DNA from: Acidobacteriota bacterium
GTDB lineage: Bacteria; Acidobacteriota; Terriglobia; Terriglobales; Acidobacteriaceae
Reading direction: 5' to 3'
NCBI GenBank assembly: GCA_021780315.1
Contig: JAJXYY010000033.1
Coordinates: forward strand, 124,001 to 188,000
Length of the DNA stretch: 64,000 nucleotides
Below are positions 1 through 64,000 of this stretch, in pieces. Below the pieces are notes generated by a model, which did no database searches, had not been told where the DNA came from, and worked only from the letters and a program-made list of their open reading frames with translations. Both the position numbers and the translations under genes were made by a program. Each line of letters opens with the position of its first letter. Position 1 is the stretch's first letter.

Positions 1-1019
1 TTAGCTACATTGAAAATACGGCGAAGTCTACTGCTCCGTGGATTCGCGAAGGACAGTTGGTGGTGCTGGAGAGTACGACGTACCCGGGGACTACGGAGGA
101 TGTGCTGATTCCTCTGCTGGAGGCTGGGAATACGGCGGGGTTGAAGGTGCAGACCAAGGGTGCGGCGGCTGAGCAAGGCGTGTTCTATGTAGCGTTCTCG
201 CCGGAGCGGGAAGACCCGGGCAATACGACGGTGGCGCGGCATGACATTCCCAAGGTGGTTGGTGGGCATGAGGAGATCGCCACGGAGCTGGCGGCGGTGT
301 TGTACGAGGGGATCTTTACGCGGTCGGTGCGGGTGTCTTCGACGCGGGTGGCGGAGATGACGAAGCTGCTGGAGAACATCTACCGCTGCGTGAACATTGC
401 GCTGGTGAATGAGTTGAAGCTGCTGTCGCTGCGGATGGGCGTGGATATCTGGGAGGTGATTGATGCGGCATCGACGAAGCCGTTCGGTTTCCATCCGTTC
501 TATCCTGGGCCTGGACTGGGCGGGCACTGCATTCCGATCGATCCGTTCTACTTGAGCTGGAAGGCGAAGGAGTACGACTTCAACACGCGGTTTATCGAGC
601 TGGCGGGCGAGGTGAATGAAGCCATGCCGGAACATGCGGTGCAGGCGGTTTCGCGTGCGTTGAATACGCACAAGAAGGCGATGAACGGCTCGAAGATCAT
701 GATGCTGGGTATGGCGTACAAGAAGGACATTGACGATCTGCGTGAGTCTCCTTCGTTGACGGTGATTGAGTTGCTGCGGGCGGAGGGCGCTGAGGTGGTT
801 TATAACGACCCTTACTTCCCGACGGTTGGTCGCGGTCGCCACTATAACCTGAACATGACTTGCACTCCGCTGGAGAACCTGGAGCAGTATGACTGCGTGA
901 TGATTCTGACGGACCACTCGGACTATGACTACGAGCGCATTGTGCGTGAGTCGAAGCTGGTGGTGGATACGCGGAATGCGACGAAGGGGATCAAGTCGGA
1001 GAAGATCGTTCGCTGCTAG
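1..1019 (+). CDS. Nucleotide-sugar 6-dehydrogenase, 5'-truncated (UDP-HexNAc/UDP-glucose dehydrogenase family)
   Basis: The reading frame is already open at base 3 and runs to a stop at 1017-1019, so the gene starts outside the window; about 338 residues are visible. The family oxidises C6 of a UDP-sugar to a uronic acid with two NAD. Visible hallmarks are ESTTYPGTTED near the start, the catalytic-cysteine motif GGHCIPIDPFY (Cys codon near 529), a helical central dimerisation region, and a C-terminal UDP-binding domain with GMAYKKDIDDLRESPS and NDPYFP. The motifs resemble the WbpA/VipA (UDP-GlcNAc or UDP-GalNAc dehydrogenase) branch more than plain UDP-glucose dehydrogenase, but I cannot settle the substrate. 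It probably supplies uronic-acid precursors to the polysaccharide locus that follows. A TTG at 57 is in frame but internal to the domain, so it is not the start. Confidence 0.9.
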   Translation, partial: SYIENTAKSTAPWIREGQLVVLESTTYPGTTEDVLIPLLEAGNTAGLKVQTKGAAAEQGVFYVAFSPEREDPGNTTVARHDIPKVVGGHEEIATELAAVLYEGIFTRSVRVSSTRVAEMTKLLENIYRCVNIALVNELKLLSLRMGVDIWEVIDAASTKPFGFHPFYPGPGLGGHCIPIDPFYLSWKAKEYDFNTRFIELAGEVNEAMPEHAVQAVSRALNTHKKAMNGSKIMMLGMAYKKDIDDLRESPSLTVIELLRAEGAEVVYNDPYFPTVGRGRHYNLNMTCTPLENLEQYDCVMILTDHSDYDYERIVRESKLVVDTRNATKGIKSEKIVRC

Positions 1020-1054
1020 AGCGATACTCCGGTAAGGATATGCGATGGAAGCTG

Positions 1055-1076
1055 GGGGCCAGATGATTCTGGCCCT
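1055..1076 (+). terminator. Hairpin just after the dehydrogenase gene
   Basis: GGGCCAG and CTGGCCC pair around a six-base loop about 40 bases after the stop codon. There is only a short pyrimidine tail, so it may act as a weak terminator or as mRNA 3'-end protection. Confidence 0.45.
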
Positions 1077-1127
1077 CCTGCTTTGCTGCGGATGGCTTGA
1101 CGGCCAGGTCCCCCCCCTCTGGGTGTT

Positions 1128-1375
1128 TTGTGTCAAAGTCTTGATTCGATTGGGTTTAGCTTTGGACTTGAATGGCAAATTCCTGATTCTAAACGGTTTA
1201 TTTGTAAAGTCTTGTTTCTGTTGGGGTTAAGTGTGAAAGCCCCTGGCCTTTGGGCTGGGGGCTTTTTGTTTGCTGGTTTAAGTATAGCGGGTTGGTGGGA
1301 ACTAGTTGTTCAGGGGGATGTGGTGTGTTTTGTTTGGGTTGAGGGTGGGGTGGGGTTGACAGGGGTGCGGGAGGT
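1128..1375 (+). repeat. Long extragenic repeat A, copy 1
   Basis: This stretch recurs, diverged but clearly alignable, at 46806-47045 in the same orientation. Shared blocks include degenerate direct repeats of the form AAAGTCTTGATTC, then TTTAGCTTTGGACTTG, AAGTATAGCG, TTGTTCAGGGG and GGTGGGGTTGACA. No protein can be assigned to it; the small open frames here differ between copies. Confidence 0.75.
1236..1269 (+). terminator. Rho-independent terminator
   Basis: AAAGCCCC (1236-1243) pairs with GGGGCTTT and is followed by a run of five T, the classic GC stem and U-tract. It lies inside repeat A copy 1 but is not conserved in copy 2. It would stop transcription from the dehydrogenase gene. Confidence 0.75.
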
Positions 1376-1410
1376 TTGGGTATGGAACCCATTGCAGTTG
1401 CCTGTGCCTG

Positions 1411-1803
1411 CATTTTAGTTGGCATCCTTCGCGCAGCGGAGGACCTGCTGTTCGCCCTTGACCCCACCGCCTTCTACTCCCTGCTTCTCTCCTCCCTATC
1501 CCCACCAAACCCCGGATGCCCCATCTTCACCGCAGCATCATCGCGGTTAAGGTGGGCATTCGCGCACGCGAACCGCTCTCCCAAACCTGCCACCCAAGTC
1601 TTCGACTCCCTTGCTCCCATTCCGTATCTCCCCCCAAAACTCCGGGTGCCCCATACATACCGCAAGCCTCACCGCCGAATGTGTGGGACTAAACACTTGG
1701 GCCTATGGGCATGATGGGATTTTGTCGCTGGGAGAGGAAAGCGGTTCGCGCATCGCACGAATGCCCACTCGTGCGATGAGACTGCATGAATGGGGCACCC
1801 AAG
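1411..1803 (+). repeat. Left arm of a roughly 390-bp inverted repeat
   Basis: The reverse complement of 3930-4317 aligns along this whole stretch with many identical blocks and a few small indels. Shared blocks include CATCCTTCGCGCAGCGGAGGA, CCGCCTTCTACTCCCT, CACCGCAGCATCATCGCGG, CATACATACCG and GAGAGGAAAGC. Inside each arm the sequence CGGGTGCCCCA-like occurs twice. The arms enclose the protease operon (1953-3535). No transposase frame is visible in either arm. Confidence 0.85.
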
Positions 1804-1952
1804 ATATCGGTGTCATTGGATGTATGGGCCACCCGCTTGGATCGAAACCCCCTCATGAACACAAAGCAAATGTATAGGATGTCCCGAGACAAAACGTAAA
1901 GTATGTCTTGAGACTTGACAGGGCGAGATGTGGGACACCCGCCCGCACACCA
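1804..1952. other. Intergenic remainder between left arm and protease gene
   Basis: No gene is seen. Two near-identical 11-mers, ATGTCCCGAGAC-like and ATGTCTTGAGAC, stand about 24 bases apart at roughly 1878-1914. They may be remnants of a mobile element end or part of the repeat family; this is not established. Confidence 0.4.
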
Positions 1953-2810
1953 TCAGCAAGTGCCCGCATACAAGGTATTTGTACTCGGATCCCAATAGTC
2001 CGGAGTGCAGGTTCCGGGATCGTAATAATACGGACCGCCGCCACCGCCACCGCCGACACCACCGCCACCGCTACTTCCGCCGCTACTTCCACTGCCTGCG
2101 GCAGCTGCTATCGAAGATGAGGTTGTGGTCGCTTGTTGTTGATCACAATTAGTTGGTCCAGTCTTGGGATATGCATTTCCCTGATCATTGACACCCGAAC
2201 TGGGAACCATTACAGAGGTGTCTGGGCCAAATGGCGGAACAGAAGCAACTGGGTATTCGTCGATACCCATCAAATGCCCAATTTCGTGCAGCGCCATTTG
2301 CAGATAAACGGTGTCATAACCTGGTTGGGCGACCTGAAGAGCGCTCGTCGAAGTCCCTCCTATAAAAGCCTGCGGATGAAATGTGATCGTCGCAGGATTG
2401 CTGGTTCCTATTAAGCCCGGCAGAGCCGATGTTGTAGCACCCGATGATGGACTACTTTGATCGGCTAATATCGTTACCGTCGCCGGATGAGCGGCGTCGG
2501 AGGGCGCGAAGGTTGTACCGCTTCCTCCAGTCTGATTGTTTGCTACAGACCAAGCATTGAACGCGGCCGTTATCTGAGAAATTGGTGTAGTCCCGCCTGT
2601 GCCCGGTGGAATATTCTGAGTGCTAGCATCGAACTGGTAATATACGGTGGCACCCGGTGGCACAGAATACCCAGTCGTCGTAGAGTCGTTGGGGGCTTGC
2701 TGGTTGCATTGCGCATTGGCATTCCCGACCCCGGCTAAATGTGCCAGGACTGATAGAGAAAGTATCCAAGTGAGAGTCACAGGACATCTTGGACGAAGGA
2801 TTGTCATCAT
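1953..2810 (-). CDS. Secreted metzincin-like zinc metalloprotease
   Basis: 285 residues with a signal peptide (about 1-33, ending ANA) and a mature part that contains HEIGHLMGIDE at residues 175-185, followed by a Met-turn-like SVMVPS near 199. This HExxHxxG pattern is typical of matrixin/snapalysin-type metzincins, which hydrolyse proteins outside the cytoplasm. The third-ligand position, normally His or Asp, is Glu185 here (Asp184 is adjacent), so zinc coordination is atypical. The tail (about 235-285) has a glycine-rich linker and a Tyr/Cys-rich end. The start overlaps the stop of the upstream gene as ATGA (2807-2810), so the two are co-transcribed. Base composition lacks the strong G-skew of the neighbourhood, and the operon sits between inverted arms, both suggesting acquisition. 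Confidence 0.75.
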   Translation of the reverse strand: MMTILRPRCPVTLTWILSLSVLAHLAGVGNANAQCNQQAPNDSTTTGYSVPPGATVYYQFDASTQNIPPGTGGTTPISQITAAFNAWSVANNQTGGSGTTFAPSDAAHPATVTILADQSSPSSGATTSALPGLIGTSNPATITFHPQAFIGGTSTSALQVAQPGYDTVYLQMALHEIGHLMGIDEYPVASVPPFGPDTSVMVPSSGVNDQGNAYPKTGPTNCDQQQATTTSSSIAAAAGSGSSGGSSGGGGVGGGGGGGPYYYDPGTCTPDYWDPSTNTLYAGTC

Positions 2811-3535
2811 TTGCTCGTCTCGTCGACTGCCAAGTGAGTAGAAGAACGCATTGCGTGCAGAAATAAGCCTCTATCAGAGAAAAGTTCGCTGGCTGGGCTG
2901 ATGAGGGTGGTTCTGAGCGACGTCACCGTGGGTTTGGTGATGTCGAAGCCGAATAGACTGGTTTGCACGTAAGATCGCGAGTTCGGCAGGAAAGCGAGGA
3001 ACAGCAGATAGCTGTGCCCGATTTGAAGAGGTACCCGATTTGAGGGATATGCAGTTATTCGGAAGGAACCGGATTTCACGCTTCCACCTGGAGCGGTAAC
3101 AGTTACCTCCTCTCCTACTCTGATTGCCTGAGAAGTTGGTGAAGTACTAGTGCTCTTTAGAACTTCATCAACCACGAATTCCGAATCGGTAAATACGAAG
3201 GCTTCGTTTTGTGTTAAGGCCGAGATATTCCTGACAACGTGGCCAATCGCGACCAAATCACTCTCGCTTGCCGCTCGTTTTACCTCTGGATGATTCTCTG
3301 GATCAGGCTTTGGGCAGCGGTCACATAGAATCGGCGTCTCTCTAACTGTGGGACTCGCCAAGATGTCCTTCCCCAGCGATTTCGCTTTTTCTGGGAGATT
3401 CGGACCGCGGTCCCATTCCTGAAAGTTCCCCCTATTGAGCTTAATCCGAGCTATCAGTTCGGAATCTGAGACCGACTGAGCCCAAACAAATGGGACGCAA
3501 CACAAGTTGAGGGCGACAACAAATTTCCATTTCAT
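2807..3535 (-). CDS. Secreted protein of unknown function, partner of the metalloprotease
   Basis: 242 residues starting with a clear signal peptide (about 1-19, ending VWA). A CxxC pair lies at 71-74. Residues about 90-200 look like a small all-beta domain: a DLVAIGHVVRN strand, FVVDEVLKS, IRVGEEVTVTAPGG and GHSYLLFLAF. The pattern recalls OB-fold/NTR-like secreted domains, but I do not recognise the family firmly. It is the first gene of a two-gene operon and overlaps the protease gene by four bases, so it might be an inhibitor, chaperone or substrate of that protease (inference). Composition is lower in GC than the neighbours. Confidence 0.65.
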   Translation of the reverse strand: MKWKFVVALNLCCVPFVWAQSVSDSELIARIKLNRGNFQEWDRGPNLPEKAKSLGKDILASPTVRETPILCDRCPKPDPENHPEVKRAASESDLVAIGHVVRNISALTQNEAFVFTDSEFVVDEVLKSTSTSPTSQAIRVGEEVTVTAPGGSVKSGSFRITAYPSNRVPLQIGHSYLLFLAFLPNSRSYVQTSLFGFDITKPTVTSLRTTLISPASELFSDRGLFLHAMRSSTHLAVDETSK

Positions 3536-3741
3536 AATGAGTTACCTTTTAGAGTTGCCAAGACCCTTGGTGGTGAGGAAGCATACAGTTCTTATTTTGA
3601 GAGCACGACGGCCTTAGAACGCCCCCTAACAGGACACGAGCGTAACACCGCGTTTTTCATAATTCAAGATCGATTTTCGAGAATGTTATAGCTCGTTAGA
3701 AATGTCCCCTTTGTGGTTGATGGTTTAGAAGCTCACCTGTG
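3536..3741. other. Upstream region of the protease operon
   Basis: AT-richer than the rest of the window. It should carry the promoter of the minus-strand operon that starts at 3535, but I could not pick -10/-35 boxes confidently. No gene is seen. Confidence 0.4.
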
Positions 3742-3854
3742 GACTGGGAGGGTTCCCCATGTCTCGCTTCTGAGACATGGGTTCCATGTCTCAGAGGCGA
3801 GACATGGGGCACCCAGTGTATGGGGGAGGTTGGACATGGGGCACCCTCCCAGTC
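3742..3854. repeat. Nested palindrome with GAGACATGG motifs
   Basis: A perfect 12-base inverted repeat, GACTGGGAGGGT at 3742-3753 and its complement at 3843-3854, encloses two back-to-back copies of a shorter palindrome (CCATGTCTC and GAGACATGG, about 3757-3808). A further GACATGGGGCACCC copy follows. Three relatives of the short palindrome occur at 47058-47193. It looks like a REP/BIME-type extragenic element. Confidence 0.8.
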
Positions 3855-3922
3855 GACGAGACGAGCAAATGATGACAATCCTTCGTCCAAGATGTCCTAT
3901 GACTCTCACTTGGATACTTTGT
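3851..3922 (+). pseudogene. Duplicated fragment of the operon junction (end of the unknown gene plus start of the protease gene)
   Basis: About 72 bases are identical, apart from one substitution near 3899, to the reverse complement of roughly 2758-2828. The copy carries the last codons of the 2807-3535 gene (VDETSK, stop) and the first codons of the protease gene (MMTILRPRCP...), then diverges. It is inverted relative to the original and ends close to the right inverted arm. It cannot encode a functional protein. Confidence 0.9.
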
Positions 3923-3929
3923 CTGGTAC

Positions 3930-4317
3930 CCCAATCATGCAGACTCATCGCATGATTGGGCATTCGTGGAAGCGCGAACGGCTTTCCTCTCCTCAGCCAT
4001 AAACTCCCATCATGCGCTTAGGCGGAGGTGGTTGGTCCCACACATTCGGCGGTGAGGCTTACGGTATGTATGGGCACCCGGGGTTTGGGGCGGAGACACG
4101 GAGTGGGTATAAGGGAGTAGAAGACTGGGTGGGTGGTGGAAGAGCGGTTCGCTTGCGCGAATGCCCAACTTAACCGCGATGATGCTGCGGTGAAGATGGG
4201 GCACCCGGGGTTTGGGGCGGACAGGGAGGAGAGAAGCAGGGAGTGGGGAAAAGGGAGTAGAAGGCGGTGGGGCAGAGGCGAACAGCAGATCCTCCGCTGC
4301 GCGAAGGATGACAACTA
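3930..4317 (-). repeat. Right arm of the roughly 390-bp inverted repeat
   Basis: Reverse-complement partner of 1411-1803. It contains the same REP-like blocks (GCGAAGGATGAC, CGCGATGATGCTGCGGTGAAG, GGGGTTTGGGGCGGA twice). A further shortened relative, with GCGAACAGCGG and GCGAAGGATGACAAC, follows at about 4385-4430, so the family has at least three copies here. Confidence 0.85.
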
Positions 4318-4458
4318 AAAGACAGGCAACGACAACAACTAAAACAAGCGACGACAACGGCTAAAAACAGGCAACGGCAAAGGCAAACGCGAACAGCGGT
4401 ACTCCGCTTTGCGAAGGATGACAACAAAAACAGGTGATGGTGAGGCGGTGGGTTGGGG

Positions 4459-5634
4459 TCAGGGTGTGGCGTTGGGGAGGTCGAGTAGCTTTTGGTAGAG
4501 CTGGGTGGTGTGGGTCATCATGGCGTGGATGGTGAACTTCTGGAGGACCAGTTCCCTGCCGGCGGCTCCCATGCGGCTGCGGGTGGCGGGGTCTTCGAGG
4601 AGGCGCAGGATGGCGGTGGCGAGAGCGTGGGGATCTTCGGGAGGGACGATGAGGCCGCTGTGGCCGTGCTGGACGGCTTCGGCGTTGCCTCCGACGTTGG
4701 TTGCGACGACGGGGAGGGAGGCGGCCATGGCTTCGATGATGGCGTTGGAGAAGCCTTCGCTGCGGGAGGGGAGGACGAAGAGGTGGGCGGTGGTGAGGTG
4801 GTTGCGGAGGTTGGTGACTCCGCCAAGGAAGTGGACGTGGTGGGTGAGGTTGAGCTGCTGGATGAGTTCGAGGAGGTGGGCGTAGTAGTCGGGCTCGAGG
4901 ATTTCGCCGGCGATGGTGAAGCGGGTGTCGGGGTGGCGCTGGACGATGAGGCTGGCGGCGCGGAGGAAGACATCGTGGCCTTTAACGTGGCGGATGTTGC
5001 CGAGGGTGGTGATGTGGAAGGGCTGGGCGGGTGGTGGGGTGGGGGTGGTCCAGTCGGCGAGGTTGAGGCCGTTGTAGATGGTGGTGACGCGGTCGGGATG
5101 GATTCCGTCGGTGTCGATGGAGTACTGGCGGACGAGCTCGGAGACGGCGAGGACGTGGTCGGGGAGGTTGGCGAGGAGGCGGTAGGCGAGGTGGTGCTTG
5201 GGGGCGCGGAGGATGCCCATGTCGCGGCGGCTCCAGATGAGCCTGGCGGGGGAGGTGAGCTTGACGACGAGGCCGGCCCAGAGGTCGGAGCTCTCGAAGA
5301 AGGTTTGGACGATCTGGACGCTTTGGGCCTTGAGGAAGCGACGGAGTTCAAGGGCGGCGTGGAAGGCGTTGCGATCGTAGGTGCTGGTGAGCGGCAGTTC
5401 GTAGACGGGGCAGGTGGCGGCGGCGAGGAAGGGGCTGGATGGATGTGCGAAGAAGGTGAGAACGGAGACACGGAACCCGTACTGGGGCAGAAGCGCGGCC
5501 AGCTTGAGAACGATGCGCTCGCCGCCGCCGAGGGTTCTGGAGACCTGGTCGAGGACAAGGAGGACGTGGGGGAGTGCTGCTGGGTCGGACGGGCTGGGAG
5601 CCTGAGGGGGCGATAACAAGGTGAGTTTGCTCAT
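4459..5634 (-). CDS. GT4-family glycosyltransferase
   Basis: 391 residues, usual length for a GT-B retaining glycosyltransferase. The N-terminal domain has GGGER (36-40), the acceptor-side glycine-rich loop. The C-terminal Glycos_transf_1 domain (about 205-380) has LGNIRHVKGHD, the E-x7-E motif EGFSNAIIE (293-301) and NVGGNAEAV. It would add a sugar to the lipid-linked repeat unit on the cytoplasmic side of the inner membrane. It is the last of three genes on this strand (7059-8171, 5661-7013, 4459-5634), with about 26 bases between it and the ligase gene, consistent with one transcript. Donor and acceptor cannot be predicted. Confidence 0.9.
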   Translation of the reverse strand: MSKLTLLSPPQAPSPSDPAALPHVLLVLDQVSRTLGGGERIVLKLAALLPQYGFRVSVLTFFAHPSSPFLAAATCPVYELPLTSTYDRNAFHAALELRRFLKAQSVQIVQTFFESSDLWAGLVVKLTSPARLIWSRRDMGILRAPKHHLAYRLLANLPDHVLAVSELVRQYSIDTDGIHPDRVTTIYNGLNLADWTTPTPPPAQPFHITTLGNIRHVKGHDVFLRAASLIVQRHPDTRFTIAGEILEPDYYAHLLELIQQLNLTHHVHFLGGVTNLRNHLTTAHLFVLPSRSEGFSNAIIEAMAASLPVVATNVGGNAEAVQHGHSGLIVPPEDPHALATAILRLLEDPATRSRMGAAGRELVLQKFTIHAMMTHTTQLYQKLLDLPNATP

Positions 5635-5660
5635 AAGGATTTGCGGAGTGCGAGTGAGTG

Positions 5661-7013
5661 TTAGCGGTAGGCGAGAAACGGGTTGACGTCGGCAGCTTGA
5701 TGGGGGAGGCTGTCGCTGGGGAGTTGCGGGGTGGTACCCGATGATTCATCCGCGAGATAGACGGCACGGGTGGCGGCGCCCATCAAGGCCCAAAGCAGGC
5801 CATTGATCTCGAGGTAGGTCCAGCGATCGCCGAAGAAGGTGAGGATGAGGTTGGAGAAGACGGTAAGGAACAAGGCGAGACCCAGGCCGCGGTAGAGCGG
5901 GTCGTTACCGCGGCGGAACAGGCCGTAGGTGAGAGCGAGCATCTGCTGGATAAGGAAGAGCGCGATGATGCCACCGATGATGCCGGTCTCGGTGAGGACT
6001 TTGACGTACCAGTTGTGGGTGTCTTTGAGTCTGTCGACGTGTTCACCAAACTGGAAGGTCGCGTAGCCAGTGCCGAAGATGGGGTTGTGGAAGAAGGTGG
6101 TCTTTGCGTTCTCCCAAAGGTCGACTCGTTCCTGAGCGGAGGCCTCCAACTGGCCATTGGAGTTTTGCGTCATGGTGACGCGTTCGGTAACGGCGGTTGG
6201 AACGAGTGCTTGCCAGGTGAAGAGAAAGATAATGACGACGGGGATTAGCTTGCGATCTTTGAGGATGCCAAGGAGAAACGTAGCCAGGACAAGCGAGATA
6301 TAGGCCGCTCGCGAAAAGGTGTACATGGTGGCAAAGGCAGTGATGGCAGTGAGGACGTAGCAGAGGATGCGGTAGCGGCCCTTCTTGAGGAACTGCGCGA
6401 AGCCCCAGAAGAACATGGAGAACTGAGCCAGAAAGGCGGCAAGGCCGTTGGAGCCTGCCCAGCCGAGCGGACCGCCGTCGCGCTTGCTCTCGTCGAAGTG
6501 GGCGAAGGAGTGAGACAGACTACTTTGGAGCGAACTCTTGTCGATTGCGAGTAGAGCGATCGCGGTGATGATGATGAGGGTTCGTATATCCTTGCGGGTC
6601 TCCATGGTCAGCCCGGCGGCGACGAAGACCAGGGGGATAAGCATGTAGTCTTTCCAGGTTGCGAAGTTGAGCACGTTCACCCAGAGTGGGGCTGGCGCGT
6701 TGCCCATGACGAAGCCGAACCACATGGAGAAGTAGAGGTAGACCCCGAAGACCAGCCAGATGGTATAGAGCTTGGATTTGGGAAGATGCTTGCCGTGAAT
6801 GAGTGCCCCGATGATGATGGACGCGACGAGGATGGTGGTGACATTGCCGCCCAAGGGGTAGTCGAGAAAGTGATCGCGCAGGGTGCGATAGGGCAGCAAG
6901 GGGACAAGGAAGAAAAAGGTAAGGCGCGGCCGTCCACCTAAGGCAAGAAGGCACATGACCCAGCAACCCAGGTAAGCGACCAGCGGAATGTAATGACCAA
7001 TACCTGTTCCCAC
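5661..7013 (-). CDS. O-antigen ligase / Wzy-type polymerase family membrane protein
   Basis: 450 residues with about ten or more hydrophobic helices. A large loop after residue 270 ends in the Wzy_C-like segment GTGYATFQFG...DTHNWYVKVLTETG. Such proteins polymerise or ligate undecaprenyl-linked oligosaccharides at the periplasmic face. In this locus, with a flippase, a Wzz-like protein and no lipid A core genes, polymerase for an exopolysaccharide is the better guess than LPS ligase. The start chosen is the codon at 7013; the next gene upstream ends at 7059. Confidence 0.85.
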   Translation of the reverse strand: MGTGIGHYIPLVAYLGCWVMCLLALGGRPRLTFFFLVPLLPYRTLRDHFLDYPLGGNVTTILVASIIIGALIHGKHLPKSKLYTIWLVFGVYLYFSMWFGFVMGNAPAPLWVNVLNFATWKDYMLIPLVFVAAGLTMETRKDIRTLIIITAIALLAIDKSSLQSSLSHSFAHFDESKRDGGPLGWAGSNGLAAFLAQFSMFFWGFAQFLKKGRYRILCYVLTAITAFATMYTFSRAAYISLVLATFLLGILKDRKLIPVVIIFLFTWQALVPTAVTERVTMTQNSNGQLEASAQERVDLWENAKTTFFHNPIFGTGYATFQFGEHVDRLKDTHNWYVKVLTETGIIGGIIALFLIQQMLALTYGLFRRGNDPLYRGLGLALFLTVFSNLILTFFGDRWTYLEINGLLWALMGAATRAVYLADESSGTTPQLPSDSLPHQAADVNPFLAYR

Positions 7014-7058
7014 GTTGATGACTCCGAAGTACGAGTGCTGCGAGCGACGAATTGCGAA

Positions 7059-8171
7059 CTACTGAATCCAGACTCGTTTGCGGCCTATGACGAAATTGTA
7101 GAACGCGAGGGCCGCGGCGGTGTTCAGCATCACGAAGGTGTTTGCGATCGCGATAGGTTTGAAGCGAGTGAGTGAAGGTCGGAGAGTACCGAAAGCGGCA
7201 AGGAGATAGAAGGCGACCTGCAGGAGGAAGACAGCCTGATAGAAGATGCCTCCGGCCAGTGCGGAGGCTACCAGCATGAGGATGAGCAGAGCGGGGACGA
7301 GGAGGCGAAGGAGTTTGTGGCTGACGAAGCGGAAGAGCAGCGGATTGGCTGGCGTAAGTAGCCAGGGAGCCAGTCGAAGCAGTTGGTAGTTGCCGGTGAG
7401 GGTTCTGACTTTGCGGGAAAACTCTTTGCCTTTTTCGCTGAAGAGCTGGTCACGGGCGATGGCTGCGGGATGAAAGACGACGCGATGGCCTGTACGGGCG
7501 ACGTGCATGGGAACGAAGAGATCGTCGAGGATGGTGCCGGGGGGGATGGGGGTGTAGAGTTCCCTGCGGATGGCGTAGATGGCACCGGTGACACCGACGA
7601 CGGAGCCAGAGGCGGACTCCAACTTGCGGACGATTTTTTCGATCTTCCAGTAGATTCCCAAGGCGGTGCTGGCGACGTTTCCTGTGGCGTCGGCGAGGAG
7701 GAGTTCGCCGCTCACTGCGCCGATAATGGGATCTGCGAAGCAACTTACGAGTTCTGCCACGGCGTTCGAATCGACGGACTGACGTGCGTCGAGGAAGACC
7801 AGGATGCTTCCGGAAGATGCGGCGACTGCGGCATTGAGAGCAGATGCTTTGCCCTGCGACTGGTCGAGGAGGACTGGAAGGATGAAGGGTTGGTTTTGGC
7901 GGAGGAGGTCGGGTGTGCTGTCGGTTGAACCGTCGGAGGCGATGACGACTTGAATCTGTTCGAGCGGGTAGTTGAAAGAGCGGAGATTCAGGATTTTTGC
8001 AGCTAGATTGGTTTGTTCATTGCGAGCAGCGATGATGATTGAGACCGTTGGGGTGGATGGGCGGGTTGGAAACGGCCGGGGGAACAGGCGCACGTAGAGT
8101 GAAAGCCAGAGGGCGTATCCGAAGTAGGCGTAGGCGATGAAGGCCAGACAGAGCCAGAAGGTCAGGACCAT
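7059..8171 (-). CDS. Membrane-associated GT2-family glycosyltransferase
   Basis: 370 residues. An N-terminal membrane helix (about 1-22) precedes a GT-A domain with VSIIIAARNE, ASDGSTDST and FLDARQS, the last being a D-A-R variant of the usual DXD metal site. GAIYAIRRE and the acidic ILDDLFVP follow. Three or four C-terminal hydrophobic helices (about 275-360) resemble processive or membrane-embedded GT2 enzymes such as EpsF/HAS-like proteins. It is the first gene of the minus-strand run; the probable promoter is within 8172-8653. Substrate unknown. Confidence 0.85.
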   Translation of the reverse strand: MVLTFWLCLAFIAYAYFGYALWLSLYVRLFPRPFPTRPSTPTVSIIIAARNEQTNLAAKILNLRSFNYPLEQIQVVIASDGSTDSTPDLLRQNQPFILPVLLDQSQGKASALNAAVAASSGSILVFLDARQSVDSNAVAELVSCFADPIIGAVSGELLLADATGNVASTALGIYWKIEKIVRKLESASGSVVGVTGAIYAIRRELYTPIPPGTILDDLFVPMHVARTGHRVVFHPAAIARDQLFSEKGKEFSRKVRTLTGNYQLLRLAPWLLTPANPLLFRFVSHKLLRLLVPALLILMLVASALAGGIFYQAVFLLQVAFYLLAAFGTLRPSLTRFKPIAIANTFVMLNTAAALAFYNFVIGRKRVWIQ

Positions 8172-8653
8172 GGGCTACTCATCGACCTGCGAATAATGGC
8201 AATTGTTGTTGCTCATGACGGGGGTTGCTGGCTGTGAGATGCAGGGATGGGACATTTGGTGGTGCGAGTAGAGGTGGATGTCCATCGATAACTCCCTGTC
8301 CGAGAAGTTGTGGTTCGGCGATAGCTGTTGATTGCGACCTCAGTCTGGTAGTGGTGAGGGCCGACTCCATGCTGCCGTGATTGCCCGGATAGAACTCTGT
8401 GGCCGCAACGGTATGAGACTATTATGCCTGTTGCGGGTGGGGATGTACGTGGCACCAAGGTGTTAGCTGAACACGGGCTAAGCGTGCGATACACTGACAC
8501 CGGCCTGAGGAACGGCATCCTATCCGCGTAGTACCGATACGCTACCTTATGCTGTTGTGGCTTGATGCGTTGACTTGCGCATGATTGCGGTCATCGGAGC
8601 TATGACAGCGCAACAGAAACGACGTTCCGTATGACGATGATGGAGACCTAACT
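8172..8653. other. Divergent intergenic region of the glycosyltransferase and flippase genes
   Basis: 482 bases with no credible coding sequence. It must hold promoters for both directions. A small palindrome, GTGTT-5-AACAC at 8460-8474, is the only symmetrical site I see; its meaning is unknown. Confidence 0.4.
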
Positions 8654-10180
8654 TTGCAGTTGCGTGTACGGCATATTGCGCGAAATGTGATGTCAAATTG
8701 GCTGGCGACCATCGCTAATATGGCGGTGGGTTTTTTTCTTGCTCCGTTCATAGTTCATCGTCTGGGCACTGTTGGCTATGGCGTATGGGTTCTGGCAATC
8801 TCTGCTGTGAATTATCTGGGGTTACTGGATCTGGGGATGCGCAGTTCGGTGCTGCGCTTTGTTTCGAAGGGCCACACGAAGGGCGACCATACGGGAGCGT
8901 CAGCTGCAATTTCGGCGGCAATTTGGGTAAGGCTCCAGATAAGCGCGCTGGTTTTGATCTTGAGTGGGTTGCTGGCGCTGGTATTTGATCGCATCTTTCA
9001 TATTCCGCCGATGCTGGCTAGCGATGCGCGTCATGCTGTCCTAATTATCGGGCTAACTACAGCAGTGACGATGTCGCTTGGGGTATTTGGCGGCGTACTG
9101 TCTGCGTTGAATCGCTATGACCTGAATAGTGCTGTCAGTGTATTGCAACTGGCATTTCGCGTCACAGGGGTTGTATTGGTTTTGCGATCCGGTCACGGCA
9201 TCGTTGCGATTGCGCTGTGCGAGTTTGTGGCTGCTGCAGCCGGCAATCTAGCGCTATATGTGATTGCACGGAAGATTTATCCGCAGTTACAGATTCGCTT
9301 GACGAAGCCCAAGGGCGAAGTCCTTAGGCAGCTCTGGTCCTATAGCTACTATGCGTTTCTGATTACAGTTGCGGTACAACTGGTGTACCAGACGGACAAC
9401 CTGGTGGTGGGAGCCTTTGTCTCTGCTTCCGCAGTAACTTATTACTCGATCGGGAATTCGTTGTGTCGCTATACGGATCAGCTGGTCGGTGCCATGACAC
9501 TTACGTTTGTTCCTGCGGCGAGCAACTTTGAAGCGGCTGGGGATACAGCAAAGCTACAAGGGCTTTATCGCAATGGCACACGTGCAATGATGACAATTTC
9601 CCTGCCGATCCTCGTGACGCTGATGACGCGCGGCCGGGCATTTATTGGACTGTGGATGGGGCCACAGTATGTCCAGCAATCTGGAACCGTTCTCATCATC
9701 CTTGCTACTGCGCTCTTCTTTTCGCTATCGAACAATACAGCCAGTGCGATCGCATTTGGGATAGAGAAGCACAAGATAACGGCGAAGTGGTCAGTCGTTG
9801 AAGCTGTGTTGAATTTAGTGCTGAGCATTGCGCTGGCCCACTGGTTTGGTCTCTATGGTGTCGCCCTGGGAACACTGATCCCTAGCCTGTTTGTGCAGGT
9901 AATTTTATGGCCATTTTTTCTGGCGAAGGCTGTTGGTATCGGAGGCCCCGATGTGGTCTGGGGTGCCTGGGGGCCCATGTTTATGGCTGCGGTTCCATTT
10001 GCCATCGTTTCCTATGGGATGAATCAGTATTTCCCTGCACACTCGATGATTGTGTTCTTTTTGCAAACGCTCGCAATCGTGCCAGTGTTTCTGATAACTG
10101 TGGCGATGATCTTTCGAAGATATGTGCTGAGCCAAATTTTGCCGCGCGTGCGGTCATACTTTGCTGCACATGCTGGATGA
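8654..10180 (+). CDS. Wzx-type polysaccharide flippase (oligosaccharide translocase, MOP superfamily)
   Basis: 508 residues with about 12-14 hydrophobic helices. The N-terminal LATIANMAVGFFLAPFIVHRLG and YGVWVLAIS segments are typical of polysaccharide biosynthesis flippases. It would flip the undecaprenyl-PP-linked repeat unit to the periplasm. The start is a TTG at 8654 with GGAG eight bases upstream; an ATG at 8690 (residue 13) is the alternative. The stop overlaps the next glycosyltransferase start by up to 20 bases, so the two are translationally linked. The G-skew is weaker than in the flanking genes. Confidence 0.9.
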   Translation: MQLRVRHIARNVMSNWLATIANMAVGFFLAPFIVHRLGTVGYGVWVLAISAVNYLGLLDLGMRSSVLRFVSKGHTKGDHTGASAAISAAIWVRLQISALVLILSGLLALVFDRIFHIPPMLASDARHAVLIIGLTTAVTMSLGVFGGVLSALNRYDLNSAVSVLQLAFRVTGVVLVLRSGHGIVAIALCEFVAAAAGNLALYVIARKIYPQLQIRLTKPKGEVLRQLWSYSYYAFLITVAVQLVYQTDNLVVGAFVSASAVTYYSIGNSLCRYTDQLVGAMTLTFVPAASNFEAAGDTAKLQGLYRNGTRAMMTISLPILVTLMTRGRAFIGLWMGPQYVQQSGTVLIILATALFFSLSNNTASAIAFGIEKHKITAKWSVVEAVLNLVLSIALAHWFGLYGVALGTLIPSLFVQVILWPFFLAKAVGIGGPDVVWGAWGPMFMAAVPFAIVSYGMNQYFPAHSMIVFFLQTLAIVPVFLITVAMIFRRYVLSQILPRVRSYFAAHAG

Positions 10181-11378
10181 GAGTGCGAGTAAACCAGAAA
10201 AGAAGCAGGAGCGCACTGCAGTGCCTAAGATGAGACTTAGTGGGAACGATGACCGGGGCTTGACGATCGCACACGTGATGCCATGGAGTGGAATAGGTGG
10301 CGTAGAAATTGCAACATTACGGATGACTGCAGCGACGAATGGCCGCTTTCGCAATGTGGCTTTTTGTCTCGCGGATGCACACGATTTACGTGAGCGATTC
10401 GAACAATCCGGAGTTGAAACCATTGTGTATGACCCACCTACACCGAGTTTGCGGCATGGGCAGCACTATTACCGCCAGTCGAGGAAGCTGGCACAGCAAC
10501 TGCTCGCCTGCGGCGCGGACATCGTACATTTTTCCGATGAAAAAGCCGCGCACCATACGAGCTTGGCAGCCTTACTCGCCCGCAAACGGATGATCTGTCA
10601 TCTACGAGTAAGCTACCCAACCCTCAGTTGGCGGCAACGACTGTGCCTGCTGCCGGTCGACAGCTTTGTGTTTGTTTCGGATGAGGCGCGTCGAAGTTTC
10701 GACATGGACTTGCGCGAAGACAAGGTACGGGTGATCTATGATTCGGTCGCTGTTCCGGAGCAGGATCGCGGTGAGACGGCTGCTCGTGCGCGTGAGGAGT
10801 TAGGGATAAGCGAAGATACTCCGGTAATCGGAACAGTGGCACGGGTTTCCGCACAGAAGGATTACTTTACGCTTGCCGATGCTGCATTTGAGGTGTTGCA
10901 AGAGCATCCAGAAGCACTATTTCTCGTCGTGGGAGACAACTCGCGGGTGAATTTGAACCTCCGACACTATGGAGAGGTATCAGCCCGGCTAAAGGAGTTG
11001 GGAATCGAAGACAGGTTCATGTTTACAGGGCACCGTGACAATGTGCCTACGCTGATTGCTGCTATGGACTTCTGTGTTCTGTCTACTCATCGTGAAGGAT
11101 TTCCGCTGAGTATTCTGGAGTCGATGGCGCTGGGAAAGCCTGTCATTGCGACGAATGTTGGCGGCATTCCAGAGATTGTCATCGACGGAGTTACTGGATA
11201 CTTACATGTTCATCAAGACAGCAAAGGGCTGGCGGCGGCTATTCTTCGACTACTGGCTGATCGCAACGCTACGCGACAGTTGGGCTTGAGTGCGAGGGAG
11301 CATGTACGGAAGAACTTCAGCAGCGAGCAGTATGTCCGTGAGATCACGAGAGCGTATTGCGACGTTGTCAAAGACTGA
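10161..11378 (+). CDS. GT4-family glycosyltransferase
   Basis: 405 residues from a TTG at 10161; the ATG at 10170 would be equally possible and both overlap the end of the flippase gene. After about 30 poorly conserved residues the GT-B fold begins with HVMPWSGIGGVEIATL. The C-terminal domain has GTVARVSAQKDYFTLADA, the E-x7-E motif EGFPLSILE and NVGGIPEIV. It probably adds one sugar of the repeat unit. It is co-directional with 8654-12427. Confidence 0.9.
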   Translation: MLHMLDESASKPEKKQERTAVPKMRLSGNDDRGLTIAHVMPWSGIGGVEIATLRMTAATNGRFRNVAFCLADAHDLRERFEQSGVETIVYDPPTPSLRHGQHYYRQSRKLAQQLLACGADIVHFSDEKAAHHTSLAALLARKRMICHLRVSYPTLSWRQRLCLLPVDSFVFVSDEARRSFDMDLREDKVRVIYDSVAVPEQDRGETAARAREELGISEDTPVIGTVARVSAQKDYFTLADAAFEVLQEHPEALFLVVGDNSRVNLNLRHYGEVSARLKELGIEDRFMFTGHRDNVPTLIAAMDFCVLSTHREGFPLSILESMALGKPVIATNVGGIPEIVIDGVTGYLHVHQDSKGLAAAILRLLADRNATRQLGLSAREHVRKNFSSEQYVREITRAYCDVVKD

Positions 11379-11446
11379 TACATGCAATGTGAGCGATAGC
11401 GATTTATCAATAACCGATTAACAATAAGTGACATGGAAGAATTGCG

Positions 11447-12427
11447 ATGACCGGAGCAGATACAGGTTTGAATATTGAACGTGAACTACTTGTCAGTGTT
11501 GCTATTACTTCCTACAACCACGCGGCGCTGCTGCCGAAGGCGTTAGACAGCGTTCTTGTGCAGCATACTAATTTTCCGTTTGAGATTGTGATCGGAGACG
11601 ATTGTTCCACCGACGATACGGTCGCAATTGCCCGTGAGTACCAAAGCAAGCATCCAGAGCTAATCCGCATTGTGGCGCGGGGAACGAACGTTGGCACGCA
11701 GCGCAACTACTATGACCTCTTTGAACAGTGCCGAGGAAAGTATATTGCGTGGCTCGATGCAGATGATTACTGGACTGATCCAGCGAAGCTGTCGTTACAA
11801 GCAGAGGTGCTGGAGGGGGATGCGTCGATTGCGATCTGCGGACACTTTGTGCGTTGGGTTACGCGCGATGGTGAGGTGATGCGTCCACGCTATCCGGAGT
11901 TGACAAGGGGAGTGCATGGAACGAACGACATTCTGGAGAAGAACTTTATGCCGTCTCCGTCGGCCATGTTTCGCAATGGACTCCAACACAAGTTGCCAGC
12001 GTGGTACTTTGAGGTGCCACCGCTGACGGATTGGCCGCTGTGGGTGCTGGGAACCTGCCCAGGTAGCATCTACATGATTGATCGAGTGATGGCCGACTAT
12101 ACCCTGAACACAACGAGTTCCTTCTGGGGTAAAGGAGACCTTTTCTGGCATGAGATGAATGCGGATTTTTACGAGCGAGTTGAGCGCGAACTGCCAACGG
12201 AATTTCACCGAAAAGTGAAGGATCGCAAGGGAGCAGAATACGAAGAGATTGCGTATATTCTTCGGCAACAGGGCAAGTATTCAGAATCAAGAGAAGCAGC
12301 ATGGCGTGCCTTTAGGTCGCCGGCTGTAGGAGATCGGGTGGGCAGCAAGACAAAGGCTTTGGCTGCATCGCTGGTGCGAGAGTTGCAATGCCGGATACCA
12401 CGGACCAAGAAGCTGGGTGCGAAATGA
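11447..12427 (+). CDS. GT2-family glycosyltransferase
   Basis: 326 residues. The GT-A domain spans about 12-230: VSVAITSYNHAALL, the nucleotide-binding GDDCSTDDT, and the metal-binding WLDADDYWTD. The C-terminal part is helical and has no membrane segment, so the enzyme should be cytosolic or peripheral. It follows the GT4 gene after 68 bases. Sugar specificity is not predictable from what I can see. Confidence 0.9.
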   Translation: MTGADTGLNIERELLVSVAITSYNHAALLPKALDSVLVQHTNFPFEIVIGDDCSTDDTVAIAREYQSKHPELIRIVARGTNVGTQRNYYDLFEQCRGKYIAWLDADDYWTDPAKLSLQAEVLEGDASIAICGHFVRWVTRDGEVMRPRYPELTRGVHGTNDILEKNFMPSPSAMFRNGLQHKLPAWYFEVPPLTDWPLWVLGTCPGSIYMIDRVMADYTLNTTSSFWGKGDLFWHEMNADFYERVERELPTEFHRKVKDRKGAEYEEIAYILRQQGKYSESREAAWRAFRSPAVGDRVGSKTKALAASLVRELQCRIPRTKKLGAK

Positions 12428-12503
12428 TTGCGTGAAGTAAGAACTTGATGTGCAGGCGATAAGCCGAAGTGTTTAGATTGTGCATGTAACAGGAGGCAAT
12501 ACC

Positions 12504-14216
12504 TTGCTAAAACACTTCCTAACGATGAGTTTGCGCTTCGTCTTACTGATGTCAGTCGTGATGGCCATCGTTAGACCGGCTCGAGCAGAGATGCAGCCGA
12601 GAGAGCAATCTGGGTCTGGGCTTCGTACGTGGTACATCCGCATGGATGGCGGTGATCGGAAGCAGTGCAACGGCTTAGCCGATCTGCCTTACAAAGGTAA
12701 AGGAAGCCAGCAACCGTGTGCGTTCAACCATCCCTTTTACCTGTTCACTTCTGGCGATTATGGCAACAAGCAATGGATTGTGACGGGCGGGGATACGATC
12801 CTAGTGCGTGGTGGGCCGTACCGGATGGGGTATCGGGGCCCAGGCCCCAAGGATATGTGGGGTTCTTGTCCGGGTGATCCTTATAGTTGCGGGATGCCTG
12901 GACTACCATCCGGGACTGCCGGACATCCTACACGGTTGTTAGGGGAGAACTACAGAAGCTGCAAACAGAAGACGCAGCTATTCGGCGGCTTTGCGCTGGG
13001 CACTGTAGTGAATCTGGGTGGGTCAAAGCATATTGACGTGGAGTGCCTAGAGTTGACGGATCATAGCCAGTGCAACCGAGTTGGCACTGGTGGAGAAGGA
13101 TGTAGCTCGTCTTATCCTTTGTCGGATTATGCTGGTGCTGGCATTGTGACGGATAGTGGAACCTCGGATGTTGAGTTGAAGGATCTGGATATCCATGGGT
13201 TCACTTCGCGGGGGATTATTGGACCGATTGGGGGCGAGATTACTGTGGATCATGTTCGCATTGCCTTCAATGGTGGGGCTGGGTGGGACTTTGATGACGG
13301 TCGAAATACCAAGAACGGGCCGGGAGCGAGTGTTCATGCGAAGTATTTGACGGTGGAGTGGAATGGCTGCAATGAAGAGTATCCGATACGAGATTCTGTG
13401 CCGGCATTCAGCTGTTTCGATCAGGATCATGGTGGCTACGGAGACGGCGTCGGGACGCCGGATACGCAGATGAACTTTACGTGCGACCACTGCACGTTCC
13501 GGTACAACACGCAGGATGGACTGGATCTGCTGCATACGAGTGGCAGTGTGATTGAGGTGACGAACTCCGAGGCGTACGGGAATATGGGGCAGCAGTGGAA
13601 GCTGGGTGCGATGCGTAGCGTGCGATTCCAGAACAACCTGACGGTGCATAACTGTCGAAGAATGTCAGCGGCGATGAACGGTGCACCGGCGAATTACAAC
13701 CGTTACCTTTCGCTGTTCTGCCGGGCTGGTGGGGATGGTATTGCGATGGGCATTACCGATGGTGGGACGTATGTTTTGCAGAATAATAGCTTTGTGGGAT
13801 ATGGCTCGACGAGCTACGACATTGTGTGTTCGGGAGGATGCAGCAAGGCCAGCATTGTTTATCAGAACAACCTGAATATTGGTTATAAAAATCCTGCGGA
13901 TGGCGCGCTGCCGGGGATCTTTTACACGCAGGATGTACCGCGTGGCGTGTGGACGGCCCGGGATCACAATGTGTACTTCAATATGCGAGGGTCTTGTCCG
14001 CTGGGCTGGACGGAGCACTGTACCGATCCGAAGATTGCGAAGATGCCAGCGTGGAGCGGAGAGGCGAGCCTGGATGGAATTGATTTTCATCTGACGAGCG
14101 GGAGTCCTGCCCGAGGCGCAGGGGTAACGGTTCCAGGGCTGCTGAAGGACTATGACGGTGCGGCACGCCCCGCTGGCGCGGCTTACGATATCGGGGCGTT
14201 TCAGTATCGTCCGTGA
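12504..14216 (+). CDS. Secreted right-handed parallel beta-helix protein
   Basis: I place the start at the TTG at 12504 because AGGAGG lies seven bases upstream; a GTG at 12480 would add eight residues before the same signal peptide. The 570-residue product has a signal peptide ending PARAE and then a pectate-lyase-like repetitive region: WYIRMDGGDRKQCNG, GGDTILVRGG, LLGENYRSC, DGLDLLHTSGSVIEVTN, SVRFQNNL. It ends GAAYDIGAFQYRP. The same motif order occurs in residues about 236-845 of the giant protein at 19591, so the two are paralogues. Beta-helix proteins often bind, cleave or epimerise polysaccharides; no catalytic residues can be assigned here. It sits within the polysaccharide genes, suggesting action on the exported polymer (inference). 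Confidence 0.8.
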   Translation: MLKHFLTMSLRFVLLMSVVMAIVRPARAEMQPREQSGSGLRTWYIRMDGGDRKQCNGLADLPYKGKGSQQPCAFNHPFYLFTSGDYGNKQWIVTGGDTILVRGGPYRMGYRGPGPKDMWGSCPGDPYSCGMPGLPSGTAGHPTRLLGENYRSCKQKTQLFGGFALGTVVNLGGSKHIDVECLELTDHSQCNRVGTGGEGCSSSYPLSDYAGAGIVTDSGTSDVELKDLDIHGFTSRGIIGPIGGEITVDHVRIAFNGGAGWDFDDGRNTKNGPGASVHAKYLTVEWNGCNEEYPIRDSVPAFSCFDQDHGGYGDGVGTPDTQMNFTCDHCTFRYNTQDGLDLLHTSGSVIEVTNSEAYGNMGQQWKLGAMRSVRFQNNLTVHNCRRMSAAMNGAPANYNRYLSLFCRAGGDGIAMGITDGGTYVLQNNSFVGYGSTSYDIVCSGGCSKASIVYQNNLNIGYKNPADGALPGIFYTQDVPRGVWTARDHNVYFNMRGSCPLGWTEHCTDPKIAKMPAWSGEASLDGIDFHLTSGSPARGAGVTVPGLLKDYDGAARPAGAAYDIGAFQYRP

Positions 14217-14250
14217 TGGTCGTTGCAGGAGTGTACGTATACTACGCAGA

Positions 14251-14883
14251 CTAGTGGTTTTGATGGTCGGATAGATCAGGGTGATCAGTCGCTGGGTGGA
14301 GGGTTGGTGCGTCGATCATCCGATTCACGTAGCCTTTTGATCCCGAATGGGAGACGATCTTACCGGGATTACCAAGGACAACTGACATTGCAGGGACATC
14401 GAAGTTGACGTAGGCTCCGGGAGCGATGAGGGCATCGTTGCCGATGGTGACTCTGCCTACAATGATGGCATTGGCTCCTACCCAAACGCGGTCGCCCAGT
14501 GTCGGCGCACCTATGCGTGCGCCTCGACTAGTAGCCCCGATGGTGACGCCTTGAGCGATGTTAATGTCGGAACCGAGGATGGCATATGGACTGACCACGA
14601 TCCCGCCAAAGTGGCCGATGTAAAACCCAGGGCCGATGTGGGTAGCAGGTGAGATATCAAAGCCATATTTGAAGCGATAGTGATTGAGCCGAAGCCTGTT
14701 GTAGAGATAGGGAAGAAGGCCGATAGACCTTTTCCAATGGCTATAAAAAGCTACTTTCCGCAGGTAGTAGGTGTAACGAAAACCAGGGTCTTGAAGATAA
14801 GCAGCCAAAAAGTCACGGACGCGGGTATTGGCTTTGTAGCGATAAAGATCTGCACGCAATTTATTCCAAAGGGTAGGAGTCAC
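14251..14883 (-). CDS. Hexapeptide-repeat O-acetyltransferase (serine acetyltransferase-like)
   Basis: 210 residues from a GTG start at 14883. A helical N-terminal part (about 1-75) is followed by left-handed beta-helix hexapeptide repeats: ATHIGPGFYIGH, GGIVVSPYAILG, INIAQGVTIGA, PTLGDRVWVGANAIIVGRVTIGNDALIAPGAYV. The architecture matches CysE/WbbJ-like transferases that move an acetyl group from acetyl-CoA. In this context it most likely O-acetylates a sugar of the polymer or its precursor. It ends about 35 bases from the convergent beta-helix gene and lies next to a GT2 gene on the same strand. Confidence 0.85.
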   Translation of the reverse strand: MTPTLWNKLRADLYRYKANTRVRDFLAAYLQDPGFRYTYYLRKVAFYSHWKRSIGLLPYLYNRLRLNHYRFKYGFDISPATHIGPGFYIGHFGGIVVSPYAILGSDINIAQGVTIGATSRGARIGAPTLGDRVWVGANAIIVGRVTIGNDALIAPGAYVNFDVPAMSVVLGNPGKIVSHSGSKGYVNRMIDAPTLHPATDHPDLSDHQNH

Positions 14884-14916
14884 GTCGATGCCTTTTGATG
14901 AGGAGGGGTATGTTGT

Positions 14917-15921
14917 CTAATCGCGGTGAGCGGGAAGTAGTGCGGCGCGGAGATGGAAAGCTGCGGTGACAAGTTTTGGCATCCTTTGCAGGAGGGTGAT
15001 GAGGATCGTTAGCTTGGTGCTTTGGTAGTGGCTATTGGCTTCTTGCAGGCAGGTAATGGCGGATGGGATATCCTGTTTCCTGATAGCGAGTTTGGCGCGC
15101 AGGGTTGCGAGTTCAGCCTGTTTGTTGGCCTTTGCAGCGCGTAACAGGTTGGCTTCTGGGGATGCCTCAGGCCAGAGAGGCAAGGACATGTTCAGGACGC
15201 GCAGGTTGTAGTCCGCCATAGCGGTGGGATTGGCCGACAGGCTGGCCTTGTGCTTTCTGTAACGGACGAGGATGTTGTGGTGATAGCCGATTTTGTAGCC
15301 GGCAGCGGTAAGACGAAGCCAGCAGTCGAAGTCTTCGCAGGATCGCAACGACTCGTTGAAACCAAGGCTTTGCAAGACCTGAGTGCGCGCGGTTACTGAG
15401 ACGAAGACATGACACTGGCGCGAGATGATCGCTGCCGCTGAAGCTTCGCCAACGGAGGGACAGACCTCCATATACTGCTTGCCGTCGTAGATGGAGTCGC
15501 CAAAGAAGAGTGCGTTGCAATAGACGAGGTCGTATTCGGGGTGTTCGCGGAGGAAGGCCGTCTGGATCTCGATGTAGTTGGGGAGCCAGATGTCGTCGGC
15601 GTCCAGCAGTGCGATGAGGTCGCCGGTGGCAGCACGGAGGCCGGTGTTTCGTGCTCCACTGAGGCCGCGGTTCTCCTGTACTAGGTAGGTGATGCGGTCA
15701 CGGTATGGCGCGAGAACCTGCTCCAGTTGCGGAGTATCGGGAGAGCCGTCGTTGACGACGATCACTTGATGCGCTGGAGAAGTCTGAGCGAACACGGAAT
15801 CCAGCGCTTCCACGATGTAGGCCGTCGCGTTGTAGGCAGGGATGATGACGCTGATACGCTCGGTAGCGGCGGTTTGCGGTGTGGATGGATGTGGGTGGGA
15901 CGATGTAAATTCCGCGCTCAA
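14917..15921 (-). CDS. GT2-family glycosyltransferase
   Basis: 334 residues with a GT-A domain at about 20-240: ISVIIPAYNATAYI, VVNDGSPD, the GLSGARNTGL segment and the metal-site motif LLDADDIW, then CEDFDCWLRL. The C-terminal part (about 245-334) is helical. The longest frame begins with TTG at 15921, with only a weak ribosome-binding site, so the exact start is uncertain. It is divergent from the deacetylase gene; about 110 bases between them should hold both promoters. It is probably co-transcribed with the acetyltransferase 33 bases downstream. Confidence 0.85.
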   Translation of the reverse strand: MSAEFTSSHPHPSTPQTAATERISVIIPAYNATAYIVEALDSVFAQTSPAHQVIVVNDGSPDTPQLEQVLAPYRDRITYLVQENRGLSGARNTGLRAATGDLIALLDADDIWLPNYIEIQTAFLREHPEYDLVYCNALFFGDSIYDGKQYMEVCPSVGEASAAAIISRQCHVFVSVTARTQVLQSLGFNESLRSCEDFDCWLRLTAAGYKIGYHHNILVRYRKHKASLSANPTAMADYNLRVLNMSLPLWPEASPEANLLRAAKANKQAELATLRAKLAIRKQDIPSAITCLQEANSHYQSTKLTILITLLQRMPKLVTAAFHLRAALLPAHRD

Positions 15922-16033
15922 TGTCGTTCGCCTATTGTGGCATTTGTATTCAAACTACCGTGGTCTAGTATTACGATACGCTTGCGAAGGAACCATAACG
16001 CTTGTGTGGGACGAATATACTTTGCCACAGGAC

Positions 16034-16816
16034 ATGGATACGAACGAACAACAAGAGCAGTTGCGGCATAGACTCCATCTTCTGTATCACGAGCTTCGGC
16101 CGAGGGGGAGTGCTTACTCCTATGTAGTCGACACGGAGGCTTTTGAAGAGCATCTGGATCTCTATGTTGGGCTGCGACAGAGTCGCGATAGTGAGTTGTG
16201 GCCCGAGGTGACGTTCGACGATGGGCATATTTCCAACTATGAGTTTGCGCTGCCCAGATTAGTGGCTCGAGGACTGACGGCACGATTTTTTATTACAGCT
16301 GGATGGACCGGGCAGCGGCCGGGATACATGGGTTGGACCGAACTGCGGGCGATGGTTGCGGCGGGGCAGCAGATTGGAGGGCATGGCTGGAGTCATACGC
16401 TGCTGCCTCACTGCGACCAGCAGCAACTTGATATGGAGTTGCGAAGAACCAGACTGACGCTGGAAGAAAAATTAGGAGTTGCTGTGACGACCATGTCGTT
16501 GCCAGGTGGCCGTTACAACCGTCGCGTATTAGCGGCGTGCCGAGAAGCTGGATACACGCAGGTGTATACGTCGGAGCCTCGGGCTGAGTTGATCTCGTCC
16601 GAAGAGATCGTGGGGCGATTGAATATTCGCGGCGATATGAGTTTGGAATGGCTGCAAAAGCTATTTGGTACGGACAGCAAGGTGCTGCAGAAGCTTGGGC
16701 AGCAGTATCGCTGGAAAGAGACAGCCAAGAGAATGCTGGGCGATTCGCTGTATGCAAAGATTTGGGCGCTGGCTAACCGGCAGGAGAAGGATGCAAGTGA
16801 GGCACCAACGGAATGA
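16034..16816 (+). CDS. Polysaccharide deacetylase (CE4/NodB family)
   Basis: 260 residues from the ATG at 16034; the frame is open further upstream, but that part overlaps the divergent glycosyltransferase gene and has no family similarity. CE4 motifs are visible: TFDDGH (motif 1, catalytic and metal Asp), HGWSH (motif 2, metal histidines) and LPGGRYN (motif 3). The enzyme removes N- or O-acetyl groups from polysaccharides with a bound divalent metal. No signal peptide is apparent from this start, so it could act in the cytoplasm on lipid-linked intermediates. The stop overlaps the next start (ATGA at 16813). Confidence 0.85.
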   Translation: MDTNEQQEQLRHRLHLLYHELRPRGSAYSYVVDTEAFEEHLDLYVGLRQSRDSELWPEVTFDDGHISNYEFALPRLVARGLTARFFITAGWTGQRPGYMGWTELRAMVAAGQQIGGHGWSHTLLPHCDQQQLDMELRRTRLTLEEKLGVAVTTMSLPGGRYNRRVLAACREAGYTQVYTSEPRAELISSEEIVGRLNIRGDMSLEWLQKLFGTDSKVLQKLGQQYRWKETAKRMLGDSLYAKIWALANRQEKDASEAPTE

Positions 16817-17946
16817 GGATTCTGCACATCATTAGTAGCGGCGGGATGTATGGGGCAGAGGCGGTGATCCTGAACATGTCGCGCATGTTGAACGCGAGCG
16901 GACACGCCAGCATGCTGGGAGTGTTTGCCAATAGCGCCAACCCGAACCTGCAACTGCATGAGGCGGCGAAGAGAGAAGGGATTGAGTCGCACTTGATTCC
17001 ATGCTCTGGACAGGTGGATCGGGGGGTGGGGGGGCGGATTTGGGATTTGGTGGTGGAAACTGGGGCGGATGTGGTGCATGCGCATGGGTATAAGGCTGAT
17101 ATATATGGGTATTTGGCTTTGCGTGGGCGTGGTGTGGGGTTAGTTTCGACGTGTCATAACTGGTTAAATGATGGTTTGTTGGTGGCTTTTTATGGTGTAG
17201 CGGACCGGTTGGTTTTGCGGGGGTTTGACGGGGTGGTGGCGGTGTCGGAGGAGGTGCGGCAGACGCTGGTGCGGTCGGGGGTTAAGGCGGAGAAGGTTCG
17301 GCTGATTCGGAATGGGATTGATCTGCGACCGTTCGATCAGGCGGAACCGGTGCTGCGGCGGGAAGAGGGACTGGCGAAGAGGCTGCTGGTGGGGATTGTG
17401 GGCCGGCTATCGGTCGAGAAGGGGATGGATATTTTTCTGCGGGCGGCGGCGGAGGTGGTGAAGGAGGTTCCGGAGGCGGCGTTTGTGATTGCGGGGGATG
17501 GTCCGGAGCGCGAGCCACTGGAGGCGATGGTGGATTCTCTGCAACTGCGAGACTGTGTGACGCTGCTGGGCCGGCGTGAGGATATGCCAGGGATCTATGC
17601 TTCGATGGATGTGCTGGTGTCGGCGTCGCGGAAAGAGGGTTTGCCGATGACGATACTGGAAGGGATGGCGAGTTGCCGCCCGTGGGTGGCGACGGCAGTG
17701 GGGGCAGTGCCTACGGTGGTGAGAGACGGGGAGACGGGGGTGCTGGTGGCTTCCGGGGATGTAAGCGGCCTGGCTGCGGCGGTGGTTTCGCTGCTACGGG
17801 ACAAGGAGAGGCGGTTGGCGCTGGGCGGGGCGGGACGGCGGTTGGTGGAGCAGGAGTTTTCTGCGCAGCGGATGACGGAGGATTATCTGTCGCTGTACGA
17901 GGCGGTGCTGGGTAAAGCCAAGCCGGGGTTGGGTGGGGGGCGATGA
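16813..17946 (+). CDS. GT4-family glycosyltransferase
   Basis: 377 residues. The N-terminal GT-B domain starts MRILHIISSGGMYGAEAV with the usual glycine loop. The C-terminal domain shows GIVGRLSVEKGMD, GDGPERE, the E-x7-E motif EGLPMTILE and VGAVPTVV. It is translationally coupled on both sides by four-base ATGA overlaps, so it forms one operon with the deacetylase and the following glycosyltransferase. Confidence 0.92.
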   Translation: MRILHIISSGGMYGAEAVILNMSRMLNASGHASMLGVFANSANPNLQLHEAAKREGIESHLIPCSGQVDRGVGGRIWDLVVETGADVVHAHGYKADIYGYLALRGRGVGLVSTCHNWLNDGLLVAFYGVADRLVLRGFDGVVAVSEEVRQTLVRSGVKAEKVRLIRNGIDLRPFDQAEPVLRREEGLAKRLLVGIVGRLSVEKGMDIFLRAAAEVVKEVPEAAFVIAGDGPEREPLEAMVDSLQLRDCVTLLGRREDMPGIYASMDVLVSASRKEGLPMTILEGMASCRPWVATAVGAVPTVVRDGETGVLVASGDVSGLAAAVVSLLRDKERRLALGGAGRRLVEQEFSAQRMTEDYLSLYEAVLGKAKPGLGGGR

Positions 17947-19142
17947 CCAGTCATCGGGGAAGGCCTCGTGTATTCATGATGGACCTGTGGGCGACGGTGC
18001 CTTACTACACGGCGTATCTCTCGAAGGCTTTGCTGGCGGATGGGGTCGACGTACAGGTTGGCTCCATTACGTACTATTTGGATACGGATTGCTTTACCGG
18101 GCGTGGGATCCAAGTTGATCCGGGTTTGCTGGATGTGGTGGGCCGGTATGATCTGCCGAAGTTGCCGCGACGAGTGCTGAAGCTGGGGGAGGCGATGCTG
18201 AATCTGGTGGCACTGGTGCTGCGATTTGGCATCCACCCGCCGGACGTGATCCATGTGCAGTATCTGCCGATGCTGCGCTGGAAGCTGCCGCTGGATTTCT
18301 GGTTTCTGGCGTTTTGCCGCTGGCGTGGAGCACGGATAGTTTTGACGGTGCATGACCTGATGCCGCATGACACGGCAGAGCGGTACAAGGCTACGTTTCT
18401 GGAGCTTTATCAGAGGGTGGATGCGATTATCTGCCACTCGGACCACATCAAGCGACGGCTGGGCGAGGAGTTCGGGGTGGAGGCGGAGAAGATCTCGGTG
18501 ATTCCGCATGGACCATTTTTTTATGACCTTGAGGATCGCGGGTCGGCTGAGACGCTGGGGGAGTTTGGCTTGCGGGACGATGAGCCGATGGTGCTGTGGC
18601 AGGGGATTATTTTTCCTTACAAGGGCATCGACCTATTGCTGGAAGCATGGCGGATGGTGGAAGCGAGCGGTTCGCGGGCGCGGCTGCTGATCGTAGGGAC
18701 GGGGGCTCCGGAGTTGCTGGCGCAGATACGCGAGCAGGTGGAGCGGCTGGGTTTGCAACGGGTTGGGTTACATTTCCGATTTATCAGTACGGAGGAGTTG
18801 GTGGCGTTGTACCGGGCAGCGGAGGTGGTGGTGTATCCGTACCGTGCGATTACGACGAGTGGGGCGCTGGCGACGGGGCTGGCACTGGGCAAGTGTATTG
18901 TGGCGAGCGATCTGCCGGTGTTTCGGGAGTTGCTGACGGATGGAGAGAGTGCGTTACTGACCGAAGTTGGCGATCCAGCGGCCCTTGGAGGTGCGCTGGT
19001 GGATGCGACTCTGGATGCTGCTTTGCGGGCCCGACTGTCGCAACATGTGAGGGCGATGAATTTTGGCGATAACTCATGGCTCTCCATTGCGGAAAAGACG
19101 GCTGCGATATACACACAACTGCAACATGGCAGTGTGATATAA
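17943..19142 (+). CDS. GT4-like glycosyltransferase
   Basis: 399 residues, GT-B fold. Visible segments are HVQYLPML and TVHDLMPHD in the N-terminal domain, a linker VIPHGPFF, and in the C-terminal domain LWQGIIFPYKGIDLLLEAW and VYPYRAITTSGALATGLALG. The last replaces the usual EGFxxxxxE motif, as in the TSG-type subset of GT4 enzymes that keep only part of the E-x7-E site. The start overlaps the preceding stop (ATGA, 17943-17946). It is the last gene of the deacetylase operon. Confidence 0.85.
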   Translation: MTSHRGRPRVFMMDLWATVPYYTAYLSKALLADGVDVQVGSITYYLDTDCFTGRGIQVDPGLLDVVGRYDLPKLPRRVLKLGEAMLNLVALVLRFGIHPPDVIHVQYLPMLRWKLPLDFWFLAFCRWRGARIVLTVHDLMPHDTAERYKATFLELYQRVDAIICHSDHIKRRLGEEFGVEAEKISVIPHGPFFYDLEDRGSAETLGEFGLRDDEPMVLWQGIIFPYKGIDLLLEAWRMVEASGSRARLLIVGTGAPELLAQIREQVERLGLQRVGLHFRFISTEELVALYRAAEVVVYPYRAITTSGALATGLALGKCIVASDLPVFRELLTDGESALLTEVGDPAALGGALVDATLDAALRARLSQHVRAMNFGDNSWLSIAEKTAAIYTQLQHGSVI

Positions 19143-19590
19143 ATTGCATATTCCCTCAGGAAAATGCTGAAATTCAGCGTTCCTGTTCGCTCCATCTTCT
19201 GGATGAAGCCGTAGTTCTGTCTGTCGGTTCGATCTTCAGGAGTTTCTGCTCATATTGAGCGATCGCAACGGGCAAGGACAGGTGCTGGACGCAAGCAGCA
19301 TAGAGCAACTCCTTCCTAATTTTCAGTCACTTACGCATCGCGTACCGCGATGGATGTGGCTTGCTGCCAAACACTACCGAACAAGTGGTGCGCCCGATGT
19401 GTGGCCGTAACGCTCAGGGGACTTACTACAACCTTGGTTGCAGTTAATCCGCGCCGGGTGGGATACGCACCGTGTTGCATAAAAACTAGGCTCACAGTTG
19501 GGTAATACCAGAAGACCCGACTGGGATGAACGACCTGAGGCGAGCAGTAACCGGAGTTACCGCCGCCCTCCTGGGTAGATCGAGAGCACG
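19143..19590 (+). promoter_or_regulatory. Leader/intergenic region before the giant beta-helix gene
   Basis: 448 bases without a gene. Towards the 3' end there are two hairpin-capable stretches: CAGTTGGG with CCCGACTG (about 19495-19525), and GTAAC-CGGA-GTTAC (about 19548-19561), just before the start at 19591. They suggest a structured 5' leader. I compared it by eye with c-di-GMP and cobalamin riboswitch cores and found no convincing match. Confidence 0.35.
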
Positions 19591-22500
19591 ATGAAGCAGT
19601 TTGTCTATTTCCTCCTGTTGCTGATTTCTTCCGTGAGCTACGGAAAGACAGTTAGTTCTGTTGCAATCTTCCCACAGGGGGCGGCTGTGCAGGTGGCCTC
19701 GACGCAGCAGTTTACGGTGGTCTGCACGTATTCTGACTCGACTAAGGACAACTGCGCGGCGGCAGGTGGGGCGACGTGGCAGAGTTCCTCTGCTACTCAG
19801 ACAGTAAGCAGCACGGGACTGGTAACCGTTGTGACTGACCCTGGCGCGGGAGTCCCTAGCCGTTCGATTATCGTGGTGACCGCTGGTGGAATCTCTGATC
19901 GCGCTTCAGTTTACGCGCAGCATGTCGGCGATACGTGGTACCAGTACATGACTCCTGATTACAGGATTTATCAGACAACCACTCAAGGAACGCCGACTCA
20001 ATTTCCGCTGAATGTGGCTGTGGGAGCGACTGTAGCGGTAGGCTCTGGATATGCTCCCGTAAGTGGGCCAACGACGGGAACTCCTTTTCAGGAGGCATGT
20101 AGTTGGACAAGCTCCAACACTGCGATTGCCACGGTTGATCGCATGGGTAGGACAACTGGAGTTGCTCCGGGAACGGTTACGATCACTTGTGGACGAGCTG
20201 GCAATGCAGTGTTTGGAAGCAGCATAACCAGTGGCTGGCAAGCTCCGGGAAACGTCATTACCCTAACGGTGGTTAACGGTGGTACTGGAACGCAAACGTG
20301 GTACGTTCGCCCCAAGGGTGGAAGCCCGTTTGTAAGTAGTACCGTCACTCCCTATGGGCAGTGCAATGGGAAGGCGGATGCCGACTATCCCGGCCCAACG
20401 GGAAATGTCTGGTACGCCTATACAACCTACGCTCTGGGAGCGCAGATCGCCGATGGCAATGGTCATACGCAGACGGTGACCACGGCAGGAACTAGTGGAG
20501 GCCCTTCTGCCCCAACCTTCTCGCCTACGGTTGGAAGTACCGTAACCGATGGCACGGTAGTGTGGACAACTGGAGCAACGTATCCAGTAAACCAGGCCTG
20601 CGCGATGGGCAATCTGGCCTATCTGTACCAAGATCGAACGTCCTACGAGAGTTACGGGCAAGGCTGGATGATTTCGGGCGGCGACACGGTGATCGTGCGG
20701 CAGAATCCGGCTGGATACACCATCGGGCAGGATAACAATGGAACATTTGGCGGACCGAGCAATTGTGTGGGTGCGAACTACGGTTGTTACATGCCGACTA
20801 TTCCATCGGGCACGGCGGCGAAGCACACACAAATATTGGGCGAGAACTATGCCAGTTGCACCTCCGATGCTGCGAAGACGTTACTGCATGGGACGTGGGG
20901 AGTTGGTTTCCTCATTAACATTCAAGACTCGCAGTTTGTGGACGTAAGTTGCTTTGAGCTTGCAGATCAGGCGGCATGTGGCGGCAATGGGAACTTCACG
21001 AACGTTTGCACTGGATCATCGAATAACGCAAATAACGGAATTTTAGAAACCGCACTCACAGGTTCGGTAAACGTCACCGACGTGTTTATCCACGGACTCG
21101 CAGGTGACGGAGTTCATGGCGCAACGGGCGTTGGAAATGTCTATAACCGTCTGCATATTCGAGCTATGGGAAGTGCTGGAATTGATATGGACGACGACCC
21201 TTGGCAGATGGGAAACATTTCAGTTGCAGGCGGATTATCGTTGCTGAACTCCATTACAGAGTTTACCGGCTGCGTGGAAGAGTATCCGGTAGTTCACAAC
21301 TACCCGTATATTGAATGCCGGGATCAGACTGCTGGAGGTTATGGAGACGGATTCGGAACAGCCAGCACAACCGGAGACTGGCTGTTTGACCACGATATCT
21401 GGCGGTATAACTTTCAGGATGGACTAGACCTGCTGCACTCCGGCATGAATAGTCTTACTGTAACCAACTCTCAGAGCTATGGGAATGATGGGCAGGCATA
21501 CAAGATTGGTTCAGGCCGGACCGTTATATTTCGGAATAATATTGCCTTGACTAACTGTAATCGGATTGGTCAAGTAATCGGAGATGAACCTGCCAGTGCG
21601 ATTGTGCCCGGTGTTACATTGTGTCGTGCTGCGGACGGGATACCCATCAATTTTGATGGTCAGGGAACAGATATATTTCAGTCCAATACCTATGTAGGGT
21701 ATCAACCAACTTCCTACGACATAATTTGTGGATGGGATTCATGTGCGGGAACTAACTCGGTTTTTGAGAACAACATCAACATAGGAATTACCATTCCTTC
21801 GTTTAATGCGGGACAGGCCCCCGGACTTTTTTATCTTGAGCCGGGAACTTTCCCTGCCAATGGCGGTTGGGCAGTACGGGATCACAATACGTACTACGGA
21901 TTTCGGAATGGCGGTTGTCCTACACTGACTACGGGGGAGATATGTGCGGATGCTGGGTTTGTGAATGAGCCTGCTACGACGATTACTTCGGAGCAGGTGT
22001 TGGATAACTACAATTTCAACCTGAGCTCTACAAGTCCGGCGAAGTGGGCTGGGGTGAGCTATGCGGGGCAGAGTGCGACGGATCAGGTTGGGACGACTTG
22101 GCATGTGCCGCCATCGATTGGAGCGAAGGAGTTTACGACTGCTCCGCCGGTGGGGACGGTGCAGGCGAGTACGGTGACGTTGAGTGTGACGCCGAATCCT
22201 GCGACGACGGGGCAGATGATTACGCTGACGGCTGCGGTAGCGGCTTCGGGCGGGGTGGTGCCTACGGGTTCGGTTACGTTTACGGCGGGCGGGACGACGC
22301 TGGGGACGGGGACGCTGAACGGCGCGGGAGTGGCGAGTGTGACCAGCTCCAGCCTGGCGATCGGGACGTATACGGTGGTGGCGAGCTACTCGGGCGATAG
22401 TGTGTATGGGAGTGGCTTGTCGAGTGCGACTCCGCTGGTGGTAAATGCGGTGCCGGTGGTGCTGGTGACTCCGCAGGTGGGGTTGGTGGCTTCGCCGACT

Positions 22501-25500
22501 GCGGCTGGGGTGGGGCAGATGGTGACGCTGACGGCTTCGGTGGCGACGACGGGGGGGGTGGTGCCTACGGGGACGATGACGTTTTCGGCGGGCGGGAGCT
22601 TGCTGGGGACGGCGAGCTTGAATGCGGCGGGAGGTGCGGCGCTTTCGACTTCTTCGCTGGCGGCGGGGACGTACCTGATGAGTGCGCGCTACAGCGGGGA
22701 TGGGGTGTATGCGGCGGGTAGCTCGGGGACGGTGTCGGTGGTGGTGTCGGGGACTCCGGGTACGGTTACGATTGCGCCGGTGTCGCTGGTGGTGTCACCG
22801 AACCCGGTGACGGCGGGGCAGGTGGTGACGTACACGGCCTCGGTGGCGGCGACGGGGAGTGGTGTGCCGACGGGGACGATGGTGTTCTATGCAGGTGGGA
22901 CGGTGGTGGGGACGGCGGGGCTGAACTTGGCGGGCGTGGCGACGGTGAAGAACTCGTCGCTGGCGGCGGGGACGTATGCGGTGACGGCGAGCTACTCGGG
23001 CGACAGCTTGTATGGGAGCGCGGACTCGAATGGGGTGTCGCTAGTGGTGAAGGCTGCGTCGACTGGGCTTATCAGCTCGCAGGTGGCTTTGAATGCGGCT
23101 CCGAATCCGGTGACGGCAGGACAGGCGGTGACGTTTACGGGATCGGTGATCATGAGTGGGAGCAGCGTACCCACGGGGACGATTACGTTTTTTGTAGCGG
23201 GTGCTTCGATTGGATCTGCGTCGCTGAATGGCGCTGGAGTCGCGACGGTCGTGACCTCGTCGCTGGCAGCAGGAAAGTTTTCGGTGACGGCTAGCTACTC
23301 TGGCGACACGGTGTACTCGGCTGGGCTGGCGACTACAGGGGCGTTGACGGTGACGGCTGCACCGGTGGCGCTGGTAACGCCGCAGGTGACGTTGGTGGCG
23401 GCGCCGAATCCGGTGACGGCGGGGCAGGCGGTGACGCTGACGGGATCGGTGGCTACGACTGGAAGTGCCGTGGCTACGGGGACGATGACGTTTTATGCCG
23501 GTGGCGTTGCAGTGGGTTCGGCCGCGCTGAATGGTGCGGGTGTGGCTGTGGTGAGCACCTCGTCGCTGGCGGCGGGGACGTATGCGGTGACGGCGAGCTA
23601 CTCGGGCGATACGGTGTACTCGGCTGGGGTGGGGAGTGCGGGGACGTTGACGGTGAAGGCTGCGCCGGTGGCGCTGACGACTCCGCAGGTGACGTTGGTG
23701 GCTGGGCCGAATCCGGTGACGGCGGGTCAGGCGGTGACGTTTACGGGGACGGTGACGACGGTGGGCAGTACTGCGGCTACAGGGACGATTACGTTCTATG
23801 CGAGTGGAGTTGCGGTGGGTTCGGCCAGCCTGAATGGTGCGGGAGTGGCGACGGTGAGTACGTCGTCGCTGGTTGCCGGGACGTACACGCTGACGGCGAA
23901 CTACTCGGGCGGCGGAACGTATGCGGCAGGCAATGCGAGTGGAGCGGCGCTGGTGGTGAATGCTGCACCGAATGCGCACCCGATATCGATTACGGTGGGA
24001 CAGCCGGAGTTTGGGTTCAACGTGATTCCGGGGTCGACGCGCAGGTTGTTTGCGACGGTGACGAATGGGACGACGAACCAGGTGACGTGGACGGTGAAGT
24101 CGGGAGTGGCTACGTTGAGCTCTGCGGCTGAGTCGTGGGTAGATGTGGTGGCTCCGGCGACGGGGAGCGCGTGCATGATGAATGCAACCAATGGAAGCTA
24201 TGCGGTTGCTTCCGCGACACAGTTTACGGTCGAGGCGACGTCGGTCGAGGACGCGACACAGAAGACTGACATTACCTTCAACGTGTGTAACCCTGCGGTG
24301 CAGGTGTCGGTAGTTCCCTTCTACCGGACGTTGTACAAGAACCAGACGGCGGATGTGCAGAGCTTGATTGTCGGCTCGGTGGACCAGAACGTGCATTGGG
24401 CGGTGACTTCGCAGCCCAAGGGTGGCGACGGCAAGCTGGTGGATACGACTTCGCGGGACACGGTGTTCTCCGCTACGGTGGCGGGGCGTTACACGCTGAC
24501 GGCTACGAGCCAGGCGGACTCCAGCCAGAGTGCGACAGCGATTTTGTATGTGACGGGCAATCCGATGCCGTATACGAATCCGGTGACGCCGAACCTGACG
24601 GAGCCGATCGATTGCAGCGTTGATCCGGCGATGACCGGCAGTGTCTACGACGTAGGGCCATCGCAGAAGTACACGACGCTGGGAAGTGTGCCGTTCCCGA
24701 CGCTGACACCGGGGTCGACGATTCGTTTGCATAATGAAGATACGACCGGAGCACATCCGACGGAGTACCACGAGTATGTGCAGATCGCGCAGGCGGGGAC
24801 AGCCGACCAGCCGATACGGATGTGCGGAGTGCCGGATAGTGTGGGCAACGCACCGATAGTCGATGGGGCGAATGCGACGGGCCGCAGCGATACGGCCAGT
24901 TCTATTGCGGGCTATGGGCTGGTGACGCTGCATAAAGAGAATGGTGCGGCGGCGTGGCCGGGATTCAGTTCGGCTGCGTATATTGCGGTGGAAGGAATCC
25001 ACTTCCGCAATGCGAAGAGCGGAGCCTCGTATGTGACACCGAGTGGAGGAGCGGCGCAGTGGAGCGATACCTCTGCGTGTGTTCGCGTGAATGAGGGTCA
25101 CAACACGGTGTTTGTGGGTAATGAGTTCGAGAGCTGCAGCGTGGGCGCTTACTCGGCGTGGAACAGCGCGGGGGGCTGGGGGACTTCGAACCTGAACATA
25201 CTGTGGGAGGGCAACCATGTGCATAACAACGGCGTGGTGAACTCTACGGCAGCGCACCAGATGTACCTGCAGGCATGGGGTGAGGTGGTGCAGTTCAACC
25301 GGATTGAGCAGTACACGGCAGGCGGTCTGGGTGCGAACATCAAGTCGCGCGGAATCCAGGGCGTGATTCGGTACAACTACCTGGGCGATGGCGCGGCGCG
25401 GCAACTGGACCTGGTGGATGTGGTGGATGCCCCGACGTATATGTCGTTCTCTGGATTTCTGCATGGCGGCGCAAGCTCGTACCATGCAATGAATCCGCAG

Positions 25501-26265
25501 GATGGCTATACGGCCGACCTGCTGGCGGCGGAGCAGGAGGCGTGGAACTCGCACTATGTATACGGGAACATGTACCAGAACAGCACGTCGCTGGCACCGA
25601 TCCACTTCTCGATGGATACGTATGGCGGGGAGCAGTCTCGGAAGGGATCGCTGTACTGGTACAACAATACGTTCAATGAAGCGACGTGCAGCACCTGCTC
25701 GGCACAACTGCTGACGATGTTCGACACGTCGGCGGGTGGCGGAAAGTATATTGCGCAGACGGAGTATCCGACGGTGCAGAGTTACAACAATATTTTGTGG
25801 ATGGGTAATCCGGCGCAGCCAGCGTTCCAGTGGAATGATGACGCAGCGTTCATCGGGGTTTCGGGCAAGAACCTGATCTCGGCGAACTGGGGCACGAACG
25901 ATATGACCGGAGTTGCGGGGTCGGGCTGGGATGCGACGTCGAATGCCGCGGGGTACCAAGGGGCGAGCGATCTGGCGGCGCACGTGACCGGCTTCAGTAC
26001 GGCGGACCTGGTGACGACCACGTCGATTCCCTTCGATCCGATGTCTGGCGCACTGATTACAGATGTACCCGGGAGCACGTTGTTGCCGTCGGCGGTGTGC
26101 GAGATGCCATCGCGGTTCTCGTATCTGCCGAACCTGGGCTATGCGGTGGCGCGGATAGCGAATCCGAATGTGGGTGCGATGGATACGATCAAGGAGATCT
26201 CGGCTGAGATGACCTCGATTGGTGGAGCGAGCCAGTACAACACACGGTATTCCAACTGCCGGTAA
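19591..26265 (+). CDS. Giant secreted protein with two beta-helix regions and six Ig-like repeats
   Basis: 2224 residues. Order: signal peptide (about 1-18); two Ig/BIG2-like domains (about 20-230, with WTSSNTAIATVD...GVAPGTVTITC); first beta-helix (about 236-845), paralogous to the protein at 12504; six tandem Ig-like repeats of about 100 residues (about 860-1460, each with PNPVTAGQ, GTxTFYAGG and TASYSGDTVY); one or two divergent Ig domains (about 1465-1665); second beta-helix (about 1670-2224, with NTVFVGNEFESC and NNTFNEATC). It is probably secreted or surface-displayed and may bind or process polysaccharide; no catalytic site can be named. No PEP-CTERM or LPXTG signal is seen. Composition changes within the gene: before about 21900 it is less G-biased than after. 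Confidence 0.8.
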   Translation: MKQFVYFLLLLISSVSYGKTVSSVAIFPQGAAVQVASTQQFTVVCTYSDSTKDNCAAAGGATWQSSSATQTVSSTGLVTVVTDPGAGVPSRSIIVVTAGGISDRASVYAQHVGDTWYQYMTPDYRIYQTTTQGTPTQFPLNVAVGATVAVGSGYAPVSGPTTGTPFQEACSWTSSNTAIATVDRMGRTTGVAPGTVTITCGRAGNAVFGSSITSGWQAPGNVITLTVVNGGTGTQTWYVRPKGGSPFVSSTVTPYGQCNGKADADYPGPTGNVWYAYTTYALGAQIADGNGHTQTVTTAGTSGGPSAPTFSPTVGSTVTDGTVVWTTGATYPVNQACAMGNLAYLYQDRTSYESYGQGWMISGGDTVIVRQNPAGYTIGQDNNGTFGGPSNCVGANYGCYMPTIPSGTAAKHTQILGENYASCTSDAAKTLLHGTWGVGFLINIQDSQFVDVSCFELADQAACGGNGNFTNVCTGSSNNANNGILETALTGSVNVTDVFIHGLAGDGVHGATGVGNVYNRLHIRAMGSAGIDMDDDPWQMGNISVAGGLSLLNSITEFTGCVEEYPVVHNYPYIECRDQTAGGYGDGFGTASTTGDWLFDHDIWRYNFQDGLDLLHSGMNSLTVTNSQSYGNDGQAYKIGSGRTVIFRNNIALTNCNRIGQVIGDEPASAIVPGVTLCRAADGIPINFDGQGTDIFQSNTYVGYQPTSYDIICGWDSCAGTNSVFENNINIGITIPSFNAGQAPGLFYLEPGTFPANGGWAVRDHNTYYGFRNGGCPTLTTGEICADAGFVNEPATTITSEQVLDNYNFNLSSTSPAKWAGVSYAGQSATDQVGTTWHVPPSIGAKEFTTAPPVGTVQASTVTLSVTPNPATTGQMITLTAAVAASGGVVPTGSVTFTAGGTTLGTGTLNGAGVASVTSSSLAIGTYTVVASYSGDSVYGSGLSSATPLVVNAVPVVLVTPQVGLVASPTAAGVGQMVTLTASVATTGGVVPTGTMTFSAGGSLLGTASLNAAGGAALSTSSLAAGTYLMSARYSGDGVYAAGSSGTVSVVVSGTPGTVTIAPVSLVVSPNPVTAGQVVTYTASVAATGSGVPTGTMVFYAGGTVVGTAGLNLAGVATVKNSSLAAGTYAVTASYSGDSLYGSADSNGVSLVVKAASTGLISSQVALNAAPNPVTAGQAVTFTGSVIMSGSSVPTGTITFFVAGASIGSASLNGAGVATVVTSSLAAGKFSVTASYSGDTVYSAGLATTGALTVTAAPVALVTPQVTLVAAPNPVTAGQAVTLTGSVATTGSAVATGTMTFYAGGVAVGSAALNGAGVAVVSTSSLAAGTYAVTASYSGDTVYSAGVGSAGTLTVKAAPVALTTPQVTLVAGPNPVTAGQAVTFTGTVTTVGSTAATGTITFYASGVAVGSASLNGAGVATVSTSSLVAGTYTLTANYSGGGTYAAGNASGAALVVNAAPNAHPISITVGQPEFGFNVIPGSTRRLFATVTNGTTNQVTWTVKSGVATLSSAAESWVDVVAPATGSACMMNATNGSYAVASATQFTVEATSVEDATQKTDITFNVCNPAVQVSVVPFYRTLYKNQTADVQSLIVGSVDQNVHWAVTSQPKGGDGKLVDTTSRDTVFSATVAGRYTLTATSQADSSQSATAILYVTGNPMPYTNPVTPNLTEPIDCSVDPAMTGSVYDVGPSQKYTTLGSVPFPTLTPGSTIRLHNEDTTGAHPTEYHEYVQIAQAGTADQPIRMCGVPDSVGNAPIVDGANATGRSDTASSIAGYGLVTLHKENGAAAWPGFSSAAYIAVEGIHFRNAKSGASYVTPSGGAAQWSDTSACVRVNEGHNTVFVGNEFESCSVGAYSAWNSAGGWGTSNLNILWEGNHVHNNGVVNSTAAHQMYLQAWGEVVQFNRIEQYTAGGLGANIKSRGIQGVIRYNYLGDGAARQLDLVDVVDAPTYMSFSGFLHGGASSYHAMNPQDGYTADLLAAEQEAWNSHYVYGNMYQNSTSLAPIHFSMDTYGGEQSRKGSLYWYNNTFNEATCSTCSAQLLTMFDTSAGGGKYIAQTEYPTVQSYNNILWMGNPAQPAFQWNDDAAFIGVSGKNLISANWGTNDMTGVAGSGWDATSNAAGYQGASDLAAHVTGFSTADLVTTTSIPFDPMSGALITDVPGSTLLPSAVCEMPSRFSYLPNLGYAVARIANPNVGAMDTIKEISAEMTSIGGASQYNTRYSNCR
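22171..23970 (+). repeat. Six tandem coding repeats of about 300 bases (Ig-like domains)
   Basis: Repeat units begin near 22171, 22471, 22771, 23074, 23380 and 23683, giving periods of 300-306 bases. Units 5 and 6 are nearly identical over long blocks (CCGCAGGTGACGTTGGTGG, AATCCGGTGACGGCGGG). All stay in frame, so copy number could change by recombination without breaking the protein. Confidence 0.9.
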
Positions 26266-26302
26266 GGAAATCGCCCGCTAAGGTGATCGCACGGTAAGGC
26301 AA

Positions 26303-26350
26303 GCGCCTGGAGACCTGCTCGGAGGAGCGGGTGTCTGGGCGATTGCTTTT
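26303..26350 (+). terminator. Strong rho-independent terminator of the giant gene
   Basis: A 17-base stem (CGCCTGGAGACCTGCTC with GAGCGGGTGTCTGGGCG, one mismatch and a few G-T pairs) has a tiny loop and is followed by ATTGCTTTT. Confidence 0.8.
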
Positions 26351-26802
26351 AGTGGTGAGTGGTGTGGCGGGCTTTGGGTGGGTGCTGCCTGGGTGTTGAT
26401 CCTGATCGTTAGCGGACAGGGTGTGGATTGGGGCGGGGTGCGCTCGGTGGCGTGCGGGACTGTGAGTGACGACACGAAGGCGTTGCAGAGGTGGGGCTGC
26501 TCCATGGCTGCTGGCGGGCTGTGATGCAGACAGATGCGGGGCGGCGGGTGGGTGATGGCGGCGCTAACTGAGATCAAGTGGAGGTTTGGCATGGGGTGCG
26601 GACGAACGATGAGGGCTGCCCCATGTGCAGGAGGGTCTGGTGCTCAGGATAAGGCTGTATGGCTACGGTGGAGGAGTTTGGGATGGGGATTTGGTTGACT
26701 GGATACGTGTGGGGCGATCAAGGACTGACGGGATATGGGCTGAGTGCAGGAGGAGTTGGATGGGAGTTCTCGGGTCTGCGGGGTGGAAGCGCAACTAACG
26801 GT

Positions 26803-26828
26803 ACGGGACGAGCCGAAGCTCGTCCCGT
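26803..26828 (-). terminator. UUCG-loop hairpin at the end of the TPR lipoprotein gene
   Basis: An 11-base perfect inverted repeat, ACGGGACGAGC with GCTCGTCCCGT. Read on the minus strand the loop is TTCG closed by C-G, a very stable tetraloop. It lies about 26 bases after the stop of the minus-strand gene; there is no T-run. Confidence 0.6.
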
Positions 26829-26853
26829 GGTGTTGTGGGTGGATGAGAAGGAG

Positions 26854-29151
26854 CTATCCGAGGCTGCTTAGTTCCTTTTGCGCATCCTTGGCGGTCGGGG
26901 TGTTGGGGGCCAAGGCTACTGCTTTTTTGAAGTGGAGGGTGGCGTTGGTTTTATCGGCGAGCTTGAGATAGGTCATGCCGAGGTGGTAGTGGAGTGAGGC
27001 GTTGTCTGGCGCGGTTTTGAGGGCGTCCTCGAAGAGATCGCGAGCGGAGTAGTAGGACTGCTTGTAGTAGTAGGCCCAGCCGAGGGTGTCGGCGGTGCTG
27101 GGCGCGTTGGGGAGGGCTCGGCGTGCGGTCTGGGCGAGGGAGAGTGCGACATCAGCGTTCTGACCGCTTTCGAGCATAAGGAAGGCGAGGTTGTTGGCTG
27201 CGACAGGCTGTTCGGGCTGGATCTGAAGGGCCTTTTTGTAGGAGGCCATAGCCTTATCTTTGTCGCCTTGCGCTTCCTGGAGTGAGCCGAGGATGGCTTC
27301 GGCGTTGGCATCGGTGGGATGGTCCTTGATCCACTGCTCCCAGGTGGTGACGGCCTGAGCGGAGTTTCCGAGGGCGACCTGAGCGCGGCTGAAGGCCATG
27401 ATGGCAGCGCCGTCCTTGGGGTTGAGCTTCATGGCTTTGTCGGCCGAGGCGAGTGAGCCAGCCTTGTCGCCGGTCATCATCTGGAGGTCAGCGAGTTGAT
27501 CGAGGAAGGCGCTGTTTTGGGGCGACTTGGCGATCTGGTCCTGGACGCGGGCGATGGCCTTGGCGGGCTGTTTTTCGAAGAGGTCGATGGAGACGAGCAG
27601 GCCGAGGGCGCGGGCAGAGTTGGGATCGTTGGCGAGGGTCTGCTCGAGGAGCGGCTTGGCTTCGGGCATCTTCTTCTGGCGGAGCTGGAGTTCGGCCAGT
27701 TGGAGGGTAGCGTTGGGGTCTTTGGGGTTGAGCTTGAGGGCCTGGCGGAAGTCGGTTTCGGCTTTATCCAGTTGCTTTTCGCCTACCTCTGCGATGCCGC
27801 GCCAGATGTAGGCGTTGGGGTATTGGGGAGCGAGGCCGATGACGGTTTCAGCGACCTGGGTGAGGAGGCTGAAGTCCTGCTTCTGCATGGCGATCTGCGC
27901 GAGGCCGTCCTGGGCGTCGACGCTGCGCGGGTTGATTTTAGCTGCGTCGCGGTAGTTCTGTTCGGCGACGGAGGTGTCTCCCTTGGCGGAGGCTGCGCGT
28001 GCGAGCCAGAGCTTGGCGGGGAGATTTTCGGGGCTGTTCTTGACGGCTTTCTGGAGGACGGTGAAGGCCTCGTCGGTCTTGCCATCGTTGAGCAGGAGCA
28101 TGCCGTTGAGGACGGCGACTTCGGTGTTATTGGCATCCGATTTGACGAGTTCGGCTACGACGGCCTTGGTTTTGGGCAGGTCGTGGTTGGCGAGGAGGAT
28201 GCGGGCGTAGACGAGTTTGAGCTGGGTGCTCTTGGGGTGTTTGGCGACGAGATCGGCGTAGACGGGCTGGGCGCGATCGGCCTGGCCGGTTTTCATGTAG
28301 AAGTTGCGGAGCATCTGTGCGCCTTCGGGCGAGTCGCTGAGATCTTCGGCGGCCTGATGGAGGGTCTCCTCGGCCTTGGCCTTGTCGCCCTGACGCATAT
28401 AGAGTTCGGCGAGGCTGTCGCGGGCCATGGCGTTTTTGGGATCGCCAGCGATGGCTGCTTTAAGCTGCTCCATGGCGGCGGGAGTGTCGCCCTTCTTTTC
28501 GAGGAGGGAGGCCAGAACGAGGTGGGAGGTGGCGTTTTTGGGATCGAGTTCGACGGCCTTGCGTAGTTGCTCCTCGGCGGAGGCTGCGCTGGTGGGATCT
28601 GAGCTTTGGATGAGTCCGAGCGCGGCGTGGAAGCTGGCTTTGTTGGGCTCGAAAGAGAGCGCTTTTTGAATTTCGGCGAGTGCGGTGGGACGATCTCCCT
28701 TGGCTGCGGCGATGCTGGAGAGAAGAGCGTGCGCGTCGGCGTTGTTGGGGTTGAGTTGCAGGACTGCCTGCGCCTGCTGGAGGGCACGATCGGGCTGGTT
28801 GCCGGCGAGGAGCATGTTGCCGAGATCGATACGGGCCTCGTTGTTGGAGGGCTGTAGATCGACGGCCCGCATGAGTTCGACGTAGGCGGGGAGCATAGAA
28901 CCTGACTTGATGTAGGTTTTGGCGAGTTCGTAGTGCGCGGCGGCAAAGTTGTGATCGACTTTGAGGGCGTTGGAGAACTGGATGGAAGCTTCCTTGTACT
29001 TGCCTGCGTCGGCGTAGCGTTTGCCGCTTTCAAGGTACTTCTGTTTTTGTACGTTTGGGTCGCGGTGGCAACCGATTGCGGAGCCCATAGCCAGTGTTGC
29101 GGCCAGCATTGCTGTGACTCGACATGCTGCCAGAAAGTGTAACTTGCTCAT
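26854..29151 (-). CDS. TPR-repeat lipoprotein of the XrtA/PEP-CTERM system (PrsT-like)
   Basis: I choose the ATG at 29151, 24 codons inside the longest frame, because it gives a clean lipoprotein signal MSKLHFLAACR...GSAIGC with Cys at the lipobox and an AAGGGG-like ribosome site upstream. The 765-residue product is then almost entirely tetratricopeptide repeats (more than 15, e.g. KYKEASIQFSNALKVDHNFAAAHYELAKTY-type units). Length and context match the PrsT family of TPR lipoproteins found beside XrtA exosortases. It should be anchored in the periplasm or outer membrane and scaffold the export machinery. It follows the EpsI and exosortase genes on the same strand after a 137-base gap. Confidence 0.85.
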   Translation of the reverse strand: MSKLHFLAACRVTAMLAATLAMGSAIGCHRDPNVQKQKYLESGKRYADAGKYKEASIQFSNALKVDHNFAAAHYELAKTYIKSGSMLPAYVELMRAVDLQPSNNEARIDLGNMLLAGNQPDRALQQAQAVLQLNPNNADAHALLSSIAAAKGDRPTALAEIQKALSFEPNKASFHAALGLIQSSDPTSAASAEEQLRKAVELDPKNATSHLVLASLLEKKGDTPAAMEQLKAAIAGDPKNAMARDSLAELYMRQGDKAKAEETLHQAAEDLSDSPEGAQMLRNFYMKTGQADRAQPVYADLVAKHPKSTQLKLVYARILLANHDLPKTKAVVAELVKSDANNTEVAVLNGMLLLNDGKTDEAFTVLQKAVKNSPENLPAKLWLARAASAKGDTSVAEQNYRDAAKINPRSVDAQDGLAQIAMQKQDFSLLTQVAETVIGLAPQYPNAYIWRGIAEVGEKQLDKAETDFRQALKLNPKDPNATLQLAELQLRQKKMPEAKPLLEQTLANDPNSARALGLLVSIDLFEKQPAKAIARVQDQIAKSPQNSAFLDQLADLQMMTGDKAGSLASADKAMKLNPKDGAAIMAFSRAQVALGNSAQAVTTWEQWIKDHPTDANAEAILGSLQEAQGDKDKAMASYKKALQIQPEQPVAANNLAFLMLESGQNADVALSLAQTARRALPNAPSTADTLGWAYYYKQSYYSARDLFEDALKTAPDNASLHYHLGMTYLKLADKTNATLHFKKAVALAPNTPTAKDAQKELSSLG

Positions 29152-29287
29152 CGCGCTATACCCCTTGAAAAGCTGCTTCAGAATTAGTCGTCGTGCTGAC
29201 TTGATTGGCCCCTTCGCTACCACCGTTCGGACTGACGAGGAGGAAGTTGAAGTGTATTCCTTAACTTTCGCGGCTGACTATTGCACT

Positions 29288-29959
29288 TTAGTTGGGGATA
29301 AAGCGCGGCAGAAATGGGGCCATCTGGCTGGTGAACTGAACGACCCGCTGGCGGGCATCGTCTACGCTTTCGGTTTGGAAGACGGGGGTGATGACGCGGA
29401 CGATGGCACCATCGGTGCGATTGAGGCGGATGGCGTCGGTGATCATGTGGATTTTGGCGGAGTACTCGTTGGCGATGCTGCGGCCGTGGGCCTGATACCA
29501 GTAGAGGACGAACTGGCGGTTGGCTCCGTTGCTGATGAGGTACTCGCCGACGAGATAGACCTTGCCATCGGCTGCGGTGAGGTGGGTGTAGCGTTTGGAC
29601 TCGAAGGTCCAACCTGCACCGGGGAGGCAGTTTTGGGGGGAGTGGATGGACTGGCCTGTGCGCTGGGAGGCGAAGTAGCCGATGAAGAGGCTGATGGGTG
29701 CGGATGATCCCGGGGTGGGGCTGGCGGTGGTGCTGACGGGGGCGGGAGTATAGATGCGGTTGAGGAAGTCTCCCTTGCCGAGGATGGCGAGGACATCATC
29801 CTGCATGGGGAGGTCTTTGGCGGTCCAGACGCCGATGGTTTCGGGCATCTGGCTGAGGGGCTCGCTGGGGGGTACGTTGTCGCGATCTCCGCGGGTGTGG
29901 AGCAGGATGGCGGTCACGATGAGAAGGAAGACTACTGTCCAGTAGCGGGGGTATTTCAT
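29288..29959 (-). CDS. epsI: EpsI-family protein of the exosortase system
   Basis: 223 residues with one N-terminal membrane helix (about 8-22) and a periplasmic domain. The hallmark SPQNCLPGAGW, FIGYF before it, and FVLYWYQAHGR after it identify the EpsI family (DUF3485), which is often fused or adjacent to exosortases. Its molecular role is not fully known; it is required for exopolysaccharide production in Methylobacillus. Two bases separate it from the exosortase gene, so the two are one transcript. Confidence 0.92.
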   Translation of the reverse strand: MKYPRYWTVVFLLIVTAILLHTRGDRDNVPPSEPLSQMPETIGVWTAKDLPMQDDVLAILGKGDFLNRIYTPAPVSTTASPTPGSSAPISLFIGYFASQRTGQSIHSPQNCLPGAGWTFESKRYTHLTAADGKVYLVGEYLISNGANRQFVLYWYQAHGRSIANEYSAKIHMITDAIRLNRTDGAIVRVITPVFQTESVDDARQRVVQFTSQMAPFLPRFIPN

Positions 29960-29961
29960 GG

Positions 29962-30924
29962 TTAGCCGATCTCCTGAGCCGGAGGCAGTTTGGCATCGGC
30001 GGATTTTGGTGGTGCGATGAGGCGCATGAGTCGGTGCAAGAGGTAGAGGCAGGTGAGGGAGATGACGAACATGACCCAGCCGGAGAACTCATGGAAGAAG
30101 CCGAGGGCTTTGTCGGGGTCCCAGTACTGGACACATAGGCCGGTGCCTACGATGCGGGCGGCGTTGGCGGCGACGGCGATGGGGATGCTGGCGAGCGCGA
30201 GGATGACGCGGCGGCGGGTTCCTCGCTCGAGGAAGTAGCCGTAGAAGACGGCGAGGGTGAAGAGGCTCATGAGCGAGCGGATGCCGCTGCAGGCCTCGGC
30301 TACTTCGAGCTTCATGACGGGGAGTTCGAGGACATTGCCCTCGTTGAGGACGGGCACGCCGAGCAGCGGCAGGATGCTGCTGGCGACGTGGGAGGCGAGC
30401 AACTGGAGGGGAAAGGTGATCTGGTTGAAGACGATGGCAGGGAACGGAATGGCGAGCAACAGAATAAAGAGCGGGAAGCGGAGAGCCTTGAGCATCGTTC
30501 GACCGAAGAACGTCCAGAGGATGCCGGAGAGGAGGATAAGAAAGGAGATGCGGGAGAGGAAGAGATCGGCGCCGTAGACGCCGAGGATGAGGATGGCCAG
30601 ACCGAGGAGGACGAGGGAGATGCCGCTCCAGGATGGCTTGATGGGGGTGTTGCGGATGGTGTCCCGTCCGTCCCAGAGGACGAAGAGCGCGAAGAATGGG
30701 ACGAGAAATCCGTGGGAGTAGTCGGGGAGATCGTACCAGTCGAAGACGAGTTTAGCTGCGACCTTATAGTAGACGGCGGCGAGGAGGAGGGCGATGAGGA
30801 GATAGGGGAGCCAAGGCCTGGCGGTCGTGAGGGCTGGCGAGGTGGCGGATGGTGAGGCGGACTGGGGAACTTGCGGCTCAGTCTGAGCACTGCCGACCAT
30901 CGGAGTAGAGGGGTTATACTTCAC
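29962..30924 (-). CDS. xrtA: Exosortase (XrtA/EpsH family)
   Basis: 320 residues, about eight membrane helices. The catalytic triad motifs are all present: EACSGIRSL (Cys), NAARIVGTG (Arg) and FHEFSGW (His). Exosortases cleave PEP-CTERM sorting signals in the inner membrane, the bacterial analogue of sortase. A GTG at 30922-30924 with AGGTGA upstream is the likely start. A candidate substrate lies in the window at 54834-55568. The gene is divergent from the export operon at 31369 and followed at once by epsI. Confidence 0.95.
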   Translation of the reverse strand: MKYNPSTPMVGSAQTEPQVPQSASPSATSPALTTARPWLPYLLIALLLAAVYYKVAAKLVFDWYDLPDYSHGFLVPFFALFVLWDGRDTIRNTPIKPSWSGISLVLLGLAILILGVYGADLFLSRISFLILLSGILWTFFGRTMLKALRFPLFILLLAIPFPAIVFNQITFPLQLLASHVASSILPLLGVPVLNEGNVLELPVMKLEVAEACSGIRSLMSLFTLAVFYGYFLERGTRRRVILALASIPIAVAANAARIVGTGLCVQYWDPDKALGFFHEFSGWVMFVISLTCLYLLHRLMRLIAPPKSADAKLPPAQEIG

Positions 30925-31368
30925 GCATCACCTGTAGGCAATTTGACTGCCGGATTTGCAAACTGCTTGATTTGTAACACTTTCAGCGTTCAGGTCTACC
31001 AAAGTGGTAGATGCGAATCGACAAAAAAGGAAAAACAATTCACTTGTGACTGCTAATCTTCACATAGTACGGAGTGGTTGTCTCTCAGTATCGAATGCAT
31101 GTCTGCCATCGTAACGCCGGAGCGGAAGTAACGCGAACCGCTGAGTAAGAAAAGGGACACTGGGAGCCATGTATTGCTTTGATGCGGTAAATATTTTTTG
31201 CGGACGTTTTTTGGCGAGTATGGTGCATCCGATGAGTAAGGCAGCCAAAGGCAGAGAGTTATCTGCTGAGCCGCTGCCGAGTTGAAGCATTGACGTAGAT
31301 GGAGTGGTTTTGTGGAGTTACCGCGATAGCGCTGTGTTTGAGCGTACGCGTAAGGCACGAGGTGCTGA
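30925..31368. promoter_or_regulatory. Divergent control region of the XrtA and export operons
   Basis: 444 bases with no credible gene. It should hold both promoters. The clearest element is a palindrome at 30995-31011 (separate entry). I found no convincing -24/-12 sigma-54 promoter by eye, although two sigma-54-type activators are encoded nearby. Confidence 0.5.
30995..31011. promoter_or_regulatory. Candidate operator palindrome
   Basis: TCTACCA-AAG-TGGTAGA is a perfect seven-base inverted repeat with a three-base spacer, the size and symmetry of a binding site for a dimeric regulator. It is 71 bases upstream of the exosortase start. Confidence 0.45.
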
Positions 31369-32052
31369 GTGATGAGGATGAATGGATTTATGTTGATGAA
31401 ACGGTTCAGTTTAGCAGCGACTCCGCTGATGTTGATTGCGTGTATGACCGGGCTAGCCCAGGAGCAGAAGCCGACGACGACAACGAATCCAGCCCCGGCG
31501 ACGGCAGTACCTGCAGTCGGCGTGACCCAAGCGGCTGCAGTGCCGCCCGCGGGATCTCCGACGGTGGACAGTTCGCGGTATGTGATTGGTGCGGATGACT
31601 CTTTGCAGGTGACGGTGTGGCGGGAGCCGACGCTTTCGGGGACGTTTCCGGTTCGTCCTGATGGGATGATTTCGCTGGTGCTGGCGGGCGATATCCCTGC
31701 TGCGGGGATGACGCCGATGCAGTTGGGCGCGGCGATTGCGGAGCGGCTGAAGAAGTACATTCAGGATCCGAGCGTGTCGGTGGTGGTAACTGCGGTGAAC
31801 AGCCAGCGTATTTTTCTGGTTGGCGAGGTTGGGCATGTTGGGCCGGTGATGCTTACGCCGGGGATGACACCGCTACAGGCGATTGCCGCCGCCGGTGGGC
31901 TATCCAACTTTGCGAACTCCAAGCATATCTATATATTGCGTGGAGTTCAGGGCAAGCAACAGAAGATACCGTTCAACTACAAGCAGGCGTTGAAGGGTGA
32001 CAACAAACAGATTATTTCGCTGCAGCCCGGCGACACGATTGTGGTTCCATGA
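31369..32052 (+). CDS. Polysaccharide export protein (Wza/EpsE-like)
   Basis: 227 residues from GTG 31369; ATGs at 31372 and 31378 are alternative starts. A signal peptide ends near LAQEQ, then a Pro/Thr/Ala linker. The Poly_export domain (about 65-150) reads YVIGADDSLQVTVW, FPVRPDGMISLVLAGDI and VVVTAVNSQRIFLVGEV. One SLBB-type domain follows (GPVMLTPGMTPLQAIAAAGG). Such proteins form or complete the outer-membrane exit channel. It is short and has only one SLBB domain, as in EpsE of exosortase loci. The stop overlaps the next start by four bases. Confidence 0.92.
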   Translation: MMRMNGFMLMKRFSLAATPLMLIACMTGLAQEQKPTTTTNPAPATAVPAVGVTQAAAVPPAGSPTVDSSRYVIGADDSLQVTVWREPTLSGTFPVRPDGMISLVLAGDIPAAGMTPMQLGAAIAERLKKYIQDPSVSVVVTAVNSQRIFLVGEVGHVGPVMLTPGMTPLQAIAAAGGLSNFANSKHIYILRGVQGKQQKIPFNYKQALKGDNKQIISLQPGDTIVVP

Positions 32053-33392
32053 TGAAGCCTATCTATAGATCGCTAGGAGCGATAGCAGTGACGCTGGGGA
32101 TGGTCGGCGTGGCGTGTGGACAGGCCGTCCCTGCTGCCACGGTGAGCGGTCCGCGCTACAACCCGGGGCCAGCACTGCCCGCCATCGATGGGAACTTCCA
32201 GTATTCGTTGAGTGCCGCAGACTCGGTGCAGTTGGGTTATGGCGGCAACGGCGGGACGTCGGACTACGCTACTTTGTCCGGTACGGTGGAGTATCTCTCC
32301 CCGAGCGAAGTGCGTCCGTTCAGCATTCTGTATGGCGGCGGGTTTCTGTACTCGACGTATCCGGGGCAAGGTGCCGGGACGTTCCAGAGTTTGACGGTGA
32401 CGCAAGGGTTTGTGGGCCATCGCTGGGCGGTTGGAGCTTCGGACTCGGTCTCGTACCTGCCACAATCGCCTACGACGGGCTTGCTCGGGGTGGCGGGGGT
32501 GGGCAGTATTGGACTGCAACCCGCTCCGAATCCATCTGCTCCTTCGCAGTCGGTACTTACGAACTATGCCCGACAGGTGATGAACGTGACGAGCGGAAAC
32601 ATCGAACGTCAACTGAGTGGTCGAACTTCGATCAGCGGTACGGGGAGCTACGGGATCCTGCGGTTTATCGACAACAACGGACTGGACGGGACCCAGATTG
32701 GCGGACAGGTGGGGTTGAACCGGCAACTGGACCGGCGCAGCAGTGCCAGCCTGACGGCGGTGTACACGAGTTTTACGTTTGGCGGGAACGCTTCGTCGTT
32801 CAATGCGCGAGGCATCAATGTTGGGTATACGCGGCAGTTGTCAAAGGCGGTGAACATGTCGCTTTCGGCTGGGCCGCAGTTGATCAGCGGGTTCCAAGAG
32901 GTGCCGCTGGCGAATAACTTTGCGATCGTGAGCCAGCCACGGTTGACGACGACGATTAGTACGATTCCGATACCGGCGAGCACGAATTTTGCGGCGAATG
33001 CTTCTCTGTCGTACGTGCACAAGTACACGACGGCATCGATTGGATACGTTCGGGGCGTGACGGGTGGTGCGGGACTGCAGATTGGCGCGAATATGGACAC
33101 CGTATCTCTGGGTCTACAGCGGACGTATGGCCGGAACTGGTCTACGGGTCTGACGGCTGGGTATATGCGTACGACGGCGTTGGGAATTCCGGGCACGACC
33201 ACCGGATTTATTGGTGGGGTACAGGCTTCACGCCGGATCAGCAATTCATTTTCGGCATTTGCAAGTTACACCGCGCTGGATCAGTCGGTGAGTAGTGCGC
33301 TTGCGACACAGAACGCCTTCAACGGCGTCTCCCACATCTTCTCCTTTGGCATTACGTACGCGCCACGGATGGTACGACTGGGTCAATTTTAA
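32049..33392 (+). CDS. Outer-membrane beta-barrel protein of the exopolysaccharide/XrtA operon
   Basis: 447 residues: signal peptide ending VACGQ, then alternating hydrophobic beta-strands through to a terminal Phe (MVRLGQF), the usual signature of an outer-membrane barrel. Repeated strands such as INVGYTRQLSKAVNMSLSAG and NWSTGLTAGYMR support this. Proteins of this type (PEP-CTERM system-associated outer-membrane protein) occur at the same position in other XrtA loci, between the export protein and the chain-length regulator. It may form part of the export pore. It is translationally coupled to the upstream gene. Confidence 0.8.
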   Translation: MMKPIYRSLGAIAVTLGMVGVACGQAVPAATVSGPRYNPGPALPAIDGNFQYSLSAADSVQLGYGGNGGTSDYATLSGTVEYLSPSEVRPFSILYGGGFLYSTYPGQGAGTFQSLTVTQGFVGHRWAVGASDSVSYLPQSPTTGLLGVAGVGSIGLQPAPNPSAPSQSVLTNYARQVMNVTSGNIERQLSGRTSISGTGSYGILRFIDNNGLDGTQIGGQVGLNRQLDRRSSASLTAVYTSFTFGGNASSFNARGINVGYTRQLSKAVNMSLSAGPQLISGFQEVPLANNFAIVSQPRLTTTISTIPIPASTNFAANASLSYVHKYTTASIGYVRGVTGGAGLQIGANMDTVSLGLQRTYGRNWSTGLTAGYMRTTALGIPGTTTGFIGGVQASRRISNSFSAFASYTALDQSVSSALATQNAFNGVSHIFSFGITYAPRMVRLGQF

Positions 33393-33401
33393 GGAGCAGT
33401 T

Positions 33402-34940
33402 ATGTTAGGTCATCGGACTCTTTCACTGGAAGATTACGTAACGATTTTGAAGAAGCGCGGCTGGATTGTGGTGGTACCGGCAGTGGTGCTGGCGGTGATC
33501 GGCTTTGGGCTTACCTACTTCGTTCCGCCGGAGTACGTGTCGCAGACGCTGGTACTGATTGAGCAACAGAAGGTTCCGGACAACTACGTAAAGCCAGTGG
33601 TGAGCGAAGATCTGAATGCGCGCCTGGCGTCGATGCAGGAGCAGATCCTGAGCCGTTCGCGGCTGCAGCCGATCATTGAGCGGTTCAACCTGTATGGCGG
33701 CAAGGGTATGGGGATGGACGGCCGTATCGACCTGGTGCGGAAGGATATTGTTATCAAGCCGATTGAATCTCAGATTGCGCGTTTTGGCGGGTTGCCGGGA
33801 TTTTTCATCTCGTTCAAGGCTGGGGATGCGCATACGGCGCAGCAGGTGTGCGGTGAGATCACTTCCCTGTTTGTCTCCGAGAACCTGCATGACCGTGAAG
33901 CGTCGGCAGTGGGAACGACGGACTTTCTGAAGGGTCAGTTGGACGATGCCAAGCGGAATCTGGATGAGCAGGATGCGAAGCTGGCGGAGTTTCAGCGCAC
34001 CTATGTGGGTAAGCTACCGGGTGAAGAGAACACCAACATGGGGATGCTGACCAGTTTGAACACGCAGCTGGATGCGGCGACGCAGGCACTGACGCGGATG
34101 GAACAGGACAAGACCTACGGCGAGGCGTTACTGGCGCAGCAGGTTCGCGAGGTCCAAGTGCCGGAGCAGCAGAAGGCTCTGCCGCAGGTGCAGAATGCGG
34201 AGCTGCAGCAGTTGATGGCGCAGGAGGCGGACCTGACGGCTCGTTATACGAGCGATTATCCGGATGTAGTGACGGTTCGCCGGAAGATCAAGGAGTTGCA
34301 GGAGCAGATGGCGAAGGCGCCTGCTGCGACCCCAGCACCGGTTGCAGCGACACCGGCGATCCGTGGGCCGGAGCCAGCTTCGGTGCAGCAACTGCGTGCG
34401 CAGTTGCGCGGGCTGGACCAGGCGATTACGCAGAAGCGTCATGATCAGGCGACGATCCAGAACCAACTGCGGCAGTATCAGGATCGAGTGGCTTCAAGTC
34501 CGATGGTGCAGGAGGAGTTCAAGAAGCTGACGCGGGACTACCAGACAGCGCAGGGCTTCTATACGGATCTGCTGGCGAAGATGAACCAGTCGAAGATGGC
34601 GACTGATCTGGAGCGCCGCCAGCAGGGGGAGCAGTTCAAGGTAATGGACGAGCCTAACCTGCCGGATGCGCCTACATTTCCGAAGCGCGGCGTATTTCTG
34701 ATGGCCGGCATGGGTGCTGGCGCGATGCTGGGATTGCTGATCGTTGCGTGGATTGAGTATCGCGACACGGCGGTGCGGAGCGAGCGGGACATCTGGGCGT
34801 TTACGAAGCTGCCGACACTGGCGATGCTGTCGTTGAATGGCGCGAGCGATGAGGTGGTGCCCAAGCGCCGGTTTCGATTGCGACGCGGGCATGAGCAGTC
34901 AACCGCGGCCAGCAAGCCGTTGATGAACACGGGTGCGTAA
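33402..34940 (+). CDS. Polysaccharide chain-length determinant (Wzz-like, XrtA system)
   Basis: 512 residues. An N-terminal Wzz domain (DYVTILKKRGW, membrane helix at about 18-38, PPEYVSQTLV) is followed by a long alpha-helical/coiled-coil periplasmic region (about 170-420, with many Gln/Glu/Arg and an Ala-Pro stretch near 310). A second membrane helix (about 428-450, FLMAGMGAGAMLGLLIVAW) ends it. Length and separate kinase fit the exosortase-associated chain-length proteins. It controls polymer length together with the kinase at 35872. It lies nine bases after the barrel gene, with a ribosome site AAGGAGC. Confidence 0.92.
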   Translation: MLGHRTLSLEDYVTILKKRGWIVVVPAVVLAVIGFGLTYFVPPEYVSQTLVLIEQQKVPDNYVKPVVSEDLNARLASMQEQILSRSRLQPIIERFNLYGGKGMGMDGRIDLVRKDIVIKPIESQIARFGGLPGFFISFKAGDAHTAQQVCGEITSLFVSENLHDREASAVGTTDFLKGQLDDAKRNLDEQDAKLAEFQRTYVGKLPGEENTNMGMLTSLNTQLDAATQALTRMEQDKTYGEALLAQQVREVQVPEQQKALPQVQNAELQQLMAQEADLTARYTSDYPDVVTVRRKIKELQEQMAKAPAATPAPVAATPAIRGPEPASVQQLRAQLRGLDQAITQKRHDQATIQNQLRQYQDRVASSPMVQEEFKKLTRDYQTAQGFYTDLLAKMNQSKMATDLERRQQGEQFKVMDEPNLPDAPTFPKRGVFLMAGMGAGAMLGLLIVAWIEYRDTAVRSERDIWAFTKLPTLAMLSLNGASDEVVPKRRFRLRRGHEQSTAASKPLMNTGA

Positions 34941-34942
34941 CT

Positions 34943-35875
34943 ATGTATAAAGAATTTTTCAAGCTGGAGAGCAGTCCCTTTGGAACGAGTCCGGACCCGC
35001 GGTTTCTGTACATGATGCCGCATACGCGTGAGGCTTTGGCGTGCCTGGAGTATGGCATCTCGGCGCGAAAGGGGTTTACGGTTCTGACGGGCGAGGTGGG
35101 AACGGGCAAGACGACGCTGCTGCGGCGGGCGTTGAGTTCGTTCCATGGACGGCGGGTATCGACTGCGTTTGTGTTCAATCCGCGTCTGGATGTGCTGGAT
35201 TTTCTGGAGTTCGTACTGACGGACTTTGGCATGGTGCCGACAGCGCGGACGAAGTCTGGCATGCTGCTGCAGTTGAACCGCTGGCTGATTGAGCGGTATC
35301 GGATGCAGGAGACGTGCGTGGTGGTGGTGGATGAGGCGCAGAACCTTTCGTGGGATCTGCTGGAAGAGATTCGGTTGTTGACGAATCTGGAGACCTCGTC
35401 GGAGAAGCTGCTGCAGATTGTGTTGTCGGGACAGCCGGAGTTGGAGGAGAAGCTGCGGCATCCGAGCGTGCGGCAGTTGCGGCAACGCGTATCGCTGTGG
35501 TGCCGGACGCAGTCGCTGACGGAAGCACAGACCCATGCGTATGTGGCTGAGCGTTTGCGGATTGCGGGAGCTAAGTGGGTGATTTTTCCGGCGGAAGCGT
35601 TGGACTTGATCCATCGCTACAGCCGCGGGATTCCGCGCATTATCAATTTGCTGTGTGAGCATGCGCTGATTGTGGCCTATGTGGAGCAGGTACAACAGGT
35701 GACGGTCGCGATGATCGAAGGAGTGGCAGCTGAGTTGGAGTTGGAGACACAGCCATTTTTGATATCGACGGCCGCGATGGGTGGTCTGGGTCAGGGATGG
35801 GGCAATACGGTAGCTGATTCTTCAAACATGATGCCCGCGTTCAGCGGGGAGCCGAACGGAAGGCAGGAACGATGA
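34943..35875 (+). CDS. XrtA-associated AAA ATPase (ExeA-like)
   Basis: 310 residues. Walker A GEVGTGKTTLLRR (about 45-57), Walker B VVVVDEAQNLSWD, sensor LSGQPELEEKL. The opening MYKEFFKLESSPFGTSPDPRF is typical of ExeA/GspA-type ATPases and of the TIGR03015 PEP-CTERM ATPase. It is thought to power assembly or regulation of the export complex. Two bases separate it from the chain-length gene, and its stop overlaps the next start (35872-35875). Confidence 0.92.
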   Translation: MYKEFFKLESSPFGTSPDPRFLYMMPHTREALACLEYGISARKGFTVLTGEVGTGKTTLLRRALSSFHGRRVSTAFVFNPRLDVLDFLEFVLTDFGMVPTARTKSGMLLQLNRWLIERYRMQETCVVVVDEAQNLSWDLLEEIRLLTNLETSSEKLLQIVLSGQPELEEKLRHPSVRQLRQRVSLWCRTQSLTEAQTHAYVAERLRIAGAKWVIFPAEALDLIHRYSRGIPRIINLLCEHALIVAYVEQVQQVTVAMIEGVAAELELETQPFLISTAAMGGLGQGWGNTVADSSNMMPAFSGEPNGRQER

Positions 35876-36822
35876 GCCGGATATACGAAGCACTTCAAAA
35901 AGCAGAGTCTGACCGCAAACTGGACCGGAGTGAACTGGACCAGGTATTGGCGGAGCCTGAGCCGCTGCGACCGGTGATGGTGCAGACGGCGGTGGCCGAG
36001 GTCGAGGAAGCCGGGCCAGTGGTTGCGGTGGTCGAGCCGACTCGGGAGGCGTACGAGCCTGAAATTGTTCGCACCGGGCTGACCTTCTCGAACGTTGCGC
36101 GCTACGCGTGGACGCCAGATGTGGATCGGCTGCCGGCCTTGCAGGAACGTGGCCCTGGCGTGGAGCAGTTTCGCAGCCTACGATCTCGCATCTATGAGTT
36201 GCGCGATATCAAGCCGTTGAAGTCGATCCTGATCAGCAGTGGATTGCCGCAGGAAGGCAAAAGCTTTGTGGCGATGAATCTGGCGATCAGTCTGTCGCGC
36301 CACAAGAGCAGCAAGGTGCTGTTGATTGATGGCGATATGCGGCGTTATACGCTGCACCAGATGCTGGGTACGGAGGCGCATCCGGGGTTGGCGGACTATC
36401 TGTCAGGCAAAGCGACGATGGTTGAGGTGATGCAGCGGATGGCAGAGAGTTCGGAAGGAACGAAGGGAGTGGTGGCCAATCTGGCGAACCTGACGTTTAT
36501 TCCGGGTGGCAACGGCGGGGATAAGGCAGCCGATTTATCGGGCAATCCGCGGTTTGCTGAGTTGGTGGAAGCTGTTTCACCGTATTTTGATTGGATTGTG
36601 GTGGACTCTTCTCCAGTGCTTCCGGTGTCGGACGCAGTGAACCTGGCGCGGGCCTGTGATGGTGTTTTGCTGGTGGCCCGGTCGGGGGTGACGAAGTATC
36701 CCGTGGCGCAACGGGCGCAGAGTGAGTTGAAAGCGTCGAACATACTTGGGTTTGTGCTTAATGCAGTGGCAAACCCACCCCAGGTTGGAAGTTACTACGG
36801 ATACGACGCAGAGACTGAGTAA
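35872..36822 (+). CDS. CpsD/CapB-type tyrosine autokinase (XrtA system)
   Basis: 316 residues. A variable N-terminal part (about 1-95) is followed by a P-loop kinase of the BY-kinase type: Walker A SGLPQEGKS (about 122-130), Walker A' VLLIDGDMRR, Walker B WIVVDSSPVLP. The C-terminus YYGYDAETE carries only three tyrosines, fewer than in the usual Tyr cluster. The membrane activator is the separate Wzz-like protein at 33402. Its phosphorylation cycle regulates polymerisation and export. Confidence 0.9.
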   Translation: MSRIYEALQKAESDRKLDRSELDQVLAEPEPLRPVMVQTAVAEVEEAGPVVAVVEPTREAYEPEIVRTGLTFSNVARYAWTPDVDRLPALQERGPGVEQFRSLRSRIYELRDIKPLKSILISSGLPQEGKSFVAMNLAISLSRHKSSKVLLIDGDMRRYTLHQMLGTEAHPGLADYLSGKATMVEVMQRMAESSEGTKGVVANLANLTFIPGGNGGDKAADLSGNPRFAELVEAVSPYFDWIVVDSSPVLPVSDAVNLARACDGVLLVARSGVTKYPVAQRAQSELKASNILGFVLNAVANPPQVGSYYGYDAETE

Positions 36823-36845
36823 CTGCACGCGGAGCGATTGACACG

Positions 36846-38222
36846 ATGATACGGCTGTTCAACGTGTATTACCCAACACGTTCTATTGTTTTGCTTTTGT
36901 GCGAAGCACTGATTGTCAGCGGAAGCTTTCTGCTGGCGACGTTGCTGGTTGAAGGGCCTGACACTTACCTGGTGCTGAACTACGAGTATGGCGCAGTGAA
37001 GATTCTTGCGCTGACGGTGCTGACCCTGCTGTGCTCGTACTATTTTGATCTGTATGAGCCGCAGCGCATCTCGGCTCGCTGGGAGATCTACTTTCGGCTG
37101 CTGCTGGTGCTGGGATTTCTGTCGTTTCTTTTGTCGGGGATCATCTATTTTTATCCAGCGGCGGATATAGCCCATAACGTACTGCTGCTGGGGCTGATTT
37201 TTCTGACTGTGGCCATGGTTGGATGGCGCAGCGCGTATGGATGGATCATCGGGCAGAAGATCTTCCGGGAGCGGGTTTATGTTCTGGGCAACGGAGAGCG
37301 GGCCCGGACGGTGGTGGAGATACTCCGTAGCCGCAATGATGCGGGTATGGAAGTGGTCGACTGGGATGATAGCGCATCTGAGAAGGCGGATCGCCGCGAC
37401 GCATACGCGACGGCGCTGGCCAGTTTTCAAGGGCCTCGTCCGCCGGTGGACCGGGTGATTGTGGCATTGGAAGATCGCCGGGGCGAGTTGCCGGTTCGAG
37501 AGTTGCTGAAGTGCCGGTTCAACGGCATTGTGATTGAAGAGGCGGGGCCGCTGCTGGAACGGTTGACGGGCAAACTGCACCTGGACAGTCTGCGTCCGAG
37601 CAGCTTTATTTATAGCGAAGGCTTCCGGGTGAAGCCTTCGCAGCAGATTGCGCGGCGTTTGGTGTCCACGCTGACAGCGGCGTTTGGGCTGCTGCTGTTT
37701 TTGCCATTCTTTCCGTTTGTGGTGCTGCTGGTCCGGCTATCGTCTTCCGGGCCGATCTTCTTTCGGCAGACGCGGGTGGGACTAGCGGGCGAGAATTTTA
37801 CGGTATTCAAGTTCCGGACGATGCGCACCGATGCGGAGGCGGCGGGTGCGAAGTGGGCGACCAAGAACGACCCACGGGTGACGCGGGTGGGGATGTTCAT
37901 GCGTAAGACGCGGCTGGATGAAGTTCCTCAGCTTTGGAACGTGCTGCGGGGAGATATGGGATTTGTGGGACCACGCCCGGAGCGACCGGAGTTCGTGCCG
38001 ATGCTAGTGGAGAAGATTCCATATTTTGAGCTGCGACACATGATTCGTCCCGGTCTGACGGGATGGGCGCAAGTGCGGTTTGGCTATGGCGCGACGATGG
38101 CGGAGGCCCGGGAGAAGCTGGAGTTTGACCTGTACTACATCAAACACATGTCGCTGGGGCTGGATCTGCTGATCATGTTTGAGACGGTCAAGACGATCTT
38201 GCGCCGGCAGGGAGCACAGTAG
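36846..38222 (+). CDS. Polyprenyl glycosylphosphotransferase initiating repeat-unit synthesis (TIGR03013-like, EpsB family)
   Basis: 458 residues. About four or five N-terminal membrane helices are followed by a nucleotide-binding-like region (YVLGNGERARTVVE) and the catalytic bacterial sugar transferase domain (about 265-455: FFRQTRVGLAGENFTVFKFRTMR, RKTRLDEVPQLWNVLRGDMGFVGPRPERPEF, RPGLTGWAQV). The enzyme transfers sugar-1-phosphate from a UDP-sugar to undecaprenyl phosphate, the first step of repeat-unit assembly. It is the last gene of the export operon and is followed by a strong terminator. Confidence 0.95.
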   Translation: MIRLFNVYYPTRSIVLLLCEALIVSGSFLLATLLVEGPDTYLVLNYEYGAVKILALTVLTLLCSYYFDLYEPQRISARWEIYFRLLLVLGFLSFLLSGIIYFYPAADIAHNVLLLGLIFLTVAMVGWRSAYGWIIGQKIFRERVYVLGNGERARTVVEILRSRNDAGMEVVDWDDSASEKADRRDAYATALASFQGPRPPVDRVIVALEDRRGELPVRELLKCRFNGIVIEEAGPLLERLTGKLHLDSLRPSSFIYSEGFRVKPSQQIARRLVSTLTAAFGLLLFLPFFPFVVLLVRLSSSGPIFFRQTRVGLAGENFTVFKFRTMRTDAEAAGAKWATKNDPRVTRVGMFMRKTRLDEVPQLWNVLRGDMGFVGPRPERPEFVPMLVEKIPYFELRHMIRPGLTGWAQVRFGYGATMAEAREKLEFDLYYIKHMSLGLDLLIMFETVKTILRRQGAQ

Positions 38223-38271
38223 CCAGCCTGTGCGAGAGTGGTTTCGCTGGAGCGTCTGGGATGTGCAGACG

Positions 38272-38318
38272 CCGCAGCGCACCCCCGTGAGGTGTGCGCT
38301 GCGGCATGGTGTGTTTTT
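38272..38318 (+). terminator. Rho-independent terminator of the export operon
   Basis: CCGCAGCGCAC pairs with GTGCGCTGCGG across a ten-base loop, followed after ten bases by TTTTT. It also lies just after the convergent activator gene and may serve both. Confidence 0.85.
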
Positions 38319-38335
38319 GAGCCATCCCTGTAGAT

Positions 38336-39439
38336 CTAGTAGATACGGGTACGGGAGGTAAGCGCTGGCTTGAGCGTCCTCTCATCAGTCTTTTTGAGCA
38401 TCTGAGGGATGCGGATGGGTCGAGGTGGAACCTCTGGCATGCCTGCTTCGCTGAGCTTATAGAGGAGCGACCGGTAGCTGATCTGGAGCCATTTTGCGGT
38501 CTTCTGGCGGTTCCAACTATTTGCCTGGAGGACTTTGAGGATGATCTGGCGTTCGAGGTCCTGAGTTGCCTGCTTGGTGATGCGCTTGAGCGAGACGGGC
38601 TCGTTGAGGTCGATCTCGGTGGTGATGCCTGAATTGCTGCGGGCTGCGTCCGGCATCATCTCTGCTACGAGGGCCTCTTCACTGCCAATCAGGACGTAGC
38701 TACGGATGAGATTTTCGAGTTGCCGGATGTTTCCTGGCCAGTGATAGGCCTGCATGAGCCTGACGGCGCTTTTTGAGAGGAGCTCCGGGGTATGGTTGAA
38801 GGTCTTGGCATAGTGCTCGATGAAGTAATCGATCAGCACGGGGAGGTCGGCAATTCTTTGCCTCAGGGGTGGAAGATTAATCGTCACGGCATTGATGCGG
38901 AAGAGGAAGTCCAACCGGAAGGTTCCCTCTTCGACCTGGCTGCGGAGGTCTCCGTTGGAGGCGGAGACGAGGCGGGTGGCGATGGAACGAGGTTCATGTC
39001 CACCGACGCGTACGAAGGTTCCATCCTGGAGGACCTGCAGGAGTTTGGATTGGACGGCAATATCGAGGCTACCGACCTCATCGAGGAAGAGGGTCCCCTG
39101 ATGAGCCTGCTCAACGCGCCCCAGCTTGGTGGTCATGGCTCCGGTGAAGGCACCTTTTTCGTATCCAAACAGCTCAGTTTCCAGGAGGGAGCTGGGAATT
39201 GCAGGACAACTGACCTTTACCAGGGCCCCTCTGGAGCGCATGGAAAGCGCGTGGAGGAGGCGGACGGCAATCTCTTTGCCGGTACCACTCTCTCCTTGAA
39301 TCAAGACGGGGACATCGGTCTCGGCGACGCGCTCGAGTTTATTTCGGACGGCCAACATTGCGGCTGTTTTCCCGAAGATGATGTCGAGAGGCGGCAGACT
39401 GGACAACGCGGCGGACTCGTTATTGTGGACCAAGGTCAT
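38336..39439 (-). CDS. Sigma-54-type AAA+ activator without a receiver domain
   Basis: 367 residues. The central AAA+ domain begins almost at once: Walker A GESGTGKE (about 49-56), GAFTGA loop (about 95-100) that contacts sigma-54, Walker B TLFLDEVG, and the WPGNIRQLENLIRSY region. A Fis-type helix-turn-helix is at the C-terminus (ILKVLQANSWNRQKTAKWLQISYRSLLYKL). There is no N-terminal sensor, so activity must be controlled by abundance or by a partner. It lies between the export operon and the divergent second activator. Confidence 0.9.
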   Translation of the reverse strand: MTLVHNNESAALSSLPPLDIIFGKTAAMLAVRNKLERVAETDVPVLIQGESGTGKEIAVRLLHALSMRSRGALVKVSCPAIPSSLLETELFGYEKGAFTGAMTTKLGRVEQAHQGTLFLDEVGSLDIAVQSKLLQVLQDGTFVRVGGHEPRSIATRLVSASNGDLRSQVEEGTFRLDFLFRINAVTINLPPLRQRIADLPVLIDYFIEHYAKTFNHTPELLSKSAVRLMQAYHWPGNIRQLENLIRSYVLIGSEEALVAEMMPDAARSNSGITTEIDLNEPVSLKRITKQATQDLERQIILKVLQANSWNRQKTAKWLQISYRSLLYKLSEAGMPEVPPRPIRIPQMLKKTDERTLKPALTSRTRIY

Positions 39440-39913
39440 GTTTTCCTATCAAGATCGACAGCGGAGCAAGTGTATAGCGATAGTTGACATGCACGTTAGC
39501 TTCCATTGTGGTTTGAGTTGGAAAGGATTCACTGACTCTTATGGTCCATTGCTGGGGCTTGGGTTGGTTTGATATTTGTAACCGCATGTTTATCAGTATT
39601 CAAAGGGTCACGGCGAAAAAAATTACCGAGGTAACATTTCAAAAATAATGAAATTTTCTCTACTGGCAGTCAGTATCACCATGTAAGCTTGCAATACTTG
39701 AAGTGGAAAAGAGAAAACCTTTATCACTTTTGTCGGCAAAACTATTACCATCTTGGACAAGGTTCGGTCCGGCCCTGCTGTAGCAGTGGAGATACGAGAC
39801 GATTTCGATTTTGAGGTTGCAGTCGCAGTCGAGGGTTAATTGAGAGGATTCTTAGGAGTTCTCGAGCACCACCATTTTGGGCGAAGACCCTATTTGGTGC
39901 AACTGAGGTATTT
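39440..39913. promoter_or_regulatory. Divergent control region of the two sigma-54 activators
   Basis: 474 bases, AT-richer than the surroundings and without a gene. The stretch 39866-39900, just before the start at 39914, can fold into a hairpin (GCACCA...GGG-loop-CCC...TGGTGC), which may affect translation of the downstream activator. I found no confident promoter boxes. Confidence 0.45.
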
Positions 39914-41344
39914 ATGTCAGCTACATTGTCTTATCCCATGTCTGCTTTGAAGACGCCGACTTCACGTCGCGCTCAGGTTTTGATACTGGAGCCGGATCTC
40001 GCGGTTTTGGACTATCTACGTTCCACGTTGACGGACAAGTATTCGTTGAGTCTTTTTTCGGATGAGCAGATGTTGCTGGACCGTCTGGAGCAAGGGGGAG
40101 ACGCTGACCTGGTGTTGCTGGCGCTGCATGCGAACCGCGATCCTATTCCATTGTTGACTCATATTCGTTGCTCGAAGCCGCAGCTACCGGTGGTGGTTCT
40201 GTCGTGCTCGGCGGAGCTGTCCGATCTGGAGATGGTGATTCGTCTGGGCGTTCGTGCGATTGTGATGAAGCCGTTTCTTGGCAGCGACGTAGAGAGCGCG
40301 ATCGAGGAGCATCTGACGCTGGCTGCGGATAACAAGATCGCGACGGACACGATGCGGGAGATTCCGCTGAATGAGACGCACTCGTTTGTGCGGTCGAGCA
40401 AGCGGATGCGGGATCTGGAATCGCAGGCTTCTCTGGTGGCCAGGGCAGATATTCCAATTCTGATTCTGGGCGAGAGCGGGACGGGTAAGGAGATTCTGGC
40501 GCTGTATACACACAAGATGTCGGCGCGGAGTTCGAAGATATTTTTGAAGGTGAACTGTGCCGCGGTTCCGGCTGATCTTCTGGAGAGCGAACTGTTTGGG
40601 TACGAGCAGGGGGCTTTTACCGGGGCGGTGAAGACGAAGCCGGGCAAGTTCGAGATTTGTACGGGTGGGACGATCTTTCTGGACGAGATTGGCGAAATGC
40701 CGGCGATACTGCAAGCGAAGCTGCTGCAGGTGCTGCAGGATGGCACGTTTTCACGACTGGGCAGCCGTTCTCCAATGAAAGTTGACGTTCGGGTGATAGC
40801 CGCGACGAACATCAACATGAAGGAGGCGATGGCGAACAAGACGTTCCGCGAAGATCTTTACTATCGCTTGAACGGGTTCACGTTGAGCATTCCACCTTTG
40901 CGGGAACGCAAGGATGAAATTCCGGTATTGTCGGAATATTTTATGCGCAAGGGCGCAAAAAGGTATGGGCGGGACCCGCTGGTTTTTTCTGACTCGTTGA
41001 TGGATGCACTGGTTGGGCATCAATGGCCGGGCAATTTGCGTGAGTTGGAAAATGTTGTTAACCGGTATCTTGTACTTGGCGATGAACGCGCTATTCTCAA
41101 TGAGCTAAGCTCTTTGGACGAAAGCGAGACGGCGTCTGACGCACCGTCTGAGTCCTCGGGCGGACCGGGGCTGAAGGCGCTGGTGCGTAATTTGAAGGGC
41201 GAGGCGGAATCTGCGGCGATCGCACAGGTACTGGAGGGAACAGGATGGAATCGGAAGGCAGCGGCAAACGACCTGCAAATCAGTTACAAGGCCCTGCTGT
41301 ACAAGATCAAGCAGTACGATCTGTCGCCACAGAATCGCGCGTAG
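39914..41344 (+). CDS. NtrC-like sigma-54 activator with degenerate receiver domain
   Basis: 476 residues: receiver-like domain (about 18-140), AAA+ domain (about 155-385; GESGTGKE, GAFTGAVKTK, TIFLDEIGEMP, WPGNLRELENVV) and C-terminal Fis-type HTH (VLEGTGWNRKAAANDLQISYKALLYK). In the receiver the expected phospho-acceptor Asp is Ala (DLVLLALHAN), and the acidic pair at the start is ILEPD; the switch Ser and the Lys of MKPF are kept. Phosphorylation by a histidine kinase is therefore unlikely. Context suggests control of the XrtA/exopolysaccharide genes (inference). It is related to the neighbour at 38336. Confidence 0.9.
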   Translation: MSATLSYPMSALKTPTSRRAQVLILEPDLAVLDYLRSTLTDKYSLSLFSDEQMLLDRLEQGGDADLVLLALHANRDPIPLLTHIRCSKPQLPVVVLSCSAELSDLEMVIRLGVRAIVMKPFLGSDVESAIEEHLTLAADNKIATDTMREIPLNETHSFVRSSKRMRDLESQASLVARADIPILILGESGTGKEILALYTHKMSARSSKIFLKVNCAAVPADLLESELFGYEQGAFTGAVKTKPGKFEICTGGTIFLDEIGEMPAILQAKLLQVLQDGTFSRLGSRSPMKVDVRVIAATNINMKEAMANKTFREDLYYRLNGFTLSIPPLRERKDEIPVLSEYFMRKGAKRYGRDPLVFSDSLMDALVGHQWPGNLRELENVVNRYLVLGDERAILNELSSLDESETASDAPSESSGGPGLKALVRNLKGEAESAAIAQVLEGTGWNRKAAANDLQISYKALLYKIKQYDLSPQNRA

Positions 41345-41349
41345 CAAGT

Positions 41350-41850
41350 GTGAACGGCGAGGGGCCTGAGTTGGGTGAGAGCTATCGGGTGGTGATCCGC
41401 TACGAGGACCATGCTGTTCGAGGATTTGCAGAGGCGAGTGAGCTAGGGACGTTTGAGCAACTGCTCCGAAACGAACCACCGTCGGTACTGCGTTCGATTC
41501 GACTTCGACTGGTTGATACGGAGACGGTGGAGGATATTCCGACGAAGAACGCAAAGGCGATCTTTTTCGTGAAGACGTTTGATGGTGATTTACGGCATCG
41601 AGCGCTTCATTTTCATGAGAATGCGCCGATTGTGCCGGGGTTGTGGGTGCGGGTGTCGTTTCATGATGGGGAAGTGATTGAAGGCATCATCAGCAATGGT
41701 CGTGACTTTGTGCTGGAGCATGGTTTTTTCATGATGCCGACCGATCCGAATGGCAACAACCAGCTGATTTATGTTTTGAAAGACAGGCTGCAGGACTTTC
41801 ATGTGCTGGGGATGCGGAATAAGCCGAAGATCTTTTCGGTCAGTCAGTGA
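41350..41850 (+). CDS. Uncharacterised protein downstream of the activator
   Basis: 166 residues from the GTG at 41350; the same frame is open back to an ATG at 41245 that would overlap the activator gene by 100 bases, so the start is uncertain. The conserved-looking part starts YRVVIRYEDHAVRGFAEA and includes KAIFFVKTFDGD, GLWVRVSFHDGEVIEGI and QLIYVLKDRLQDFHVLG. It looks like a mostly beta-strand domain with a FHDGE/EG core that might resemble PilZ- or SH3-like folds, but I do not recognise the family. It is probably co-transcribed with the activator and ends before a strong terminator. Confidence 0.65.
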   Translation: MNGEGPELGESYRVVIRYEDHAVRGFAEASELGTFEQLLRNEPPSVLRSIRLRLVDTETVEDIPTKNAKAIFFVKTFDGDLRHRALHFHENAPIVPGLWVRVSFHDGEVIEGIISNGRDFVLEHGFFMMPTDPNGNNQLIYVLKDRLQDFHVLGMRNKPKIFSVSQ

Positions 41851-41866
41851 TACGTCTTCTGAACTG

Positions 41867-41906
41867 AACAATGGCCTGAGTCTTTGGATTCAGGCCATTG
41901 TTGTTT
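41867..41906. terminator. Bidirectional terminator between convergent genes
   Basis: AACAATGGCCTGA (41867-41879) is the exact complement of TCAGGCCATTGTT (41890-41902), with a ten-base loop and a short T-rich tail. It lies between the + gene ending at 41850 and the - gene ending at 41926. Confidence 0.85.
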
Positions 41907-41925
41907 GCGGAGATAGGATTGCGGT

Positions 41926-42870
41926 TTAGCTCTTTGCTTCCTTGCACCATGCGATCGTGCGTTCGAGACCGAAGGCGAGGTCTGCGACGACCTGATATTG
42001 GAAGGCCTGCTGGGCGAGGGAGATATCTGCGACGGAGTGCTTGATGTCGCCTTCGCGCTCGGGGGCGAGGTTTAGGGTGCCGGTGTAGCCGGTGATGCGC
42101 TTGATCTCGTCATAGGCCTGTAGCAGGGTGATACGGCGGCCTGTGGCGACGTTGAAGACCTTGCCTGAGACGTGAGCGGCGGGTGCCCTGGCTGCGAGCA
42201 GGTTGGCGCTGACGACGTTGTCGATGTAGGTAAAGTCGCGGCTGGTGGAGCCATCGCCGAAGATGGTGGGAGTTTGGCCGGCGAGCATCTGGGAGATGAA
42301 CCGGGCGAGGACGCCGGAGTATTGCGAGGATGGGTCCTGGCGGGGTCCGAAGATGTTGAAGTAGCGGAGAGAGACGGTCTCCAGACCAAAGACTCGGGCG
42401 TAGCTGGCGAGATATTGCTCGCCGGCGAGCTTTTGGACGGCGTAGGGGGAGATGGGGCCGGGGAGCATAGCCTCGGTTTTGGGCAGGATGGGATCGTCGC
42501 CATACGCGGCCGAGGAGGCAGCGTAGAGGAGGCGCTTGACGCCAGCGTGGCGCGCGGCTTCGAGGACGTAGAGGGTTCCGTTGAGATTGGGTCCGTGGGT
42601 GCCGATGGGGTCTTCAACAGACTTCGGAACTGAGGGGATGGCCGCTTCGTGGAAGACGAGATCGACGCCGTGACAGGCGGATGCGAGGGCGTCTCGGTCG
42701 AGGATGTCGGCTTGACGAAAGTCGATCTGGGACTGGATGGCTTCGATGTTGGCGGGAGAACCGGTGCTGAAGTTATCGAGGCCGCGTACGGTTGCGCCTT
42801 CGGCGAGTAGAGCGCGGGCGATACTTGAGCCGATGAATCCTGCTACTCCTGTAACTAATGCGGTGGCCAT
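41926..42870 (-). CDS. NAD-dependent sugar-nucleotide epimerase (WbpP/GalE-like SDR)
   Basis: 314 residues. An extended SDR: Rossmann motif GVAGFIGSS (about 8-16), ASSAAYG and the catalytic YxxxK in SPYAVQK, then SLRYFNIFGPRQDPSSQY and SRDFTYIDNVV. The pattern fits UDP-GlcNAc/UDP-Glc C4-epimerases of the WbpP type. It probably makes a UDP-galactose- or UDP-GalNAc-type donor for the polymer. Together with the 6-dehydrogenase at the left edge it could give a galacturonic-type sugar (inference). Confidence 0.88.
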   Translation of the reverse strand: MATALVTGVAGFIGSSIARALLAEGATVRGLDNFSTGSPANIEAIQSQIDFRQADILDRDALASACHGVDLVFHEAAIPSVPKSVEDPIGTHGPNLNGTLYVLEAARHAGVKRLLYAASSAAYGDDPILPKTEAMLPGPISPYAVQKLAGEQYLASYARVFGLETVSLRYFNIFGPRQDPSSQYSGVLARFISQMLAGQTPTIFGDGSTSRDFTYIDNVVSANLLAARAPAAHVSGKVFNVATGRRITLLQAYDEIKRITGYTGTLNLAPEREGDIKHSVADISLAQQAFQYQVVADLAFGLERTIAWCKEAKS

Positions 42871-43191
42871 GGGACTCCGATAAATATGTGGTGGACTGTC
42901 GTACTAAGGCTAACGCAGTTGATGGGTGTTCGCATCCCAAGAAGGGTCGACTTCTGTGACATTGACATAGGGGTGCAAGGAGGCTAACTGCAGGAGATGC
43001 GGGTGAAGGATTCCAGGGTAACAGGATAGCCGGAGCCGACGTTGTGCTGCCCACAGGTTGACGGTGCCGACAGCGGGATGACGCAGTTTCGGGCACTACC
43101 AGAAAGTGGGAGTGTAGCGAATTATTTGAGCAGGTAGATTTGGCGGAGGCCAGGCGGTAAGCGAGACTTACAAGGGGTACGTTTTCACGGG
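42871..43191. promoter_or_regulatory. Divergent intergenic region
   Basis: 321 bases between the epimerase and the diguanylate cyclase genes. No gene or obvious repeat; it should hold both promoters. Confidence 0.35.
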
Positions 43192-44433
43192 ATGGTATCA
43201 ACCTCACTTCATGACGTTGTCGCGCAGCAGATAGAACGGCTCTCGCTGAAGAAGTTTCAGTGGCTGGTATTTCCTGCGCAATTGGAGCAGCGATTTGAGC
43301 GTGATACGTGTGGCTACCGTTCGGCACGGTTATGGATCGAAGGCTTAGTTGCGATCGTTTTATTCAACGTACTGCTGCTGGCAAATCATCTGCTGATCCC
43401 GTCGGTCTCCTGGCGTGCCGTGCTGCTGCGATCGGCGATTGTTACGCCGGTATCGCTACTGGTGAATATCGGGATGCTGTTCAATCCCAGCCGGGTGTAT
43501 CGCGAGAGCAGCATTGCATTTGCTTCGTGCGTGATCTGCTTTACGCACCTATATCTGGAACGAGGCGGCAGTGCAATTGCGCCGACGTTTGCACAGGTGG
43601 GAGTGATTGTCACGGTGTTGTTTGCAACGGTGGTGATGCGACTGCAGTTCTTCTATGCGCTTTGGGCCTCGCTGGTGATGATGGCTGGCGACGTGGTGTA
43701 TGTGCTGACGGACAGTCTACTCGTGCCGGAAGAGAAGGTTTTTGGATTAAGCCTGACGATGTGCGCGGTTGCGATCACGATGATGGCGAACTACAGTCTG
43801 GGTCGAGAGGAGCGGCTGGGATATCTATTGCGGTTGCGTGGGGAGATGGACGGCGCGGTTCTGGCATTGGATAACGAAGAGCTGCAACGGATATCCAATC
43901 TGGATGCACTGACCGGGATTGCGAATCGTCATGCGTTTGAGCGGGAGTTCCATCATCTGTGGAACGCAGCGATCGAGACTCAGAGTCCGCTTTCGGCTGT
44001 GTTGATTGATGTCGATCACTTCAAGAAGCTGAACGATGTGAGCGGACACCTGTATGGGGACAAAGTGTTGAAGAGGGTTGCGACGTTGCTGACGCAGGCG
44101 CTGCGGAGTAAGGACGATTTTGCGGCTCGCTTTGGCGGCGAAGAGTTTGTGGTGCTGCTGCCGGGTACGGGGCCGGCGGGGTCTTTGCTGCTGGCGGAGC
44201 GGATACGTAAGCTGGTGGAGGTGGCGGGCTCGCCGGTGGTCGAGACGGCCAATACCGATGCGATGTCGGTGTGGACTACGGTAAGCTGCGGGGTTGCGAC
44301 TGTCTGGCCTACGCAGTCAAGCAGCAAGGAGCAACTGCTGAACTCTGCAGATCAGGCGCTGTACCAGGCCAAGAGCAATGGACGGAACTCCGTGTGCTGC
44401 TGCGATATGGCACTGGTTGGCGACGAGCAGTAA
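43192..44433 (+). CDS. Membrane diguanylate cyclase (GGDEF domain)
   Basis: 413 residues. Six or so membrane helices (about 45-210) are followed by a GGDEF domain (about 240-400) with LDALTGIANR, DVDHFKKLND and the active-site motif GGEEF. It should make cyclic di-GMP from two GTP. The product-inhibition site normally reads RxxD a fixed distance before GGEEF; here it reads RSKDD, with Arg one residue too far, so feedback control may be weak. Cyclic di-GMP commonly stimulates exopolysaccharide production, which fits the location. The signal sensed by the membrane part is unknown. Confidence 0.9.
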   Translation: MVSTSLHDVVAQQIERLSLKKFQWLVFPAQLEQRFERDTCGYRSARLWIEGLVAIVLFNVLLLANHLLIPSVSWRAVLLRSAIVTPVSLLVNIGMLFNPSRVYRESSIAFASCVICFTHLYLERGGSAIAPTFAQVGVIVTVLFATVVMRLQFFYALWASLVMMAGDVVYVLTDSLLVPEEKVFGLSLTMCAVAITMMANYSLGREERLGYLLRLRGEMDGAVLALDNEELQRISNLDALTGIANRHAFEREFHHLWNAAIETQSPLSAVLIDVDHFKKLNDVSGHLYGDKVLKRVATLLTQALRSKDDFAARFGGEEFVVLLPGTGPAGSLLLAERIRKLVEVAGSPVVETANTDAMSVWTTVSCGVATVWPTQSSSKEQLLNSADQALYQAKSNGRNSVCCCDMALVGDEQ

Positions 44434-44445
44434 GTTGCCAGGCTG

Positions 44446-45276
44446 CTAGTCTGCAGTGAGATTTGTGCGGTCCTGCTTGAGGGTCAGAAGATTGCCGTCG
44501 GGATCGCTGATGGTGATCTGATTTTTTCCAGTGACGAAGGGAATGCCGAGGTGCTTTAACTGGGCTTTGGTGTGGCGGAGGTGGGGTACGGAGAAGAAGA
44601 GGTAGGCCTGGGTGCCGGTGTAGGGTTCGAAGAGGATCTGCTGTTGGGAGGGGCCGGGGATGCGTAGCAGATTGGGGTGACCGGGGACGGTGGGAAACTG
44701 GAGCTTCTGGGTGTAGAAGGCGAGAGCTGCGGGGATGTCCTTCATGCTGAGGCCAACGGCGAAGAGGTTGTCGGAGATGCGGTGGGGGCCGAGGTGTTTG
44801 CCGCGGTCTTGGGAGTGGCGCGATCCTGGCAGGTACTGGGTGTACTCGATGTTCTGGTCTTCTGGGCCGCGCTGGGTAAAGAGCAGGTTGCCTGCTCCGG
44901 CCTTGCGGACGGAGATGGGGGTGAGGCCAGCGTCTACGTTGAACTGGTGGAGGGCGTTGAGGTCATCTCCCTCGAAGCAGAGGTGGAGAAAGCCGATGGG
45001 CGTGTGGGTGGAGACGGGATAGAGTTCGATGAACTGTCGGTCGTTGACCTTGAGGAAGGACTGGCTGATGACGCCATCCTTCTCGAAGGCGAAGAACTCC
45101 TCGAAGCCGAGCTTCTGGTAGAAGGCTCGTGAGGCTTTGACGTCGGCGACGCTGATGGCGACGTGGGCGAGTCCGTTGATGGGTGGCGACTGCGCGAGCG
45201 AGAGAGCGGTGGTTGTGATGAACAGAGCGACCAAGGCGGCGAGGTGGGCGGTGAAGACTACGAGACGGTTGCGCAT
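44446..45276 (-). CDS. Secreted VOC-family (glyoxalase-like) protein
   Basis: 276 residues from the ATG at 45276, chosen over a start 22 codons upstream because it begins directly with a signal-like sequence MRNRLVVFTAHLAALVALF...LAQ. Two VOC modules follow: GLAHVAISVADVKASRAFYQKLGF (first) and NLFAVGLSMKDIPAALAFYTQKL (second), ending with ITISDPDGNLLTL. VOC proteins use metal sites in paired beta-alpha-beta-beta-beta units for isomerase, dioxygenase or resistance functions; no specific activity can be assigned. Its N-terminal signal suggests a periplasmic location. Confidence 0.75.
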   Translation of the reverse strand: MRNRLVVFTAHLAALVALFITTTALSLAQSPPINGLAHVAISVADVKASRAFYQKLGFEEFFAFEKDGVISQSFLKVNDRQFIELYPVSTHTPIGFLHLCFEGDDLNALHQFNVDAGLTPISVRKAGAGNLLFTQRGPEDQNIEYTQYLPGSRHSQDRGKHLGPHRISDNLFAVGLSMKDIPAALAFYTQKLQFPTVPGHPNLLRIPGPSQQQILFEPYTGTQAYLFFSVPHLRHTKAQLKHLGIPFVTGKNQITISDPDGNLLTLKQDRTNLTAD

Positions 45277-45362
45277 GGTGACGTGCAGGCCAGTTCCCTT
45301 CCCTGTTGCTTTGGACGCAATATTTGTTTGCAGCAATGTCATTGGTTGCGGGGTGTTACGGG

Positions 45363-46589
45363 TTAGTGGGTGAGGACTGCGTGCTGCACCTGGGCTGGGG
45401 CGGGCGCGATGACGGCTTCAATCTGGTCGAGGGCCCAGTCGAGGTCGGCTTTCTCGATGATGAGGGGTGGGGCGAGGCGGATGACGGTGTCGTGGGTCTC
45501 TTTGCAGAGGACGCCGCGGGCTTTGAGTGCCTCGCAATAGGGGCGGGCGGGGGTGTTGAGTTCGAGTGCGAGCCAGAGGCCGCGGCCGCGGACGTGCTGG
45601 AGGATCGGGCTGTCCATGGTCTGGAGACGGGCGAGGGCGTGGGCGCCGAGGTCGGCTGAGCGCTGGGCGAGGTCTTCGTCGATGATGACGCGGAGAGCGG
45701 CACGGGCAACGGCGCAGGCGAGGGGGTTTCCGCCGAAGGTGCTGCCGTGGTCGCCGGGATGGAAGACTCCGAGGATGGTGCGGGAGGCTAGGACTGCGGA
45801 GACCGGATAGTAGCCGCCGGAGAGGGCTTTGCCGATGATGACAACATCGGGGGTGACGTCTTCGTGCTGGTGGGCGAAGAAGCGACCGGTGCGACCGAGG
45901 CCAGCCTGGATCTCATCGGCCATGAAGAGGACGTTATGTTCGCGACAGATGGATTCGACTTGCTGGAGGTATCCAGTTGGGGGGATGAGGACTCCGGCTT
46001 CGCCCTGGATGGGTTCGACGAGGAAGGCACAGGTGTTGGGAGTGATGGCGTTGCGGAGGGCCTCGGCGTCGCCGAAGGGGACCTCGATGAAGCCGGGGGC
46101 GAAGGGGCCAAAGCCGCTGCGATACTGCTGGTCGGAGGAGAAGCCTACGACGGTGATGGTACGTCCGTGGAAGTTGTTGGAGCAGACGATGATCTCCGCC
46201 TGGTTGGCGGGGATGCCTTTGACGGTGTAGCCCCACTTTCGGGCGGCCTTGAGTGCGGTCTCAACGGCTTCAACGCCGGAGTTCATGGGCAGAGCCATGT
46301 CGTAGCCGGTGATGTCGTGCAGTTCCTTGTAGAGGAGCGGGAGCTGGTCGTTGCGGAAGGCGCGGGAGGTGAGGGTGACACGGTGGGCCTGATCGGTGAA
46401 GGCCTTGAGGATGGCGGGGTGGCAGTGGCCCTGGTTGACGGCGGAGTAGGCAGCGAGGAAGTCCAGGTACTTGCGGCCTTCGACATCGTAGACCCAGGCG
46501 CCGGCGGCACGCTCGATGACGACATCGAGGGGATGGTAGTTGTGGGCTCCGTATTGCTCTTCGAGGGCGATCAGTTCCGAGGTCAGCAT
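45363..46589 (-). CDS. rocD: Ornithine--oxo-acid aminotransferase
   Basis: 408 residues from the ATG at 46589 (MLTSELIALEEQYGAHNYHPLDVV), the usual start for this family; 25 upstream in-frame codons have no similarity. A class III PLP-dependent aminotransferase: substrate segment YSAVNQGHCHP, NNFHGRT, GEAGVLIPP, DEIQAGLGRTG and the PLP lysine in IIGKALSGGYYP, then GSTFGGNPLAC. It converts ornithine and 2-oxoglutarate to glutamate semialdehyde and glutamate in arginine/proline metabolism. It has no obvious link to the polysaccharide genes. Confidence 0.92.
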   Translation of the reverse strand: MLTSELIALEEQYGAHNYHPLDVVIERAAGAWVYDVEGRKYLDFLAAYSAVNQGHCHPAILKAFTDQAHRVTLTSRAFRNDQLPLLYKELHDITGYDMALPMNSGVEAVETALKAARKWGYTVKGIPANQAEIIVCSNNFHGRTITVVGFSSDQQYRSGFGPFAPGFIEVPFGDAEALRNAITPNTCAFLVEPIQGEAGVLIPPTGYLQQVESICREHNVLFMADEIQAGLGRTGRFFAHQHEDVTPDVVIIGKALSGGYYPVSAVLASRTILGVFHPGDHGSTFGGNPLACAVARAALRVIIDEDLAQRSADLGAHALARLQTMDSPILQHVRGRGLWLALELNTPARPYCEALKARGVLCKETHDTVIRLAPPLIIEKADLDWALDQIEAVIAPAPAQVQHAVLTH

Positions 46590-46805
46590 GATGGATCCAT
46601 TTCTGTGGGTCGACTGCCATCTGCGGTGCGTCGCTAGAAGTAGCTGGGTTGGCTGGAGGCCCACGAGGTACTACAAAAAATCAGCGTTAATTTCGATGCT
46701 ACACGCAGAGGCTGCCGGACTGCGAGGTTTGGCTGCAAATGGATAGATATGCCCACAGGCTGCATATTTATGCTACCGGGATGGTGCCCCCCTCCCCCGG
46801 CTAAT
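46590..46805. other. Upstream region of rocD
   Basis: No gene is seen. It probably holds the rocD promoter; no boxes could be fixed. Confidence 0.35.
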
Positions 46806-47045
46806 TTGTGCAAAGTCTTCATTCGATTGAGTTTAGCTTTGGACTTGATGGTCAAAGTCTTGATTCTAAGCTGTTTATATGTAAAGTCTTGATTCTGTGT
46901 AGGTTATGGGTGGACCTTGTTTAGCGTTGGCTTGGTTACTGGTTTGCTGTTTCAAGTATAGCGAGATGAATGGAACTGGTTGTTCAGGGGTATGTCGTTG
47001 ATTTTTCTGGAGTTAGAGGAGAGGTGGGGTTGACAAGGGTGTGGG
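46806..47045 (+). repeat. Long extragenic repeat A, copy 2
   Basis: Diverged second copy of 1128-1375 in the same orientation. Three AAAGTCTT(G/C)ATTC units occur near 46811, 46853 and 46882, followed by AAGTATAGCG, CTGGTTGTTCAGGGG and GGTGGGGTTGACAAGGGTG. Unlike copy 1 it contains no terminator hairpin. Confidence 0.75.
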
Positions 47046-47050
47046 GGTCG

Positions 47051-47193
47051 GACGTTGTACATTCCCATGCCTCAGAAGCGAGACATGGGGCACCCGGGCT
47101 TTTTACATTCCCATGTCTCAAAAGCGAGACATGGGGCACCCGGCCGGACGTTGTATATTTCCATGTCTCAAAGTCGAGACATAGGGCACCCGG
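47051..47193. repeat. Three tandem palindromic repeats (GAGACATGG family)
   Basis: Three units of about 47 bases at 47051-47096, 47101-47143 and 47147-47193. Each has CCATG(T/C)CTCA...GAGACAT(G/A)GGGCACCCGG, i.e. a palindrome followed by a constant GGGCACCCGG tail. The same element occurs at 3757-3808. They lie just after the stop of the TonB-type gene (minus strand). Confidence 0.85.
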
Positions 47194-47203
47194 TGGTGGG
47201 TGG

Positions 47204-50200
47204 TTAGAAGGAGAGTTTGATGGCGGCCTGGAGGAGGCGGGGTGGGGCTGCGCTGTTGATCTGTCCGAAGGCAGTGCTGTTGACGTCTCCGTTGACGGCG
47301 GTGGAGCCGTAGAACTGGGCGTGGTTGAAGGCGTTGAAGGCTTCGATGCGGAACTCGACGAAGCTGGACTCTTTGAGGCGGAGGTATTTCTGGAGGGCGA
47401 AGTCGAAGTTGTCGATGCCAGGGCCATAGAAGGAGCGGCGGGAGGCGTTGCCGGGCTGGCCGAGGGGCTGGAGGGTGAAGCGTGCGGTGTTGAAGTAGGG
47501 TAGGCCGTTGCGGGGGTTGTGGTTGAGGTTGAGGGGTACGGGTTGGACCTGGGGGAGGTCTACGCCGAAGGGGTTGACGCCGTCGGGCTGGGTGCCGAGG
47601 AGAGAGTTGTCGCTGCTGTTGGTGAGGGTGACGGGGAAGCCGGTGCTGAAGCGGGTGATGCCGGAGAGGACCCAGCCCTCGGTGAGGCGGTTACGGGTGC
47701 GGGTGAGGCGGTCGAAGGGGACCTGGAGGGTGTAGCTGGCGATGAAGCTGTGGGTGACGTCAAAGGCGGAGAGGGCGTAGGTCTGGTGGTAGTTGAAGGG
47801 ATTGAGTTGGTCGGAGATGCTGGAGGCGAGGTCGAGGGATTTGGAGTAGGTGTAGCCGAGGAGGATCTGGGCGGGTGCGCTGACGTGGCGGAGGGTGACG
47901 TTGAGGGAATTGTAGTTGGAGTTACCGATGGTGGTGAGGTAGTCGACGCTACCGAAGTTGCCACCGAAGGGTGCGCGGGTGCCCTGGATGGTTTGTCCGG
48001 CGGCGGAGGTGTAGGTGTTGGTCTCTCCGAAGGGGCCGCAGGTGGCGGAGCCGGGGGCGACCTGGGACTGCTGGCTGAGGCTGAGACAGAGGGCAGGGTT
48101 GCCGGGGTTGGCTTCGAGGAGAACGAGCAGGTGGTGGGCCTGGCTGCCGATGTAGTTGATGCTGAGGACGGTGTCGGGGTCGAGTTGCCGCTGGTAGGAG
48201 AGGTTGTACTGCTCGGCGTAGGGGCTGACGTTGTTGGGGGCGTAGCCGGGGAGTCCGGTGATGGGGAGGAAGGGAGCCCAGTTGACGTTGGGGTTGGGGT
48301 GGGCGGCGGAGGCGTTGAGCGGGGGGAAGTGGAGCGGGAAGCGCTGCTGGTTGTTCTGTCCGGTGGCGGCGGTGACGAAGGGGTTGGTGAAGAGGGGTGG
48401 GGCGGGGCTGGTGTAGGTGCTGCCGTAGGGGGCGTCGCCGGCCATGACGCCGGCGGAGATACCTTCTACGGCGGAGAAGAAGCGCCCGAAGCCGAGGCGG
48501 AGGCTGGACTGGCCATGATCTCCGGTAAGGAGACCGAGGAGGCCGCGGTGGGTGCCGGGGGTGTAGGCGAGGCCGAGGCGCGGGGAGAGGTTGTTCCAGC
48601 GGGTGGGGGCGAGGGAGCGGGCGATGCCTGGGTCTCCGGGGAAGACGAGGCCGGTGGGTGCACCGGGGAAGACGATGGATTGCTGGCCGGGGACGAGGGT
48701 CTGGATCTGGTTGAATTTTTCGTACCAGGGCATGGCGACGTCCCAGCGGAGGCCGTAGTTGAAGGTGAGGTTGGGGTGTAGGCGCCAACTGTCCTGGACG
48801 AAGAGTGCGCCGTAGCGGTTGCGCATGTAGAAGGGCTGGGCGTCGCCCTGGGTGTAGCGGCTGGGGGTGCCGATGAGGAAGTCGGCGAAGTCGGAGCCGG
48901 TCTCGGAGCCGAAGAAGGAGAAGGTTCCGTTGGACTGGACGTTGGCGTTGGCGTTGACCTGGTTGAAGAGGAGTTCGCCGCCGAGTTTGACGATGTGAGA
49001 GCCGAGGACGCGGGAGAAGTTGTTGGAGAGCTGGAAGACGTTATCTACCTGGTTGAGACCGGTGATGGTGGAGCCGAGGATGAAGTTGTTGAAGATGACG
49101 TTTTCGACGCCTTCGATGGCGGGACGCTGGGGGAGGATGCTGGGTTGTCCGTCGGCGGTGACGAAGCCCTGGGAGACGAGCGAGGTGCCGACACCACCGA
49201 TGGGGCTGCCGAGGATGTTGACGTCGCGCATGTAGGAGAACTGGAGCTGGTTGACGGTGCGGGCGTTGAAGGTGGTGGTGCCGACGAGGTTGAGGAGCTG
49301 GGCGCGACCGTGGTTGAGGGCGTTGAAGCCGGGGACGCTGGCACCTCCCTGCTGGGTGGGGTAGGGATTGTTGAGGGCGTAGTCGTCGAGGGAGTAGTAG
49401 GCGGAGAGGTTAACCCAGGGGGTATTGGCGTCGAGGCGGAGCGCACCTTTGTCGTCGAGCAGGGTCTGGTTTTGCGCGGAGGTGGCGAAGGCCCCGCCAG
49501 GCAGGTTGGGGGCGGGGATGTACTGGAGGAGATGCTGTGCGGGGGTGGAGAAGGCACGCTGGGGGATGGCGGCGTTGGGAAAGACGCACTGGGTGGGGAG
49601 GGTGCAGCCGGGGGTGTAGTAGGGCTCCTCGGCGGTGACGGGGTAGCCGAGGCGCTGGGCGAGCTGGGCGGCCCAGAAGGGGCCGGAGACGTTGCCGGTG
49701 AGTACGGGCCCGTTGAGGAAGTTGCCGGCACGGTTGTCGCGGGAGGGGACGGGGATCTGTCCGCTGTCGACTCCCTGGGTCATGCGGGTTCCCTGGTAGT
49801 CGGCGAAGAAGAAGAGGTGGTCGTTGTGTTGGGTGACGCGGAAGGGATTGCGAACGGGGCCGCCGAGGGTGGCGCCGAACTGGTTTTGCTGGAAGGTAGC
49901 GCGCTCGGGGGAGTAGAAGTTGCGGGCGTCGAGGGCGGTGTTGCGGAAGAACTCGAAGGCGGTGCCGTGGAGGCGGCTGGAGCCGGAGCGCGTGACGACG
50001 CTGATCTGTCCGCCGCTGTAGTTTCCGTACTCGGCGTCGACGTTGCTGGTGAGGATACGGAACTCTGCGATGGAGTCGAGGTTGGGGATGATGGCTGCGC
50101 CCATGGTGAAGGGTTCGCCGACGGTGGCTCCGTTGATGGTGAAGCCGTTGGCGAACTCGCGCTGGCCGTTGATGGAGATAGTGCCGGGGTTGAGGTTGCC

Positions 50201-50797
50201 GGAGGGAGAGATGGTGCTGGCCCCGGCTGCGGTAAGGGAGCCGGCGGTGAAGGTGGTGGCGGGGGCGATGCCGGGCTGGAGGGCGAGGAGATCGGTGAAG
50301 CTGCGTCCGTTAAGGGGGACGGAGGTGGCTTCGAAGTTTTCGATGACTTCGCCGAGCTGGGTGTCGGCGGTCTGGACGCGGACGTTGGAGGAGGAGATGG
50401 TGATGGTTTCGGTGCGGACGCCGAGGACGAGGGCGACATCGAGGAGGAGCTGGCTGCCGGCGTCGAGGAGGATGTTGGTCTGGTCGAATTTTTTGAAGCC
50501 GGGGGCTTCGACGGTGAGGGTGTAGGAGCCGATGGGGAGCTCGCGGAAGGAGTAGACGCCGTGAGTGTCGGTGAGGGCGGATTGTCTGAGGTTGGTGCTG
50601 CTGTGGAGGGCGGTGACGCGGGCGGCGACGACGAGTGCGCCGTGGGGATCGGTGACGGTGCCGGAGATGCTGCCGCCTACGCTGGCTGAGGCACTGATGG
50701 TGAGCAGGAGGAGCAGCAACAGCGGCGGCCACAGGGAAGATTGGACGAGACGGAGCCAGGTGGAGGCTCGATACCTTGAGTTGGTCGAGTTGCTCAT
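47204..50797 (-). CDS. TonB-dependent receptor-like outer-membrane protein (Oar type)
   Basis: 1197 residues. Signal peptide, then a carboxypeptidase-regulatory-like beta-sandwich (about 40-130: GSISGTVTDPHGALVVAARV, GVYSFRELPIGSYTLTVEAPGF), a plug domain (about 135-260: VPLNGRSFTDLLALQPG, INGQREFANGFTINGA) and a long beta-barrel ending in Phe (AAIKLSF). Such receptors are very numerous in Acidobacteriota and are thought to import oligosaccharides or other large nutrients. AGGAGG lies about eight bases before the ATG. It starts 31 bases after the stop of the 50829 gene, suggesting one transcript. Confidence 0.92.
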   Translation of the reverse strand: MSNSTNSRYRASTWLRLVQSSLWPPLLLLLLLTISASASVGGSISGTVTDPHGALVVAARVTALHSSTNLRQSALTDTHGVYSFRELPIGSYTLTVEAPGFKKFDQTNILLDAGSQLLLDVALVLGVRTETITISSSNVRVQTADTQLGEVIENFEATSVPLNGRSFTDLLALQPGIAPATTFTAGSLTAAGASTISPSGNLNPGTISINGQREFANGFTINGATVGEPFTMGAAIIPNLDSIAEFRILTSNVDAEYGNYSGGQISVVTRSGSSRLHGTAFEFFRNTALDARNFYSPERATFQQNQFGATLGGPVRNPFRVTQHNDHLFFFADYQGTRMTQGVDSGQIPVPSRDNRAGNFLNGPVLTGNVSGPFWAAQLAQRLGYPVTAEEPYYTPGCTLPTQCVFPNAAIPQRAFSTPAQHLLQYIPAPNLPGGAFATSAQNQTLLDDKGALRLDANTPWVNLSAYYSLDDYALNNPYPTQQGGASVPGFNALNHGRAQLLNLVGTTTFNARTVNQLQFSYMRDVNILGSPIGGVGTSLVSQGFVTADGQPSILPQRPAIEGVENVIFNNFILGSTITGLNQVDNVFQLSNNFSRVLGSHIVKLGGELLFNQVNANANVQSNGTFSFFGSETGSDFADFLIGTPSRYTQGDAQPFYMRNRYGALFVQDSWRLHPNLTFNYGLRWDVAMPWYEKFNQIQTLVPGQQSIVFPGAPTGLVFPGDPGIARSLAPTRWNNLSPRLGLAYTPGTHRGLLGLLTGDHGQSSLRLGFGRFFSAVEGISAGVMAGDAPYGSTYTSPAPPLFTNPFVTAATGQNNQQRFPLHFPPLNASAAHPNPNVNWAPFLPITGLPGYAPNNVSPYAEQYNLSYQRQLDPDTVLSINYIGSQAHHLLVLLEANPGNPALCLSLSQQSQVAPGSATCGPFGETNTYTSAAGQTIQGTRAPFGGNFGSVDYLTTIGNSNYNSLNVTLRHVSAPAQILLGYTYSKSLDLASSISDQLNPFNYHQTYALSAFDVTHSFIASYTLQVPFDRLTRTRNRLTEGWVLSGITRFSTGFPVTLTNSSDNSLLGTQPDGVNPFGVDLPQVQPVPLNLNHNPRNGLPYFNTARFTLQPLGQPGNASRRSFYGPGIDNFDFALQKYLRLKESSFVEFRIEAFNAFNHAQFYGSTAVNGDVNSTAFGQINSAAPPRLLQAAIKLSF

Positions 50798-50828
50798 GGA
50801 TCGGCCTCCTGGGCGATTGGGCGGGTTG

Positions 50829-52595
50829 CTAGCGGCGGGACTCTGCTGCCTGCGTGGTGGGCAGGTTGGTGTCGAGGAGCGCGGGCTTGAAGGTCCAGGT
50901 GGCTCCGGCGTCTTCGAGAGAGCGGGTTTTGGGGAAGATGCTGGCGGTGGCGGAGGTCATGTAGGTCATGCGGACGCGGAGTTTGCTGTCAGGGATGGGA
51001 TTGACGAGGGCCTGGGACATGAGGCGGAGGAACTGCGCGGCGTTGATGGGGATGCCATCGATGCGGACGAAGCTGGGTATGACGTTGGTGGGCAGGTGGT
51101 CGTGGATGGAGGTGTCGTGGAGGCCGGGTTGGAGGTCGGCACATTGTCTGGCGATGGAGGCGATGGAGACATCGCCGATGTTGGGGCCGTGACCGCCGAC
51201 CATTCCGATGGGGCCGTAGACGGAGGCGACCTGAACGGAGGCGGGGAGGGAGCCGGTGCGGTGGAAGCTGGCGAGCGCGTCGGTGGCGACCTGGAACCAC
51301 TCGGCGAGGGAGAGGTAGTGGCCGTCGGCGAAGAGGTAGGCGGGGGGATAGGTGTCGTTGCCCCACTGGGTGAGGGTATCGGTGAGGGCGGCGCGTAGGG
51401 CGGCGGTGGAGATGGCGTAGCCGGTGCTACGGGTGGCCATGCGGCGGAGATCGGAGCTGGAGACGAAGCGGCTGTTGGGGTTGGCGGGGAAGAAATCGGA
51501 GGTGAGCCAGGTGAGGAGAGCAGCTTCGGTGGCGTAGGCGGCGTTAACCTGATCGGGCTGACGGCGCGCGTCTGGGGGTAGCTGAGGGGTGTTGGGATGG
51601 GTGTAGGCGTAGCTGAGCGAGGGGGAGCGGGAGGCTTTGGCGAAGTCTGGCTGGAGGTAGTCTTTTTCGCTGGCGAGTTCGACGTGGAGGATACGGATTC
51701 TGGAGCGGTCCATTTTGGTAGTGATGTCCTGAAGGGCGGTTGCTCCTTCGTAGGCGCGGACGGCGCGGACGGCGGGGCCACCGGACTCGGAGGAGCGGAG
51801 GACGTTGTCTGCCCAGTAGAGTTCGGGGGAGGAGTCGGGGACGGGGCTCATGAGTTGTCCGATACCCATGACGGAGCCGTTGAAGCCGGGGACGTTGGCG
51901 GGGTTTGCGGCGGGGATGCCGAAGAGGATGGCCTGGGTGTTGAAGCGGCGGAGGAGGGGGACGACCTCCCAGTCGCCGATCTCGGGGGTGACGTTGGGGG
52001 TGTCTCCGACGCCTGGCTGGCGAGGGGTGAGGACTGCCTGATGGTTGAGATCACCGACGCTGACGCCGGTGATGCAGGCTGCCTGGCCGAAGACGTGTTG
52101 CATTTCGGCGAGGCCGCCGAGGATACCGGGTTTGAGTTCGCCGGTGAGGGGGTCGCGGGCCTGAGTCAGGAATTTTTCACTGGCGGTGGAGCGGATTTGC
52201 CAGCGGGCCTGTGGGGTCTGGGTGTTGGAGAGGTCGGCGAGGGGACGGTTCTGGTAGGTGGGTTCGTCGGTGCCGTCGTAGCCTACTTCGATGATGCCGC
52301 GTTTTTTGTAGGCGAGGACGAGGTCTTTGATGCCGGTGGTGGGGTTGCGCTGGTCGAGGGCCTGACTGACGGCTCCGGAGAAGAGGATGGTGGCGGAGAC
52401 GTGGGCTTGCGGATGGTCGGCGCGGTAGTGCTCGATCATGGGAAGGACGCGGCGGATGCGGTCTTCGGTGACGTCGAGGTTAACGTGATCGGTGATGCGG
52501 GCGTAGAGGTAGATGTAGACGGGTTGGGTGGCCGGAGTGGCCCAGAGGCGAACAGAGGAAGCAAGCATCAGCAAGCAAAGGACGAAGCGTTTCAT
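50829..52595 (-). CDS. Secreted protein of unknown function
   Basis: 588 residues with a signal peptide (about 1-19, ending LWA). The first 200 residues begin VYIYLYARITDHVNLDVTEDRIRRVLPMIEHY and include ATILFSGAVSQAL and IEVGYDGTDEPTYQNRP, which looks like a beta/alpha fold of the polysaccharide-deacetylase or GH57 kind. The usual TFDDG and HxxxH motifs are missing. I do not recognise the family. It lies between a fused PEP-CTERM/PKD protein and a TonB-dependent receptor on the same strand, which suggests a periplasmic role in handling a polymer, but this is inference. Confidence 0.65.
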   Translation of the reverse strand: MKRFVLCLLMLASSVRLWATPATQPVYIYLYARITDHVNLDVTEDRIRRVLPMIEHYRADHPQAHVSATILFSGAVSQALDQRNPTTGIKDLVLAYKKRGIIEVGYDGTDEPTYQNRPLADLSNTQTPQARWQIRSTASEKFLTQARDPLTGELKPGILGGLAEMQHVFGQAACITGVSVGDLNHQAVLTPRQPGVGDTPNVTPEIGDWEVVPLLRRFNTQAILFGIPAANPANVPGFNGSVMGIGQLMSPVPDSSPELYWADNVLRSSESGGPAVRAVRAYEGATALQDITTKMDRSRIRILHVELASEKDYLQPDFAKASRSPSLSYAYTHPNTPQLPPDARRQPDQVNAAYATEAALLTWLTSDFFPANPNSRFVSSSDLRRMATRSTGYAISTAALRAALTDTLTQWGNDTYPPAYLFADGHYLSLAEWFQVATDALASFHRTGSLPASVQVASVYGPIGMVGGHGPNIGDVSIASIARQCADLQPGLHDTSIHDHLPTNVIPSFVRIDGIPINAAQFLRLMSQALVNPIPDSKLRVRMTYMTSATASIFPKTRSLEDAGATWTFKPALLDTNLPTTQAAESRR

Positions 52596-52652
52596 GGGGC
52601 GATCTCCAGGGGTGGGCCGGTTGGATGCAAGCGAAGCAATGGGTGGGAGGCT

Positions 52653-52697
52653 GCACTGGCAACAAGCCCCTTGAGATCCAAGGGCTTGTTGCAGTGC
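52653..52697 (-). terminator. Long hairpin after the fused PEP-CTERM gene
   Basis: GCACTG plus CAACAAGCCCCTT pair with AAGGGCTTGTTG plus CAGTGC, leaving a seven-base loop and a one-base bulge. It sits between the stop at 52710 and the start at 52595. There is no T-run, so it may be a partial terminator or mRNA stabiliser rather than a full stop. Confidence 0.65.
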
Positions 52698-52709
52698 GGT
52701 GATTGGTCG

Positions 52710-55568
52710 CTACCGGCCAGCGGGTACGGCGACGGCCGCCTGATTGGACTGACAGACCTCGGCGCCGGTCGCGTTGACGGGTTGGAGGACGTAGTAGTAG
52801 GTGTGGAGGTTGAGCAGGCCGGTCCGGTCGGAGTAGGCGGAGACGGTGGTGGTGCCTACCTGGGTATACGGGCCGCCGTTGGTGTTGGAGCGGAGAACGT
52901 TATAGCCGGTGACGTTGGGGATGCCAGTCCAGGTGAGATCGATACGAGCGGGCTGGAGTGGGGTGCTGGGGGTTCCGCGACCGCCGAGGTTGTTGACGCA
53001 GGCGACGAACACGGTACGTTTCAGCATGATGAGGGACCATGCGGTCTCGTAGGGAAATTGTGAGCCGGAGTAGTTGTCTCCGGACCAATAACCGGCGGCA
53101 CTCTGCCGACCGACGATGGTTTGAGCGATGCCGTCGCAGGGATCGCTGCCACCGTTGGCTGCGGAGAGTGCGCTGTACCAGTCGATGGTGTTGGCGGGTA
53201 CGGTGTTGTTGCCGGTAAAGACGCCGGGGGTCTGGGTGCGGAGGTAGGTGATGGGAGTAAGGCTACCTGCAGGGTTGTGGAGCAGCATGGCCTTGGTGAA
53301 AGAGAACATGCCGTAGGTGTAGGCGCGCGGGGCGTTGAAGGCACCGCTGGTTGGGTTGTTGCAGAAGTTATCAGCGTAGTAGGTTTCTGCGTTATTCCAA
53401 CGTTGATCGGGGTCGGTGGAGGCATCTCCGAAGGCGACGTTCTGGGTACGGCCTACGCTATCCATGGCCATCTGGACCATTCCGGATGGGGTGACGGCGA
53501 AGGAGCCCCAGGCGTCGGAGTAGTTGAGCGCTCCGTTATAGCCGAAGGCACCATAGTCCATACCGGTAGCCCAGGGGTTGGTTCCGGTGGGCTTGGTGGT
53601 GATGACTACGTCCTGACTATTGGTGACCCAGACGTTGTTAGCGTCGGTGACCATGGGCGGGATGGGGACTGCGAAGCCACGATCGGCACCGATGAGTCCG
53701 ATGGCAGACCACTGGGAGACGGAGTTGTCGTCACCGGCCTGACAGTTGTACCACCAGCCGCCGCCCTCGTAGGGAGAGGCTCCGCGGGTGTAGCCGTCGG
53801 TGTAGTCGTGGGCGAAGTTGTACTGGCAGTAGGCGATGCCGTCAGCCATATCCTGAACGATATTTTTGTAGGTGAGGCCTGAGACGCCTGAGCCGCCGGT
53901 AGTGGCGACTGCGTTGGGAGTGCCGCTGGCTACGATGGCATCGATGTACTGACCGCCCTCGTACATGGGATAGGCCTGAGGGGCGAGGATGTAGTGGCCG
54001 TTGGCGTTGGAGTCGAAGGTAAAGCTACATGGCGGGGTGGAGCAGGAGGTGGCTGCTGGGTTGTAGAAGACCTTGGTTGCGGGCAAGGTGCAGGGTGGTG
54101 CCGAGCCGTCGCTGCAACCGAAGGTGACGAGCGCCGGGTTGTAGTTGTAGGTCTTGGCCGAAGTGTTATAGCTGCTGAGGCGGGTAAACATCTGGTTGAG
54201 CCCCAGTTGGACATCGCTGGTGTAGGGGTCGGTTGCTGGTCCGGCGGCGGTGTGTCCGTTGACTTCGAAGGCCTGGACGTTGGCTGCGGTGATGGAGCCG
54301 TAGCCGCTGCAATCGAAGCTATAGCCGGGGTAGCAGCTATCCCAGTTACCGGCGGTGGCAGAGGGGTGCGACATGCTGGCGTGCATGTACCAGAGGCCGA
54401 GATCGATGGCGACGTTGACGCGCGAGGAGAGGTTGTTGGGCTCCCAGATGACGAGGTAGTTTCCGGTAGCCTGCTCGTGGGTGATGGTATCGATGACGGT
54501 GACGACAGCGGTCCAGGTCTGGCCGATGGTGGTACCGGCGTAGATGTGGCGTGCGGCAATGTTATTGGGATTGGTGACGGCAGCGGCGGCGGTAGTGTTG
54601 CCATCGCCGAAGTTCCAGGCGTAGGTGAAGGGATCGCTGGAGCCCTGGAGGTTGGTGGTGGCGCCGAGGACGATGTTGGCACCGGAGTATGCGGTGTGGG
54701 GTGCAGCGGGGTTGGCGGGATCCCACGGCACGGTGCTGACGGTGGGGGTGGCGGCACGGGCTACGGGCACGAGAAGGAATGCGGCGGCGCAGGCGACGAG
54801 GCCGAGATATTTTTTACTGGAGGGGATGCTCATCCGCTTGCGGAGTTGGGTGAGGCCAGCGCCGATGCCGGTGGCGAGCAGTGCCCAGGTGCTGGGTTCA
54901 GGGACGGACGGCGGTGGTGGTGGCGGTGGTCCGCTGCCGGCAGGCTCGGTGACTACAGATCCAGAGAAGAAGATGTCGGACTGGTTGGGGTTGGCGGCGT
55001 CGGTGGGGTGGGTCTGATCGAGGTAGAAGCCGCTGGTTGGCTGGGTGGTGCCGAAGGTGAGGGTGATGAGTTCCTGCTGGTTGGAGCCGAGGGTGAAGGC
55101 AAAGCCCATGGCCATGGTGGCATCGCCGTTGCAGTTGGCGGCGTTGCAGGAGCCAAGGAAGTTGTCATTGCCCTGAGGGAGGTAGTTGGTGTTGGAGAGG
55201 GCATTGTTCTGGGTGTCGGCGTAGATGCTGGAGGCGTAGTTGTCGCCAATCTCCCAGGACTGGCCTGCGGGGGGGGATCCGGAGGCGGTGCCGTATTCGT
55301 TGTAGTAGGGGATGCCGATGTCGTGGTTGACCCAGGCGTCGAAGAAGGCGGAGCCCGTGGTGCCGGGGTTGTAGGTGTAGACGAGGGTGCCGAGTCCGGT
55401 GGAGGGGTTGAAGCCGGAGGTGTTGAAGTTGGGGTCGGAGAAGTCCGAGGATTGGGTTCCGTTGACGTTGAAGAGAACACCCTGGAGGACGGGGTCGGCG
55501 AGCGAAGTTCTGGCGGTGAAGGTCCAGAGCAAGCAGAGTGCACTGAGGGACAGCAGTAGTTTTTTCAT
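52710..55568 (-). CDS. PEP-CTERM exosortase substrate fused in frame to a second secreted PKD/toroid/FN3 protein
   Basis: The start is the ATG at 55568 (AGGGAG upstream, signal peptide MKKLLLSLSALC...SLADP); the longer open frame to 55739 has no signal and is unlikely. The product is 952 residues. Residues 1-245: secreted beta-rich domain, polyproline, then a complete PEP-CTERM signal VPEPSTWALLATGIGAGL ending QLRKR. With no stop codon, residue 246 is Met (54833), followed by a second signal-like stretch SIPSSKKYLGLVAC...PVARAA. A PKD-like domain (YAWNFGDGNT), a helical region with QW-like motifs (GYWSGDNYSGSQFPYETAWSL) that resembles prenyltransferase/terpene-cyclase toroids, and a C-terminal FN3 domain (IDLTWTGIPNVTGYNVLRS) follow. 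It may be a polyprotein or a recent fusion of two genes. Confidence 0.85.
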   Translation of the reverse strand: MKKLLLSLSALCLLWTFTARTSLADPVLQGVLFNVNGTQSSDFSDPNFNTSGFNPSTGLGTLVYTYNPGTTGSAFFDAWVNHDIGIPYYNEYGTASGSPPAGQSWEIGDNYASSIYADTQNNALSNTNYLPQGNDNFLGSCNAANCNGDATMAMGFAFTLGSNQQELITLTFGTTQPTSGFYLDQTHPTDAANPNQSDIFFSGSVVTEPAGSGPPPPPPPSVPEPSTWALLATGIGAGLTQLRKRMSIPSSKKYLGLVACAAAFLLVPVARAATPTVSTVPWDPANPAAPHTAYSGANIVLGATTNLQGSSDPFTYAWNFGDGNTTAAAAVTNPNNIAARHIYAGTTIGQTWTAVVTVIDTITHEQATGNYLVIWEPNNLSSRVNVAIDLGLWYMHASMSHPSATAGNWDSCYPGYSFDCSGYGSITAANVQAFEVNGHTAAGPATDPYTSDVQLGLNQMFTRLSSYNTSAKTYNYNPALVTFGCSDGSAPPCTLPATKVFYNPAATSCSTPPCSFTFDSNANGHYILAPQAYPMYEGGQYIDAIVASGTPNAVATTGGSGVSGLTYKNIVQDMADGIAYCQYNFAHDYTDGYTRGASPYEGGGWWYNCQAGDDNSVSQWSAIGLIGADRGFAVPIPPMVTDANNVWVTNSQDVVITTKPTGTNPWATGMDYGAFGYNGALNYSDAWGSFAVTPSGMVQMAMDSVGRTQNVAFGDASTDPDQRWNNAETYYADNFCNNPTSGAFNAPRAYTYGMFSFTKAMLLHNPAGSLTPITYLRTQTPGVFTGNNTVPANTIDWYSALSAANGGSDPCDGIAQTIVGRQSAAGYWSGDNYSGSQFPYETAWSLIMLKRTVFVACVNNLGGRGTPSTPLQPARIDLTWTGIPNVTGYNVLRSNTNGGPYTQVGTTTVSAYSDRTGLLNLHTYYYVLQPVNATGAEVCQSNQAAVAVPAGR
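54834..54903 (-). other. PEP-CTERM sorting signal (internal)
   Basis: Codes for VPEPSTWALLATGIGAGLTQ and LRKR: a PEP motif, a hydrophobic helix, then a basic cluster. This is the tripartite signal cut by exosortases such as the one at 29962. It would normally lie at the extreme C-terminus; here another 706 residues follow. Confidence 0.9.
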
Positions 55569-56106
55569 AGGGACTCCCTGGCGGTGGGCCAGCGTGGTGG
55601 TGAGAGGTGTGGGCCAGAGGCGGTGGATCGGGCCGGGAATGGGAGGAGGCATGAGGGAAGTGGTGCGGGTGCGTGGCGAGTTGCGGGAGTGCGTGGTGCT
55701 CATACATCCTCCATTGGCGAGCCAAAATGGAATATGCACGTCCGGACGGTGCTGGAGAGCACTGCGACCGAAGACGTGAGTGGGACGATAGAACGAGCCG
55801 CCTAAGCGGAGCCCGGATGAGGCACTGGCAATAACTGGGGATAAGGGGCCTGGTGATAACCCAAGGGGACGTTGCCCTGACTGCTTACAACTGAGAGAGT
55901 CGGGTAACGCAAGGTGATGAGCATTCTTACTGCCAAAGATGGGGACGGATAAATAGCAGCAGAATCAGTGCGCATGTGGTGGCAGCTGGATAGGAAGATG
56001 CAAAGTGCTGCGGGGCAAGATGGAAAATATCGCCACATTGCCGGGTGTGAGCGGGAAGTGCAGGGGGATTGGATGTAGGCTGGCAGGGAGATTCGGGAGG
56101 ACATTG
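55569..56106. promoter_or_regulatory. Divergent intergenic region
   Basis: 538 bases between the fused PEP-CTERM gene and the lactate permease gene. No supported gene or repeat. It should hold the promoters of both. Confidence 0.4.
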
Positions 56107-57720
56107 ATGGAGCTGTGGGAGCAGCATTATCTGCTGTTTGGGGGTGGACTGGCGGTATCGACGCTGGTGGCGGTGGTGCCGATACTGTTGCTGCTGGTAC
56201 TGCTGGTGCTGCGGCGTCCGGCGTGGGTGGCGGCGCTGGCGGGGCTGGTGGCGGCGACGGTGCTGGCGGTGGGGGCGTATGGGATGTCTGGCTGGCGTAC
56301 GCTGAGTGCGGCGGCGTATGGGGCGAGCTTTGGGCTGTTTCCGATTACGTGGATTGTGGTGTGGGCGCTGGTGCTGTACGAAGTGAATGCGGTGAGCGGA
56401 AAGTTCGAGGTGATCAAGGCATCGGTGAGTTCGCTGACGACGGATACGCGGATGCAGGCGCTGCTGATCGGGTTTGCGTTTGCGGCGTTTCTGGAGGGGT
56501 GTGCGGGGTTTGGGACGCCGGTGGCGGTGGCTGCGGCGATGATGGTGGGGTTGGGATTTACGCCGCTGTATGCGGCTTCGGTGTGCCTGCTGGCGAATAC
56601 GGCTCCGGTGGCGTTCGGATCGATTGGAGTGCCGGTGATTACGCTGGCGGCGATTACGGGTTTGCCGGTGATGCGGTTGGGTGCGGCGGTGGGACGGATC
56701 TGCGCGCCGGTTGCGCTGCTGCTGCCGGCGTATCTGGTGGTGGCGACGAGCGGATGGGGTGCGGCGGTGGAGGTGTGGCCGGCGCTGCTGACGTGTGGTG
56801 CGAGTTTTGCGGTGACGCAGTATGTGGTGTCGAACTGGATTGGGCCGCAACTGACGGACGTCTTCAGTTCTCTGGCGGCGATGGGGGCGATGGGGGTACT
56901 GCTGCGCTGGTGGACGCCGAGGCAGGTGCGCGGAGGAGTCCAGGCGGAGACTGGGGTGGTGGCGCGGCGTTACGGAGTTGGGGAGACGGTGTTGGCGTGG
57001 GTGCCGTATGGGCTGCTGGTGGGCTGCGTGCTGTTGTGGAGTTATCCTGCGGTGCAGCGGATGTTGCAGGTGCCGAGTGTGGTGTTTGCATGGCCGGGAC
57101 TACATGACACGGTGATGCGGATGCCTCCGGTGGTGGCGGTGGCGGAGCGATATCCGGCGATGTTTGTGCTGAACTGGTTGTCGTCGGCGGGGACGGCTTG
57201 TATGGTTGCGGCGTTGAGTTCGGCGGTGCTTTCGGGGTTGAGTGCGCGAGCTTTGGGTGGGGTGGTGATGTCGGTGGCGCGGCGGTTGGTGCGGCCGACG
57301 GTGACGGTGGCGGCGATGCTGGGGATGGCGTTCGAGATGAACTACTGCGGGGCGACGGGGACGCTGGGGCTGGCGTTTTCCACGACGGGCGGATGGTTTC
57401 CGTTCTTCAGTCCGCTGATGGGTTGGCTGGGGGTGTTTTTGACGGGGTCCGATACGGCATCGAATGCGCTGTTTGGAAGCTTGCAGACGGTGAGTGCGCA
57501 ACGGCTGGGATTGGACCCGGTGCTGATTGCGGCGGCGAACTCGGCGGGAGGAGTGATGGGGAAGATGATCAGTCTGCCGACGATTGCGGTGGCGGCGGCG
57601 GCGACGGAGATGTCGCTGCCAGACCAGGCGAAGCTGTTTCGGTTTACGCTGCGGCATAGCCTGGTGCTGGCGGTGGTGACGGGGGTGGAGGTGATGCTGT
57701 ATGCGTTGGCAGGTCGGTAG
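56107..57720 (+). CDS. L-lactate permease (LctP/LldP family)
   Basis: 537 residues from the ATG at 56107, chosen because GGGAGG lies six bases upstream and the protein then begins MELWEQHYLLFGGG; a longer frame reaches 56005 without family similarity. About 12-14 membrane helices. Conserved segments FLEGCAGFGTPVAVAAAMM, NTAPVAFGSIGVPVITLA and FLTGSDTASNALFGSLQ identify the family, which imports L-lactate and sometimes glycolate with protons. Directly downstream is a two-component system that could regulate it. Confidence 0.92.
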   Translation: MELWEQHYLLFGGGLAVSTLVAVVPILLLLVLLVLRRPAWVAALAGLVAATVLAVGAYGMSGWRTLSAAAYGASFGLFPITWIVVWALVLYEVNAVSGKFEVIKASVSSLTTDTRMQALLIGFAFAAFLEGCAGFGTPVAVAAAMMVGLGFTPLYAASVCLLANTAPVAFGSIGVPVITLAAITGLPVMRLGAAVGRICAPVALLLPAYLVVATSGWGAAVEVWPALLTCGASFAVTQYVVSNWIGPQLTDVFSSLAAMGAMGVLLRWWTPRQVRGGVQAETGVVARRYGVGETVLAWVPYGLLVGCVLLWSYPAVQRMLQVPSVVFAWPGLHDTVMRMPPVVAVAERYPAMFVLNWLSSAGTACMVAALSSAVLSGLSARALGGVVMSVARRLVRPTVTVAAMLGMAFEMNYCGATGTLGLAFSTTGGWFPFFSPLMGWLGVFLTGSDTASNALFGSLQTVSAQRLGLDPVLIAAANSAGGVMGKMISLPTIAVAAAATEMSLPDQAKLFRFTLRHSLVLAVVTGVEVMLYALAGR

Positions 57721-57799
57721 GGCTGGATGGACGGAGATGCCTTCAGGCAGGCTTAACGTGTTGGATGTTTGATAGGGATGATGATTGAGGGTGTGACCT

Positions 57800-58492
57800 A
57801 TGCGAGTTTTGCTGGTGGAAGATGAGACGCGGGTGGCGGAGATTATCGCGTGTGCGCTGCGGGAGGGGCCGGGGTATGCGGTGGATATTGCCAACGATGG
57901 GCGGACGGGGAGCGACCTGGCGCGCGATGGAGTGTATGACTTGATTGTGCTGGACCTGATGCTGCCGATGATGAATGGGCTGGCGGTGCTGCAGGGGCTG
58001 CGGCGACGCGGCGACAAGACTCCGGTGCTGGTGTTGACGGCGAAGACGACGAAGGAATCTACGGTGGAGTTGCTGAATGCGGGTGCGGATGATTATCTGG
58101 GCAAGCCATACGATCTGGGCGAGTTGATTGCGCGGATCAAGGCGCTGATACGGCGGGGGAAGGGCGCGGCGAGCCCGATGTTCAGGATTCGCGATGTAGA
58201 GATCAACACGCTGGAGAAGACGGTGACACGGGCGGGGCATTTGATAGAGCTATCGCCGATGGAGTACCGGATACTGGAGTACCTGGTGCATCGTCCGCGG
58301 GTGGTGGTGTCGAAGCGTCAACTGCTGGAGCATCTGTACGACTACAACTGGGAGCGGCACTCGAACGTGATTGAAGCGCATATTTCGAATCTGCGGCGGA
58401 AGCTGGATGGGGACTCGGAGCACTCGTACATCAAGACGCTGCGTGGGCATGGCTATTGCCTGACGCAGGCGAACAAAGAGCGGGAGAGCTGA
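57800..58492 (+). CDS. OmpR-family response regulator
   Basis: 230 residues. Receiver domain (about 1-115): acidic pocket LLVEDE, phospho-acceptor Asp in IVLDLMLPMMNG, switch LTAK, Lys in LGKPYD. Winged-helix DNA-binding domain (about 130-225): LSPMEYRILEYLVHRPR, NVIEAHISNLRRKLD and IKTLRGHGYCL. All key residues are present, so it should be phosphorylated by the kinase that begins two bases after its stop codon. Targets unknown; the lactate permease upstream is a candidate. Confidence 0.95.
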   Translation: MRVLLVEDETRVAEIIACALREGPGYAVDIANDGRTGSDLARDGVYDLIVLDLMLPMMNGLAVLQGLRRRGDKTPVLVLTAKTTKESTVELLNAGADDYLGKPYDLGELIARIKALIRRGKGAASPMFRIRDVEINTLEKTVTRAGHLIELSPMEYRILEYLVHRPRVVVSKRQLLEHLYDYNWERHSNVIEAHISNLRRKLDGDSEHSYIKTLRGHGYCLTQANKERES

Positions 58493-58494
58493 GG

Positions 58495-59892
58495 ATGCGA
58501 TCGATCACACATCGGTTGGTGGTGGTGGTGCTGCTGTCGGAGTTTCTGCTGACGGTGACGGTGACGGCGATCAATCTGGGCTATGAACGATCGCAGCGGT
58601 ACAAGTCGTTCGATGTGATGCTGCGGGGACGTGCGGACTCGGTGCTGGCGGCGGTGGAGGTGGATGAAGACAGCGAGAGGCCGGTGCTGAACGGGAAGGC
58701 GGTGGAGGTTCCTGCCGGGGACCGGTATGAGGTGGTGCTGGATTCGGGAGCGACGTTGGGGCACTCGGCGAACTGGACTGCTCTGCCGAAGGAATTATGG
58801 GCGCGGCCGGATGGTATTCAGAAGTTTCATCTGGATGGGATGCGCTACCGGCGTGCGATGGCGCATGGGTTTCGGACGCTGGACCCGGACAATGGGCCAA
58901 AGGAGACGTTGGGAGTGAGCGTGTTCTATGCGTCGGCGACGACGCCGGTGACGGAGGCTCTGTTGCATGGGGCTGAGTTTCTGGTGTTGGCAAATCTGCT
59001 GGTGCTGGCGGTGTCAGGGGTGTTTGCGGCGGCGCTGGTACGGCGGGGGATTGAACCGCTGGAGGAGTTAGCCGTGGCGGCGAGCGGGATTACCTCGACG
59101 TCGTGGCGGTTTGCAGCGCCGGAGTCGGCGAAGTCGGTGCGGGAGTTGCGAGGGTTATCGGACGCGCTGGAGATGACGCTGCAAGGGTTGGAACGGTCGT
59201 TTGTGCAGCAGCAGACGTTTATCCACGATGCGGCGCATGAGTTGAAGACTGCGGTGACGATCATCAAGTCGTCGCTGCAGTTGCTGATCTATCGTCCGCG
59301 AACGACGACGGAGTACCAGAGCGGGATAGAAGCCTGCCTGACGGACTGCGGCCGGATGGAAGAGCTGGTGTACAAGATGCTGACGCTGGCGCAACTGGAG
59401 CAGCAGGCGACGCAGGGACGATTGCGCGAGGTGACGGTGCGGGATCGGCTAGAGGCGCTGCAGCAGGTGATTGAACAACTGCGTCCGGTGGCGGATCTGC
59501 GGTCGGTGGAGATCGTCGAGCGGCTGGCGCCGACGCTGGTGACGCAGGTGAGTACCGAGGAGTGGAGCACGCTGGCAATGAACCTGATTTTGAATGCGAT
59601 ACAACACAGTCCGACGGGAAGCGCGGTGGAGGTGACTACGGAGAGCACGGAGGACGCGGTGGTGCTGAGGGTGCGGGATGCGGGCGATGGCATCGCGCCG
59701 GAGAGTATTCCGCTGGTGTTTGACCGGTTTTACCGTGGCGATGCTTCGCGAGCGCGAACTACGGGCGGGACGGGGCTGGGGTTGGCGATCTGCAAGGCGA
59801 TTGTGGAGTTCAACGGTGGGGAGATTTCGGTTGCGAGTGAGTTGGGTGTGGGGACTACGGTTGCGGTGCGGTTTCCTCGGCGCGTCGGTTGA
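58495..59892 (+). CDS. Sensor histidine kinase
   Basis: 465 residues from the ATG at 58495, which follows the regulator's stop by two bases; an earlier GTG-type start within the regulator gene would add 13 unlikely residues. Membrane helices at about 6-28 and 160-182 frame a periplasmic sensor region of about 130 residues, followed by a HAMP-like linker. HisKA: phospho-His in DAAHELKTAVTI. HATPase: N box LILNAIQHS, G1 VRDAGDGI, F box VFDRFYRG, G2 GGTGLGLAI. Forms a pair with the regulator. The signal is unknown. Confidence 0.95.
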   Translation: MRSITHRLVVVVLLSEFLLTVTVTAINLGYERSQRYKSFDVMLRGRADSVLAAVEVDEDSERPVLNGKAVEVPAGDRYEVVLDSGATLGHSANWTALPKELWARPDGIQKFHLDGMRYRRAMAHGFRTLDPDNGPKETLGVSVFYASATTPVTEALLHGAEFLVLANLLVLAVSGVFAAALVRRGIEPLEELAVAASGITSTSWRFAAPESAKSVRELRGLSDALEMTLQGLERSFVQQQTFIHDAAHELKTAVTIIKSSLQLLIYRPRTTTEYQSGIEACLTDCGRMEELVYKMLTLAQLEQQATQGRLREVTVRDRLEALQQVIEQLRPVADLRSVEIVERLAPTLVTQVSTEEWSTLAMNLILNAIQHSPTGSAVEVTTESTEDAVVLRVRDAGDGIAPESIPLVFDRFYRGDASRARTTGGTGLGLAICKAIVEFNGGEISVASELGVGTTVAVRFPRRVG

Positions 59893-59921
59893 GTTGGGAT
59901 TGGGGATGAGTGGAGGCTGTG

Positions 59922-59954
59922 ACTGGCTTCGGAGCATCGGGGCTTGAAGCCAGC
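59922..59954. terminator. Hairpin between convergent kinase and GH16 genes
   Basis: CTGGCTTC (59923-59930) pairs with GAAGCCAG (59946-59953). There is no T-run; it may terminate in either direction only weakly. Confidence 0.4.
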
Positions 59955-59981
59955 CCTGGCAGCGGGTGAAGGGTGTGGCTT

Positions 59982-61184
59982 TTAGTAGGTGTAGAGGCGA
60001 ACGTAGTCGACGATCATCTCCGACGGGAAGAGGGTGGAGGGCGTGGGTGCGCCGGGGTAGTTGCCGCCGATGGCGAGGTTGAGAATGATGAAGTTGGACT
60101 GGCCTGCGTCAAAGGGCCAGGTGGCCCCTGCGGGGAGGTTGGCGGGGGTGTAGGTGACGTAGATGTTGGTGGGGTCGTCGATGTAGTAGGAGACGCTGCC
60201 GGGCTTCCAGATGACGCCGTAGGTGTGCCAGGTGGCGGCGGTGACACCGGTGGGAAAGCTGTATCGGGTTCCGAGCGAGACGCCGGTGAAACCCGGGCCG
60301 TGGATGGAGCCCTCGTTGAAGTCGGGGGTGGTGGCGGCGTTGACGCGCTCCATAACGTCCATCTCTCCGCAGGCGGGCCAGTTGACGGTGGTGATGTTGT
60401 TGCCGAGCATCCATGCGGCGGGCCAGAAGCCCTGGGCCTCGGGCATCTGTGCGCGGAACTCCAGGCGGCCGTACTGGAAGCTGAAGAGGCCCTGGGTTTT
60501 GAGGCGGGCGGAGGTATAGACACCGGGCGAGGGTTGCTGGGCGACGATGTGGAGGGCGTTGTCGGTTCCGACGTAGGCGCTGGGCGAGGTGGTGGTGCAG
60601 GGTGCGGTGGACGAGCCCCAGGCGCAGTAGTTTTCGAGCTCTGCGTTGCCCCAGCCGCCGCCACCGGTGTCGTAGCCCCAGACGGTGGGATCGGGCTGGG
60701 CGTTGGCGCTGGTGGTGTTGGTGAATTCGTCGGCCCAGACGAGGGTTCCGGAGGCGATGCTGGTGGAGACAGACTGGGAGGCGATGGCGCTGTCGGTGTC
60801 TCCGGAGAGGTGCCCGATGGCCTTGACGGAGACGCTGGCGGCGACGAGGAAGGGTGCGATATATTGCGTGGCGGTGCTGGTGGGGGTGCTGCCATCGAGG
60901 GTGTAATAGATGATGGCGTTGGGGGTAATGTCGGTGAGGCTGACGATGACGGCACCGTTGAGCGCGGGGGTGGTGGTGAGCGCGGGGGTGGCGATCTGGG
61001 CGGCAGGCGTGGTGACGGGCGGCGTGGTGATGGCGGCAGTGGAGGCAGCGCCGGAGCATCCGGTGGCAGCGAGTCCGCATAGGGTGAGGGTGGCGAGCAG
61101 GAGCAGATGAAGGCTGGAGCGAGCCGGTGCGGCAGGGTGCTGGCTGGTGGCGGGGGAGACGGTTTGGAGTGGGGAAGAGATCAT
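59982..61184 (-). CDS. GH16 beta-glucanase lipoprotein with a chitobiase-like domain
   Basis: 400 residues. N-terminal lipoprotein signal ending LAATGC. Residues about 55-130 form a chitobiase/beta-hexosaminidase C-terminal-like domain (PNAIIYYTLDGSTPTS). The GH16 catalytic domain (about 145-400) has LVWADEF, the catalytic ExDxxE motif GEMDVMERV and the C-terminal MIVDYVRLYTY. GH16 enzymes cleave beta-1,3 or mixed-linkage glucans, and some act on galactans; exact substrate uncertain. The start overlaps the upstream gene by ATGA (61181-61184), so it is in one operon with the CRTAC1 and TPR genes. Confidence 0.92.
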   Translation of the reverse strand: MISSPLQTVSPATSQHPAAPARSSLHLLLLATLTLCGLAATGCSGAASTAAITTPPVTTPAAQIATPALTTTPALNGAVIVSLTDITPNAIIYYTLDGSTPTSTATQYIAPFLVAASVSVKAIGHLSGDTDSAIASQSVSTSIASGTLVWADEFTNTTSANAQPDPTVWGYDTGGGGWGNAELENYCAWGSSTAPCTTTSPSAYVGTDNALHIVAQQPSPGVYTSARLKTQGLFSFQYGRLEFRAQMPEAQGFWPAAWMLGNNITTVNWPACGEMDVMERVNAATTPDFNEGSIHGPGFTGVSLGTRYSFPTGVTAATWHTYGVIWKPGSVSYYIDDPTNIYVTYTPANLPAGATWPFDAGQSNFIILNLAIGGNYPGAPTPSTLFPSEMIVDYVRLYTY

Positions 61185-62929
61185 GGTTTGCCTATGGTTG
61201 TGGAGTGGGTAGGTGGTGGATCAGGGGCGGGTGTTCCCTGCCCCTGGACGATGGTGTAGAAGCGGTCGGGTGTGAGTGAGTTGAGCACCTGGGTTTCGCC
61301 GGATGGCCAGAAGATTTCGAGCTTATCGATGCGCTGGTGGTCGCCGAGGCCGAAGTGGAGGCGGAGGTCATTCTGCGAGAGGTAGCTGCCACCGCTGCGG
61401 AGTTCGTCTGTCTGGACGAGCGCACCGGCGGTGACGCGGACGCGGGTGTTGAGTGCGAGCCGGTTGTTGCCGGAGCCCTGGAGCGCGAGCCCGAGCCAGT
61501 GGTTGTGCGGGCCGGATTCGGGGCGAAGGATCATGGGTGCGCCCTGAAGGTTTTCGATGACGAGTTCCATGTGGCCGTCGTTGAAGAGATCGCCTACGGC
61601 GAGGCCGCGGCTGACCTGAGCCGTCTGGATGGCTGGGCCCGCCTGCTGGCTGAGATCGGCGAAGGTGCCGTCGTGCTGGTTGCGGAGGAGCACGGCGGGC
61701 TCGCGATATTTGAGGCCGGGCCCGACGGAGTTGACCTGGGGGTAGACGTGTCCGTTGACGAGGAAGAGGTCGAGCCAGCCGTCGTTGTCGAGGTCGACGA
61801 AGGCGTCGCCCCAACCGACGAAGGAGCGCGTGGGTGGTGCGACGTGGGAGGCGGCGGAGACGTCGGAGAAGCTGTTGTCGCCATCGTTGCGGAAGAGGGT
61901 GGTGTACTCGTCGCTGAAGTGGGTGACGGCGAGGGAGAAGCGTCCGGTGTGGAGGTAGTCGCCGAGGGCGACGCCCATGTTGGCCTGCTCGAATCCATCG
62001 GCGTTGACGGCGACGCCGGCGGTCTGGGCGATATCGGCGAAGTGGCCTGGTCGGTCGGGTTGGTAGAGGTAGTTGGGGCCGCCGTCGTTAGCGACGAAGA
62101 GCGATGGCTGGTGGGTTCCATCGAGATCGGTCCAGACTGCGGTGAGGCCGAAGTAGCCGGCAGGGTCGTCGAGACCTGCGGCTTTGGAGACATCGGTGAA
62201 GGTGCCGTTGTGGTTGTTACGGTAGAGGGAGTCGCCGGAGCCTTTGAGTCCGCGGGGGCCGCACTGGACGGCGACGTTGTGGTACTGGCAGGTTTTGCTG
62301 GATCCGAACTGAGGCAGATCGTTGAGGTGGAAGTCGACGTAGTGGGCGACGAAGAGATCGGGCCAGCCGTCGGCGTCGTAGTCGCCGAAGGTGGCGCCGG
62401 TGGCCCAGGCGTTGTCGGCAGAGAGACCGGCGGGCGCGGTGACGTCGGTGAAGGTGCCGTCGCCGTTGTTGCGGTAGAGGACGACTCCGCCGAAGCAGGT
62501 GACGAGGAGGTCGGGCCAGCCATCGTTGTTGTAGTCCCCGACGACGGCGCCCATGGCCCAACATGGGGTGCCGACGCCGGCGGTGTCGGTGACATCGGTG
62601 AAGGTGCCGTCGTGATTGTTGCGGTAGAGCGCGCCTTTGGCTGGCTTTCCGGCGAGGGACATAGCGACGCTGGGGGCGTTGGTGAAGTAGATGTCGGGCC
62701 AACCGTCGCGGTTGAAGTCGATGAGGGCGACGCCGCCGCTCATGGATTCGACGATGTAACGCTGCTCGGGTGTGGCGAGGTGGGTGAAGTGAATGCCGGT
62801 GGAGGCGGTGATGTCCTTGAGCTGGGGAAAGGTGGTGGCGGGTGGCGACGATTGGGCTTGCAGCAAGGCAGGGAGCGCGGCTAGTGCAAGCAGACGCACG
62901 GTTCGGCGCAGGCTAGCGAGACATGCCAT
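61181..62929 (-). CDS. CRTAC1-family protein with FG-GAP/VCBS repeats and ASPIC/UnbV domain
   Basis: 582 residues. I start at the ATG at 62929 (MACLASLRRTVRLL...LLQAQ, a signal peptide); the same frame is open for 287 codons upstream, but that part is an out-of-frame reading of the TPR gene. Repeats of the FG-GAP type with calcium-binding loops DFNRDGWPDIYF, DYNNDGWPDLLV, DYDADGWPDLFV and DLDNDGWLDLFL form a beta-propeller. The C-terminus (NRLALNTRVRVTAGALVQ...LHFGLGDHQRIDKLEIFWPSG) is the ASPIC/UnbV domain. Function is unclear; such proteins are common in Acidobacteriota and may bind carbohydrate or stabilise surface complexes. It overlaps the TPR gene by 17 bases and the GH16 gene by four. 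Confidence 0.88.
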   Translation of the reverse strand: MACLASLRRTVRLLALAALPALLQAQSSPPATTFPQLKDITASTGIHFTHLATPEQRYIVESMSGGVALIDFNRDGWPDIYFTNAPSVAMSLAGKPAKGALYRNNHDGTFTDVTDTAGVGTPCWAMGAVVGDYNNDGWPDLLVTCFGGVVLYRNNGDGTFTDVTAPAGLSADNAWATGATFGDYDADGWPDLFVAHYVDFHLNDLPQFGSSKTCQYHNVAVQCGPRGLKGSGDSLYRNNHNGTFTDVSKAAGLDDPAGYFGLTAVWTDLDGTHQPSLFVANDGGPNYLYQPDRPGHFADIAQTAGVAVNADGFEQANMGVALGDYLHTGRFSLAVTHFSDEYTTLFRNDGDNSFSDVSAASHVAPPTRSFVGWGDAFVDLDNDGWLDLFLVNGHVYPQVNSVGPGLKYREPAVLLRNQHDGTFADLSQQAGPAIQTAQVSRGLAVGDLFNDGHMELVIENLQGAPMILRPESGPHNHWLGLALQGSGNNRLALNTRVRVTAGALVQTDELRSGGSYLSQNDLRLHFGLGDHQRIDKLEIFWPSGETQVLNSLTPDRFYTIVQGQGTPAPDPPPTHSTTIGKP

Positions 62930-64000
62930 TATCCTGCTCCGATCGGTCGAGCGGCACGCGCATGTTCTGGAAGACATCGCGCAGCTTGTCTTTGATTTCT
63001 TTGAACTTTTGATATTCGGCGAGGTCTTTTTTGGCTGCCTCGGGATGCTTTTGCTGACGGTCGATGGTACTGAGCCGATAGTAGGCGGTGGCGTTGGTGG
63101 GATCGAGTTGGATGGCGTGGGTGAGGAGGGTTCGTGCGCGGTCGAGTTGTCCAGTGGAGGTGAGGAGTTTGGCGAGTTCGATGCAGGCGTCGGGGTCGTC
63201 GGGCTGGAGTGCGACGGCACGAGAGTCGGCTTCGAGGGCGGCGGCGTTGTCTCCGCGAGCGGCGGCGATTTCACCGAGCATGAGGAAGACTTTTTCATCG
63301 CGCGGGTTGGCGGCGATGGCTGCGTGGAGCTGGGTCTCGGCTTCGTCGCGGAGCTTCTGGTTGGTGGAGCTATGAAGAACGCTGGCGAACTCGAAGGCAA
63401 GGCCGGGCAGGAGGGGCTGGATGGCGAGGGCGGCGCGGTAGTTGGTGATGGCGGCGGCCTCGTTGCCCTGACGACTGAGTTCGCGTGCCATGGCGGCGTG
63501 GATCTCTGCGCTGTGCGGGGCGGCGAGGGCGAGGTCGAGCAGAGCGCGTCCGGCGAGGTCGCTGAGGAGGCGGTAGTCGAGCAGGAGGAGGGTAGGGTTG
63601 GCGGGGTCGGACTGCAGCAGGAGTGCGACGGTGGCGGCGGCATGGTCGAGGTCGCCCTGCGCGGTGTAGCGGTCGATGAGCAGGTGGCCGACCTCGGCCT
63701 GAACCTTCTCGCCTTTGAGGTGCGGGAGTGCTGCTTCGAGATCTGACTGGGCGGTAGGGTTGTCGGGGACGTGAGTTTCAGCGAGGCCAAGCAGGGCGCG
63801 GAGCTTCCAGAGATCGGGCTGGGCGTCGACGGCGGCGCGCAGGTGAGGGATGGCCTGCGGATATTGTTTGGCGAAGTAGAGCAGGACGCCGAGGTTGGCC
63901 TGCGCGTCGAGGTTGGAGGGATCGGTGGCGAGCACGGCCTGATACTCGGGGATGGCGAGATCGGGGCGTTGGCGGCGCATGTCTTCCTGGGCGCGGAGCA
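62913..64000 (-). CDS. TPR-repeat protein, 5'-truncated by the window end
   Basis: The frame is open to base 64000 without a start-like signal, and the visible codons beyond the ATG at 63980 (LRAQED before MRRQRPDLAIPEYQAVL) continue a TPR helix, so the gene starts outside the window. About 360 residues are visible, nearly all tetratricopeptide repeats (e.g. AIPHLRAAVDAQPDLWKLR, AITNYRAALAIQPLLPGL, ARTLLTHAIQLDPTNATAY). TPR arrays are protein-interaction scaffolds. It is the first visible gene of a three-gene operon with a CRTAC1 protein and a GH16 enzyme. Confidence 0.85.
   Translation of the reverse strand, partial: LRAQEDMRRQRPDLAIPEYQAVLATDPSNLDAQANLGVLLYFAKQYPQAIPHLRAAVDAQPDLWKLRALLGLAETHVPDNPTAQSDLEAALPHLKGEKVQAEVGHLLIDRYTAQGDLDHAAATVALLLQSDPANPTLLLLDYRLLSDLAGRALLDLALAAPHSAEIHAAMARELSRQGNEAAAITNYRAALAIQPLLPGLAFEFASVLHSSTNQKLRDEAETQLHAAIAANPRDEKVFLMLGEIAAARGDNAAALEADSRAVALQPDDPDACIELAKLLTSTGQLDRARTLLTHAIQLDPTNATAYYRLSTIDRQQKHPEAAKKDLAEYQKFKEIKDKLRDVFQNMRVPLDRSEQDNGMSR

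Follow-up and report, generated by a model that had tools for sequence, protein, structure and literature searches.

The fbcH cytochrome b/c1 precursor of Bradyrhizobium is a bacterial polyprotein with an internal signal peptide that is cleaved. Viral polyproteins of the flavivirus type likewise contain signal peptides in their interior and are cut by signal peptidase within a single product, but they use other machinery and carry no sortase-type tag. Substrates of the PEP-CTERM/exosortase system (EpsH, Xrt) have an N-terminal signal peptide, a PEP motif, a helix, and a basic cluster, and Haft 2006 (PMC1569441) places PEP-CTERM near the C-terminus virtually without exception; very few PEP-CTERM proteins are described there with long tails, and those may be non-functional. 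A precedent for a PEP-CTERM polyprotein was not found in the open-licence literature. In the portions of that literature available, nothing on topic was found for PEP-CTERM gene fusions, the precedents for internal signal peptides and polyproteins were mainly viral and engineering work, and no work on fbcH was found among the matches listed.

The window analyzed here, a stretch of 64,000 nucleotides from an Acidobacteriota genome, contains a gene that resembles each of these systems in part. As in the fbcH precursor, there is one translation product with an internal signal sequence that signal peptidase could cut; the part upstream of it is a membrane protein in fbcH, whereas the upstream part in the window is secreted and carries at its C-terminus a sorting tag for a second protease. 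With the exosortase substrates, the product shares the N-terminal signal peptide, the PEP motif, the helix, and the basic cluster, and both exosortase and EpsI are encoded in the genome, but the tag lies inside the protein, with a second signal peptide and about 680 more residues behind it (compared with PMC1569441).

Architecture of the fused reading frame

The reverse strand of the window encodes a single open frame of 952 amino acids (52710-55568), read from the ATG at 55568 to the stop codon at 52710-52712. It comprises, in this order, a signal peptide, a beta domain, a proline linker, PEP-CTERM, a second signal peptide, PKD, an alpha/alpha-toroid, and FN3 (Table 1), and no stop codon separates the first half (A) from the second (B). 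The single frame with an internal PEP-CTERM and a second signal peptide behind it, as proposed in the preliminary description, thus runs through all 952 residues without interruption, and the fusion is confirmed as real at the level of the sequence, with an unusual protein architecture. The shifted frame noted there was found as well: the next frame reads ...ASG and stops at the TGA within ATGA at 54830-54833.

The signal peptide of half A has a hydrophobic segment, identified from the sequence and a segment scan rather than by a signal-peptide predictor. Half B begins in frame as MSIPSSKKYLGLVACAAAFLLVPVARA/ATPTV. The internal segment has a basic n-region and an AxA site (SSKK...LLVPVARA/A in the window, AHA in the second fused protein, that of Aquabacterium humicola), and in both proteins no other segment is as hydrophobic as its helix. 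Codon phase is identical in A and B (GC3 0.84 and 0.79, respectively), and the conserved residues of B are kept in the window protein according to the alignment with separate B genes.

Table 1. Positions of the fused gene's elements and of the associated genes in the window
Feature	Position	Strand	Basis
Shine-Dalgarno of the fused gene	55574..55579	-	By eye; duplex energy -7.5
First signal peptide (half A), MKKLLLSLSALCLLWTFTARTSLA	55497..55568	-	Sequence, hydrophobic segment; cleavage site inferred
Beta-rich domain of half A and start of proline linker	54930..55496	-	Homologous to 14 other B-adjacent A proteins (tag removed); beta strands in low-confidence model
Internal PEP-CTERM (PEP, helix, RKR), PEPSTWALLATGIGAGLTQLRKR	54834..54902	-	TIGR02595 above cut-off; helix hydropathy 1.21
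Loop after RKR, MSIPSSKK, holding former B start ATG 54833	54810..54833	-	Sequence; no Shine-Dalgarno in front
Second, internal signal peptide (half B), ends ARA	54753..54833	-	Aligns with signal peptides at the N-terminus of separate B genes
PKD domain of half B, limits approximate	54444..54752	-	Pfam PKD_4 below cut-off; homologues; model
Alpha/alpha-toroid domain of half B, limits approximate	52992..54437	-	Predicted model, fold comparison
FN3 domain of half B, limits approximate	52713..52991	-	Foldseek to 3mpc (Fn3-like), 32% identity
Gene C	50829..52595	-	Signal-like N-terminus; no Pfam/NCBIfam match; kept beside B in relatives
Outer-membrane beta-barrel protein, open frame (CarboxypepD_reg + OMP_b-brl_4)	47207..50956	-	Domain matches; putative start
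Exosortase	29962..30924	-	TIGR02602, 192 bits, cut-off 105.55
EpsI-type exosortase partner	29288..29959	-	TIGR02914, 119.6 bits, cut-off 42.8

The PKD domain of the window protein scored 23.4 bits against PF18911, below the cut-off of 27, and 19 of 20 homologues matched at E <= 0.1. PKD, toroid, and FN3 are all seen in the predicted structure of mature B (mean pLDDT 78). The modeled toroid resembled squalene-hopene cyclase 2sqc (Z 24.0, rmsd 3.5, 299 aligned) and chains of complement and alpha-2-macroglobulin (Z about 14-17). This predicted likeness is one of common fold, not of function: cyclases, glycoside hydrolases, and complement/alpha-2-macroglobulin domains all have this fold, and no enzyme activity is therefore claimed for the toroid. 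The 22 PDB sequences matched by a B profile at E <= 0.1 are all relatives of PKD or FN3. The model of the full-length protein (mean pLDDT 56) gave poor matches in the fold search and was used for the helix break alone.

The A-B pair lies in a conserved neighborhood (47207-52595 on the reverse strand of the window; also L159, L163, L067, L068, and other loci). Gene C was found in 10 of 21 loci including the window, and a barrel gene with CarboxypepD_reg in nine of 21 (the one in the window is a weak case with 27% identity), many loci being too short to tell. The two neighbors hint at the binding or uptake of some polymer.

The PEP-CTERM tag and its exosortase

The tag of the window protein scored 20.6 bits against TIGR02595 (cut-off 16) and 19.6 bits against Pfam PF07589, slightly below the cut-off of 20.7. 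PEP motif, helix, and basic cluster are all present, the helix being weak, and 707 residues come after the basic cluster, which means that the tag is not located at the extreme C-terminus. The genome-wide search with TIGR02595 at E <= 1 gave 20 matches, 15 of which were readable as real C-terminal tags; four (L128, L140, L142, L143) were left uncounted, one lying antisense to gene C and three being unparsed by the script. All 15 readable tags are terminal, with the stop codon 26-27 residues past the start of PEP, and the window protein is the one match among those counted that runs on past its tag. The hydropathy of its PEP-CTERM helix (1.21) is the lowest of the 16 compared, the readable tags elsewhere in this genome lying at 1.55-2.71, and, unlike both signal peptides, the helix did not reach the threshold of the segment scan. 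Given this low hydropathy, the window helix may insert poorly into the membrane or be a poor exosortase substrate. The tag helix of the A. humicola protein has a normal hydropathy of 2.03.

The exosortase gene that had been located at 29962 is recognized by TIGR02602, and the EpsI gene lies within the window, too. Just outside the window (G000:C34:122321-123387), two near-identical PEP-CTERM tails (VPEPSTLMMLGTGLLGSAGA[LI]FRRMRS) were found approximately 1 kb apart, perhaps as the result of a tandem duplication.

Relatives of the two halves and origin of the fusions

In partly overlapping samples of 396, 399, 162, 15, 250, and 399 genomes, 15 A-B pairs were found, 13 of them as two genes and two fused (window and A. 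humicola; the separate pairs are those of G113, G331, G295, G904, G895, G169, G1514, G1280, G1524 with two, G1481, G1251, and G1529). The A homologues immediately precede B on the same strand, and after removal of the tag each of the 15 A proteins matched another at an E-value of 5.5e-22 or lower. The separate pairs (G1280, G1481, G1524, G113, and others) have homologous halves in the same order and on the same strand as the fused gene, but consist of two genes, each with its own stop codon, ribosome-binding site, and start codon. Weak or distant B matches (G052, G251, G888, G913, G929, G935, G662, and rows covering PKD or FN3 only) were not counted as pairs. Also outside this set are L062, L063, L064, L162, and L167, where B occurs without a homologous A, and L166, which is cut by a contig end. 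The PEP-CTERM gene before B in L062 and L167 did not match A without its tag (best E 0.27 and 0.83, respectively), and in L063, L064, and L162, B has no preceding PEP-CTERM gene. PEP-CTERM genes upstream of or near B lie at 5226-5879 in L062, 5178-5870 in L167, and 2493-3179 in L077; in L167, the PEP-CTERM gene and B share one frame with a single stop codon in between. In G1524, two similar A-B-C loci (L160, L161) are present on two contigs, with A 88% identical and the exact ATGA overlap in both.

The alignment of homologues from related genomes, which the preliminary description had proposed as a check, was carried out and showed the fusion in two of the 15 pairs, in one genome each; no close relative keeping either fusion was seen among these pairs. 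Relatives with separate genes, which together with a lack of fused cases had been named as evidence against the polyprotein, do predominate (13 of 15), but a fused case exists in A. humicola. A general family trait was rejected on the basis of the separate pairs. Relatives of B that carry a signal peptide of their own are spread over several families of the window's phylum; the named collection adds those of a Gammaproteobacteria MAG, a Verrucomicrobia MAG, a MAG designated 'bacterium', and A. humicola, the last one fused. No A-B gene was found in 61 other genomes of the window's genus; 13 of these had matches, but each was limited to FN3, to the PEP-CTERM, or to a short piece of PKD. In viral contigs, 499 pattern matches yielded no B relatives, and the search of plasmids with the whole protein gave one record, a 12% match across the FN3 part.

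The second fused gene, in A. humicola (RefSeq NZ_JARGNB010000001.1, locus L065), is a frame of 1035 amino acids (5275-8379, ...APEPASAALVTLGVLALCWSRRRRVLAIAAGAASALFALTAHAAAPVVKTV...). At its junction, SRRRR/VLAIAAG, the stop codon, the spacer, and the start codon are gone, and one RRRR run both closes the PEP-CTERM and opens the signal peptide. The other 249 genomes of the family sample contained no B relatives at E <= 1e-15, and in the order sample (399 genomes) the search found A. humicola itself, a distant B in G662 (E 2e-22), and weak matches in seven genomes. Gene C and the barrel gene are both absent beside this fusion. Since no such relatives of B were found in the family sample and these neighbors are missing, the A. 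humicola gene was probably acquired. In the open-licence literature, the species appeared only in a list of names.

In a tree of the 15 pairs (1052 columns), the window groups with the unfused G1280 and G1481 (support 100/100), and A. humicola falls into another clade together with the unfused G113, G904, G295, G331, and G895 (99.9/99), although the branches adjoining it are poorly supported. A single origin of both fusions was rejected with these pairs, a joint clade costing 326.5 log units (AU p 4.9e-49); in a smaller, earlier tree of eight pairs, it was not yet rejected (AU p 0.148). Because the two fusions belong to different clades and a common fused clade is rejected, the phylogeny indicates that the A-B fusion arose twice, independently. 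The best explanation of the sequence comparisons is that A and B represent an old pair of neighboring genes, which would have been fused in frame in the window and separately in A. humicola.

The window keeps the old ATG of B (54833), which is in line with the start of the separate B genes in the alignment. Duplex energies with what we take to be the anti-Shine-Dalgarno sequence were -3.2 to -11.6 for 14 separate B genes (the 13 separate pairs and L062), with 13 of the 14 at -6.1 or better; for ATG 54833, the value is +0.7, that is, no Shine-Dalgarno, and 49 of 56 internal ATGs match or beat it. In the window, B has thus lost its own ribosome-binding signal, which either decayed after the fusion or indicates that the fusion came from loss of the spacer. 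The preliminary description had put forward an ancestral ATGA overlap and an indel as the origin. In both G1524 pairs, A stop and B start overlap exactly in ATGA and a strong Shine-Dalgarno lies within A (-10.0 and -9.5), and the distance from PEP to the junction is 23 residues in the window as in the G1524 proteins; the two relatives nearest to the window (G1280, G1481), however, have A-B gaps of 61 and 114 nt and no overlap. With the overlap in G1524 and the TGA at a like ATGA in the next frame of the window, an origin by overlap and small indel is plausible as a hypothesis.

Processing of the fused product and alternative explanations

We prefer the reading, which we consider slightly more probable than not, that the fused product is a membrane-hairpin polyprotein that is cut by signal peptidase, freeing B, and by exosortase, processing A. 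The single chain would be exported with half A translocated first, and the PEP-CTERM helix would halt the transfer. Basic loops stay in the cytoplasm according to the positive-inside rule; by this rule, the Arg/Lys-rich loop (RKR...SSKK, or RRRR in A. humicola) would remain cytoplasmic, and the two helices would form a hairpin. The former signal peptide of B would re-enter the membrane as the second hairpin helix, leaving both A and B outside. Signal peptidase I would then cut after ARA and release B with the same mature start as from a separate gene, and exosortase would process A at PEP. We infer this topology, both cuts, and equal amounts of the two products from the arrangement of the signals. 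Both fusions retain the helix after PEP, the basic cluster, the second hydrophobic segment, and the AxA site, and the low-confidence full-length model has two helices (residues 227-245 and 251-269) interrupted at the loop (246-250). The exosortase and EpsI genes in the window and the loss of B's own initiation signals fit this reading; the low hydropathy of the window tag helix, the doubt in PMC1569441 about tags with long tails, and the restriction of the fusion to two of 15 pairs speak against it.

A real but only partly processed fusion is unlikely in our estimation. Signal peptidase would free B, while exosortase would refuse a tag that precedes another helix, so that A would stay on an inner-membrane hairpin; or no cuts would be made and B would be tethered to A. 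The otherwise terminal position of PEP-CTERM, both in PMC1569441 and in 15 of 15 readable tags of this genome, points in this direction, as does the weak helix of the window tag, but neither fusion has lost the PEP motif, the helix, or the basic cluster, and the A. humicola helix is of normal hydropathy. We judge even less probable that the fusion in the window is a one-base sequencing or assembly error in a separate, overlapping A-B pair. The genome is a draft in 47 contigs, a shift by one base places a TGA inside the ATG, and exact ATGA overlaps occur in both G1524 pairs; these overlaps, however, have a strong Shine-Dalgarno that the window lacks, which argues against a simple error since a single error in such a pair would not yield the window sequence. 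Moreover, the nearest relatives have gaps instead of overlaps, and A. humicola shows that such a fusion is possible. A one-base error cannot account for the independently fused homologue there, and an artifact confined to the window was rejected as an account of the whole phenomenon.

It is very unlikely that a recent accidental fusion, functionless as such, is heading to decay. The occurrence in two single genomes among 15 pairs, the lack of an A-B gene in the 61 other genomes of the window's genus (13 with partial matches), and the weak tag helix in the window would be in accordance with decay, but both halves are open across 952 and 1035 amino acids, respectively, and the conserved B residues, both signal elements, and the codon phase are all intact. 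Hardly to be expected is a separate production of B from an internal start codon, namely ATG 54833 in the window or a GTG in A. humicola. The former coincides with the start position of B genes, and the latter, in frame at L065 5914, reaches a duplex energy of -5.8; yet ATG 54833 has neither a Shine-Dalgarno nor a preceding stop codon for re-initiation, and no in-frame ATG was found in the stretch scanned around the A. humicola junction.

Beyond the polyprotein proposed for these two genes, we tentatively suggest, with less confidence, a more general principle: exosortase and signal peptidase may both act on one chain in which an internal PEP-CTERM stop-transfer is followed by a signal peptide, so that gene fusion could yield a self-sorting polyprotein with a fixed 1:1 output. 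The reason for a recurrence of such fusions may be that the basic residues closing a PEP-CTERM and those opening a signal peptide can replace each other; in A. humicola, one RRRR run serves as both. Half B and its conserved neighbors form a putative set of secreted proteins without a family name in the libraries searched, which merits a study of its own. PEP-CTERM is regarded as a terminal tag, and the two separate fusions with an internal tag provide a natural way of testing whether a free C-terminus is required by exosortase. They also test in what manner a sorting signal made for the C-terminus can be joined to an export signal made for the N-terminus, and show a simple evolutionary path by which a gene pair may become a polyprotein in bacteria.
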